Shown piece by piece: positions 1 to 43,964 of a stretch of DNA of 43,964 bases. Below the pieces are notes generated by a model that did no database searches, was not told the origin of the DNA, and was given only the letters and a program-made list of their open reading frames with translations. The first letter of the stretch is position 1. The number at the start of each line of letters is the position of its first letter. This DNA is from Flavobacteriaceae bacterium (GTDB taxonomy: Bacteria; Bacteroidota; Bacteroidia; Flavobacteriales; Flavobacteriaceae). The position numbers and the translations under genes were made by a program. Location: assembly GCA_021739635.1 (NCBI GenBank), contig JAIPBH010000018.1:1-43964 (forward strand), in the 5' to 3' direction.

Positions 1-51
1 TTTTCGTAAAACTTCCAATATTCTTTCGTAATTTGCATTTAAGTTGTTCAT
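1..51 (-). CDS. 5' end of a truncated gene of unknown function
   Basis: An ATG at 51-49 on the minus strand opens a frame that stays open to the window edge. It gives 17 residues, MNNLNANYERILEVLRK. The amphipathic helix-like character and the position facing away from the AraC-type gene make a real start likely, but too little is present to assign a family. It shares the intergenic region 52-252 with the divergent regulator gene. Confidence 0.45.
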   Translation of the reverse strand, partial: MNNLNANYERILEVLRK

Positions 52-77
52 TATTAATGTTTTGTGGTTAAAACAAG

Positions 78-94
78 TTACTGATTATCAGTAA
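78..94. promoter_or_regulatory. Perfect inverted repeat, candidate operator
   Basis: TTACTGAT-T-ATCAGTAA is a perfect 8-bp dyad around one central base. It lies between the divergent starts at 51 (minus) and 253 (plus), 27 bp upstream of the minus-strand gene. The size and symmetry suit a dimeric DNA-binding protein. The rest of 52-252 holds only AT-rich sequence and a near-consensus -7 element (TATCTTTA, 238-245) before the AraC-type gene. The operator role is inference. Confidence 0.35.
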
Positions 95-252
95 GATGAA
101 CAACTTTTTTCTTTTAAATCATAATGCACAACGGGTTATCTTTCTATTTTTCTACGTTACTTATACCCAAATTACGGAAGTTTATACCATTATTACAGAT
201 TTTGTTTTTGGTGTTTATAACCTGATAATTAATATATTATCTTTACATTAAA

Positions 253-1176
253 ATGATTAGGATTATGAAAAATATCTTGTATGTCAATACGGTTTCAGAT
301 TATTGTAAGTTAAGAAATTATGAGGTTTTACACCCATTAGTGTGTTTGGTTGATTTTGATAAAGTAAAAAAAGAATACTATTCACCAGGACTTTATGATG
401 CGTTTCATTATAATTGTTATGCTGTTTTTTTAAAAGATGCCAAAGGATGTAAATTGCAATATGGTGGAAAGCCCTATGATTATGATGAGGGCACTCTAGT
501 TTTTTTCGCTCCAAACCAAACAGTAGAATTGGGTGGTTATAACCCAGATTACGTTCCTAAAGGATATGGGTTGTTATTTCATCCTGATTTGTTGTTGGGA
601 ACCAGCTTGGGTAGCAAAATACAACATTATGAATTTTTTTCTTATACGTCTAATGAAGCACTTCACTTGTCTGCCAAAGAAAGACACATCATTTTAAGTT
701 TATTTGAAAAAATACAATTTGAACTGGAGCAGAATCTTGATAAACACAGTAAAAGTTTAATTGTAAATAATTTAGAGCTCTTTTTAAATTATTGCGAACG
801 TTTTTACGACCGTCAATTTATCACACGTGAAAGCGCTAATAAAAGTGTTTTGGAAAAATTTGAAACTCAAATCAATAATTATTTTTTGTCTGATGCCCCA
901 GAAATCATAGGAATCCCATCGGTAGCATATTTTGCAGATGAAGTTCATTTATCGCCTAATTATTTTGGAGATTTAATTAAGAAAGAAACTGGTAAATCGG
1001 CTCAAGAATACATTCAAAATAAAATTATAGACATCGCTAAAAACAAGCTATTTGCTGCAGATAAATCCATTAACGAAATTGCTTTTGAACTAGGATTTAA
1101 ATACCCGCAACATTTTATAAGATTGTTTAAAAGTAGGGTAGGGCAAACTCCAAAAGTATTTAGAAATTTAAATTAA
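253..1176 (+). CDS. AraC-family transcriptional regulator
   Basis: A 307-residue DNA-binding regulator. The N-terminal part, about residues 40-190, looks like a cupin-type sensing domain (for example FFAPNQTVELGGYN). The last 100 residues form the double helix-turn-helix of the AraC/XylS family. The first helix-turn-helix region reads VAYFADEVHLSPNYFGDLIK, the second includes INEIAFELGFKYPQHFIRLF, and the family-typical G.TP..FR closes it. The start at 253 could be replaced by a second Met at 265. A near-consensus -7 element lies 8 bp upstream. The ligand and targets are unknown. The gene is convergent with, and 6 bp from, the dienelactone hydrolase gene, so it does not obviously control that gene from a shared promoter. 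Confidence 0.85.
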   Translation: MIRIMKNILYVNTVSDYCKLRNYEVLHPLVCLVDFDKVKKEYYSPGLYDAFHYNCYAVFLKDAKGCKLQYGGKPYDYDEGTLVFFAPNQTVELGGYNPDYVPKGYGLLFHPDLLLGTSLGSKIQHYEFFSYTSNEALHLSAKERHIILSLFEKIQFELEQNLDKHSKSLIVNNLELFLNYCERFYDRQFITRESANKSVLEKFETQINNYFLSDAPEIIGIPSVAYFADEVHLSPNYFGDLIKKETGKSAQEYIQNKIIDIAKNKLFAADKSINEIAFELGFKYPQHFIRLFKSRVGQTPKVFRNLN

Positions 1177-1182
1177 TTTAAC

Positions 1183-2070
1183 CTACTTCAACCGCTCCTT
1201 AAAAAAGGCTATGGTGCGTTCCCAAGCCAATGTCGCCGCCTTTTCATCATAGCGTGGCGTTGAATTGTTATGAAAACCGTGGTTTACGCCTTCATAAAAA
1301 TGTACCATAAAATCCACATTATTGGCTTTTAAAACGTCTTCATAAGCTGGCCAACCGGCATTAACCCGTGTGTCTAACTCGGCATATTGTATTAATAAAG
1401 GTGTTTTTATTTGTGCCGCATCTTCGGCAGTTGGTTGTCCGCCATAAAAAGGTACGGCGGCTTTAAGTGTTGGTACTTTTACAGCCATCATATTGGCAAT
1501 CCAGCCACCAAAGCAAAACCCAACAACACCTATATTTCCATCACAATGTTCATGAGTTTTTAAATACTCAAAGGCAGCAATAAAATCTTCTAGCATCTCA
1601 TTACGGTCGCGTTTGGCTTGCAGTTCTCTTCCTGCATCATCATTTCCGGGGTAACCGCCCAAAGGCGATAAAGCATCAGGAGCCAAAGAGATAAAACCAT
1701 CTAAAGCGGTGCGTCTGCCAACATCTTCAATATAGGGGTTTAAGCCGCGGTTTTCATGAACTACAATAACGCCTGGTAGTTTGCCTCTGGTATTATCTGG
1801 TTTAGAAAGTAAACCTTTAATGGTGCCCCCACCTTTTGGAGATTCATAAAGTATGTATTCAGAATCTAAGCGTTCATCATCAGGTTTAACCATCAAAGTA
1901 TTAATGTAGTTTGGCGTAATAAAACTAAGTAAGGATGCTACAGTCAAGCCACCAACCGCATAAACAGATAGTTTTTCTACAAACTGGCGTCTATTAATTT
2001 TATTATGAACGTAATAGTCGTACAAATCAAATACTTCTTGACTGATGTCTTCTTTTCTTAATGGTTTCAT
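1183..2070 (-). CDS. Dienelactone hydrolase family protein, exported
   Basis: An alpha/beta-hydrolase of the dienelactone hydrolase family, 295 residues. The cysteine nucleophile sits in GFCFGG (Cys186), with Asp233 in AELDTRV and His264 in GVNHGFH completing a Cys-Asp-His triad. HENRGL matches the Glu-containing family signature. The N-terminus carries NRRQFVEKL at about residue 26, followed by a hydrophobic stretch. This resembles the long Tat-type leader seen in YghX-like homologues, so the enzyme is probably exported or anchored. The natural substrate is not evident; real dienelactone degradation genes are absent nearby. It lies 71 bp downstream of the TonB-receptor operon on the same strand and could be co-transcribed. 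Confidence 0.88.
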   Translation of the reverse strand: MKPLRKEDISQEVFDLYDYYVHNKINRRQFVEKLSVYAVGGLTVASLLSFITPNYINTLMVKPDDERLDSEYILYESPKGGGTIKGLLSKPDNTRGKLPGVIVVHENRGLNPYIEDVGRRTALDGFISLAPDALSPLGGYPGNDDAGRELQAKRDRNEMLEDFIAAFEYLKTHEHCDGNIGVVGFCFGGWIANMMAVKVPTLKAAVPFYGGQPTAEDAAQIKTPLLIQYAELDTRVNAGWPAYEDVLKANNVDFMVHFYEGVNHGFHNNSTPRYDEKAATLAWERTIAFFKERLK

Positions 2071-2141
2071 AGCGATGTTTTTAAAAGTTATAATGCCTTG
2101 AAAACTAATATAATAAAAAATTTCGTAAAAAAAACAAAAGA

Positions 2142-4460
2142 TTAAAACTGCAATCTAAAACTCATGTTTGGCGTAATGCCAAGCGATTGGTTTTCCACTT
2201 TACTCACCATATCTTGGTCATTTAAAGTATAGTACGTATTAATAACATTTTTTTTGTTTGTGACATTCCAAATAGAGGCGCCTATGGTTGCATGTGTATT
2301 GTCAGAAATATTAAATTCATAAGTTGCTGAACAATCTGCACGTAAATAATCTTTTAAATTACTGCTGTTTGCGTTTTCATAATTTATAGAGCCGTCAACA
2401 ACTTCGTTATTTAAAACAGGTGTGGTAGAAGGTTTGCCAGAATGCCAGTTAAGGCCTAATGCTAATTTAATTCTATTATAGGTGTATGTACTAGCTAAGG
2501 TAAAAGCATGACGAATATCGGCATTGTTTGGAAATGATTCGCCATTATTAAGTGAATCAAAGGTATAATCATTTTTACTGTAAGAATAACCAATCCATGA
2601 GCTTAAAATAGTATTGAATTGCTTGTTTATTAATACATCAATCCCTTTTATTTGATAACTTCCAAGAGCGTTTACAAACTGATATTGGTTTTGAAATCCT
2701 TGACTTCTCGTGGTAATGCCATCAACGTTTTTTATATAACTTTCAACACTTATTAAAAGGCCCTTTTTATTGTAATGAATTCCAGCTGAGATTTGTTTGC
2801 TTTTAACGACAGGAATATTGTTATTGTTAGAAAGTATCCATCGACGCTTTTCTATACCTAAGAAATCATTTTGCAAATCAATGACTTGAGAAGTGGTTTG
2901 ACTTTTAAATTCACCTAAAATTTCAAATCTCAAAGCATCTAAAAAGCGTTGACTAAAACTTAATCTAGGTTCCAATAAAAACATATCAAACTTTTGATGA
3001 TAATTAATACGAGCCCCAAACTTTAAATTGGTTTTGGGATTATTTGATAGTAAAGAACTTTCGGCATACACAGCATGACTGCGAATTACTTCTTTTATGT
3101 AACTTCTAAAAACAGGATTGTTAACATCTTCAAGATTGCTTACGCCAACTTCAGAAAACTGATAGCCTCCATTAATTTTAATATGGTGATTTGCATTGTA
3201 ATTGATATCAAATTTTACTGAGCCATCATTAACTTCATTTTCTTGAATTAATCTTTGATTGTTAAGAATATCATAGTTTGTAGCATCTAAATTATATTTT
3301 GATAAATAAACTTGAGTTGTAGTTGATAAACGGTTATTCCAATCTCTAGTGTAGGTTATTCCAGCAGCAAGATTTTGTTGTGACAATTTACTTTTTAAAG
3401 CTTCGTTGTTGTTATTAATGGTAGATTGTTCATCATAATTCAAATCATTATTGACATTTAAAAAATGAATTCTAACTCTGTCATTTTTGGTAATGTCATA
3501 TAAGAATTTTGCAGTAATATCATAAAAATAAAAATCCTCGTTTTGAGATATGGAGTAACTATCATCTTTTGTACTTGTTAAATCTGAATCTTGAAAAATG
3601 CGTTTAAAATATTGATTGTAAGTTGGAGTTACAACTAAATCGGTAATAGAACGACGTGTAGAGAGTTGTAACTCGGTTTTTTGTGATAAAGGTATTTTGG
3701 CATAGGCATCGGCATTTATAAGGTTAAATCCTGCACCAGCCTTAAATATATTGTCAATTTTGTCTGAGAGTTGCATATCAATAACACTTGAAATGCCATC
3801 ACCATATTTTGCTCTGGTGCCATTTTTTGCAACATTTACCTGTTTTGTTGTATAAGGATTGAAAGCTGAAATTAATCCAAAAAAGTGTCCAGATTGATAC
3901 ATTTTAATACCATCCCAAAGAAATAAATTTTGGTCGTGTGTGCCGCCTCTAACATTAATATTTGAAACTGTTTCATCAACACTTAAAACACCAGGCAATG
4001 CTTGAATGGTTTGTAAAATATCGGGTTCTATAAGTCCTGGTAAAATACCAAAGATTTCGGGTTTTATTGTAGTAGTTCCGTCATTTAATTGCGTAATACC
4101 TTTAGTAAGATAATTGGAAACAATAATTTCTTCTAATCTTTGAGTCTTTACTGTTTCCTGAATGTCGTCAAACTCTCTTATAATGATAAACCTATTGTCT
4201 AAAATCTCAAAATCTAAATTGGTTTCAGTTTTTAGAAAGCTTATGGCTTCTTCTAAAGTTAAGTTTGGTTTAGGGATTTGTAAAACTTTGTCTTTAATAG
4301 TTTTATCAGCATAAGAAAAACTAATGTTGTATGTTTTTTCAAGAATTTTTAAAACAGATGAAAGCGGTTGCCCTTCTTTTTGAATAGTTTGAGCTTTAAA
4401 ACTTGAAAGATTCAAAAAAAATAAAAAAATATAAATAGAAAGGATACCTTTTCTAGTCAC
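2142..4460 (-). CDS. TonB-dependent outer-membrane receptor with N-terminal STN domain
   Basis: A 772-residue outer-membrane transporter of the kind that takes part in surface signalling. A signal peptide ends near FKAQ. An STN (secretin/TonB short N-terminal) domain follows at about residues 27-95 (PLSSVLKILEKTYNISFSY). Then comes a TonB-box-like EEIIVS, a plug domain (INVRGGTHDQNLFLWDG) and a long beta-barrel ending in ...MSFRLQF, with a terminal aromatic residue as in barrel proteins. The start overlaps the end of the FecR gene by 8 bp, so translation is probably coupled. In FecA-type systems the STN domain touches FecR in the periplasm when substrate binds. The substrate cannot be read from the sequence; SusD-like partners are absent. 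Confidence 0.88.
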   Translation of the reverse strand: MTRKGILSIYIFLFFLNLSSFKAQTIQKEGQPLSSVLKILEKTYNISFSYADKTIKDKVLQIPKPNLTLEEAISFLKTETNLDFEILDNRFIIIREFDDIQETVKTQRLEEIIVSNYLTKGITQLNDGTTTIKPEIFGILPGLIEPDILQTIQALPGVLSVDETVSNINVRGGTHDQNLFLWDGIKMYQSGHFFGLISAFNPYTTKQVNVAKNGTRAKYGDGISSVIDMQLSDKIDNIFKAGAGFNLINADAYAKIPLSQKTELQLSTRRSITDLVVTPTYNQYFKRIFQDSDLTSTKDDSYSISQNEDFYFYDITAKFLYDITKNDRVRIHFLNVNNDLNYDEQSTINNNNEALKSKLSQQNLAAGITYTRDWNNRLSTTTQVYLSKYNLDATNYDILNNQRLIQENEVNDGSVKFDINYNANHHIKINGGYQFSEVGVSNLEDVNNPVFRSYIKEVIRSHAVYAESSLLSNNPKTNLKFGARINYHQKFDMFLLEPRLSFSQRFLDALRFEILGEFKSQTTSQVIDLQNDFLGIEKRRWILSNNNNIPVVKSKQISAGIHYNKKGLLISVESYIKNVDGITTRSQGFQNQYQFVNALGSYQIKGIDVLINKQFNTILSSWIGYSYSKNDYTFDSLNNGESFPNNADIRHAFTLASTYTYNRIKLALGLNWHSGKPSTTPVLNNEVVDGSINYENANSSNLKDYLRADCSATYEFNISDNTHATIGASIWNVTNKKNVINTYYTLNDQDMVSKVENQSLGITPNMSFRLQF

Positions 4461-5346
4461 GTTTTAGTATGATAGTATGGTTGTTTTTACTATAAGTTAC
4501 ATGTAAAGGTAAGGTAATTGATTGTAAAGCTATGTTCATATTGTTATGAGAAAAGCTACCTGTAAATAATTGTTTAGTATCTATGTTATTGGCTATTATG
4601 GTTACACCATACTGTCTTTCAAATTCTGATATAACTTCTTTGTAAGGCATGCTTTTAAACTGACTTTCGTTATTTAACCATGAAGGCGTTGGGCTGTTTT
4701 CTTTTTCTTTAGCAATTTTTTTCCCATCAATAATTAAAAAACTGTCACCAACTTTTAATTTGGTAAGTTGAGAATTAAATGTAACGCCAACAACACCTTC
4801 ATAGCAAATAACTTCAAAAAAATGGTCTCTTTGTTTGATATTAAATTGAGTACCAAATACAGTAACGGTTCCGGCTTTAGTAATCACATTAAATGTTGAG
4901 CCTTTTTCTACTTTAAAAAATGCTTCTCCATCAAGTTCAACATGTCGTTCGTTTTTCCAAGATTTTTTATTGTAGGCCAGAAAGCTTTTTGCATTAAGTG
5001 ATACAGTTGAAGCATCAGGCAATTCAATGGTTGTTTTTTCGGCCATTTCTGTTGTTATCGTTGTATCAATTGTGGTAGTATAATAATATAGACTAAAACA
5101 AATGGCTAAAATAGCAGCAACACGAAGAAATGGTTTTACCCAACTGCTTTGTTTTTTTGTAGATTGAATGGTTTTTAAAACACGGTCTAGTTCTTTTGAT
5201 GAATCAAAATCTGGTGCCTTAAAAGTTTTTACGCTATTTGATAACTTAACTAAATCATCATAGTCTTCAAGCTTTTTAAACGCTTCAAGTTCTTGATTGT
5301 TTAAATCATTATCTAACCATTTCGATATTAAATATTCTCTTTCCAT
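4453..5346 (-). CDS. FecR-family anti-sigma factor
   Basis: A single-pass inner-membrane regulator of 297 residues. The N-terminal cytoplasmic part (about 1-70) should hold the ECF sigma factor. A transmembrane segment at about residues 72-92 (FLRVAAILAICFSLYYYTT) is followed by the periplasmic FecR domain. The typical pattern is seen in TTIELPDASTVSLNAKS, HVELDGEAFFKVEKG and TVFGTQFNIK. The C-terminal FecR-associated domain ends in ITLPLHVTYSKNNHTIIL. The gene sits between the sigma gene and the receptor gene, the canonical order in Bacteroidetes. It is expected to relay receptor occupancy to the sigma factor. The 121 bp upstream contain a simple repeat (listed separately). Confidence 0.9.
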   Translation of the reverse strand: MEREYLISKWLDNDLNNQELEAFKKLEDYDDLVKLSNSVKTFKAPDFDSSKELDRVLKTIQSTKKQSSWVKPFLRVAAILAICFSLYYYTTTIDTTITTEMAEKTTIELPDASTVSLNAKSFLAYNKKSWKNERHVELDGEAFFKVEKGSTFNVITKAGTVTVFGTQFNIKQRDHFFEVICYEGVVGVTFNSQLTKLKVGDSFLIIDGKKIAKEKENSPTPSWLNNESQFKSMPYKEVISEFERQYGVTIIANNIDTKQLFTGSFSHNNMNIALQSITLPLHVTYSKNNHTIILKRD

Positions 5347-5404
5347 GTTTTCTTAATACAACTATATAACAATTAACACTTATTTTTTCCTACCCTTCTT
5401 TAAA

Positions 5405-5447
5405 AAAAGTTTCAGGTTCTATGTTTCAAGTTCAAAATTTATGGTTT
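5405..5447. repeat. Degenerate simple repeat between sigma and fecR genes
   Basis: The plus strand carries imperfect copies of GTTTCAGGTT / GTTTCAAGTT between the sigma-factor gene and the fecR gene. It has the same low-complexity flavour as the heptamer tracts at 9350 and 19825. I see no coding potential. Confidence 0.5.
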
Positions 5448-5467
5448 CTAAGCAAAAAGGAAAAAAA

Positions 5468-5983
5468 TCATAATTCTTTAATGTCTTCTCGTAATTTTTC
5501 CAAAGCACCATAAATGCGTTTTTCAACTGCTTTGGTTGAAATATTAAGAATTTCTGCAATTTCTTTAAAACGTTTTCCTTCAACTCTATTCATTAAAAAA
5601 GCAACTCGTTGTGCCTCTGTTAAATTTGAAAGTGCTTTTTGTAATTTTTCCATATACTGGTTTTCCTGCATTAAAAACTCAGGATTTTCATTGGTATATG
5701 ATTTTGGTTTAGTTTTCTGATGCTTTAAAACTACCTTTTGGTGAGCAACTTCATTAAGCATTAAATTATTTGCCGTAGTAAATAGAAAACTTTTTGCTTT
5801 GTCTGGAGTTATTTTTGAGCAATTTTCCCACAACTTAATAAAGGCTTCTTGAACTTTATCTTTTGGATTTAATAAGTCACCAAATTTGTAATATAAGAAG
5901 TTGTGTAAATCTTTAGAATATTTATTAAATAATGATGAAAAAATAGGTTCTTCGCAAATATGATCATGAAGTTGTTTGCTCAT
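5468..5983 (-). CDS. ECF RNA polymerase sigma-70 factor
   Basis: A 171-residue extracytoplasmic-function sigma factor. Region 2 spans about residues 15-80 (YSKDLHNFLYYKFGD, DKVQEAFIKLWENC). Region 4 spans about 112-165, with LTEAQRVAFLMNRVEGKRFK and ISTKAVEKRIYGALEKLRE as the helix-turn-helix that reads the -35 element. Regions 1.2 and 3 are absent, as expected for the class. It heads the operon sigma, fecR, TonB receptor. A large lipoprotein gene starts 114 bp away on the opposite strand and may be a target. The likely role is activation of the receptor operon upon substrate binding; this is inferred from the FecI-FecR-FecA model. Confidence 0.92.
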   Translation of the reverse strand: MSKQLHDHICEEPIFSSLFNKYSKDLHNFLYYKFGDLLNPKDKVQEAFIKLWENCSKITPDKAKSFLFTTANNLMLNEVAHQKVVLKHQKTKPKSYTNENPEFLMQENQYMEKLQKALSNLTEAQRVAFLMNRVEGKRFKEIAEILNISTKAVEKRIYGALEKLREDIKEL

Positions 5984-6097
5984 TATTATTGTAGCTTTAT
6001 GGCACTAAAATAAAAAAAATGAAACAAAGGGTAGGGATTTTTAAAGCTAAATTGTTTTATAACCAAAATGCCCTATGTTAAATTAAAATTTTAAGTC

Positions 6098-7834
6098 ATG
6101 AAAAAACTATTACTACTTCCTTTTTTTGCCCTTTTAATGGTTATGTCTTGCCAAGAAGAAGTTGTTGAGATTACAGAGCCTACTGAAGGAGAAGCTCTTG
6201 TTGCAACATCAGAATTAACAAGTTTAATGAAATCTACTTCTACCAAAGATGGATCTGAAGATAATATTATTGATAATGCCAATTGCTTATCTGTTAACTT
6301 TCCTGTTTCTGTTATAGCTAATGGTGTTGAAATTGTCATTAATTCAAAAGAAGATTATGCGCTTATAGAAACTGCTTTTAATGAGTCTGATGATGATGAT
6401 GATAGTTTAGAAATAGTATACCCAATCACGGTAACATTATCTGATTTTTCAGAAGTTAAAGTAAATAATCTTCAAGAGTTATTAGTGTTAGTTCAGCAAT
6501 GTACCGGTGAAAATCAAGATGATGATGATATAGAATGTATAGATTTTCAATATCCATTTTCGTTTTCAGTTTACAATACAAGTTTTCAAGTTATAGAAGT
6601 TGTAACTATTGAAAGTGATAGACAGCTTTACCGTTTTATTTACCGTGTTAGACAAGGAGAAGTGTTTGCAAGTATTAATTTTCCTATTACTATGGTTTTA
6701 AGTGATGGTTCAATAGTAGTTGTAAATAACAATCAGGAATTACAACAAACTATTAAAGCTGCCAAAGACACTTGTAATGAAGACGATAATAATGATTATC
6801 ATGATGATGATTTTACTAAAGATCGTTTAGATAATTTATTAATGACTTGTCCTTGGGTAGTTTATGAAATGCAAAGAAATCAAAATAATTTAAATGATTT
6901 ATACAGAGAATATACCATTGCTTTTTATCCTGAAAATGTTGTAAAAGTACGCAGAAGAAATGGCGATTTGCTTACAGGAATTTGGACTACCAGAATTACA
7001 GATAGAGGCGCTTTAATTAAATTAGAGTTTGATACATTAGTAGATTTCTCCTTAGAATGGTTTGTGTATGATATTGAATATGGAAGAATTAAATTATTTC
7101 AAGAAGGTGGCAATAAAATAATTTTGACAAAAAATTGCGATATAGTTTTTGATATAACAAAAGATAGAATTGAAAACTATCTGCAAGAATGCTATTGGCG
7201 AGTTGCCAGATTAAATGTAAATGGAACAGATAATGAAAATGATTACATAGGAACACCTTTAAAATTCTTTGCTAATAATGTTGTTAAAATTAGGATAAAT
7301 GGAGAGTTTGTAACAGGTACTTATAATATTCTTGCACAAAATGCTGGTTTTATATTGCAGATTAATCTAGAAGGCAGACCAAATTTGAACTTAGAATGGT
7401 TAATTACTTTCTTAGAACCAGGATTAATAAAATTAGAAGCACCAAATAGTCAAATGGTTTTAGAAAAACATTGTTTTGATGTGGATACCGATTTGGTTTT
7501 TATCGACACAATTTTAAGTGTTGGAACTTGGGAAGTGTCACTTTATCAAGATGGAACTGTCAATAAAACAGAAAATTATTTCATGTACACTATTAATTTT
7601 TCATTAACCGGATTGGTAAAAGTAACAGATCCTAATTACGGTATCACATTTGGTTCTTGGTTATCTTATAGAAATGAAGGGTTATACCTTGGATTAAATT
7701 TTGGGGTACAAGCACCATTTCAAACCCTTAATAATAGATGGAAAATAGTGTCTATTACAGCAAACAGAATTGAATTAAAAGACTTTAGTTCTACTGGTTC
7801 TATTGAAAGAATATTAGTTTTAGAAAGACAATAA
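6098..7834 (+). CDS. Large acidic lipoprotein with internal repeats, function unknown
   Basis: 578 residues with a lipoprotein signal (MKKLLLLPFFALLMVMSC, lipidated Cys18). I do not recognise a named family. The N-terminal half has two related units rich in beta strands (FPVSVIANGVEIVINSKEDY; YPITVTLSDFSEVKVNNLQE; FPITMVLSDGSIVVVNNNQE), separated by aspartate-rich linkers such as ESDDDDDSLE. The C-terminal half has three repeats. Two begin with TKDR at residues 240 and 354, exactly 114 residues apart. Each contains W.V at its start, a VVK.R or LVKV strand, a T.G.W-like motif and a closing I.L strand; a third, more diverged copy fills 471-578. The shape suggests a surface-exposed, possibly calcium-binding beta protein. 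It is divergent from the ECF sigma operon and ends at a strong terminator. Confidence 0.75.
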   Translation: MKKLLLLPFFALLMVMSCQEEVVEITEPTEGEALVATSELTSLMKSTSTKDGSEDNIIDNANCLSVNFPVSVIANGVEIVINSKEDYALIETAFNESDDDDDSLEIVYPITVTLSDFSEVKVNNLQELLVLVQQCTGENQDDDDIECIDFQYPFSFSVYNTSFQVIEVVTIESDRQLYRFIYRVRQGEVFASINFPITMVLSDGSIVVVNNNQELQQTIKAAKDTCNEDDNNDYHDDDFTKDRLDNLLMTCPWVVYEMQRNQNNLNDLYREYTIAFYPENVVKVRRRNGDLLTGIWTTRITDRGALIKLEFDTLVDFSLEWFVYDIEYGRIKLFQEGGNKIILTKNCDIVFDITKDRIENYLQECYWRVARLNVNGTDNENDYIGTPLKFFANNVVKIRINGEFVTGTYNILAQNAGFILQINLEGRPNLNLEWLITFLEPGLIKLEAPNSQMVLEKHCFDVDTDLVFIDTILSVGTWEVSLYQDGTVNKTENYFMYTINFSLTGLVKVTDPNYGITFGSWLSYRNEGLYLGLNFGVQAPFQTLNNRWKIVSITANRIELKDFSSTGSIERILVLERQ

Positions 7835-7898
7835 AAATAAAGGAGAATTTTCATTAAATTCGGTTGGTTAGGTTAATTATTTAAATTTCCTTTACACA

Positions 7899-7933
7899 GG
7901 CTGTCAAATCATAAGATTTGGCAGCCTTTTTTT
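7899..7933 (+). terminator. Rho-independent terminator of the lipoprotein gene
   Basis: Arms GGCTGTCAAATC (7899-7910) and GATTTGGCAGCC (7915-7926) pair over 12 bp with one G-T wobble and a 4-base loop. A run of seven T follows. Confidence 0.9.
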
Positions 7934-7982
7934 ATTCCTGCTTTTTTATAGAATGATACTTCAATAATACACTTCAAATCCT

Positions 7983-7990
7983 TAAATTTG
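7983..7990 (+). promoter_or_regulatory. -7 promoter element of ffh (TAAATTTG)
   Basis: The octamer matches the Bacteroidetes primary-sigma consensus TAnnTTTG and lies 26 bp before the ffh start codon. No clear -33 TTG is seen at the usual spacing. Confidence 0.55.
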
Positions 7991-8016
7991 CGCATCTTAA
8001 AATTTGAGGAAGCACT

Positions 8017-9345
8017 ATGTTTAATAATTTAAGCGATAAGTTAGATAAAGCGTTACATGTTTTAAAAGGACATGGAAGTATTACAGAAGTTAATGTTGCA
8101 GAAACTTTAAAGGAAGTTAGACGCGCGCTTTTAGATGCCGATGTTAACTTTAAAATAGCAAAAGATTTTACTACTAAAGTAAAGGAAAAAGCACTAGGTC
8201 AGAATGTATTAACAACCTTACAACCAGGTCAATTAATGGTTAAAATCGTTAAAGACGAATTAACCGAACTTATGGGTGGCGATGCCGAAGGTATTAATCT
8301 ATCTGGTACTCCAAGTGTTATTTTAATGTCAGGTTTGCAAGGTTCTGGTAAAACGACCTTTTCTGGTAAGCTTGCCAATTATCTAAAAAACAAAAAATCT
8401 AAAAAACCATTATTAGTTGCCTGTGATGTGTATCGTCCTGCGGCCATTGACCAATTACATATTGTAGGTGAGCAAATTGGTATTGAGGTTTATAGTGATA
8501 AAGGAAATAATGATCCCGTAGCAATTGCTAAAGCGGGTATTGCCCACGCTAAAGCAAAAGGCTATAATATAGTCATTATAGATACTGCTGGTCGATTGGC
8601 TGTTGATGAGGTGATGATGACCGAAATATCAAACATACATAAAGCCATTCAACCACAAGAAACCTTATTTGTTGTAGATTCTATGACGGGTCAAGATGCT
8701 GTTAATACTGCAAAAGCATTTAACGATGTGTTGAATTTTGACGGCGTTATTCTTACCAAATTAGATGGTGATACTCGCGGTGGAGCCGCTATTTCTATAA
8801 AATCAGTAGTAAATAAACCTATCAAGTTTATTGGTACAGGTGAAAAAATGGAAGCTATTGATGTGTTTTATCCAGCTCGTATGGCCGACCGTATTCTTGG
8901 AATGGGTGATGTGGTGTCGTTGGTTGAAAGAGCGCAAGAACAATTTGATGAGGAAGAAGCACGAAAACTTCAAAAGAAAATTGCCAAAAACCAATTTGGG
9001 TTTGATGATTTTTTAAATCAGATTCAGCAAATTAAGAAAATGGGTAATATGAAAGACCTTATGGGAATGATTCCTGGCGCTGGAAAAATGCTAAAAGATG
9101 TTGATATTGATGATGATGCTTTTAAAGGTATAGAAGCTATTATTCACTCTATGACCCCAAAGGAAAGAACCAATCCTGCTATTATAAACGCTAGTAGAAA
9201 AGTTAGAATAGGTAAGGGTTCAGGTACATCTGTACAACAAGTGAATCAATTGTTAAAACAATTTGACCAAATGAGTAAAATGATGAAAATGATGCAAGGC
9301 GGTGGCGGAAAAAAAATGATGCAAGCCATGAAAAACATGCGTTAG
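8017..9345 (+). CDS. ffh: Signal recognition particle protein Ffh (SRP54)
   Basis: The GTPase that binds signal sequences on the ribosome together with 4.5S RNA and delivers them to FtsY at the membrane. 442 residues, a normal length. The N domain is a helical bundle (about 1-95). The G domain follows with G1 GLQGSGKTT at residues 106-114, DTAGRL as G3 and TKLDGD as G4. The C-terminal M domain is methionine-rich (MSKMMKMMQ..KKMMQAMKNM) and contains the RNA-binding segment near SRKVRIGKGSGTS. It has its own promoter and stands ahead of folD on the same strand, separated by a repeat-rich 90 bp gap. Confidence 0.97.
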   Translation: MFNNLSDKLDKALHVLKGHGSITEVNVAETLKEVRRALLDADVNFKIAKDFTTKVKEKALGQNVLTTLQPGQLMVKIVKDELTELMGGDAEGINLSGTPSVILMSGLQGSGKTTFSGKLANYLKNKKSKKPLLVACDVYRPAAIDQLHIVGEQIGIEVYSDKGNNDPVAIAKAGIAHAKAKGYNIVIIDTAGRLAVDEVMMTEISNIHKAIQPQETLFVVDSMTGQDAVNTAKAFNDVLNFDGVILTKLDGDTRGGAAISIKSVVNKPIKFIGTGEKMEAIDVFYPARMADRILGMGDVVSLVERAQEQFDEEEARKLQKKIAKNQFGFDDFLNQIQQIKKMGNMKDLMGMIPGAGKMLKDVDIDDDAFKGIEAIIHSMTPKERTNPAIINASRKVRIGKGSGTSVQQVNQLLKQFDQMSKMMKMMQGGGGKKMMQAMKNMR

Positions 9346-9349
9346 TTTT

Positions 9350-9427
9350 GTTAAAAGTTAAAAGTTAAAAGTTAAAAGTATTTTTTATTTTCATCAACAA
9401 CCAACAACTAATAACCAACAACCAAAC
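9350..9427. repeat. Tandem heptamer (GTTAAAA)x4 and CAACAAC-type repeat
   Basis: Four perfect tandem copies of GTTAAAA occupy 9350-9377. An imperfect repeat of CAACAACCAA/ATAACCAACAACC follows to 9427. The tract fills the ffh-folD intergenic space. It is not a hairpin and does not code for protein. Confidence 0.9.
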
Positions 9428-9435
9428 ATTTTGAT

Positions 9436-10317
9436 ATGATAATTCTAGACGGAAATAAGGTAAGTAATGAGATTAAAGATGAAATTGCTGAGCATGTAAA
9501 AGTAATGATCTCAAAAGGAGAAAAAGTTCCTCATTTGGCTGCAATTTTAGTAGGATCAGATGGTGCTAGTATGACTTATGTAAATGCAAAAGTAAAAGCT
9601 TGCCAGCGCATTGGCTTTAATTCAACACTTATTGAATTGCCGGAATATATTTCTGAAAAAGAATTATTAGATAAAATTAATGATTTAAATACTAATCAAG
9701 ATATTGATGGTTTTATTGTTCAACTTCCTTTGCCAAAACAAATTGATGAACAAAAGGTATTGATGTCTATAAATCCAGATAAAGATGTTGATGGGTTTCA
9801 TCCTTCAAACGTTGGGAAAATGACTTTAGATTTGCCTACTTTTTTACCAGCAACGCCTTATGGAATTATGGAATTGTTAGAGCGCTATCAAGTTGAAACT
9901 TCTGGTAAAAATGTTGTGGTATTGGGTAGAAGTCATATTGTTGGGCGTCCTATTAGTATTTTAATGAGCCAAAAACGAAAAGCAGGAGATGCCACAGTTA
10001 CTGTTGTTCATAGTCGTTCTAAAAATTTATCAGAGATTACTAAAAAAGCAGATATTATTGTAGCAGCTATAGGTATTTCAGAATTTTTAACTGGTGATAT
10101 GGTTAAAGATGATGTTGTGATAGTTGATGTAGGAATTACTCGTGTACCAGATGCTACAAAATCAAATGGATATAGACTTGCAGGTGATGTTGAATTTGAA
10201 AGTGTTAGTAAAAAAGCAAGTTATATTACTCCTGTTCCTGGTGGAGTAGGACCAATGACTATTGCTATGTTACTTAAAAATACATTATTAGCTCGTGAGC
10301 GTCAAAGAGTATTCTAA
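9436..10317 (+). CDS. folD: Bifunctional methylenetetrahydrofolate dehydrogenase/cyclohydrolase FolD
   Basis: Interconverts 5,10-methylene-THF, 5,10-methenyl-THF and 10-formyl-THF in cytosolic one-carbon metabolism. 293 residues. The catalytic motif YVNAK gives Tyr48 and Lys52, with the usual spacing of four. GFIVQLPLP and [14 protein letters not shown] are family signatures. [18 protein letters not shown] begins the NAD(P)-binding Rossmann domain, and [16 protein letters not shown] closes the protein. The ATG at 9436 follows the simple-repeat tract directly; no consensus promoter is evident, so read-through from ffh is possible. It is convergent with the VOC gene, with only 5 bp between stops. 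Confidence 0.97.
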
Positions 10318-10322
10318 GCTAA

Positions 10323-10745
10323 TTATTTTGCAAATAGTTGAGACAAATCTTTAAAGGCTTTAAATTCTAAAGCATTTCCTGCAGGATCATAAAAAAACAT
10401 GGTAGCTTGTTCACCAACTTGTCCTTTAAAACGAATATAAGGTTCAATGACAAATTGGATATTTTTAGTTTTTAAAGCTTCTGAAAAAGTTTGAAAGTCA
10501 TTCCAAGGTAAAACAACTCCAAAATGTGGTACAGGAACATCTTTTCCGTCAACCGGATTGGTATGTAAAGCTTCATTTGACTTTGGCTTGTAATGAATAA
10601 CTAATTGGTGTCCAAAGAAATTAAAATCTACCCAATGGTCACTGCTTCTACCTTCTTCGCAGTTTAATACGTCTCTATAAAAAACTCTACATTCATCTAA
10701 ATTATGAACAGGAATTGCTAAATGAAAAGGAGAAACTGTTGCCAT
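10323..10745 (-). CDS. VOC-family (glyoxalase/bleomycin-resistance fold) protein
   Basis: 140 residues with paired beta-alpha-beta-beta-beta units. The first begins [22 protein letters not shown] and the second has [10 protein letters not shown]...FSEALK. Potential metal ligands are His8 (FHLAIP), the Glu in ALEFKAF near the C-terminus and the His in [18 protein letters not shown] is the typical closing motif of dioxygenase-like VOC proteins. The substrate is unknown. It is the last gene in its strand run, 5 bp after the pseudouridine synthase gene, so the two are probably co-transcribed. Confidence 0.85.
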
Positions 10746-10750
10746 ATTAA

Positions 10751-11518
10751 TTAATTTTTTTGATTTCTTTGTTTTGTTATTGATTCGCTATAGGTTTTAG
10801 TAGAGTCTTCAATCAACACATTAAGTTCTTTTAATTCTTCTTTAGTTAATTCTCTAAATGCTCCAACTGGCATATCAAGTTTAATGTTCATAATTCTAAC
10901 ACGCTTCAATGTTTCTACTTCATAATTTAGGTATTCACACATGCGACGAATTTGCCTGTTTAAGCCTTGCGTTAAAATAATTCTAAATTCAAAAGTATTT
11001 ACTTTTTCAACCTTACATTTTTTAGTTACTCGATCTAAATCTGCCAGTGGAATTCCGCCAGACATGCGTTCTATAAATGTTTGTGAAATGGGCTTGTCAA
11101 CTTTTACTATATATTCTTTTTCATGGTTGTTGCTGGCTCTAAGTATTTTATTTACAATATCTCCATCGTCTGTGAGTAAAATTAAGCCTTCACTGGGTTT
11201 ATCTAATCTTCCTATAGGAAATATGCGTTTCGGATACTTAATAAAATCAATAATATTATCTTTTTCAACACTAGTATCAGTTGTGCAAACAATCCCTACA
11301 GGTTTGTTAAAAGCTAAATAAACAAAAGATTTTTTAGTGTCTGTTATAGGTTTTCCATCAACTTCAACAACATCGCTAAGGCTTATTTTTGTTCCCATTT
11401 CTGGGATAATGCCATTAATAGTAACACGTCCGGCTTCAATAAGTTTATCGGCTTCTCTTCGAGAACAATAGCCTACTTCACTTAAATATTTATTAATTCT
11501 TTTTAATTGCTCTTCCAT
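10751..11518 (-). CDS. rluF: 23S rRNA pseudouridine synthase, RluF/RluB type
   Basis: An RsuA-family enzyme that isomerises uridine in 23S rRNA. 255 residues from the ATG at 11518. An S4 RNA-binding domain comes first ([20 protein letters not shown]). The catalytic domain contains [18 protein letters not shown] with the catalytic Asp. [20 protein letters not shown] is the C-terminal signature, and the arrangement best fits RluF. A longer reading from an in-frame TTG at 11527 is unlikely, because that TTG is the end of a perfect -7 promoter element (11525-11532). The transcript would therefore be leaderless or nearly so. Confidence 0.9.
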
Positions 11519-11524
11519 AGTTTG

Positions 11525-11532
11525 CAAAGATA
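11525..11532 (-). promoter_or_regulatory. -7 promoter element (TATCTTTG) abutting rluF start
   Basis: The minus strand reads TATCTTTGCAAACT and then ATG. Only six bases separate the -7 octamer from the start codon. The same 14 bases precede queE at 15957. This decides the rluF start and implies a very short or absent 5' leader. Confidence 0.7.
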
Positions 11533-11538
11533 TGAACT

Positions 11539-12366
11539 TTAGTTGGCAATAAATTCTGAAATGTGCAAGGTTACCGATTTGTGGTTTAGTGAATGACCTA
11601 ATCCTTTTGTAGTGATGAGTTTGCTGTTTTTGTAATTCTGTTTAATAAGAAGCGCATCGTTATATGGTATGACATTGTCATCTTCATCATGAATAATTAA
11701 ACCTTCAGAAGCAATAGTCTCAATATATTTTGCGGTTGAAAATGATTCTGGTAAAGACCCAAATTGCTCTAATATTTCTATGTTAAGTTGTTGGGTAACC
11801 CGTTGGTTATAACTTAACATGTCAGTATATCGTTTTAAAACATCTTTAAAATTTGAAGGCGCTCCTAAGAGCACTAGTTTTTGAATGCTTTTAAATTGGT
11901 ATTTATTCTGAAAAAAAACCGTTGCCATACCACCAACTGAATGTCCAATAATAGTGTTTGGATTGAATTTTTTTGCTGCTTCATTTATAAATTCAGCATA
12001 AAGAAGAGCGTTAAAATAATCACTTCCTGAGTTTCCATGTGCGGGTGCATCTAAAGCGATGATGTTATAATCCTTCTTTTTTAAATGATTTATTAGTGGT
12101 TTCCACCTGCCTGAATTACTTTCCCAGCCATGAACTAATAGTATAGTTTTATTAGTGCCAATCCATCTATAAGTCATTATTTTATATGAATTATAATGAA
12201 GGATTTCTTTGTTAGCAGTTTCTAAAAAATCAAATTGTACTTTGTTGATTTGTCCTTTTCTGGGTTTTGAAAATAATGATAAAGCCTTGTTTGCTGCATA
12301 AGATTTTGATAGATAACTTAACCCATTTATGGATGAGCCAACAAGTTTTATGAGTATAGATTCCAT
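11539..12366 (-). CDS. Alpha/beta-fold hydrolase
   Basis: 275 residues with a canonical serine-hydrolase layout. LVHGWESNSGRW forms the oxyanion-hole HG motif, and GHSVGGMA holds the nucleophile serine. An Asp follows in IIHDEDDNVIPY, and the His is in TKGLGHSLNHK. APAHGNSG is typical of the lipase/esterase subgroup. The substrate is unknown. Its ATG overlaps the TAA of the upstream cupin gene (TAATG), so the two are translationally coupled. No signal peptide is evident, so it is probably cytosolic. Confidence 0.85.
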   Translation of the reverse strand: MESILIKLVGSSINGLSYLSKSYAANKALSLFSKPRKGQINKVQFDFLETANKEILHYNSYKIMTYRWIGTNKTILLVHGWESNSGRWKPLINHLKKKDYNIIALDAPAHGNSGSDYFNALLYAEFINEAAKKFNPNTIIGHSVGGMATVFFQNKYQFKSIQKLVLLGAPSNFKDVLKRYTDMLSYNQRVTQQLNIEILEQFGSLPESFSTAKYIETIASEGLIIHDEDDNVIPYNDALLIKQNYKNSKLITTKGLGHSLNHKSVTLHISEFIAN

Positions 12367-12728
12367 TAATTTTCCCTATTAACACTGTTAATTGAAAAAG
12401 CTGGCGTACAAATTGCTACATATTCACAAGGTTCTGTAAATGGATTGGAGTATTGAACTCTAGTGTTTTTCTCAATTTTAATGGATTGTCCAGCTTCCAA
12501 CACAATTTGTTCTCCTTCAATAATAAATTGTTTTTTTCCTTTGATGATAAAGGTAAATTCATCAAATTCTGGTGTTTGAAAAGGCTCACTCCAACCAGCA
12601 GGCGCAATCATATGTGCTATACTAATTTTTGAATTGCCATCTGTAGCCAAACCAAAATGTTCTTTAATGACTTTGCCATCATTGGTTGGTACTATAAATG
12701 GGTTATTTTGAATGGTATATTTTTTCAT
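12366..12728 (-). CDS. Small cupin-domain protein
   Basis: 120 residues forming a single cupin barrel: HMIAPAGW, FDEFTFIIKGKKQFIIEGE, then LEAGQSIKIEKNTRVQYSNP. Conserved metal-binding histidines of classical cupins are mostly replaced (FDEF, VQYSNP), so catalysis is doubtful and a binding role is possible. It is coupled to the downstream hydrolase by a one-base overlap and starts 5 bp after the end of the YitT-like gene. This suggests an operon of YitT-like protein, cupin and hydrolase. Confidence 0.75.
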   Translation of the reverse strand: MKKYTIQNNPFIVPTNDGKVIKEHFGLATDGNSKISIAHMIAPAGWSEPFQTPEFDEFTFIIKGKKQFIIEGEQIVLEAGQSIKIEKNTRVQYSNPFTEPCEYVAICTPAFSINSVNREN

Positions 12729-12733
12729 TTCAA

Positions 12734-13708
12734 TTAGTTTTTCATGGGCTTACGCTTAATCATGCCACCTTTTAAATCCTTAACAATGCCCATAATTACA
12801 AATGCATTTTTATCAATTTTATCTATTTCTGTTTGTAATTTGGCAAGTTCTAATCTGGTTACTACAGTGTAAATAATATCTTTGTCATAGCTTTTGCCGT
12901 GAGCTCCAAAACCACCTTTACCTGCATAAATAGTACAAGCTCTTCTTAGTTTTTCAATAAGCATAATTCTTATAGTTTCATGATGGTTTGATATAATAGT
13001 AACACCTACATATTCTTCAACGCCATCCACAACAAAATCAACTGTTTTGGCTGCTGCTAAGTAGGTTAAAATAGCATATAGAGCAGTTTCAACCGAAAGA
13101 ATATAAGCTCCAAAAGAAAAAATAATGATATTGATTATAAGTAAAACATCACCAATAGTTAATGATAGTTTCCTGCTTAAAAAAATAGCTAGAACTTCTG
13201 TGCCATCAATGACACTTCCGCCACGCATAGACATTCCAATTCCTAAACCTAAAAAGAAACCACCAAAAACTGCAATAAGTAATTTATCTTCTGTAATTAT
13301 AGGATAATCAACATAATGTACTACAATAGCTAATAATGAAATAGCTAAAATACTTCTGATGGCAAACTTTAAATTAAATGTTTTTGAGGCCAGAATTATA
13401 AACGGAATGTTAACTAAAATCAATAAATAGCTTAAATCTATTTTAGTGGTATTTTCTAATAATAAAGAAATACCTGTTGCGCCACCATCAATAAATTGAT
13501 TTGGAAGCAAAAAGCCTTTTAATCCAAAACCGGCTGCAAAAACACCAATAACAACATAAATAGACTCTTTAATCGTATGTGATAACTCTACTTGTAAACT
13601 TCTTACTATTGGAAGAATCTGTTCATCATTTACTGTAGTTGAACCCTGTTTAATTTTTATTTTTTTACGGGCAATATCTACTAATATTTTTGAGATGAAT
13701 GGATTCAT
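12734..13708 (-). CDS. YitT-family membrane protein with DUF2179 domain
   Basis: 324 residues. After about 50 soluble residues there are five or six membrane segments (for example YVVIGVFAAGFGLKGFLLP, YLLILVNIPFIILAS, LLIAVFGGFFLGLGIGM, IIIFSFGAYILSVETAL). FIDGGATGISLLL and MRGGSVIDGTEVLAI are the repeated glycine-rich motifs of the family. A C-terminal cytosolic DUF2179 domain (about 235-320) contains TIYAGKGGFGAHGKSYD and YTVVTRLELAKL. The family is widespread and its transport role, if any, is unestablished. The roughly 45-residue N-terminal extension is longer than in Bacillus relatives. Confidence 0.88.
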   Translation of the reverse strand: MNPFISKILVDIARKKIKIKQGSTTVNDEQILPIVRSLQVELSHTIKESIYVVIGVFAAGFGLKGFLLPNQFIDGGATGISLLLENTTKIDLSYLLILVNIPFIILASKTFNLKFAIRSILAISLLAIVVHYVDYPIITEDKLLIAVFGGFFLGLGIGMSMRGGSVIDGTEVLAIFLSRKLSLTIGDVLLIINIIIFSFGAYILSVETALYAILTYLAAAKTVDFVVDGVEEYVGVTIISNHHETIRIMLIEKLRRACTIYAGKGGFGAHGKSYDKDIIYTVVTRLELAKLQTEIDKIDKNAFVIMGIVKDLKGGMIKRKPMKN

Positions 13709-13717
13709 ATTTTAAAT

Positions 13718-14281
13718 TTAATCGGTTTTATTCCAGTTTAAGAAAAAGAACTTGATTTTAGCATTATCAGGAATATGTACTGCTTCAATTTTTAAACTCA
13801 TATCAAATCGCATATTGGCTGGTAATTCTTTTTTATCTATGGTAAAAGAGGCGTTAATTTCATTTACGGTTACAACTATTGAATTAATTAAATTATCAAT
13901 TCTTGTTATTTTATAATTGTTGGCAATATCTTTAAAGCTGCTTTCTGTAGATAGTTTTTTGTCTGTTTTAAATCTTGGGTCAAAAACACGTACACTTTGA
14001 ATGTATGATGTTGAATCTGATGGGTTTCTAGGACTAATACTTAATAATTTTTTTCCGCCTTTTTCAAAAATTTCTATATCATTAATGTTTCTGGTAAACT
14101 CTGTATCATTAAGGCTTTTAACTATGGAATCTTTAGAAAAAATAGCTTTAAGATCTTTTACTTGTGTAGAATCTGTTAATAGGCCAATGTGTTGTTTTCC
14201 TATTTGAAAAGGATCTTGCTCTTTGCTACAACTAGCAAATATTAAAGACAAAATAGTTAAATATAAAAATGATTTATTCAT
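13718..14281 (-). CDS. Lipoprotein of unknown function
   Basis: 187 residues. A lipoprotein signal ends in the lipobox FASC (Cys18). The rest looks like a small mixed alpha/beta periplasmic domain (IGLLTDSTQVKDLKAIF; IEIFEKGGKKLLSISP; IQSVRVFDPRFKTDKKLS), repeated in pattern across the protein. I do not recognise a family. It starts 37 bp after the HerA-type ATPase gene and ends 9 bp before the YitT-like gene, so it belongs to the same minus-strand run. Confidence 0.7.
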   Translation of the reverse strand: MNKSFLYLTILSLIFASCSKEQDPFQIGKQHIGLLTDSTQVKDLKAIFSKDSIVKSLNDTEFTRNINDIEIFEKGGKKLLSISPRNPSDSTSYIQSVRVFDPRFKTDKKLSTESSFKDIANNYKITRIDNLINSIVVTVNEINASFTIDKKELPANMRFDMSLKIEAVHIPDNAKIKFFFLNWNKTD

Positions 14282-14318
14282 ATAAAAACGGAGATATTTA
14301 AAATTGAAATTACTTGTT

Positions 14319-15866
14319 TTATTTCCTCATAACTTTGGTTAAAATACCAAAAACACTTCTAATAAAGGTGGCACTTGTAAGAACTTTAACAACTGGATTT
14401 ATGGCAGTACTTCTTCTACTTGAGCTAGAGCTTTTTGCTTTTTCTTTTAATACTGCTTTTTCAAGAGCTTCTTTTTCTAGCCTAGCTTTTTCTTTGGCAT
14501 CTTCAGCTTCAGCACGTTCTATTTTTTCGTTAAGCATTTCATAGGCACTTTCTCTATCAATAGTTTGGTTATATTTTTTAACCAGTTTTGATTTGATAAG
14601 AAGGGCATTTAATTCAGAATCTGTTAAAATATCCATTCTGCTCATAGGCGCTCGCATCATAGCAGCAGCAAGAGGTGTTGGTCTTCCTTTTTCATCAAGA
14701 GCAGAAACTAAGGCTTCTCCAGTACCTAAAGATGTTAGTACTTTTGTAGTATCATAATAGTCAGAATCTGGATAGTTTTGCGCCGCAAGTTTAATAGCTT
14801 TTCTATCATTAGCGGTAAAAGCACGCAATGCATGCTGTATTTTTAAACCTAACTGACTTAATACAGCTTCTGGCACATCGGTTGGGTTTTGAGTAACAAA
14901 ATACAAACCTACACCTTTACTTCTAATCAACTTTACAATGCTTTCTATTTGATTAAGTAGTGCTTTTGAAGCTTCATTAAATATTAAATGGGCTTCATCA
15001 ATAAAAATAATAAGTTCAGGTCTATCTGCATCGCCTTGTTCAGGAAATGTTGAATATATTTCTGCTAATAAACTCAACATAAAGGTTGAAAACAGTTTTG
15101 GTCTATCTTGAATATCTGTTAATCTAATAATGTTTATATAACCTCTACCATCTTCATCAATTCGTAATAAATCATTGACTTCAAAAGAAGTTTCTCCAAA
15201 AAATAAATCGGCACCTTGTTGCTCTAATTCTACAACTTTACGTAAAATGGAACCTGTTGAAGCCGTAGAAATATGCCCATAAGCTTCTCCAAATTCTTCT
15301 TTTCCTTCTTGAGTGGTATATTGTAATATTTTTTTGAAATCTTTTAAATCAAGTAGTGGCATTTTGTTGTCGTCACAATATTTAAAAATAACAGCCACAA
15401 CACCAGATTGCGCTTCAGATAAATCTAAGATTCTTGATAATAAAACAGGACCAAACTCACTAACAGTTGCTCTTAAACGTACACCATCTTGTTCTGATAA
15501 AGTCAATACTTCAACAGGAAAACTTTTTGATTCAAAAGGAATACCAATTTTTGCATGGCGTTCATCAATTTTAGGATGACCTGGGCTTGGTTGAGCCAAA
15601 CCACTTAAATCTCCTTTAATATCCATAAGCAATACAGGAATACCTTTATCGCTTAAATTTTCAGCAAGAACTTGTAGAGATTTGGTTTTTCCGGTTCCGG
15701 TAGCTCCGGCAATTAAACCGTGTCTGTTTAAAGTTTTTAATGGAATTTTTACAAGTGCATTGGTAATAGTTTCACCATCTAACATAGCAGCACCAACAGG
15801 AATAAAATCTCCTTTGCAAATATTACCTTCGGTTATATAATTAAAAAATGTTTCCTTATTACTCAT
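14319..15866 (-). CDS. HerA-like / DUF853 P-loop ATPase
   Basis: 515 residues. Walker A is GATGTGKT at residues 54-61, Walker B is in IIFIDEAHLIF, and a QNPTDVPEAVLSQLG sensor-like motif follows. The family resembles HerA/FtsK-type translocases and was named helicase HerA-like or DUF853. Its cellular job is not settled. The C-terminal 90 residues are a charged coiled coil (ERAEAEDAKEKARLEKEALE), then a serine-rich linker and a hydrophobic end (VKVLTSATFIRSVFGILTK). That end could dock to the membrane or to a partner. It is divergent from queE, with 105 bp between starts. Confidence 0.85.
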   Translation of the reverse strand: MSNKETFFNYITEGNICKGDFIPVGAAMLDGETITNALVKIPLKTLNRHGLIAGATGTGKTKSLQVLAENLSDKGIPVLLMDIKGDLSGLAQPSPGHPKIDERHAKIGIPFESKSFPVEVLTLSEQDGVRLRATVSEFGPVLLSRILDLSEAQSGVVAVIFKYCDDNKMPLLDLKDFKKILQYTTQEGKEEFGEAYGHISTASTGSILRKVVELEQQGADLFFGETSFEVNDLLRIDEDGRGYINIIRLTDIQDRPKLFSTFMLSLLAEIYSTFPEQGDADRPELIIFIDEAHLIFNEASKALLNQIESIVKLIRSKGVGLYFVTQNPTDVPEAVLSQLGLKIQHALRAFTANDRKAIKLAAQNYPDSDYYDTTKVLTSLGTGEALVSALDEKGRPTPLAAAMMRAPMSRMDILTDSELNALLIKSKLVKKYNQTIDRESAYEMLNEKIERAEAEDAKEKARLEKEALEKAVLKEKAKSSSSSRRSTAINPVVKVLTSATFIRSVFGILTKVMRK

Positions 15867-15956
15867 TCTGTTTAATTTTGTATAAAAATAACTATTCCAA
15901 ATTTAATTCATACAAACAAGATAAATAAAACTATCAACATTTAGTAAGCAAAATAG

Positions 15957-15964
15957 TATCTTTG
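15957..15964 (+). promoter_or_regulatory. -7 promoter element (TATCTTTG) abutting queE start
   Basis: The plus strand reads TATCTTTGCAAACTT and then ATG at 15972, with seven bases between octamer and start codon. It is identical over 14 bases to the module before rluF. The transcript is expected to have almost no leader. Confidence 0.7.
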
Positions 15965-15971
15965 CAAACTT

Positions 15972-16601
15972 ATGAATAAAGAGATTAAAAAATTAGTTGA
16001 AAAAGGCGAAATGCTTCCGTTAATGGAAGAGTTTTACACCATTCAGGGTGAAGGATTTCATAAAGGAACAGCTGCTTATTTTATTAGAGTTGGAGGTTGT
16101 GATGTGGGCTGTCATTGGTGTGATGTGAAAGAAAGTTGGAATGCCGATTTGCATCCGCCAACTGAGGTTATAAAAATTGTTGAAAACGCTAAAAAATATA
16201 GTGATACGATAGTAATTACTGGTGGCGAACCTTTAACTTGGGATATGACTGTATTAACTACAAAACTAAAGGCAGAAGGCATGAAAGTTCATATTGAAAC
16301 CTCTGGTGCTTATAAATTAACTGGAGTTTGGGACTGGATTTGTTTGTCTCCTAAAAAACTTAAATTGCCTACTGAAGAAGTTTATAAAAAGGCTGACGAA
16401 CTTAAGGTTATAGTATTTAATAAAGACGATTTTAGATTTGCAGAAGAGCAAGCAAAAAGAGTAAATAAAAATTGTATTTTATACTTACAGCCAGAATGGA
16501 GTAAACGAGATAAAGTGATTCCAGAAATTGTAGATTATGTGATGAAGCATCCTAAATGGAAAGTATCTTTACAAACCCATAAATATTTAAATATACCATA
16601 A
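15972..16601 (+). CDS. queE: 7-carboxy-7-deazaguanine synthase QueE
   Basis: A radical-SAM enzyme that contracts 6-carboxy-tetrahydropterin to 7-carboxy-7-deazaguanine, the third step to queuosine. 209 residues. The cluster motif CX3CX2C is Cys43-Cys47-Cys50 in GGCDVGCHWCD. Other landmarks are the substrate-binding FYTIQGEGFHKGTAAYFIR, TGGEPLTW as the SAM-binding GGE motif, and LSPKKLKLP followed by LQPEWS. It is a single gene here; other queuosine genes are not in the window. It is convergent with the YCF48-type gene. Confidence 0.95.
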   Translation: MNKEIKKLVEKGEMLPLMEEFYTIQGEGFHKGTAAYFIRVGGCDVGCHWCDVKESWNADLHPPTEVIKIVENAKKYSDTIVITGGEPLTWDMTVLTTKLKAEGMKVHIETSGAYKLTGVWDWICLSPKKLKLPTEEVYKKADELKVIVFNKDDFRFAEEQAKRVNKNCILYLQPEWSKRDKVIPEIVDYVMKHPKWKVSLQTHKYLNIP

Positions 16602-16602
16602 T

Positions 16603-16637
16603 AAAAAACGTTTTTGAAATTTTCCAGGCGTTTTTTA
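16603..16637. terminator. Possible bidirectional terminator between queE and the YCF48-type gene
   Basis: AAAAAACG (16603-16610) can pair with CGTTTTTT (16629-16636) around an 18-base loop. The site lies between convergent genes. The stem is weak and mostly A-T, so the call is tentative. Confidence 0.4.
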
Positions 16638-16664
16638 GGATTAGTCAAAACCGAATTTTTTAAT

Positions 16665-17942
16665 TTATTCTTTTATAAATTTTAAAGATTCTCTCATAAA
16701 ATTATTATGAAAATTCACAAAGTAAGTGCCCGAAGCTAAATTCCCAACATAAAAGGAATACTCTTTTTCTGTATTTGAAGTAAGGATAGATTCTCTTGAT
16801 AATTGTTTTATAAACTGGCCATTCATGTTGTAAAGTTCAATAAGAATGTTATCTGCTTTTTCAAAATTGATGTTAAATTCTAAATATGATTTTACAGGAT
16901 TATTTTTCATTGAAATTTTTAATGAAGCCCCTTTTTGATTGTTAGCAGTATTTGAAGATAAAGTTTCGGTTGTAAATTTATAAATTGAAGTGCCTGATGC
17001 ATATGCTAATGTGTTATTTATTAAGAAAATTCTATTTAAATTGCCTCCAATGTTTAAATTGGTCCAGGTTTGTCCGCCATTCAATGTTTCATAAAAACCT
17101 GTGGTATGTCCACCCATCCAACCATGGTTTTCGTCTAAAAAACCAACAGCTTGAATATCAGTTTCAGGAGCATTAAAGCTATTCCAAGTTATTCCAGCAT
17201 CAGTAGATTTTATGAGCTTTCCAAGATTAGGTGTTACTGATTCAACAGAACCAAAAATCACATTATTATTAGCTTCTAAAATCTGTAATTTCCAAACATA
17301 TTCACCCACAATATTAGAATTAAATATTTCAGTCCAAGTAATTCCTCCATCTGTAGTTTTTAAAATAGTACCACCATTATTATTTCTTCCAGAAACAAAT
17401 CCAATATTTTCATTTAAAAAATATATTTCAACCAAAGCGTTTGCATAAGCAGACATATCAATGTAATTCCATGAAGCACCACTATCTGTAGATTTTATAA
17501 TATACGCAGGTGTGAAATAGGCTCCACAGCCGTAAATGGTTGATGTACCCACAGCATCTAAACCACAAATAGCTGCGGGATAAGGTGTGATGTTATTAAC
17601 ACGATTCCAAGTGTTTCCGCCATCAAGAGTTTTAAAAAATGCGTTGTTTAAAGTTCCTAGAAACCCAATATCATTATTCAAAAATTCAATATTTCTAAAA
17701 TAATGATGACTTCCTAGTGTAGATTCATTTAACTGCTCATTCCAATTTTTACCACCATCTATGGTTTTATAAACCGCAGCATAATAGCCATTTGCCGCCC
17801 AACCAATATTTTCGTCAATAAAAAAAACATCATCAAAACGTTGGTTGTTGGTGTTGGAAATTATATTTGGCAATGGTTGCCATGTGGCTTGCGCAGATAC
17901 ATTCAAACATAAAAGTAAACAGATGAAGCATAAAAGTCTCAT
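16665..17942 (-). CDS. Secreted YCF48/BNR-repeat protein with type IX sorting domain
   Basis: 425 residues. The signal peptide ends near NVSAQA. About six repeats of the form KT.DGG.TW (TIDGGKNWNEQ, TLDGGNTWNRV, STDSGASWNYI, TTDGGITWTEI, STDAGITWNSF, TLNGGQTWTNL) alternate with NIGW/NIGF turns. This is the pattern of the YCF48 (photosystem assembly-like) beta-propeller. The last 80 residues (SMKNNPVKSYLEFNI...LYNMNGQFIKQL...ASGTYFVNF) form a type A C-terminal domain for export by the type IX secretion system. A surface or extracellular location is likely; the partner is unknown. Confidence 0.88.
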   Translation of the reverse strand: MRLLCFICLLLCLNVSAQATWQPLPNIISNTNNQRFDDVFFIDENIGWAANGYYAAVYKTIDGGKNWNEQLNESTLGSHHYFRNIEFLNNDIGFLGTLNNAFFKTLDGGNTWNRVNNITPYPAAICGLDAVGTSTIYGCGAYFTPAYIIKSTDSGASWNYIDMSAYANALVEIYFLNENIGFVSGRNNNGGTILKTTDGGITWTEIFNSNIVGEYVWKLQILEANNNVIFGSVESVTPNLGKLIKSTDAGITWNSFNAPETDIQAVGFLDENHGWMGGHTTGFYETLNGGQTWTNLNIGGNLNRIFLINNTLAYASGTSIYKFTTETLSSNTANNQKGASLKISMKNNPVKSYLEFNINFEKADNILIELYNMNGQFIKQLSRESILTSNTEKEYSFYVGNLASGTYFVNFHNNFMRESLKFIKE

Positions 17943-17980
17943 GAAATATATGATAAGTATTTAGTTGTAAATTTAAGGAG

Positions 17981-20900
17981 TTATTTTTTAATAATTTTAA
18001 CATTCATTTCTTCTACTTTTTTATCTGAAAGCATTGATGGCGCCCCAAATAATAAATCGTCGCTCGTGCCTGTTTTCGGGAATGCCATCACTTCACGTAT
18101 GGATGCTTTTTTCTCTAAAATCATCATCAGCCTATCCACGCCCCAAGCAATACCGCCGTGTGGTGGCGCGCCATAATGGAAGGCTTTGTACATGGTGCCA
18201 ACGCTTTTTAGCATTTCTTCTTTATTATAGCCCATGTTTTTATAGGTGGCTTCTAAAATTTCGGGTTTGTGCGCACGAATGGAACCACCACCAATTTCGT
18301 AACCGTTTAATATTAAATCATATTGTTGCGCGATGATGCTTCCAATTTCTTCTTCCTTGCCATTCATGTGTTTTTCAATATCATAAACCGCGGGCATAGA
18401 GAAGGGGTTGTGGGTAAACGTCCATCGGCCTTCATCTGTTTTTTCAAACATAGGGAAATCAATCACCCACGCCGGGCGCAATTCCTTCGGATTTATTAAA
18501 TGCAACATGCTGCCCAATTCTTGACGTACCGCATCTAAAGCTTTGTTAGCTGTGGCATAATCGGCTGCCGAGAAAAACACAATATCGCCTACTTGCGCAT
18601 GGGTTGTTTTTATAATACCGGCTGCAATGTCTTCACCCAAAAATTTAATAATAGGCGATTGTAAATCGGTTTCATTAACAATAATATATGCTAAACCACC
18701 CAAGCCATGTTGTTGCGCAGTGGCCGTTAATTTTTCAATTTGCCCTTTTGATAAGCGTTTGTTGCCTTGTTCTTCGGCAGACACTTTTATACATTTTACA
18801 ATACCGCCTTCTTCAATGGGTTTACTAAATACTTGAAAGGTGGTGTCTTTTACAATATCTGTAATGTCTTGAAGTTTTAATCCGAAACGTAAATCGGGTC
18901 TATCGCAACCATAATAATACATGGCATCTTGGTAGGTAATGACTTCAAACGGACGCAAAATCCATTTGTTGCCATATATTTTGTTTACTACTTCATTAAA
19001 CATTTTGGTGTTTAAATCGATGATTTGCTGCATGCTGGCATAGGCCATTTCTATATCTAATTGGGTGAATTCCGGCTGGCGGTCGCCACGGGAATCTTCA
19101 TCCCTAAAACAACGTGCAATCTGGAAATACTTTTCGTAACCGCTAACCATCAGCATTTGTTTAAACTGCTGAGGTGCTTGTGGTAAGGTATAGAATGCGC
19201 CAGGTTGTTTACGAGTTGGCACAATAAATTCGCGTGCCCCTTCATCGGTTCCAGCACTTAAAATCGGTGTTTCAATTTCCAAGAAATGTTCTGCATCTAA
19301 AATATCACGCAGTAATTTAATGACTTTGTGACGGTTAACAATCACGCGTCGCACATCATCATTTCTGTGGTCTAAAAACTTATACTGAAAACGAATGGTT
19401 TCGTTGGTTTTTGTGGCACGTTTTATTTCAAAAGGAAGCGTTCTAGATAGATTTAAAATATCCAATTCATAAGCTTCTAATTCTATTTTCCCGGTTCGTA
19501 AAGCGGCATTATAATCATCTTCCTTACGCTGAACAATGGTGCCCGTAACGGTAATTACCGATTCTGGTTTTAACTTCACCAATTCATCTAAATTCGCGAA
19601 CGATTCCCTGCTTAAACGCACTTGGAAAATTTCGGTACTAGAATCACGTAAATCTATAAAAATCAACTCACCATGATCGCGAACACTAGAAACCCAACCT
19701 GCAAAAGTTACTTTTTCGGAGATATTAGCTTCTGAAATAGATGTGATTAAATGTGTTCTGTATTCCTCTTTTATGATGATGGGGATCTCGGGAAGTACTT
19801 CTTCTTGTTGTTTAGGCGTTTGTTGGTCTTGGGTCTTGGGTCTTGGGTCTTGGTCTTCAGTCTTTGGGCTTCGGTCATCTCCAGCAAGCGCTTTCAAAAT
19901 ACCTTCACGAACCACTTTTCCAGAAGCCCCTTTTCCAATAATTTCAATGACTTTTCCAACTAAAATACCAGCTTTTCCTTGGTTTCCAGCTTTAATGTCG
20001 TTTGCCGTGGCTTCATTTTCTGAAATGACTTTAGCAATGGCATCTTGGATTTTTTCTTCGGAAATGCTGTTGGCTTCGAAATAGGTTTTATAGTTGAATT
20101 GGGCATCTTCCAACAACGATTTTATGGCGTTTTGAACCAATACAACCGTTACTTTTTCTTCTTTAAATAATTTGAAAATATCAATAAAATCCTGAATATT
20201 TTCGATTTTAGAATACTCCTCAGGTTTTATATTGTTTGATAATGTTTTGGCAACAAACGAGGCATCATTCAATTCATTATTAATCGCAACAAAAGTTTCA
20301 GAACGCAACGAATCTGCTGTGAAAAATTTAGCATCCTGTGGTAATACGCCGCCTTGAATTAAAATAGATTCTACCGCAAAAGGAAGCGTTTTAGTATCCA
20401 CTTGAATCGCTTCCACAGCATTTTTAATTGAAACAAAAGGCAAATCGGGCTCAGAAATGAATCGGTAATCTGCTTCAAATTCCTTTTTACGCATGGTTTT
20501 GGTTTGCTTTAAATCGGCATCCCACAAAACTGTGGTTTGATCGGGTCTAAATTCCTTATGCTCAATATAATAATTGAATTGTTTTTCAACTTCTTCCTTT
20601 AAAGCATCCACCATAAACTTAAACGAGTTCAAGTTTTTAATTTCGGTACGTGGGTTTAACGTATAACTATGTTTTTTACGAAGTGATACGGAGACATCCG
20701 ATTTAAATTCCCCTTTTTCAAGATTGGCTTCAGAAATTTTTAAATTTTGAACAATACGTTGAATGTACTGTGCATAGGTAGAAGCATCTTCAATATGGCG
20801 AATACAAGGCTCCGTCACAATTTCAATTAAGGGTACGCCAGCTTTATTAAAATCGACTAACGAAACCGTTTTTTCGTGCATCAATTTGGCGGCATCTTCC

Positions 20901-21313
20901 TCAATATGAACTTGGGTTAAATTGACCGTAAACTGACTCCCATCATTCCTGAAACACGATACTTGTCCGTCAGGAATAATCGGATTATGAAACTGTGTAA
21001 TTTGAATATTCTTTGGGTTATCCGGATATTCATAATGTTTTCTATCCCAAGAAATAACGACGTTTTCAAAAGAAGAATTCACGGCTTTTCCGAAATAAAT
21101 AGCCTTGGTAATTGCTTCTTTATTTATGGCTGGCAACACACCCATTTGCCCCGTGCAAACGGAGCATATATTTTGGTTTGGTGTATCTATTTCTTGATTC
21201 GGACAAGAACAGAATAATTTGGTTTTTGTGTTTAATCGAACGTGTGTTTCTAGTCCGATGACTAACTCTAAATCGTGCGCTTTTAACGCGGCATCTAATT
21301 GTTCCAGTTCCAT
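17981..21313 (-). CDS. gatB-aspS: Fused aspartyl/glutamyl-tRNA amidotransferase subunit B and aspartyl-tRNA synthetase
   Basis: 1110 residues joining two enzymes. Residues 1 to about 478 are GatB. Zinc ligands are Cys35, Cys37, Cys50 and Cys53, followed by HYEYPDNPKNIQITQ, FNKAGVPLIEIVTEP and TEIKNLNSFKFMVDAL. A charged, low-complexity linker (about 479-510) is encoded by heptamer repeats. Residues from about 515 are a complete bacterial-type AspRS: OB-fold anticodon domain, motif 2 from Phe736 (FRDEDSRGDRQPEF), a GAD insert, and motif 3 with Arg1061 (GIAWGVDRLMMIL). His547 in RDHGE replaces the Leu of tRNA-discriminating bacterial AspRS, hinting at a non-discriminating enzyme that also charges tRNA(Asn). 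Its ATG overlaps the gatA stop (TAATG). I recall similar fusions annotated in other Flavobacteriaceae. Confidence 0.95.
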   Translation of the reverse strand: MELEQLDAALKAHDLELVIGLETHVRLNTKTKLFCSCPNQEIDTPNQNICSVCTGQMGVLPAINKEAITKAIYFGKAVNSSFENVVISWDRKHYEYPDNPKNIQITQFHNPIIPDGQVSCFRNDGSQFTVNLTQVHIEEDAAKLMHEKTVSLVDFNKAGVPLIEIVTEPCIRHIEDASTYAQYIQRIVQNLKISEANLEKGEFKSDVSVSLRKKHSYTLNPRTEIKNLNSFKFMVDALKEEVEKQFNYYIEHKEFRPDQTTVLWDADLKQTKTMRKKEFEADYRFISEPDLPFVSIKNAVEAIQVDTKTLPFAVESILIQGGVLPQDAKFFTADSLRSETFVAINNELNDASFVAKTLSNNIKPEEYSKIENIQDFIDIFKLFKEEKVTVVLVQNAIKSLLEDAQFNYKTYFEANSISEEKIQDAIAKVISENEATANDIKAGNQGKAGILVGKVIEIIGKGASGKVVREGILKALAGDDRSPKTEDQDPRPKTQDQQTPKQQEEVLPEIPIIIKEEYRTHLITSISEANISEKVTFAGWVSSVRDHGELIFIDLRDSSTEIFQVRLSRESFANLDELVKLKPESVITVTGTIVQRKEDDYNAALRTGKIELEAYELDILNLSRTLPFEIKRATKTNETIRFQYKFLDHRNDDVRRVIVNRHKVIKLLRDILDAEHFLEIETPILSAGTDEGAREFIVPTRKQPGAFYTLPQAPQQFKQMLMVSGYEKYFQIARCFRDEDSRGDRQPEFTQLDIEMAYASMQQIIDLNTKMFNEVVNKIYGNKWILRPFEVITYQDAMYYYGCDRPDLRFGLKLQDITDIVKDTTFQVFSKPIEEGGIVKCIKVSAEEQGNKRLSKGQIEKLTATAQQHGLGGLAYIIVNETDLQSPIIKFLGEDIAAGIIKTTHAQVGDIVFFSAADYATANKALDAVRQELGSMLHLINPKELRPAWVIDFPMFEKTDEGRWTFTHNPFSMPAVYDIEKHMNGKEEEIGSIIAQQYDLILNGYEIGGGSIRAHKPEILEATYKNMGYNKEEMLKSVGTMYKAFHYGAPPHGGIAWGVDRLMMILEKKASIREVMAFPKTGTSDDLLFGAPSMLSDKKVEEMNVKIIKK
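19825..19871. repeat. Tandem heptamer (GGTCTTG)x4 inside the GatB-AspS linker
   Basis: Four perfect copies of GGTCTTG occupy 19825-19852 on the plus strand. A degenerate tail (GTCTTCAGTCTTTGGGCTTCGGTC) runs to about 19871+. On the coding strand it produces the Pro/Lys/Thr/Gln/Asp linker (PKTQDQ, QDPRPK). Seven bases is not a codon multiple, so a change of one or two copies would shift the AspRS frame. Confidence 0.92.
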
Positions 21314-22713
21314 TATATTGTGTCTTTTAAGAAGTTAGCAAACTTCAAAACGAGTTCGTCATTATTTTTTGCGGCAGTAATTTGCAAGCCTGTTTCTGTG
21401 CCTTTTGGTATGGTTAAAGTAGGTAATTGCCCTAAACTAAAACCAACGGTGTAGGCATCACTTAAATACATGGCATGCGGATCTTTTAAACTATCACCAA
21501 TTTTTGGAGGTGAGTTTGGAGTAACAGGCGAAAGGATGATATCTACTTCCTTGAAATCGTTTTCAAAATTTTCTGAAATAGCATCACGTAGCGCCAATCC
21601 TTTTAAATAAATTTCATCTGAAAACCCTTGAGATAATACTTGGTTGCCACCAACAATACGACGTTTTGTTTCTTCCGAAAAATTTTCAGAACGCGTGATG
21701 GCGTAAGATTCTTTTAAGTTTTTATCGTCAATGCGGTTGCCATAATTGCTACCATCCAATCGAGATAAATTGGAAGCTGTTTCAGCCATCGCCAAGGTGT
21801 AATAGGTTGAAACCAGAATATCAGATTTAAAGAAATCCAGTTCCTTGACTTCAATGCCTTTGGCTTTTATTTTTTCTATAGTTGTTAAAAAATCAGCTTT
21901 TATTTTAGAATCTATGGCATCATTTTCAATAAAGTTTTTGAAATAGCCAACGATTTTAATGGCTTTAGCATTTGAAATACTGTCTTTAGTAATTTCCGCG
22001 GAAGCGTAAGTGGTTTGATCTTTAACGTCTTTGCCACTCATCACATTTAATAGGATACGAATATCCTCTACCGATTTGGCAATGGGACCCACACAATCTG
22101 TAGATGAGGCATACGCCATCAAACCATAACGCGAAATGCGTCCGTAAGTCGGTTTTAAGCCATACACATGGTTATAACCAGCTGGTTGTCTCACCGATCC
22201 ACCCGTATCGCCACCAATGGAAAAAATCGTGTAATCTTTGGCAACATTCACCGCTGAACCACCGCTAGAACCACCTCCAACTAAATCGGAATTGTTAGCG
22301 TTTTTTACAGCGCCAAATATGGTATTTTCGCTAGACGACCCATGTCCGAAACTATCACAATTCTCTTTTACGATGGGAATAGCGCCCGCATCCAATAATT
22401 TTTGAATGGCTGTTGCTGTGTAAGGTGACTTGTAATTTTTTAGCAAATTTGAGCTTGCTGTGGCATAAGTGCCTTGTAGCATATACACATCTTTAATTCC
22501 AAAAGGAATACCTTCAAGTAAACCAATAGTGTCTCCGTTTACTATTTTGGTATCTACTTTTGCAGCTAATTGTAAGGCTAAATCGTTTAATAAGGAATTA
22601 ACGGTGTTGTTTGTATTCTCTTTAAGAGCGTTTAATTTTTGCTGAATTAATGCGGTGCAAGATATTTTTTTATCAACTAATTGCTGATGGATTTTATGTA
22701 TTTGAGAGTCCAT
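21313..22713 (-). CDS. gatA: Aspartyl/glutamyl-tRNA amidotransferase subunit A
   Basis: The glutaminase subunit of GatCAB. It frees ammonia from glutamine or asparagine and passes it to GatB to amidate Asp-tRNA(Asn) or Glu-tRNA(Gln). 466 residues with the amidase-signature triad complete: Lys74 (GIPFGIKDV), cis-Ser149 (GGGSSGGSA) and Ser173 (GGDTGGSVRQPA). The spacing equals that of characterised GatA (75 and 24 residues). MAETASNLSRLDGSNYG is the usual GatA motif. The gene lies between gatC (2 bp gap) and gatB-aspS (1 bp overlap). Confidence 0.96.
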   Translation of the reverse strand: MDSQIHKIHQQLVDKKISCTALIQQKLNALKENTNNTVNSLLNDLALQLAAKVDTKIVNGDTIGLLEGIPFGIKDVYMLQGTYATASSNLLKNYKSPYTATAIQKLLDAGAIPIVKENCDSFGHGSSSENTIFGAVKNANNSDLVGGGSSGGSAVNVAKDYTIFSIGGDTGGSVRQPAGYNHVYGLKPTYGRISRYGLMAYASSTDCVGPIAKSVEDIRILLNVMSGKDVKDQTTYASAEITKDSISNAKAIKIVGYFKNFIENDAIDSKIKADFLTTIEKIKAKGIEVKELDFFKSDILVSTYYTLAMAETASNLSRLDGSNYGNRIDDKNLKESYAITRSENFSEETKRRIVGGNQVLSQGFSDEIYLKGLALRDAISENFENDFKEVDIILSPVTPNSPPKIGDSLKDPHAMYLSDAYTVGFSLGQLPTLTIPKGTETGLQITAAKNNDELVLKFANFLKDTI

Positions 22714-22715
22714 AA

Positions 22716-22985
22716 TTATTCTTCTATAACTTTAGAAACCACTAAATAGCCGTTTTTTTCTTTAGGAAAGTTTTCAATGATGATTTGTTTTTCTATGGAA
22801 GAACTTTCAATCACTACATCATCTCTTAAATCTGTTAAAGACACGTAATTATTATGATTGTTATTAAAAGCATTATTATTTAAAGGTTGAGCCTTTTTTA
22901 TGGCATCAAATAATTTGTTTACAGCTTCACTAGGTTGTGCGCCTTTAATGCTCGACAATACGTCTACCGTCATTATTTTACTCAT
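22716..22985 (-). CDS. gatC: Divergent GatC-like subunit with Asn-rich insert
   Basis: 89 residues from the ATG at 22985. The C-terminal half matches GatC: LRDDVV, then ENFPKEKNGYLVVSKVIEE, equivalent to the LREDEV...NAP...FRVPKVIE segment that wraps GatA. The N-terminal half (MTVDVLSSIKGAQPSEAVNKL) lacks the usual GatC helices IAKLARL.L. Residues 36-46 contain eight asparagines (NNNAFNNNHNN). A 111-residue reading from a TTG at 23051 would translate the terminator hairpin and is rejected. GatC should tie GatA to GatB. The gene is first in the operon, directly after the attenuator. Confidence 0.78.
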   Translation of the reverse strand: MSKIMTVDVLSSIKGAQPSEAVNKLFDAIKKAQPLNNNAFNNNHNNYVSLTDLRDDVVIESSSIEKQIIIENFPKEKNGYLVVSKVIEE

Positions 22986-23003
22986 GTCTTGGTTTTTTAA
23001 ATT

Positions 23004-23033
23004 AAAAAAAGCCTTCCAAATTAGGAAGGCTTT
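23004..23033 (-). terminator. Attenuator terminator upstream of gatC
   Basis: On the minus strand, arms AAAGCCTTCC (23033-23024) and GGAAGGCTTT (23017-23008) pair perfectly over 10 bp with a 6-base loop, and a T run continues to 23004. It lies downstream of the leader frame and 19 bases before the gatC ATG, so it would stop the operon's own transcript. No other minus-strand gene ends close by; the response regulator gene ends at 23281, before a separate promoter. Confidence 0.88.
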
Positions 23034-23086
23034 ATATATATTTTTCAACAATAACCTTCCTGTCCTACCAATTAGGATTATTGAAA
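23023..23086 (-). promoter_or_regulatory. Antiterminator and protector segments of the gat attenuator
   Basis: On the minus strand, AGGAAGG (23061-23055) is exactly complementary to CCTTCCT (23029-23023) in the 5' arm of the terminator; UU/GA extend the pairing by two. This would exclude the terminator. The region GGTTATTGTTGAAA (23056-23043) can instead pair with TTTCAATAATC in the leader codons (23086-23076), leaving a three-base bulge, and hide part of the antiterminator. These are the 1:2, 2:3 and 3:4 pairings of a classical attenuator. Confidence 0.7.
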
Positions 23087-23112
23087 TTGTTATTATTGTT
23101 TATAGTTTGCAT
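23065..23112 (-). CDS. Asn-rich leader peptide MQTINNNNNFNNPNW
   Basis: A 15-codon frame with ATG at 23112-23110 and TAG at 23067-23065. Eight codons are Asn (AAC AAT AAT AAC AAT, then AAT AAT and AAT). It starts 18 bases after a perfect -7 promoter element and is followed by competing RNA structures and the gatC terminator. By analogy with trp and his leaders, a ribosome stalled on codons 5-9 for lack of Asn-tRNA would cover the protector segment and allow the antiterminator. A ribosome reaching the stop codon would cover the antiterminator strand and let the terminator form. AAT is frequent in AT-rich DNA, so conservation must be checked. Confidence 0.72.
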   Translation of the reverse strand: MQTINNNNNFNNPNW

Positions 23113-23130
23113 TTAAATAAATTAACACCT

Positions 23131-23138
23131 CAAATATA
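23131..23138 (-). promoter_or_regulatory. -7 promoter element of the gat operon (TATATTTG)
   Basis: The minus strand reads TATATTTG, a perfect TAnnTTTG match, 18 bases ahead of the leader-peptide ATG. Transcription should start near 23125. No convincing -33 TTG was found at the standard spacing. Confidence 0.65.
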
Positions 23139-23280
23139 TACAGAAATACCAAACGAAGCACTATTTTTTTTCACAACTTGGTATGTATTATAGAATTGTT
23201 AAAAAAGGCAAAGAAAATTTGTAGATTTTATTTGGTTTTAAGGTATTTCAATAAATTGTTTGTTTTTCTACAACGCTAAA

Positions 23281-23919
23281 TCAATCAATTAAGCCTTTTT
23301 CTATAGCGACTCTAACGAGACCTGCAACATTTTTTACACCTAATTTTTGAATTAAATTACTGCGGTGTGCTTCTACAGTTTTTGGAGTTATAAAGAGTTG
23401 GTTTGCAATTTCGTCTGTGGTGTGTTCTTTTACAATTAATTTGAGCACTTCTTTTTCGCGTCTGGTTAAACTTGGAATAAAAAATGAACTGTTGTTTGGT
23501 TTCCCTAAAGAATCGTTTAATAACAAACGCTGTAATTTTTCGGGTAGAAATAATTGGTTGTTAGTAACGGCTATTATGGCATCAATTAATTCGGTTTTAT
23601 TGGTGTTTTTTAATAGATACCCATTGGCTCCATTCTTAATGATTTGTTTAATAAAAGCCACATCTTCAAAATTTGATAACGCTATTATCTTAAGGGTTTT
23701 GTAATGTTCTTTTAGCTCTTTGCATAAAATAATACCATTACCATCGGGTAAATTAATATCTAATAAAAGTACCTGCGGAACTACTGTTTGTAATCCTTCA
23801 ATGGTATCATTTACAGAGTGATAGGTGCTTATTATTTGAATGTTATCAACATTATTTAACATAGTTTTTAATCCTTCTACTACCATCAAGTGATCGTCTG
23901 TTATTGCAATGCTAATCAT
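23281..23919 (-). CDS. LuxR/NarL-type response regulator
   Basis: 212 residues. The receiver domain has the acidic pocket Asp8-Asp9 and the phospho-acceptor Asp54 (LLLDINLPDG), with a Lys in the YLLKNT switch motif. The C-terminal GerE-type helix-turn-helix reads LTRREKEVLKLIVKEHTTDE and TPKTVEAHRSNLIQKLGVK. It overlaps the kinase gene by 4 bp (ATGA), so the pair is almost certainly cognate. Targets are unknown; the secreted-protein genes of the same operon are candidates. Confidence 0.94.
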   Translation of the reverse strand: MISIAITDDHLMVVEGLKTMLNNVDNIQIISTYHSVNDTIEGLQTVVPQVLLLDINLPDGNGIILCKELKEHYKTLKIIALSNFEDVAFIKQIIKNGANGYLLKNTNKTELIDAIIAVTNNQLFLPEKLQRLLLNDSLGKPNNSSFFIPSLTRREKEVLKLIVKEHTTDEIANQLFITPKTVEAHRSNLIQKLGVKNVAGLVRVAIEKGLID

Positions 23920-25820
23920 GATTTTGGAATGTTTTTTAAATCGATATTAATGGTAAAGGTAGTGCCGTTTTTGGTGTGTTCTTCATCGAGTGTGGCATTT
24001 AAAAAAGCAATTCGCGATTTAATATTTTTTAAACCAATACCTTCTGTTTTGTTTGAATTTGAGAAGCCTTTTCCGTTATCTTCAACCGTAATAAATAGGT
24101 TGTTTTCATGTGAGTTAATTTGAACCAAAGCTTCGCTAGCTTGAGCATGTTTTATGATATTATTGACTAATTCTTGAATGATTCGGTAAATAACGGTTTC
24201 AATATTTTTTGGTAGATTGATATCGTTTCCAAAATGCTGAAAGTTGATTTTTATATCATGAAATTGTTCTTGCTTTGAGCAATAATTTTTTACTGAATTT
24301 ATCAAACCAAAATCGATGATAGCTGTTGGTGATAGATTGTGAGAGATGTTCCGCACTTGGTCGCATGAGTAATCAATCATTTCAATAGCTTTGTTAAAAA
24401 TATGTTTGTTTTCTGTTGAAAATGAAGCGGAATCGATACTTGAAAGCTGAAATTTAATAGAAGACAAATCGCCATTAATACCATCGTGCAAATCTTGGGC
24501 AATACGGATGCGTTCTTTTTCTTCGCCTTCAATGAGCGCTTGAAGTTTGTCTATATCTCGTTCTTGCTCTAGTTTTGAAATTTCAATGCTCTTTAATTTT
24601 TTATGTTGTTTGTATAAAAACCAAAAAGTTATTAGCAGAAGCAATAATACAATAATACTGATGGTAGCTATTGAAAACTGATTTTTCTTTTTAGCTAATT
24701 CCAATTCATTATGTTCTAAAGCTATTTGTTTTTTGGCAAGTTCTTTATCCTTTTTTTCAGATTGGTATTGTTTTTCCAATAAGTTTATTTGTTTTAAATG
24801 AGTTTCATTAAGTAAAGAATCTTTTAATTGTGCGTTTTGTTTTAAATGAAAATAGGCTTTGCTAGGGTTGTTTAATGTTTCATAAACCTGTGCTAATTGC
24901 AAATGGGCTTTGGTTTGTATTTCAATTTTTTCATCTGCTTTGGCTGTATTTAAAGCTTCTTGTAAGAAGTTAACCGCATTTTTATAATCTTTGTTAAAAG
25001 AATATGAAGTACCAAGCTCTAAAATCAAATCATTTTTATAATAGCTATCATTTATATTGTTAATAAAGGGTAAAGCATTTTGATAGTGATTAATGGCTTT
25101 ATTGTAATTTTTTGTTTCAAAATAATAGGTTCCAAAGTTGCGTTGTGCAAAATATTTTAAACGTGTATTGTTAAGTGTTTTTGTAATGCTGTCAGCTTTT
25201 GTAAAGTATTGGTAAGCTATTTTAAATCGTTTAAATTTCATGTTGGCCAATCCTAAATCGCCCAAAGCATAGGCGAGACTTTCTTTATCATTTTTAGGAA
25301 TAATATTTAGTGCTTTGTTTAAATATTCTAATTCTTTTTCTTTGTTCTTGATGGAGTTGAAAAATGATGCCAGATTTTCATAAGACATTCCCAAGCGCGA
25401 ACTATCCTTAAGGGTTTCAAATACTTTAATGCCTTTTAAGTAGTTGTCAATAACCTTATTAAATTCACCTTTGTATTGATAAGCATTTCCTAAATTAATA
25501 TATAAACCACCAATGCCACGCTTATAATTAGCTTCAATGCTATGTGGTAATGCTTTGTTATAATAATAAATGGCCGAATCGTAATTTGCTAAATCGCTAT
25601 GTACAATGCCACTATATTGTAATGATTTAATGATTCCAATTTTGTAATTGCTTTTTTTACTTTTTATAAAAGCTTTCTTATAAAGACTTAAAGCTTCGTT
25701 TGGATTGATAGATTCCTGTTCATAGGCTTTGTCTAGAATCGTGTTTATTAGAGTGCTATCGTTTTGGCCAAAACTTATTTGGAAACAGCAAATTAAACCT
25801 ATGAAAAGGAATCGTTTCAT
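23916..25820 (-). CDS. TPR-containing histidine kinase
   Basis: 634 residues. A signal peptide (ends SFGQ) is followed by about seven tetratricopeptide repeats in the periplasm (for example YDSAIYYYNKALPHSIEANY, YNKAINHYQNALPFINNIND). A transmembrane segment lies at about 382-403, then a short coiled coil and a HisKA_3 domain with phospho-acceptor His445 (IAQDLHDGINGDLSS). The HATPase domain has the N box ELVNNIIKHA, plus VEDNGKGF and GIGLKNIKSR. Such kinases pair with NarL-type regulators. The TPR sensor suggests recognition of a protein or peptide. It follows two secreted-protein genes in the same direction. Confidence 0.93.
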   Translation of the reverse strand: MKRFLFIGLICCFQISFGQNDSTLINTILDKAYEQESINPNEALSLYKKAFIKSKKSNYKIGIIKSLQYSGIVHSDLANYDSAIYYYNKALPHSIEANYKRGIGGLYINLGNAYQYKGEFNKVIDNYLKGIKVFETLKDSSRLGMSYENLASFFNSIKNKEKELEYLNKALNIIPKNDKESLAYALGDLGLANMKFKRFKIAYQYFTKADSITKTLNNTRLKYFAQRNFGTYYFETKNYNKAINHYQNALPFINNINDSYYKNDLILELGTSYSFNKDYKNAVNFLQEALNTAKADEKIEIQTKAHLQLAQVYETLNNPSKAYFHLKQNAQLKDSLLNETHLKQINLLEKQYQSEKKDKELAKKQIALEHNELELAKKKNQFSIATISIIVLLLLLITFWFLYKQHKKLKSIEISKLEQERDIDKLQALIEGEEKERIRIAQDLHDGINGDLSSIKFQLSSIDSASFSTENKHIFNKAIEMIDYSCDQVRNISHNLSPTAIIDFGLINSVKNYCSKQEQFHDIKINFQHFGNDINLPKNIETVIYRIIQELVNNIIKHAQASEALVQINSHENNLFITVEDNGKGFSNSNKTEGIGLKNIKSRIAFLNATLDEEHTKNGTTFTINIDLKNIPKS

Positions 25821-25859
25821 GTTAAAGTATAAATAGTAATTTAAATGTAATTAATTTAT

Positions 25860-26838
25860 TTACTTCTTAATTATTTTTTTTGAAATGCTTCCGTTTACTG
25901 TTTTAATTTGAAATAAATATAAACCTGTTGGTATTTTAGAAACATCAAGTTGTTCCATGTTGTTTGAAACTTCTAAAATAACTCTACCTTGAACGTCAAC
26001 CAATTTTAATTGTTCAATGGTGTTGTTTTTCAATGAAAAATGCAATACATCTTCTACAGGGTTTGGGTACATTTTAAAGTCTTTTAAAACCACATCATTA
26101 TCTGACAGCGTTGTAGTAAACTCAGGTCGTCCATATAAACTCCAATTACCATTACTACTTTGCATCCTAATATGTAAAATATGGTCTCCAGCTGATAAAT
26201 CATTAGGAATAGAAATATTTAAAGTTTCATCAATAAAGGCGCCTTGAGTGATACTAATGGCAGTAGCATTGCCAACGCCAGGGTCGGTATCAATAAAAAA
26301 CTCAGCTGCAACAATTTCATTATTAGATATTTGTGTCGATTTATAAAACACTTGTCTACCATATAAACTCCATTGGTTTAAATTGTTTTTAATCCGAATG
26401 TGTAAAATATGAATGCCAGTATTAATAGAGTTTAATGGAATTGCAAACGTTTGGTTTAAATTTAAACCTGATGTAATAGTTAAAGGGTTCTGCATTCCCA
26501 ACACCTGGGTCAGTATCAATAAAGTATTCTGCTTCGGCAATGGTGTTGTTTAAAGCTGATGAGAAGTTGGCTATGTAAAAGGTTTGTCGAGCATACAAAC
26601 TCCATGTATTAACATCATTTTTACTGCGCATGTGTAAAACATGTATGCCCGATGTTAAACTGCTTATGGGTATTGTGAGCGTCTCGTTTAAGGTAGCTGC
26701 ATTGGTAACATCAATGTTGGTAGCATTTCCAATACCTGGGTCGGTATCAAAAAAATATTCTATTTCGGTCATGGTGTTCTGTCCTAAAACCAAAGTGACG
26801 TTAAAACATAAAGTCCATAAAATGTGTTTTGTTTTCAT
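25860..26838 (-). pseudogene. Frameshifted secreted repeat protein with type IX sorting domain
   Basis: Two overlapping frames form one gene of about 325 codons. The first (26838 down to the shift) has a signal peptide (LVLGQN) and units of EYFFDTDPGIGNAT...HVLHMRSKNDVNTWSLYARQ. The second continues with the same unit and ends in a type A sorting domain (MYPNPVEDVLHFSL...GLYLFQI...GSISKKIIKK). The frames are joined by one extra base at about 26490. With it removed, the third unit aligns with the first over 17 residues without gaps. Each unit pairs a DTDPG acidic turn (possibly calcium-binding) with a HxLHxR...WSLYxR strand pair. It could be a real mutation, a strain-specific off state or an assembly error. 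Confidence 0.85.
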
Positions 26839-26844
26839 GGTTTA

Positions 26845-27936
26845 TTAATTTTCAACGTTAGCATTGGCTTTAAAAACCACTTCAAGGTTTCCACCAGCTT
26901 CCACAACTGCATTATTAATGTTTATGCTTGTTGGATAAGGCAAATCAAAAGGGTAGCCTTTCATTTGAAATAAAAACCCTTGACCATAAATACCTAAATC
27001 ATCGCCATCGCTACCAGCATTAATAGCAGGTGAGCTTGTATCTAACTTGTAATTGTTACTTTGGGCAAATGCCATATTAGCTGTATTGCTAATATTTACA
27101 AATAAAGGGTTGGTATTGTCTAAATTATTGGTGCCATTAAGTGTATTTAAAGTTTGTCCGCCATAAGCAAATGTTAAACAGTTTTGGAAATTTACGGTAC
27201 TGTTTAATAGTTTAATTTCGATTGCAGTGGTCTGGCTTGAATTCAATAAAAACATGTTATTATTTACTATAGGGTTCAGGCAGTTTTCAAACATTCCTAA
27301 GTCGTTTGAAGTGTTATTAAATACAACGATGTTGTTAGAAAATTTTTCTGAAGACACCAATCCTTCAATAGTTGCATCTATTTGGCTATTCGCATTTCTA
27401 ATAAAAATGTTATGCGAAATAATATTATTGGCATGTGAAACATTTGTAAAAAATCGAATAGAATTAGGTTGTGAAAAACTAAAAACATTTCCTTGAATAA
27501 TAAAATTGAATGGTCTGCTTAGTGTTATAACACCAATTCTGTTGTTTTGAATAAGCACATTTGAAATAGGGCCAAAATTATTATCATTAATACCATTTAC
27601 TAATTCCAATCCCATAATACTTGAATTTGAAGCAGATTTGCTAACATTATCAGTAGATAACATAATGGCATTAATTTTTGCGTTTTCACCATTAGCCAAT
27701 TCAGGGGTATGGCCAATACCTCTTAAATGAATTTCTTTATTTATAGTAATGTTATTGTACAAAATAGCTGAAGGATGCACATAAATAAAGTCACCTTCAG
27801 CCGCCTCATCAATAGCTGCTTGTACACTTGTAAACTGTGCAGTAGTTCCTGGCCTGTTATCAACCGTCCATGTATTTTGTGCAAACAAGCTTGCACCAAA
27901 TGATAAAATTGTAAAGTTTAAAATAATTGTTTTCAT
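26845..27936 (-). CDS. Secreted right-handed beta-helix protein
   Basis: 363 residues with a signal peptide ending LFAQ. FTSVQAAIDEAAEGDFIYVHP is the typical entry to a parallel beta-helix of the pectate-lyase or DUF1565 type. Repeated N-rich rungs follow (GLELVNG, VLIQNNRIGVI, FIIQGNVFSF, NIISHNIFIRNA, NIVVFNNTSND). The C-terminal part has SPAINAGSDGDDLGIYG, frequent in such surface proteins. No sorting domain is evident at the C-terminus. It starts a run of four minus-strand genes, with a 6 bp gap to the next. A polysaccharide-binding or adhesive role is possible but not shown. Confidence 0.82.
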   Translation of the reverse strand: MKTIILNFTILSFGASLFAQNTWTVDNRPGTTAQFTSVQAAIDEAAEGDFIYVHPSAILYNNITINKEIHLRGIGHTPELANGENAKINAIMLSTDNVSKSASNSSIMGLELVNGINDNNFGPISNVLIQNNRIGVITLSRPFNFIIQGNVFSFSQPNSIRFFTNVSHANNIISHNIFIRNANSQIDATIEGLVSSEKFSNNIVVFNNTSNDLGMFENCLNPIVNNNMFLLNSSQTTAIEIKLLNSTVNFQNCLTFAYGGQTLNTLNGTNNLDNTNPLFVNISNTANMAFAQSNNYKLDTSSPAINAGSDGDDLGIYGQGFLFQMKGYPFDLPYPTSININNAVVEAGGNLEVVFKANANVEN

Positions 27937-28067
27937 GATTAATAGCGTTTAAAAGTTATACTGCTAAATTAGTTTTAGAAAACAGCTTATTTTTAAGGGT
28001 AAAACATAGAAATTAAAATTTAGGGTTTTCTCTAGGTTTTTAGTTTTTAATTCTATTTAGTGGTAAG

Positions 28068-28106
28068 AATTTCATAGTTTTTTTAAATTTAAAAAACCAT
28101 GAAATT
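28068..28106. repeat. Long near-perfect palindrome
   Basis: The arms run AATTTCATAGTTTTTTTAAA and TTTAAAAAACCATGAAATT. They pair over about 19 bp with one mismatch and one extra T, with no loop. The site is some 130 bp upstream of the beta-helix gene and 254 bp upstream of gyrB. Confidence 0.6.
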
Positions 28107-28111
28107 TGAGT

Positions 28112-28208
28112 TTTAAGCTACTTTTTGTTTTTTAGGGTTTTTAAAATGAAAAAATGAGACAAATATTCAATTTAAGCCACTTTTTAAGCGATTTAAGACA
28201 CTTTTAAG
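28112..28208. repeat. Three direct repeats TTTAAGnnACTTTT(T)AAG
   Basis: Copies are at 28112-28127 (TTTAAGCTACTTTTTG), 28171-28188 (TTTAAGCCACTTTTTAAG) and 28192-28208 (TTTAAGACACTTTTAAG). The last two start exactly 21 bp apart, two helical turns. Candidate binding sites for a regulator of gyrB or of the divergent operon. Confidence 0.5.
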
Positions 28209-28276
28209 TAATTAACAAATGTTGATAATTATATAAATGAGTCGATAAAATGCTTTTTAAAAGGGTGATTATTTCG

Positions 28277-28284
28277 TATATTTG
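28277..28284 (+). promoter_or_regulatory. -7 promoter element of gyrB (TATATTTG)
   Basis: A perfect TAnnTTTG match 76 bp before the gyrB ATG. The predicted start of transcription is near 28291, so the hairpin at 28297 would lie at the very 5' end of the mRNA. Confidence 0.65.
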
Positions 28285-28296
28285 CTTGTATTCAGA

Positions 28297-28320
28297 AGGA
28301 TGCAAAAAGCATCTTTTTTT
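28297..28320 (+). terminator. Terminator-like hairpin in the gyrB leader
   Basis: AAGGATGC pairs with GCATCTTT around AAAAA, 8 bp with one wobble, followed by a run of T. It lies between the gyrB promoter and start codon, so it may be an attenuator or a 5' stabilising hairpin rather than a gene-end terminator. No plus-strand gene lies upstream. Confidence 0.5.
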
Positions 28321-28342
28321 ATGTGGTAAAAAATTAAAATAA

Positions 28343-30310
<1,968 letters not shown>

Positions 30311-30336
30311 TTAGAAGTATAATTTTTTATGCTATA

Positions 30337-30371
30337 AACCCTGATGTTGTTTTAATATCAGGGTTTTTTTT
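30337..30371 (+). terminator. Rho-independent terminator after gyrB
   Basis: AACCCTGAT (30337-30345) pairs with ATCAGGGTT (30357-30365), 9 bp, followed by a T run. Confidence 0.88.
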
Positions 30372-30445
30372 ATTGAAAAATAATAATGAAATCAGTTTAA
30401 ATGTAATTTTTTATCGATTAAATGTAATATATCAAAATATTTTCA

Positions 30446-30453
30446 TACATTTG
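30446..30453 (+). promoter_or_regulatory. -7 promoter element (TACATTTG)
   Basis: A perfect TAnnTTTG match 21 bp before the ATG of the outer-membrane protein gene at 30475. Confidence 0.55.
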
Positions 30454-30474
30454 TTTATCCAAACTTATTAAAGT

Positions 30475-31521
30475 ATGAAAAAAATAGTCTTAATATTAGT
30501 GTTTAGTTTAACTACATTAATTTCAAAAGCTCAGGATCTTGGTGATATTATACTTGCAGCTGATGATGCTAGTAAACTTACTGAAAATTATATTAGTCCT
30601 GTGATGAATGGATTAATGTATAGCATGAATGGAGGTTGGTACACAACCGCTAAAACTCACAAAAAATTTGGTTTTGATATAACTATTGAAGCAAGTGCAT
30701 CATTTGTTCCAAAAGACGATGAAATATTTCAATTTATTCCAAGTGAATATACATATTCAACACTTCCAAATGGAGAAACTTCATTGCCAACCGTTATGAG
30801 TAGTGATGAAACAGAAACAACTGTTGAGGTTCGTGTTCCTTATAATGGTAATACATATAAAGTTGCTAGTTTTCAAATGCCAGGAGGTATTGGTGGCGAC
30901 ATTCCAGGAAATGCTGTTCCTGCTCCAATGGTTCAGCTAGGTTTCGGTTTGCCACTTCATACAGACATAAAAGTAAGATATGTTCCTACATTAAACTTTG
31001 ATGACGATGTAGAAGCAAAACTTTTTGGACTAGGTTTACAGCATGATTTAATGCAGTATTTTGGACCGCTTGATAAATTGCCATTAAGTGTATCTGTTTT
31101 AGCAGCATTCACTAAAATGGACGTAACTTATAAAATTAATGATGATAATCCTTCAGATGAAATTGCAATTACCAATGGTGAAGGTGTTTTTAAAATGAAT
31201 ACATGGACAGTTCAAGCTCTTGGTTCATTAGATTTTAAAATAATAACACTATATGCTGGACTTGGCTATAACAATGGTAGTTCTTCAATAAAAATAAAAG
31301 GAGATTATGATTTAACTTATGATGTGGAAGATAGTAATGGTAACACTGTAGGCACTGTTAATGAATCTATTTCAGATCCAGTAAATCTTAATTTTGATGC
31401 CAATGGAGTTAGAACAACACTTGGAGCCAGATTAAATCTAGGATTTTTTAAGATTTTTGGAGACTATACACTTCAAAAATATAATACAGTATCTGCAGGA
31501 ATTGCATTTAGTTTTAGATAA
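30475..31521 (+). CDS. DUF6588-type outer-membrane beta-barrel protein
   Basis: 348 residues. The signal peptide ends ISKAQ. The body has many amphipathic strands with alternating patterns (MVQLGFGLPLHTDIKVRYVP, LFGLGLQHDLMQYFG, TVQALGSLDFKIITLYAGLG, GARLNLGFFKIFGDYTLQ). It ends in aromatic ...VSAGIAFSFR, as expected for an outer-membrane barrel of the family I know as DUF6588. The function is unknown. It is monocistronic, between its own promoter and a strong terminator. Confidence 0.75.
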   Translation: MKKIVLILVFSLTTLISKAQDLGDIILAADDASKLTENYISPVMNGLMYSMNGGWYTTAKTHKKFGFDITIEASASFVPKDDEIFQFIPSEYTYSTLPNGETSLPTVMSSDETETTVEVRVPYNGNTYKVASFQMPGGIGGDIPGNAVPAPMVQLGFGLPLHTDIKVRYVPTLNFDDDVEAKLFGLGLQHDLMQYFGPLDKLPLSVSVLAAFTKMDVTYKINDDNPSDEIAITNGEGVFKMNTWTVQALGSLDFKIITLYAGLGYNNGSSSIKIKGDYDLTYDVEDSNGNTVGTVNESISDPVNLNFDANGVRTTLGARLNLGFFKIFGDYTLQKYNTVSAGIAFSFR

Positions 31522-31600
31522 TAAAATATATAAAAGCGAAAGCTTTTTAAAATATATGATTGTTTAGTTTTAGTTAGTTTTTTTATTTGAATTAGTCAAA

Positions 31601-31631
31601 AAAAGTGCAAGATAACCCTTGCACTTTTTTA
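31601..31631 (+). terminator. Rho-independent terminator after the barrel protein gene
   Basis: AAAAGTGCAAG (31601-31611) and CTTGCACTTTT (31618-31628) pair over 11 bp with a 6-base loop, followed by T residues. Confidence 0.9.
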
Positions 31632-31695
31632 TTTAAACCATTATTATTTGTAATTTTACATTCTTTAAAATAACACATATTAAACAAAATACATT

Positions 31696-32622
31696 ATGAA
31701 AGTAACAGTAGTTGGAGCAGGGGCAGTTGGCGCAAGTTGTGCAGAATACATTGCCATTAAAAATTTCGCTTCAGAAGTCGTTTTATTAGACATTAAAGAA
31801 GGATATGCTGAAGGAAAAGCTATGGATTTAATGCAAACAGCTTCATTAAACGGTTTTGATACAAAAATAACAGGAATTACTAATGACTATAGTAAAACAG
31901 CCAATAGTGATGTTTGTATTATTACTTCAGGAATTCCTCGTAAACCAGGAATGACTCGTGAAGAATTAATTGGAATTAATGCAGGTATTGTAAAAAATGT
32001 GTCATCAAGTTTAATTGCACATTCACCAAATACCATTATGATTGTAGTAAGTAACCCAATGGATACGATGGCTTATTTAGTGCATAAATCTACAAGTTTA
32101 CCAAAGCATAAAATTATAGGAATGGGTGGAGCTTTAGATTCAGCTCGTTTTAAATATAGATTAGCCGAAGCGTTAGAAGGACCAATTAGCGATGTAGATG
32201 GTATGGTAATTGGTGGGCATAGCGATACAGGTATGATTCCATTAACACGTTTAGCAACAAGAAACGGTGTGCCAGTTTCTCAATTTTTATCAGAAGACAG
32301 ATTAAATACAGTAAAAGAAGATACTAAAGTTGGAGGAGCAACACTTACAAAACTTTTAGGAACATCTGCTTGGTATGCTCCAGGAGCAGCAGTTTCATCA
32401 ATGGTGCAAGCTATTGCTTGTGACCAGAAAAAAATGTTTCCTTGTTCAGTCATGTTACAAGGTGAGTACGGATTAAATGATATTTGTCTTGGTGTACCAG
32501 TAATTTTAGGTAAAAATGGCATTGAAAAAATTGTAAATATTGAGCTAAATCAAGCAGAAAAAGATAATATGATTTCAAGTGCCGAAGCTGTTAAAAGCGT
32601 TAATGATTTACTGGAATTATAA
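31696..32622 (+). CDS. mdh: Malate dehydrogenase, NAD-dependent
   Basis: Oxidises malate to oxaloacetate in the TCA cycle. 308 residues of the LDH-like MDH type common in Bacteroidetes. The Rossmann motif is GAGAVGASCAEY near the N-terminus, with Asp in LLDIKEG selecting NAD. ITSGIPRKPGMTRE bears the substrate-loop arginines, and VSNPMDTMAYL and catalytic His175 in GGHSDTGMIP follow. LDSARFKYRLAEAL contains the Asp-Arg pair. It is monocistronic and ends at a strong hairpin terminator. Confidence 0.95.
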   Translation: MKVTVVGAGAVGASCAEYIAIKNFASEVVLLDIKEGYAEGKAMDLMQTASLNGFDTKITGITNDYSKTANSDVCIITSGIPRKPGMTREELIGINAGIVKNVSSSLIAHSPNTIMIVVSNPMDTMAYLVHKSTSLPKHKIIGMGGALDSARFKYRLAEALEGPISDVDGMVIGGHSDTGMIPLTRLATRNGVPVSQFLSEDRLNTVKEDTKVGGATLTKLLGTSAWYAPGAAVSSMVQAIACDQKKMFPCSVMLQGEYGLNDICLGVPVILGKNGIEKIVNIELNQAEKDNMISSAEAVKSVNDLLEL

Positions 32623-32650
32623 ATTCAATAATTTAAATAGATATTTATAT

Positions 32651-32679
32651 AAAGACTGTAGAAATACAGTCTTTATTTT
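32651..32679 (+). terminator. Rho-independent terminator after mdh
   Basis: AAAGACTGTA and TACAGTCTTT pair perfectly over 10 bp around a GAAA tetraloop, with a T-rich tail. Confidence 0.92.
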
Positions 32680-32687
32680 TATATTTG
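32680..32687 (+). promoter_or_regulatory. -7 promoter element (TATATTTG) 4 bp before a start codon
   Basis: A perfect TAnnTTTG match whose last base lies four bases before the ATG at 32692. It adjoins the mdh terminator. A leaderless transcript is implied, if the promoter is used. Confidence 0.55.
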
Positions 32688-32691
32688 GCGC

Positions 32692-33321
32692 ATGAAAACA
32701 ACATGGTACTTTGGTGCTTTATTAATTCTATTTATTTCGTTAGGAATTTATCAGAATCAACTTTCTGAACCTAATCAGGAAATCGTATTAAAATTTTCAA
32801 ATGTTAATGTAACATCTGATGAAGCTCAAAATGCCGTAGTAATTGTAAAAAAGCAATTACATGATATTGGTGCTAATATTGTTAAAGTACAAGAGCTAAG
32901 AGAAGGTCAACTTAAAATAACATATTACAGTTCTGTTAATATTGAAAGTGTTAAAAAAATACTTTTAGATAGAAATAATATTGATTTTGAATATACTTCT
33001 AACACTCAAAATAAAAATACCCCAGAATTTCCTTCAGATAAAAAAACAAAAAGTTATAAACTTGATGTATTTGAAATCAATAAAGGAAATGATTTAGAAT
33101 CTGGCTTAAATGGAAAGTTTGTTTTAAATTTAAAACAAGATTATGATAGATTTCATAAGCAAAATATCTACATTTTTAAAAATGAAATTGATGTTAGGCA
33201 TGATAATGAAACTATAAGCGAAGCATTAAAAATGCTTAGAAATATTTCCATTGCAATAGATAATACTTCACGTAATATTCCAGAAGTTAGAGCTGGACCA
33301 ATCACTTTTATATTGGTATAG
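32692..33321 (+). CDS. Membrane-anchored SecD-P1-like protein, function unknown
   Basis: 209 residues. An N-terminal hydrophobic segment (WYFGALLILFISLGIY) anchors the protein, which should face the periplasm. Residues 30-100 (VIVKKQLHDIGANIVKVQEL, then GQLKITYYSSVNIESVKKIL, IDFEY) resemble the periplasmic P1 repeat of SecD. That repeat in the neighbouring SecDF reads EVLRKRIDEFGVTSPNIQRL, RILVELPGVKDVERATSLL, LEFWD. The similarity is my reading by eye. The gene lies 165 bp upstream of secDF on the same strand. I know no assigned function. A start at ATG 32692 follows the promoter closely. Confidence 0.65.
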   Translation: MKTTWYFGALLILFISLGIYQNQLSEPNQEIVLKFSNVNVTSDEAQNAVVIVKKQLHDIGANIVKVQELREGQLKITYYSSVNIESVKKILLDRNNIDFEYTSNTQNKNTPEFPSDKKTKSYKLDVFEINKGNDLESGLNGKFVLNLKQDYDRFHKQNIYIFKNEIDVRHDNETISEALKMLRNISIAIDNTSRNIPEVRAGPITFILV

Positions 33322-33460
33322 TTTTTAGTTAAACTTTAAAAAATAAAAGATTTAACTTTTAAACTACAACCATAAAAAGCTTTCAAAAAAACAAGTAGTT
33401 CAATTTAATTTTAAAACAAATTATCAAATATTAATATGGCTTTTTAAAGTAGATAGCCAA

Positions 33461-33468
33461 TAAATTTG
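33461..33468 (+). promoter_or_regulatory. -7 promoter element of secDF (TAAATTTG)
   Basis: A perfect TAnnTTTG match 18 bp before the secDF ATG. The remaining 33322-33460 is AT-rich with no further feature seen. Confidence 0.55.
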
Positions 33469-33486
33469 ATATAAAAACAAACTAAA

Positions 33487-36468
33487 ATGCAAAACAAAGG
33501 ATTAGTAAAATTATTTGCAGTTTTATTCGGTTTAGTGAGTATTTATCAACTCTCTTTTACGTTTAAAGCAAATCAAATAGAAAGTAAAGCAAAGGAAATA
33601 GCTGTTAGTAAAGTTTCTAATTCAGAAGCAGATTACAGAGCAAAAAGAAGTAACGAAGAAGCAAATTATTTAGAGTCAATTGCTACAGATACCGTTTTTA
33701 ATATAGGTATTGCAAAATTCACCTATAATGAAGTAAAAGAAAAAGCCATGAATCTTGGTCTAGACCTTAAAGGTGGTATCAATGTCATTCTGCAAGTGTC
33801 TGTTAAAGATATTTTAAAAGGATTAGCAAATGACACTAAAAACCCAATTTTTAATAAGGCTTTGGCAGATGCTTCTGAACTTCAAAAAAATAGCCAAAAC
33901 ACCTTTTTAGAAGATTTCTTTAAGGCTTTTGATGCTATTAAAGGAGATACAAAATTAGCTTCACCAGATATTTTTTATACCAAAGCACTTGACGGTGAGA
34001 TAGATGGAAGTATGACTGATGACGAAGTTAAACAAGTTATTCAAACAAAAATTGATGAATCTATAGTTTCAGCATTTGAAGTATTGCGTAAACGTATTGA
34101 TGAATTCGGAGTTACCTCACCAAACATTCAGCGTTTAGGAACATCAGGAAGAATACTTGTGGAATTGCCAGGTGTTAAAGACGTTGAACGTGCTACAAGT
34201 TTATTACAAAGTACTGCTCAATTAGAATTTTGGGATGCTTATAAAGGAGAACAATTTTTTCCGTTTTTAGCTCAAGCCAATGAAGTTTTAAAAGGTATTG
34301 TAAATGCTAAACCAGAAACGCCAGTAGCTGAAGCTAATGATCAGGAAAATGCTACAGACTCTAAAATTGATGAGCTTTTAGGTGATACTACTACTGATAC
34401 TACAGCCGTTGCAGTAAATCCGTTATTTGATTTAATTAAAGGACAAGGTTATCCTGGTGGACCAGTGATAGCTAAATTTGAGATTAAGGATAAAGATAAG
34501 GTCGTTGAATATTTAAACAAACCACAAGTAAGAGCCTTACTTCCAGTAGAACAACGTTATGTTAAATTTGCCTTTGGTAAACCAGAAAAAGATAGCGAAC
34601 TTATTGACTTATATGCCTTAATTGGAAATAGAGATGATGTTCCTGAATTAAGTGGAGCAGTAGTTACTGATGCAAGAAATGCTTTTGGACCAACAGGAAG
34701 CCCTACTGTTTCAATGCAAATGAATGCTAAAGGAGCTAAAATTTGGGAAGAAATGACAGGTAGAGCATTTACTCAAGGAAGTCAAATTGCTATTGTTTTA
34801 GATAATATTGTGTATTCTGCTCCAGGTGTAACAACCGGACCAATTTCTGGTGGAAATTCTGAAATTTCTGGAAATTTTACTTTAAATGAGGCAGTCGATT
34901 TGGCCAATGTATTACGTGCAGGAAAATTGCCGGCACGTGCCGATATTATTCAAAGTGAAGTTGTAGGGCCATCATTAGGTCAAGAAGCTATAGATAATGG
35001 TAAATTATCATTCATGATTGCTTTATCTTTAGTATTAGTATGGATGATAGTATATTATGGTAAAGCTGGTGGTTTTGCAGATATTGCAATGATTTTGAAT
35101 ATTATATTAATGTTTGGTATTCTTTCAGGTTTAGGAGCCGTTTTAACGCTTCCTGGCATTGCAGGTATTGTACTTACCATTGGTATGTCTGTTGATGCTA
35201 ACGTAATTATTTATGAACGTATTAGAGAAGAAATTGCTAAAGGAAAAGGGCAAAAAGAAGCTATTCAAGATGGTTTTAGTAATGCCTTATCATCTATTTT
35301 AGATGCTAACATAACTACAGGTTTAACAGCATTAATCTTATTTGTTTTTGGTACAGGACCAATCAAAGGATTTGCTACTACGTTATTAATTGGTATTGGT
35401 ACATCTTTATTTACAGCCATTTTTATTACAAGATTATTAATTGACTGGTATGTTAATAGAGGAGGAAAATTAGATTTCTCAACGGCTTTAACTAAAAACC
35501 TTTTTAGAAACCTTAATATTGAATTCCTTAAAAAGCGTAAAGTTGCCTATATAGTTTCAGGTGCTTTTATTTTAATAAGTTTAGGCTCTTTATTAACTGA
35601 AGGTTTAGATCAAGGTGTAGATTTTGTTGGAGGTAGAACTTATCAAGTGCGTTTTGCTCAAGATGTGAATGCTTCAGAAATTACAGGTACATTATCTAAA
35701 GCTTTTGGAAGTGCAGATGCTAAAACTTTTGGCGACGCCAATCAGTTAAAAATTACTACTAAATATAAAGTAAATGAAACTGGTGGTGAGGTAGATGAGC
35801 AAATAAGACTTGAATTGTACAAAGCATTACAACCGCATTTAGATGGATTATCTTATGAAGATTTTATAAGTGATGCTGATACGAAAACGGTTGGTTTAAT
35901 GAAATATTATAAAGTAAGTCCAACCATTGCTGATGATATTAAACAAGCATCTTTCTGGGCAATTTTAGGCTCATTAATAGTAGTATTCTTATATATCTTA
36001 TTGCGTTTCAAAAAATGGCAATTCTCATTAGGTGCCGTACTAGCAGTGTTCCATGATGTTTTAATTGTCCTTGGGGTTTTCTCATTAACCTATAAATTTT
36101 TACCATTCAGTATGGAAATTGACCAAGCTTTTATAGCAGCTATATTAACAGTAATTGGCTATTCCTTAAATGATACTGTAATTGTTTTTGACCGTATAAG
36201 AGAATATCTTAATGAGCATACAACATGGAATTTTGACAAAGTAGTAAACGTTTCTTTAAGCAGTACTTTAGGAAGAACATTAAACACTTCATCAACAACC
36301 TTAGTTGTATTATTAGCCATCTTTATTTTTGGTGGTGATTCTATAAGAGGATTTATGTTTGCCTTGATAGTAGGAATTGTAGTTGGTACATATTCATCAC
36401 TATTTATTGCAACGCCTTTAATGTATGATACTTTAGAAAAAGCAGATAAAAAGAAGAAAATTAACTAA
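33487..36468 (+). CDS. secDF: Protein translocase SecDF, fused subunits
   Basis: A proton-driven accessory of the SecYEG channel that pulls exported proteins into the periplasm. 993 residues. The SecD half has one membrane segment, the signature LGLDLKGGINVILQV at about residues 90-104, a large periplasmic domain and a six-helix bundle (for example IAGIVLTIGMSVDANVIIYE, with the family Asp). The SecF half begins near NLNIEFLKKRKVAY and carries GVDFVGGR at about residue 710 and VIGYSLNDTVIVFDRIRE. The fused form is usual in Bacteroidetes. A low-complexity acidic and Thr-rich insert (TDSKIDELLGDTTTDTTA) interrupts the periplasmic part. Confidence 0.96.
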   Translation: MQNKGLVKLFAVLFGLVSIYQLSFTFKANQIESKAKEIAVSKVSNSEADYRAKRSNEEANYLESIATDTVFNIGIAKFTYNEVKEKAMNLGLDLKGGINVILQVSVKDILKGLANDTKNPIFNKALADASELQKNSQNTFLEDFFKAFDAIKGDTKLASPDIFYTKALDGEIDGSMTDDEVKQVIQTKIDESIVSAFEVLRKRIDEFGVTSPNIQRLGTSGRILVELPGVKDVERATSLLQSTAQLEFWDAYKGEQFFPFLAQANEVLKGIVNAKPETPVAEANDQENATDSKIDELLGDTTTDTTAVAVNPLFDLIKGQGYPGGPVIAKFEIKDKDKVVEYLNKPQVRALLPVEQRYVKFAFGKPEKDSELIDLYALIGNRDDVPELSGAVVTDARNAFGPTGSPTVSMQMNAKGAKIWEEMTGRAFTQGSQIAIVLDNIVYSAPGVTTGPISGGNSEISGNFTLNEAVDLANVLRAGKLPARADIIQSEVVGPSLGQEAIDNGKLSFMIALSLVLVWMIVYYGKAGGFADIAMILNIILMFGILSGLGAVLTLPGIAGIVLTIGMSVDANVIIYERIREEIAKGKGQKEAIQDGFSNALSSILDANITTGLTALILFVFGTGPIKGFATTLLIGIGTSLFTAIFITRLLIDWYVNRGGKLDFSTALTKNLFRNLNIEFLKKRKVAYIVSGAFILISLGSLLTEGLDQGVDFVGGRTYQVRFAQDVNASEITGTLSKAFGSADAKTFGDANQLKITTKYKVNETGGEVDEQIRLELYKALQPHLDGLSYEDFISDADTKTVGLMKYYKVSPTIADDIKQASFWAILGSLIVVFLYILLRFKKWQFSLGAVLAVFHDVLIVLGVFSLTYKFLPFSMEIDQAFIAAILTVIGYSLNDTVIVFDRIREYLNEHTTWNFDKVVNVSLSSTLGRTLNTSSTTLVVLLAIFIFGGDSIRGFMFALIVGIVVGTYSSLFIATPLMYDTLEKADKKKKIN

Positions 36469-36491
36469 CTCAAATTTTCTTTTATAAGAAG

Positions 36492-36523
36492 AGCCTGTTA
36501 CCATTTTGGAGACAGGCTTTTTT
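36492..36523 (+). terminator. Rho-independent terminator after secDF
   Basis: AGCCTGT (36492-36498) and ACAGGCT (36512-36518) pair over 7 bp with a 13-base loop, followed by TTTTTT. Confidence 0.82.
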
Positions 36524-36582
36524 GTTTTTATTTATTAAAAATATATAATTAATAGAGTATGTAACTCGAATGTAATTTTATA

Positions 36583-36590
36583 TACATTTG
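36583..36590 (+). promoter_or_regulatory. -7 promoter element (TACATTTG) of the ATP-grasp/GNAT pair
   Basis: A perfect TAnnTTTG match 50 bp before the TTG start at 36641. Confidence 0.55.
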
Positions 36591-36640
36591 CTTAAAATTA
36601 CCAAGTCTCAAATCATAAATAAATCACTAAAATTTTTAAG

Positions 36641-37936
36641 TTGAAAGTACACCAAGCCTTGATCAAAAAATTTCTTTTTGTATCCCGATGGGGCGAATCT
36701 TTAGATATAGCAAATACCATAAAAACTGAAGGAAACGAAGTCAAACTTTTTATCGAGGACAAAGAATCCAAAGAGATTGGTTTTGGTTTTGTTGATAAGG
36801 TCACAAAATGGGAAAAGCATATTGAATGGGCTGATATTATTATTTTTGATTACACTGGTTACGGAAAAATAGCTAGTGAATTAAGAAGCGCTGGTAAATT
36901 AGTTATTGGTGGAACTCAATACACTGACAATTTAGAATTAGATAGAAATTTTGGCCAAGCCGAATTAAAAAAACACAAAATTAAGGTACTGCCATCCAAA
37001 GAATTTACATCATTTAATGATGCTATAAAATATATTGAAAGCAACCCTAATACATACGTTATAAAACCTTGTGGAGAAACTCAAGAACTTAAGCAACTAT
37101 TATTTGTAGGTAGTGATGATGAAGGTTTAGATGCTATTCGTGTGTTAAAAGCCTATGAAAAATCTTGGGGTAATGATTTTGGGAATTTTCAATTACAGCG
37201 AAAAGTTAAAGGTGTAGAAATTTCTATTGCTGCTTTTTTTAATGGGAAAGAATTTATTTATCCCATAAATATAACTTTTGAGCATAAAAAACTATTCCCT
37301 AAAGAGTTAGGTGTTTCTACTGGTGAAATGGGAACTAGTATGTTTTGGACTAAAGATTCTCCAATTTTTGATGCTACACTTTTAAAATTTCAAAATACCC
37401 TTGCAAAACACAATTTCATAGGTCATATTGATATCAATTGTATCGTAAATGGTAATGGCATTTACCCATTAGAATTTACTTCAAGATTTGGATATCCTCA
37501 AATATTTATTCAACGAGCAGGCATAAATGAACCAATAGGAGAGATGTTTCTTAAAATTGCTTCAGGACAAAATTTTAAAATTAATGTCAAAAAAGGGTTT
37601 CAAGTTGGGGCTTTTATAGTTGTTCCACCGTTTCCATATGATGACAAAAAAACATTTAATCTGTTCTCTAAAGATGCAGTAGTTGTATTTAAAAAAAACG
37701 GAAAAGAAGGTGTACATCCAATGCATTTAAAAAAGGTGAATGACGAATGGCTTATTACTGGAAATATGGGTATTGCAGTATTGGTTACAGGCGTTGGCCA
37801 AACTATGAAAGATGCCCAAAAAATGATGTATAACAGAATAAGCAATGTTATTATTAATAATGCCTATTATAGAACAGATATTGGTGATAGATGGGCCGAA
37901 GATTCAGATAAACTATGGTCTTGGGGATTGTTATAA
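36641..37936 (+). CDS. ATP-grasp ligase related to PurD (GARS-like)
   Basis: 431 residues of the phosphoribosylamine-glycine ligase fold. An N-terminal Rossmann-like part (KKFLFVSRWGESLDIANTIK) is followed by ATP-grasp elements: NTYVIKPCGE, DFGNFQLQRKVKGVEISIAAF, GHIDINCIVNGNGIYPLEFTSRFGYPQ. The metal-binding Glu and Arg of the latter are kept. The glycine-loop LDRNFGQAELKKHKIKVLPS matches PurD only loosely, so another acid/amine ligation is possible. No ATG exists at the N-terminus; TTG at 36641 is the best start. A GNAT gene follows after 20 bp, suggesting that the two act together. Confidence 0.72.
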   Translation: MKVHQALIKKFLFVSRWGESLDIANTIKTEGNEVKLFIEDKESKEIGFGFVDKVTKWEKHIEWADIIIFDYTGYGKIASELRSAGKLVIGGTQYTDNLELDRNFGQAELKKHKIKVLPSKEFTSFNDAIKYIESNPNTYVIKPCGETQELKQLLFVGSDDEGLDAIRVLKAYEKSWGNDFGNFQLQRKVKGVEISIAAFFNGKEFIYPINITFEHKKLFPKELGVSTGEMGTSMFWTKDSPIFDATLLKFQNTLAKHNFIGHIDINCIVNGNGIYPLEFTSRFGYPQIFIQRAGINEPIGEMFLKIASGQNFKINVKKGFQVGAFIVVPPFPYDDKKTFNLFSKDAVVVFKKNGKEGVHPMHLKKVNDEWLITGNMGIAVLVTGVGQTMKDAQKMMYNRISNVIINNAYYRTDIGDRWAEDSDKLWSWGLL

Positions 37937-37956
37937 ATTTTTAAAGTTTACTTAAA

Positions 37957-38409
37957 ATGACCTTCGAAGTTTGTGAAAATTGTATTGATTTTTTTAAAAT
38001 TCTTCCAAAAGATTGGCAGGAAAGTATTTTACCTCATTGGGAAACAATTAAAGAAACCACAAAAGGATATCTATTAATAGAAAAACAGAAAATTATTTCT
38101 GGTGGTTTGGTGTTTTCAAAATGTCCACCAGATATGTTATATGCCATTGACGAGGCTAATAAATGGATAAATAAAGGGTATTTATATGTAGGTTTTATTT
38201 TTGTTATTGAAGAAAGAAGACATCAAAATCTAGGCTCAATTTGGTTACATAATTTAAAACAAATGCATCCTAATCAAAAGTATTGGCTAACTATTGAAGA
38301 TTTAAAATTAGATGCTTTTTATACAAGAAATGATTTTAAAAAGGAAAAAATCTTATTCAATGATACTCAAGAAGAATGGCTATATATTTTTGAGCCTAAA
38401 GATTTCTAA
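37957..38409 (+). CDS. GNAT-like acetyltransferase
   Basis: 150 residues with the GNAT core. The strand-4/helix-3 region reads YVGFIFVIEERRHQNLGSIWLHNLKQMHP. This includes the R.xx.G-type acetyl-CoA loop (RRHQNLGS), then YWLTIEDLKLDAFYTRNDFKKEKI at the C-terminus. The loop is less glycine-rich than the consensus Q/RxxGxG/A, so activity is probable but not certain. It follows the ATP-grasp gene by 20 bp and ends 4 bp into the convergent DUF192 gene. The acceptor is unknown. Confidence 0.72.
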   Translation: MTFEVCENCIDFFKILPKDWQESILPHWETIKETTKGYLLIEKQKIISGGLVFSKCPPDMLYAIDEANKWINKGYLYVGFIFVIEERRHQNLGSIWLHNLKQMHPNQKYWLTIEDLKLDAFYTRNDFKKEKILFNDTQEEWLYIFEPKDF

Positions 38410-38897
38410 AAAATAATATCATCACCCACAGAAATTGACCAATAATCAACCAAACCTGAATTTATTTCTAAAACATATTTAGCAGGAACATTTGAAGGCA
38501 ATGAGCTTTCATTAAACGGTTTGGCATTTTTTTGAAAACTCACAATTTTTTTGGTATCATCAATAAAAATTAAATCTAAAGGAATTTTAGTGTTTTTCAT
38601 ATAAAAGAACCGCTCTTTAGTATCATCAAAAATGAAAAGCATCCCTTGATTTGATTTCATAGAATTTCGGTACATCAAACCTGTTTGAGTTTCGTAGTCA
38701 TTATCAGCTATTTCAATATCAAAATTTACTTTTGTTGAGTCTGAAGTAGATTTAAAAATAACAAGATGACCTTCTTTTTTAAAAGCAATTTCTCTTTGTT
38801 TTACAGGTTTATTTGTTTCTTTTTTACAAGAAAATATGCCTATTGAAACACAACCAAAAAAAACAAGAGTATAGAAACTAAACTTTTTAAAAAACAT
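38406..38897 (-). CDS. DUF192 lipoprotein
   Basis: 163 residues from the ATG at 38897, just 2 bp after the lgt stop. A longer reading from 38948 would overlap lgt by 50 bp and push the lipoprotein signal inward. The signal KKFSFYTLVFFGCVSIGIFSC ends at a lipobox Cys. The DUF192 domain follows (DYETQTGLMYRNSMKSNQGM, then FDDTKERFFYMKNTKIPLDLIFID). The family has an unknown role in the periplasm. Lying behind lgt, which lipidates it, is neat but may be coincidence. Confidence 0.83.
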   Translation of the reverse strand: MFFKKFSFYTLVFFGCVSIGIFSCKKETNKPVKQREIAFKKEGHLVIFKSTSDSTKVNFDIEIADNDYETQTGLMYRNSMKSNQGMLFIFDDTKERFFYMKNTKIPLDLIFIDDTKKIVSFQKNAKPFNESSLPSNVPAKYVLEINSGLVDYWSISVGDDIIF

Positions 38898-38898
38898 T

Positions 38899-39828
38899 TT
38901 ACTTAACAGTTGTTTTTGGTTTGTAAACAAACATAAAATATAAGCCAATAATAATAAAAGGAATGCTTAACCATTGACCAGTGTTAAAACCAAACCAGTT
39001 AATATATTCATCACCTTGTGGTTCTTTTACAAATTCTACAAAGAATCGGATAGTCCAAAGCAGTACTAAAAATAAACCAAATAAAAAGCCAGTTTGCTCT
39101 CTTTTCGCCGTTTTTGAGTAGAAAAACCATAAAATTAAAAAGACAAATATGTAACAAAAAGATTCATATAATTGTGCTGGATGTCTATATGGAACAGCAT
39201 CTAAAAGGTTTTGAAATTGCGGATTATCACTCACTGCATAATATGCTTTTTGAACATTTTTAATTCCTGTAAGCTTAACAATTTCACCTTTGTAATAATA
39301 GTCTTGAATAAAACGTACTCCAAAATTAGATTCAGTGATTTTACCTATAATTTCAGAGTTGATAAAATTCCCAATTCTAATAAAAATAGCACCAGATGCA
39401 ACAGAAATAACAACTCTATCTAAAATCCAAAGCAGTGATTTATAATCATATTTTTTTCTGTATAAATACATGCCTATGATAATTCCAATGGCGGCGCCAT
39501 GACTTGCTAAGCCTTGAAAACCAGTAAATTCAAGTTTTGGATGGGTTCTTATAGGAAGAAAAATACTCAAGAAGTCTTGGGTAATTAATTCAGACTGATA
39601 AAATAATACATGACCCAAACGAGCACCAATCATGGTTGCTAAAACGGTATAAATAAATAATGGGTCTAAATATTCTAAAGAAACTTTTTCTTTAGTAAAA
39701 ATACGTTTCATAATGTACCAACCAAGCATAAAAGCTACAATCCACATAACACTATAAAAGTGAAGCTTAAAATTGCCTAAAATTTCTATTCCTGTTAGCG
39801 GATTCCAATCAAACTTTAATAAGTACAT
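38899..39828 (-). CDS. lgt: Prolipoprotein diacylglyceryl transferase
   Basis: Transfers diacylglycerol from phosphatidylglycerol to the lipobox cysteine, the first step of lipoprotein maturation. 309 residues with seven expected membrane segments. Conserved motifs are HGAAIGIIIGMYLYRKKY (the HG region), IRIGNFINSEIIG (the GNF.N.E signature) and YRHPAQLYES. The many lipoproteins in this window are its clients. It is followed at once by the DUF192 lipoprotein gene. Confidence 0.95.
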   Translation of the reverse strand: MYLLKFDWNPLTGIEILGNFKLHFYSVMWIVAFMLGWYIMKRIFTKEKVSLEYLDPLFIYTVLATMIGARLGHVLFYQSELITQDFLSIFLPIRTHPKLEFTGFQGLASHGAAIGIIIGMYLYRKKYDYKSLLWILDRVVISVASGAIFIRIGNFINSEIIGKITESNFGVRFIQDYYYKGEIVKLTGIKNVQKAYYAVSDNPQFQNLLDAVPYRHPAQLYESFCYIFVFLILWFFYSKTAKREQTGFLFGLFLVLLWTIRFFVEFVKEPQGDEYINWFGFNTGQWLSIPFIIIGLYFMFVYKPKTTVK

Positions 39829-39948
39829 AGATTTATAAATTTACCATGTAAAGATAATAGATTGCTATAACTTTTAGAAAGTTTCCAATGTTAAATTGAA
39901 TTTAATTGTAGTTTGATTAAGATTCAGATAGTAAGTTTTTTAACGAAA

Positions 39949-41079
39949 TCATTTAGTAAGTTCTAAGACTTCAACTTCAAAAATTAAATTTGATTTTGGT
40001 GGAATAATAACATTTCCAGTTTCGCCATATGCTAAATAAAAAGGGATAAAAATGGTTGCTTTATCACCAATATGTAATTGTTGAAGGCCTTCTTTTAGTC
40101 CTGTAATCATTTTTGCATTTGGGCTTAAATCTGCTTTAATAGGTTGATAATTATCAGTTGCTTCTAGATTTTCTTCTTCTGTATTTAATGCTTTAGCTAT
40201 TTCTAACTTGCTGGTTTGCAGTAGTCTTCCATCTTCAAAATAAACAGAATAATGTGTTAGTGCTTTTGAGTTTTCTTTTAACTTTTTACCAGTTCCTTTT
40301 TCAGAAACATAAAATTGTAAACCTGATGGTAGCAAAGTGGCTTTTTCTAGTTGTTTATTAAACTTTTCTCTAGTAATTTTTTTAATGGCTTCTTCCTTTG
40401 CAATACGCTTTTTTTCAATGCGTTCAAGTTCTGCAAAGTGATTTATAAAAATATTAGGAGCATCAAAAGCTTTTGCTTTAATACCTATTCTAATAATATT
40501 AACTTCTTTTAAAACAATATCTTCTAAAGGTTTATCATTAGATTCTGAAGTTTTAACATTTGAAATAGAGTCTAAAACATCAAAACCTAATATTAGTTCA
40601 CCAAAAACACTATGTAAATTATCTAAATTTATATTAGGTGTTTCTGTGATGTAAAATTGGCTTCCATTTGTATTTAGACCAGAATTTGCCATGCCTAAAA
40701 TGCCAAGCTTGTTATGTGTTAAATCTGGGTTAAATTCATCATCAAATTTATAGCCTGGATTTCCAAAGCCATTACCTAAAGGATCGCCACCTTGAATAAG
40801 AAAACTATCTATTACGCGATAAAAAAGTGTGCCGTTATAAAACTTTTTCCCTTTATGTATGCTGTCAACTAATCTATTGGTTCCTTCTGCTAACGACACA
40901 AAATTGGCAACAGTATTTGGGGCTTTTTTATAATATAGTTTAGCCAGCATAATACCTTTTGAAGTGTTAAATTCTGCATAAATGCCATCTTCAAGATCTG
41001 GATATTTATTTTGACAAGCAATTACTAAAATACAGAAGCTTAACAAAAAAAACTTAATGATATGACTTATATAACGCAT
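39949..41079 (-). CDS. Cyclophilin-FKBP fusion peptidyl-prolyl isomerase lipoprotein
   Basis: 376 residues. A lipobox cysteine at 22 (FCILVIAC) places it in the periplasm, on a membrane. The cyclophilin domain (about 30-195) has the active-site regions FYRVIDSFLIQGGDPLG, LGMANSGLNTNGSQFYIT and LDNLHSVFGEL. A charged helical linker (KAKAFDAPNIFINHFAELER...) leads to an FKBP domain (about 250-376) with FEDGRLLQT, GLKEGLQQLHIGDKATIFIP and LAYGE. Two unrelated isomerases are thus combined. It starts 12 bp after gldI, a second FKBP-type lipoprotein, so periplasmic folding is the likely theme. Confidence 0.92.
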   Translation of the reverse strand: MRYISHIIKFFLLSFCILVIACQNKYPDLEDGIYAEFNTSKGIMLAKLYYKKAPNTVANFVSLAEGTNRLVDSIHKGKKFYNGTLFYRVIDSFLIQGGDPLGNGFGNPGYKFDDEFNPDLTHNKLGILGMANSGLNTNGSQFYITETPNINLDNLHSVFGELILGFDVLDSISNVKTSESNDKPLEDIVLKEVNIIRIGIKAKAFDAPNIFINHFAELERIEKKRIAKEEAIKKITREKFNKQLEKATLLPSGLQFYVSEKGTGKKLKENSKALTHYSVYFEDGRLLQTSKLEIAKALNTEEENLEATDNYQPIKADLSPNAKMITGLKEGLQQLHIGDKATIFIPFYLAYGETGNVIIPPKSNLIFEVEVLELTK

Positions 41080-41091
41080 GGTATATAAGAT

Positions 41092-41622
41092 TTACTTCTC
41101 AGAAATAGAATTGAGAGTTACTTGGCAAATAAGAGGTATGTTGGTGCCAATTTTATTTTGGTCACCATAATAACCATATGCTTTTAGTGATGGGAAAAAA
41201 AACGTTACAGTTTCACCCGTTTTCATAAGTTTTAAACCTTCACGCATACCGGTAAATAATTCTTCTTTATCCATGGCATAAGTTTGAGTTTTAACATCAT
41301 AAATTAATTTTCCATTTAAAGATTTAACATCATAATTAAAGCTAACAATGTTTCCAAACTTAGGTGTTTTTAAAGAATCAGCATCAATTTTGGTGTTGTA
41401 GTAATACCAAAATCCACTTTGAGATGCTTTATATTCAACTTTTTTTTCTGATAAAATTTTTTGAATACTTGCTTGTTCCTTGGCGTTCAATTTTTTGTTT
41501 CGTTCTACAGATGCATCAATAAACGAACCTGTTTTTACTGAAATGGGTTTTCGTGCTTCTGGTGACTTACAGCCAACAAAAATAAGTAGAACAGCGGCTA
41601 TGTAAAGAATCTTATTCATCAT
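41092..41622 (-). CDS. gldI: Gliding motility-associated peptidyl-prolyl isomerase GldI
   Basis: 176 residues. A lipoprotein signal ends at Cys18 (LLIFVGC). An FKBP-like domain follows (FGNIVSFNYDVKSLNGKLIYD, GMREGLKLMKTGETVTFFFP, KAYGYYGDQNKIGTNIPLIC). GldI is needed for gliding in Flavobacterium, probably by folding components of the motility/type IX secretion machinery. The gene overlaps the phosphoesterase gene by 11 bp; this phosphoesterase-gldI-PPIase order is one I associate with Flavobacteria. Confidence 0.9.
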   Translation of the reverse strand: MMNKILYIAAVLLIFVGCKSPEARKPISVKTGSFIDASVERNKKLNAKEQASIQKILSEKKVEYKASQSGFWYYYNTKIDADSLKTPKFGNIVSFNYDVKSLNGKLIYDVKTQTYAMDKEELFTGMREGLKLMKTGETVTFFFPSLKAYGYYGDQNKIGTNIPLICQVTLNSISEK

Positions 41623-42631
41623 TTAGGGCTTTTGAATAGCTTGGTAAGATACTAATAAAATTTTTAATGGTATCATTTAATGATAATTCACTCCTTCCTC
41701 CAGCAGCGTTTATATGTCCACCACCGTTAAAGTGCGCTCTTGAAAAATCATTCACTGAAAAATTTCCTTTTGAGCGTAATGATATTTTTATAATGTCTTC
41801 TTGCGTGTCTTCAATAAATATGGCGGCAAAAACGATGTTTTCTAAAGATAAACCATAATTTACGACACCTTCAGTATCTCCTTTTTTAAAATTATAGGTG
41901 TTTAATTCATCTTGTGAAAGTGAAATATAAGCTGTTCGAAATTCAGGAATGACCTTTAAGTTATTAAGTGCACAGCCTAAAAGCTGAAGTCTGTCATAAC
42001 TGTTTGTGTCATATACTTGATTATGAATATAAGCACTATCGGCACCTTTTTCAATAAGATTTGCAATTATTCTATGAGTGGTACTAGTGGTACAAGGAAA
42101 TCTAAATGAGCCAGTATCTGTCATAATTCCTAAATAAAGGCAACTAGCTATGTTTTTATCTATTAAATTGGTATCACCAAGCATATCAATAAAATGATAA
42201 ATCATTTCACAAGTTGAACTCATAGTCACATCAGAAAACATAAATTCTGCATAATTATGTGGTTCTTGATGATGGTCAATTAAAATTTTAATGGCTTTGC
42301 TTTGTTCTAAAATGGTTTCCATATTACCAGTTCTATGAAAGGCATTAAAATCTAATGTGAAAATAATATCAGCTTTTTTAATTAGGTTGTTACATGTGTC
42401 TGTTTGGTAATCATGTATTAAAACAGTATTATTTCCAGGAATCCATTTTAAAAAATTAGGGTAATCATTTGGTGCTATAACCGTGGTATAATGATTAAAT
42501 TTTTTAAGAAAATGATACAATCCTAACGTAGAACCCATAGCGTCTCCATCAGGGTTTTTATGTGGAATAATTACAATGTGTTTAGGAGTTGCTAATAAAA
42601 GCTTTATTTTTTGAATGTCTTGTTTTGTCAT
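41612..42631 (-). CDS. DHH-family phosphoesterase, NrnA-like
   Basis: 339 residues. The N-terminal DHH domain has IIPHKNPDGDAMGSTLGLYHFL, FTLDFNAFHRT, and DHHQEPHNYAEFMF, the metal-binding motif. The C-terminal DHHA1 domain has FSRAHFNGGGHINAAGGRS. NrnA relatives degrade short oligoribonucleotides and 3'-phosphoadenosine 5'-phosphate. The start ATG 42631 lies seven bases after a near-consensus -7 element (TATATTCG at 42645-42638), again suggesting a short leader. Confidence 0.9.
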   Translation of the reverse strand: MTKQDIQKIKLLLATPKHIVIIPHKNPDGDAMGSTLGLYHFLKKFNHYTTVIAPNDYPNFLKWIPGNNTVLIHDYQTDTCNNLIKKADIIFTLDFNAFHRTGNMETILEQSKAIKILIDHHQEPHNYAEFMFSDVTMSSTCEMIYHFIDMLGDTNLIDKNIASCLYLGIMTDTGSFRFPCTTSTTHRIIANLIEKGADSAYIHNQVYDTNSYDRLQLLGCALNNLKVIPEFRTAYISLSQDELNTYNFKKGDTEGVVNYGLSLENIVFAAIFIEDTQEDIIKISLRSKGNFSVNDFSRAHFNGGGHINAAGGRSELSLNDTIKNFISILPSYSKALNDE

Positions 42632-42669
42632 AAGAAGCGAATATACAATTTTTTTAAAATTGGATAGAC

Positions 42670-42699
42670 TTGTTTATAATAAGAAATGCATTACTTTTG
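42670..42699 (+). promoter_or_regulatory. Promoter of ndk: TTG (42670) and TACTTTTG (42692-42699)
   Basis: A -33-type TTG and a perfect TAnnTTTG element are separated by 19 bp, the usual spacing. The leader to the ATG at 42810 would be about 105 bases. Confidence 0.65.
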
Positions 42700-42809
42700 C
42701 ACGAAAATTAAAAAGAAGATAGTTAAAATGTTTTCTTAGGAATGAATTCTAATTTCATGAAGGCTTTTTTATTAAATCTTTAAAAATTGAAAAAATTAAA
42801 ATTATAAAA

Positions 42810-43229
42810 ATGGCAACAAATAGAACATTTACAATGCTAAAGCCAGACGCTGTTGAAAAAGGGCATATTGGCGCTATACTAGAAAAGATTTCAGCTTCAG
42901 GATTTAGAATTGTAGCTATGAAATTAACTCAAATGACTAAAAATGATGCAGAAACATTTTATGCAATTCATAATCAACGTCCGTTTTTTGGAGAATTAGT
43001 TGAATACATGACACGTGGTCCTATTGTGGCAGCAATTTTAGAAAAAGATAATGCAGTTGAAGATTTTAGAACCCTTATTGGTGCTACAAATCCTGCTGAT
43101 GCTGCCGAAGGAACTATACGTAAATTATTTGCTGCTTCTATTAGTGAGAATGCTGTTCATGGTAGTGATAGTGATGAAAATGCTGCTATAGAAGGTGCTT
43201 TTCATTTTTCAGGAAGAGAGATGTTTTAG
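42810..43229 (+). CDS. ndk: Nucleoside diphosphate kinase
   Basis: Transfers the terminal phosphate between nucleoside di- and triphosphates through a phosphohistidine. 139 residues. Motifs are [54 protein letters not shown] and the active-site His117 in [12 protein letters not shown]. It is monocistronic with its own promoter and a strong terminator. Confidence 0.97.
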
Positions 43230-43250
43230 AACTTAAATAATATTATTTGT

Positions 43251-43283
43251 AAAAGCCTTCAATTTTTTGAAGGCTTTTCTTTT
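43251..43283. terminator. Terminator after ndk, symmetric
   Basis: AAAAGCCTTCAA (43251-43262) and TTGAAGGCTTTT (43267-43278) pair over 12 bp with a 4-base loop. A/T runs flank both sides, so it could act in both directions. Confidence 0.92.
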
Positions 43284-43307
43284 TACAGGTTTTAACTTTA
43301 AACCAAC

Positions 43308-43336
43308 AAAAAAGCCTATCAAATTTGATAGGCTTT
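43308..43336 (-). terminator. Terminator of the cold-shock gene
   Basis: A perfect 26-bp palindrome (43311-43336) with arms AAAGCCTATC / GATAGGCTTT, followed on the minus strand by TTTTTT. It lies 25 bp after the stop of the cold-shock gene. Confidence 0.88.
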
Positions 43337-43361
43337 AACTTGTAAAATGTTAAAGTATATA

Positions 43362-43553
43362 TTAGATTACTTTTACGTTTACTGCGTTCAGTCCTTTTTT
43401 ACCTTCTTGTAAATCGAATTCTACTGCATCACCTTCACGAACTTCATCGATTAATCCAGAAATGTGTACAAAATGTTCTTTGTTGTTGCCATCTTCAATG
43501 ATGAATCCAAAACCTTTAGAATCGTTGAAGAATTTTACTGTACCTTTACTCAT
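43362..43553 (-). CDS. Cold-shock domain protein
   Basis: 63 residues forming one OB-fold. RNP1 is KGFGFI (residues 13-18) and RNP2 is EHFVHIS. GTVKFFNDSKGFGFI and the closing LNAVNVKVI are typical. It binds single-stranded RNA or DNA and is thought to act as an RNA chaperone. It has its own promoter and terminator. Confidence 0.96.
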   Translation of the reverse strand: MSKGTVKFFNDSKGFGFIIEDGNNKEHFVHISGLIDEVREGDAVEFDLQEGKKGLNAVNVKVI

Positions 43554-43580
43554 TGTTTAAATATTATAAAAATTAAGCCA

Positions 43581-43588
43581 CAAAGATA
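43581..43588 (-). promoter_or_regulatory. -7 promoter element of the cold-shock gene (TATCTTTG)
   Basis: The minus strand reads TATCTTTG, with TTG 21 bp further upstream (43612-43610). The leader to the ATG at 43553 is about 20-25 bases. Confidence 0.6.
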
Positions 43589-43639
43589 AAACAATTATTA
43601 AGATAAATGCAATAATTAATTTTTTATTTTTAATTGTAA

Positions 43640-43936
43640 TTATCGTAAAATCAGTTTTTTAATTATATCCTTACCCAATTCTTCATTTAGCATATTAATT
43701 ATTTTTTCTTTACCATAACTTAATTCTTCTCTTAAAACGCTTGAACTAAGTTGTACATATAGCGTGTTTCTTTCTAATTGAACAGCAGTTGTGTAGTGGT
43801 TTACTCCATTTCCCATAAGTTTTTCCCATGCATCGGCAACATTAACTTTGTTTAAACCTGTTTCTAATTTATTGGTTTCAACAAATTCCTTTAATGCCTC
43901 TGAAATAGATATATGGTCATTATTGCGTTTTGCCAT
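43640..43936 (-). CDS. DUF721 (DciA-related) protein
   Basis: 98 residues. ISEALKEFVETNKLETGLNK and VADAWEKLMGNGVNHYTTAVQLERNTLYVQL are the DUF721 core, which in other bacteria is shared with the helicase loader DciA. The C-terminus (ELSYGKEKIINMLNEELGKDIIKKLIL) completes the fold. A role in replication is possible; in Bacteroidetes the gene commonly follows recF, to my knowledge. Confidence 0.85.
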   Translation of the reverse strand: MAKRNNDHISISEALKEFVETNKLETGLNKVNVADAWEKLMGNGVNHYTTAVQLERNTLYVQLSSSVLREELSYGKEKIINMLNEELGKDIIKKLILR

Positions 43937-43964
43937 TAGTTTGTTTGTATAGCTTTATAGGGTT
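43936..43964 (-). CDS. 3' end of a truncated upstream gene
   Basis: A minus-strand frame runs in from the window edge as PYKAIQTN and stops at TAA (43938-43936), overlapping the DUF721 ATG as TAATG. Only nine codons are visible, so the product cannot be named; recF would fit the usual context. Confidence 0.4.

Follow-up and report, generated by a model that had tools for sequence, protein, structure and literature searches.

The window analysed here is a stretch of 43,964 nt from a Flavobacteriaceae bacterium (assembly GCA_021739635.1, contig JAIPBH010000018.1, positions 1-43,964). Its minus strand carries, in this order, the promoter element TATATTTG, a short leader open reading frame (ORF), the strand AGGAAGG, an intrinsic terminator and the start of gatC at position 22985. 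gatC (22716-22985, minus strand) occupies the position before gatA and encodes a divergent protein of 89 amino acids with an Asn-rich stretch; its match to TIGR00135 is weak (E 2e-4, 21.6 bits, under the cut-off of 47.1), and a Pfam search of the protein gave no match. The product of gatA (21313-22713, minus strand; 466 amino acids) matches the Pfam Amidase family above its cut-off and TIGR00132 with an E-value of 5.6e-129 and 430.9 bits, under the cut-off of 481.1. An earlier note on this DNA had listed gatB and aspS as the genes that follow; both are present, but as a single fused ORF (17981-21313, minus strand) of 1110 amino acids and not as separate genes. In this protein GatB (PRK05477.1-2, residues 14-477) precedes a bacterial-type aspartyl-tRNA synthetase (AspRS) with a GAD domain (PRK00476.1, residues 517-1109), both NCBIfam models being matched above their cut-offs, and Pfam detects GatB_N, tRNA-synt_2 and GAD. 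The fusion is 1107-1120 amino acids long in 75 named loci, and among the best-scoring GatB matches listed for the class, free proteins of ~490-520 amino acids predominate. We found no report of a GatB-AspRS fusion in the open-access literature, which covers the field in part. The downstream neighbours (12734-16601) look ordinary: a QueE-like radical SAM protein (15972-16601), a HerA_C-type ATPase (14319-15866) and a YitT-family membrane protein (12734-13708).

The -7 promoter element TATATTTG (23131-23138, minus strand) conforms to TAnnTTTG, which we take to be the Bacteroidota-type motif. It is followed by the leader ORF MQTINNNNNFNNPNW and its stop codon (23065-23112, minus strand), 15 codons of which eight specify Asn, with five consecutive Asn codons at positions 5-9. 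No other ORF of 8-30 codons on either strand of the 44 kb holds five consecutive Asn codons. Behind the stop codon lies AGGAAGG (23061-23055), complementary to CCTTCCT in the 5' arm of the terminator; the latter is a 10-bp stem formed by AAAGCCTTCC and GGAAGGCTTT (23033-23008) with a T run that ends at 23004, and gatC begins beyond it. Promoter element, Asn-rich frame, complementary strand, terminator and the placing of the gatC start had all been read from the window before, and each is found where the earlier note had described it.

The leader recurs widely in the family. Among 80 named relatives (the best 80 of 141 loci retrieved with the GatA of the window), 50 carry it upstream of gatC. 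With further genomes of the family added, 121 loci had a recognised gatC and three more had none; removal of duplicates left 103 unique operons, of which 66 have the leader and 37 lack it. The leader-bearing operons span many genera of the Flavobacteriaceae and keep the same three pairings and the terminator; all 66 have a terminator downstream of the leader ORF and a complementary GGAAGG-type strand in between, which begins 6-8 nt past the first base of the stop codon. The promoter motif is likewise kept in 66/66, its end lying 10-23 nt upstream of the leader ATG. In an evenly drawn sample of the family, 45 of 299 genomes carry the GatA of this operon, and 27 of the 44 with a readable upstream region have the leader, 17 being leaderless. 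A search of 395 genomes of the order with an RNA model of the 66 leaders gave matches in six, one in each and always before gatC; under the strict filters of this search no leader appeared in any other gene context. Three loci outside the set defined by the gatC pattern (L127-L129) showed no leader, neither by eye nor in a scan.

Codon usage within the leader argues for selection on the peptide-coding level. When codons are numbered relative to the Phe codon, positions -6 to -1, +1 and +2 comprise 528 codons, of which 506 specify Asn and not one specifies Lys. Codon -5 is AAC in 31 and AAT in 31 of the 66 leaders and codon -4 in 50 and 15, respectively. Since such third-base swaps are common and Lys codons are absent, the identity of Asn is held by coding selection and not by base composition. 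The Phe and the Pro codon are each kept in 65/66 leaders, the stop codon is TAG in 66/66 and always lies six codons past Phe, at +6, and all three sit in base-paired strands. Codon +4 is Lys in 12/66, and codon +5, the last before the stop, varies freely with 14 different residues. The comparison thus reveals what appears to be a short leader ORF with tandem codons for one amino acid.

The RNA of the leader can be divided into four strands (all on the minus strand, located by folding). Strand 1 (23089-23098) consists of Asn codons and pairs with strand 2 in both the MFE and the centroid structure. Strand 2 (23046-23061) runs from AGGAAGG, the 5' arm of the antiterminator (23061-23055), into GTTATTGTTG, the 3' arm of the protector (23055-23046). 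Strand 3, AAAGCCTTCC (23024-23033), has two possible partners, strand 2 in the antiterminator or strand 4 in the terminator; strand 4 is GGAAGGCTTT with the T run (23004-23017). An inner hairpin, TCCTA(loop)TAGGA (23063-23077), includes the Pro codon and the TAG stop. The complete protector is composed of Asn codons paired with TTATTGTT-type sequence, of TTTC paired with the GGAA part, and of the TCCTA:TAGGA hairpin. The earlier note had instead paired leader codons 10-13 (TTTCAATAATC) with GGTTA/TTGAAA. This pairing had to be given up because TTGTTGAAA occurs only in the row of the window when the 66-row alignment is inspected by eye; the Asn codons form the protector in its place.

Conservation of the pairings is high, in cell counts that ignore shared ancestry. 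In the protector 98.4% of the alignment cells are paired, a value that falls to 38.8-63.2% on sliding by 1-3 columns; the column pairs of strand 1 are paired to 97.1% (65 distinct alignment rows) and the inner hairpin to 100%, with one row that shows a double change from C-G to U-A. Double changes occur in 3/17 protector pairs, a number reached by 2/500 shuffles. The antiterminator is paired in 98.8% of cells (65 rows) with double changes in 0/8 pairs, no better than the shuffles, and the terminator in 94.5% with a double change in 1/9 pairs, which 115/500 shuffles reach; we read several of the terminator misses as loop-length shifts within the alignment. GCCTTCC of strand 3 is invariant in the 66 rows. 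With stems that show so little variation, covariation is weak and only a handful of compensatory changes can be seen; the antiterminator is supported by conserved complementarity of the aligned sequences, not by covariation. A comparison of relatives had been suggested as a check on the window: Asn-rich frames, the three pairings and the terminator do recur, but compensatory changes are few and 37 of the 103 operons are leaderless.

Folding calculations are consistent with a switch between two exclusive states. The leader RNA of the window folds at -29.8 kcal/mol, whereas 200 dinucleotide shuffles average -14.9 (z -4.9; 0/200 as good). The mean energies amount to -13.1 for the leader before strand 3, -12.1 for the antiterminator and -16.1 for the terminator. 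In full-length MFE structures the terminator is present in 66/66 leaders, strand 2 is paired upstream in the protector in 65/66, and the antiterminator is present in none. A ribosome was then modelled on the assumption that it covers 13 nt counted from the A-site codon. When the A site lies anywhere from codon -6 to codon +4, the antiterminator is free and forms in 66/66 leaders, at +5 it forms in 15/66, and at the stop codon it forms in none and is blocked in 66/66. The earlier note had likewise expected a stall on the Asn codons to free the antiterminator and a ribosome at the stop codon to cover AGGAAGG. By these folds, antiterminator and intrinsic terminator exclude each other, and a protector lies over the former. 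When no ribosome is present and the transcript ends before strand 4, the MFE structure is the antiterminator in 63/66, and therefore termination of an untranslated leader needs folding order and not equilibrium; judged by these folds, it must rely on the protector forming first, and it is here that the folding evidence is weakest.

The gene content of the genomes bears on what the operon makes. Glutaminyl-tRNA synthetase (GlnRS) is found in 44/45 operon genomes, the miss being a genome of 76% completeness (G271), and asparaginyl-tRNA synthetase (AsnRS) in 41/45 at 1e-80, with misses in G180, G228, G237 and G271. G228 and G237 each have three class-II synthetases of this family and G180 has four; because of these four matches, one can be less certain that G180 lacks AsnRS. 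AsnA is found in none of the 45 operon genomes. An AsnB-type protein, defined by matches with E up to 1e-50, is present in 15/45 genomes with the GatA of the operon versus 232/254 without it (Fisher p 1.7e-16; this test ignores phylogeny and genome completeness, and the other Fisher tests used here likewise take no account of shared ancestry). Ten of the 15 are listed with their lengths, nine of 603-642 amino acids and one of 569, and the long ones may, as we assume, be polysaccharide-type paralogues. The genome of the window has GlnRS and AsnRS and neither AsnA nor an AsnB-type protein; its two weak AsnB matches (617 and 652 amino acids) look by their lengths like GlmS and PurF. In a genome of the same genus (G133) an AsnB-type protein is present and GatA is absent.

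The AspRS part of the fusion fits this distribution. It has His (RDHG) in 75/75 proteins that could be read (75 of the 80 named loci gave a full ORF). RDHG also occurs in 4wj3 and 4rmf, both named Asp/Asn ligase, and RDLG in 6hhv, named Asp ligase, and in 1efw. His versus Leu at this anticodon-binding position presumably marks the non-discriminating versus the discriminating enzyme, and the fusion, with His for Leu, is accordingly predicted to be of the non-discriminating kind. The window's genome retains a separate AspRS, which has Lys at this position. The distribution of AsnA, AsnB, GlnRS and AsnRS, together with the His of the fusion, supports the proposal of the earlier note that the operon probably produces Asn-tRNA(Asn), and the genes behind the leader would, by their content, supply the very aminoacyl-tRNA that its codons demand.

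In the attenuators of the his, trp, thr and ilv operons, a leader ORF rich in the codon for the amino acid of the pathway is combined with overlapping protector, antiterminator and intrinsic terminator structures. The flavobacterial element resembles them in its codon-rich short leader and its overlapping helices. The conserved leader, the coding selection for Asn, the alternative folds and the genome context all favour the reading given in the earlier note, and we consider it very probable that the element is a ribosome-mediated transcription attenuator of the his/trp type that senses Asn-tRNA(Asn). RNA polymerase would start just upstream, and translation of the 15-codon leader would begin without delay. 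With Asn-tRNA in good supply, the ribosome would traverse the Asn codons up to TAG and cover GGAAGG; after its release the protector helix of the Asn codons would refold over strand 2. With strand 2 covered or protected, strands 3 and 4 would pair and transcription would end before gatC. When Asn-tRNA runs low, the ribosome would stall in the Asn run and open the protector, strand 2 could pair with strand 3 ahead of the synthesis of strand 4, and polymerase would read through into gatC, gatA and gatB-aspS. Together with GatC and GatA, the GatB-AspRS fusion protein would then make Asp-tRNA(Asn), whose amidation to Asn-tRNA(Asn) would replenish the molecule being sensed.

Three other explanations have to be weighed against the Asn-tRNA attenuator. 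The leader might respond to general translation stress, that is to any stalled or slow ribosome, and not to Asn-tRNA specifically. The ribosome model lends itself to this view: wherever the ribosome halts as far as codon +4, the Phe and Pro codons included, antitermination follows, and specificity therefore rests on the number of Asn codons. But it is Asn that occupies 506 of the 528 codons, third-base freedom is confined to the two Asn codons, AAC and AAT, and the predicted product of the operon is Asn-tRNA, so that we regard an unspecific sensor as very unlikely. A constitutive terminator preceded by a functional Asn-rich small peptide, with nothing being sensed, would account for the amino-acid-level conservation of the core NNNNFNNPN, and GatC is likewise Asn-rich without a known role in sensing. 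A functional peptide gives no account of why the Phe, Pro and stop codons lie in base-paired strands, why the residue before the stop (+5) is free to be any of 14 or why each of the 66 leaders is followed by the terminator and an intervening complementary strand; we hold this explanation to be highly improbable.

Control without a ribosome, by a T-box or another riboswitch that binds tRNA or a ligand, has a precedent in Clostridium acetobutylicum, in which, according to a review, the tRNA-dependent transamidation operon is under a T-box (PMC4052509). In the window, by contrast, an Rfam search brought no family, T-box included, to the gathering threshold, and T-box and other Rfam RNAs were accordingly rejected as the element in the window. 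The available portion of a 2008 survey gives no T-box in seven Bacteroidetes/Chlorobi genomes (PMC2494555). Only ~80 nt separate the start of the leader from strand 3, and the Asn ORF is under coding selection. A ribosome-free switch is, on these grounds, scarcely conceivable to us, and the ribosome-mediated attenuator remains the preferred reading.

The clostridial T-box senses tRNA(Asn) and tRNA(Glu) as a two-codon element, according to that review (Saad et al. 2013; PMC4052509). The regulatory logic, in which tRNA(Asn) charging acts at a terminator on a transamidation operon, would be shared by both systems; the tRNA binds the clostridial RNA directly, whereas the proposed flavobacterial sensor is the translating ribosome. 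The T-box moreover responds to tRNA(Glu), according to the same review, whereas 44 of the 45 flavobacterial operon genomes have GlnRS. Saad et al. 2012 reportedly treats the same T-box as well. It had been stated that no Asn leader controlling GatCAB or AspRS was known. This holds for peptide attenuators, since we found no report of leader-peptide control of GatCAB or of Asn in the partly covered open-access literature, but control of such an operon by Asn-tRNA through a T-box is already on record for C. acetobutylicum. A transcriptome paper on flavobacteria mentions, in its available part, leader-peptide attenuation upstream of amino-acid operons that are not named there (PMC9723704). Unlike the his, trp, thr and ilv attenuators, the flavobacterial leader would sense Asn and control tRNA-dependent amidation instead of the synthesis of a free amino acid; it also differs in its Bacteroidota-type promoter near the leader start and in lacking an Rfam match at the gathering threshold. 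The novelty is a new specificity and a new target within a known kind of switch. If the reading is correct, asparagine would join the amino acids with ribosome-mediated attenuators, and a second kind of RNA control over tRNA-dependent amino-acid synthesis, independent of the clostridial T-box, would stand beside it.

Bacteria that possess both routes to Asn-tRNA, with AsnRS, GlnRS and GatCAB together, have been described before. According to the accessible part of one survey, Deinococcus, Thermus and Bdellovibrio have all three, with an extra or relaxed AspRS, and Bdellovibrio has no Asn synthetase; Bacteroidetes are among 18 genera with AsnRS, GlnRS and GatCAB and no Asn synthetase, of which only Deinococcus-Thermus have a second AspRS, of the archaeal type (PMC4206432). 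The flavobacterial genomes share this combination of enzymes, but their second AspRS, in contrast to the archaeal-type one described in that part of the survey, is bacterial-type and fused to GatB. A role for GatCAB in flavobacteria with both GlnRS and AsnRS offers itself here, namely the supply of Asn where AsnB is missing. We think it likely that the GatB-AspRS fusion with GatC and GatA replaced AsnB for Asn synthesis, that the attenuator makes this route a feedback backup to AsnRS, expressed only during a shortage of directly charged Asn-tRNA and with the aminoacyl-tRNA as product and signal at once, and that the attenuator has repeatedly been lost or gained.

A quick tree of 84 fusion proteins comprises 49 with the leader and 35 without, six of the latter forming the outgroup; on it the trait changes 14 times, at least nine of these changes being forced by starred branches. 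The outgroup is a second family of the class (f27), in which the gatB-aspS fusion is found at 58-70% identity in 8/8 genomes checked and the leader in none of these eight. Loss of AsnB as an explanation for the leader was not supported, AsnB-type proteins being present in 8/27 leadered versus 7/17 leaderless operon genomes (p 0.52); in a second sample the counts were 11/25 and 10/22, with two further leaderless loci left out. The genomes without an AsnRS match that are well covered, G237 (L123), G228 (L128) and G180 (L129), are all three leaderless, versus 14/40 of those with AsnRS (p 0.055), a tendency that is suggestive only. In these three genomes, less surely in G180, the operon may be the only source of Asn-tRNA, and in a genome without AsnRS its shut-off would abolish that only source. 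TAnnTTTG or TAnnTTCG lies within 60 nt of gatC in 21/37 leaderless operons, and because of this at least 21 of them seem to be transcribed from a direct promoter that substitutes for promoter and attenuator; within the same distance TAnnTTTG occurs in 0/66 leadered operons.

Several minor features of these operons may be added. The Asn-rich stretch of GatC spans residues ~31-52 (LNNNAFNNNHNN in the window) and contains on average 8.4 Asn per 22 residues in the 66 leadered and 9.3 in the 37 leaderless operons, with a minimum of 4; it may be no more than a linker, may add a further level of Asn sensing, or may have given rise to the leader by duplication. Three Tamlana loci look by eye as if they retained leader fragments such as AATAATCCTA. 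Leadered operons have a conserved block AAAAAATnGTG ~20-31 nt upstream of the -7 element (23159-23170, minus strand, in the window), possibly an unusual -33 element or the site of a regulator. Upstream of gatC, the loci L076, L087, L105 and L113 have a similar stretch, which reads TTTGATTTGAATTTACTGAATTAAT in three of them and is shorter in L113. By eye, a hairpin resembling a terminator (CACCAATGATT...TTGTTGGTG or the like) lies between it and the gatC promoter; this stretch is perhaps the end of the upstream gene.
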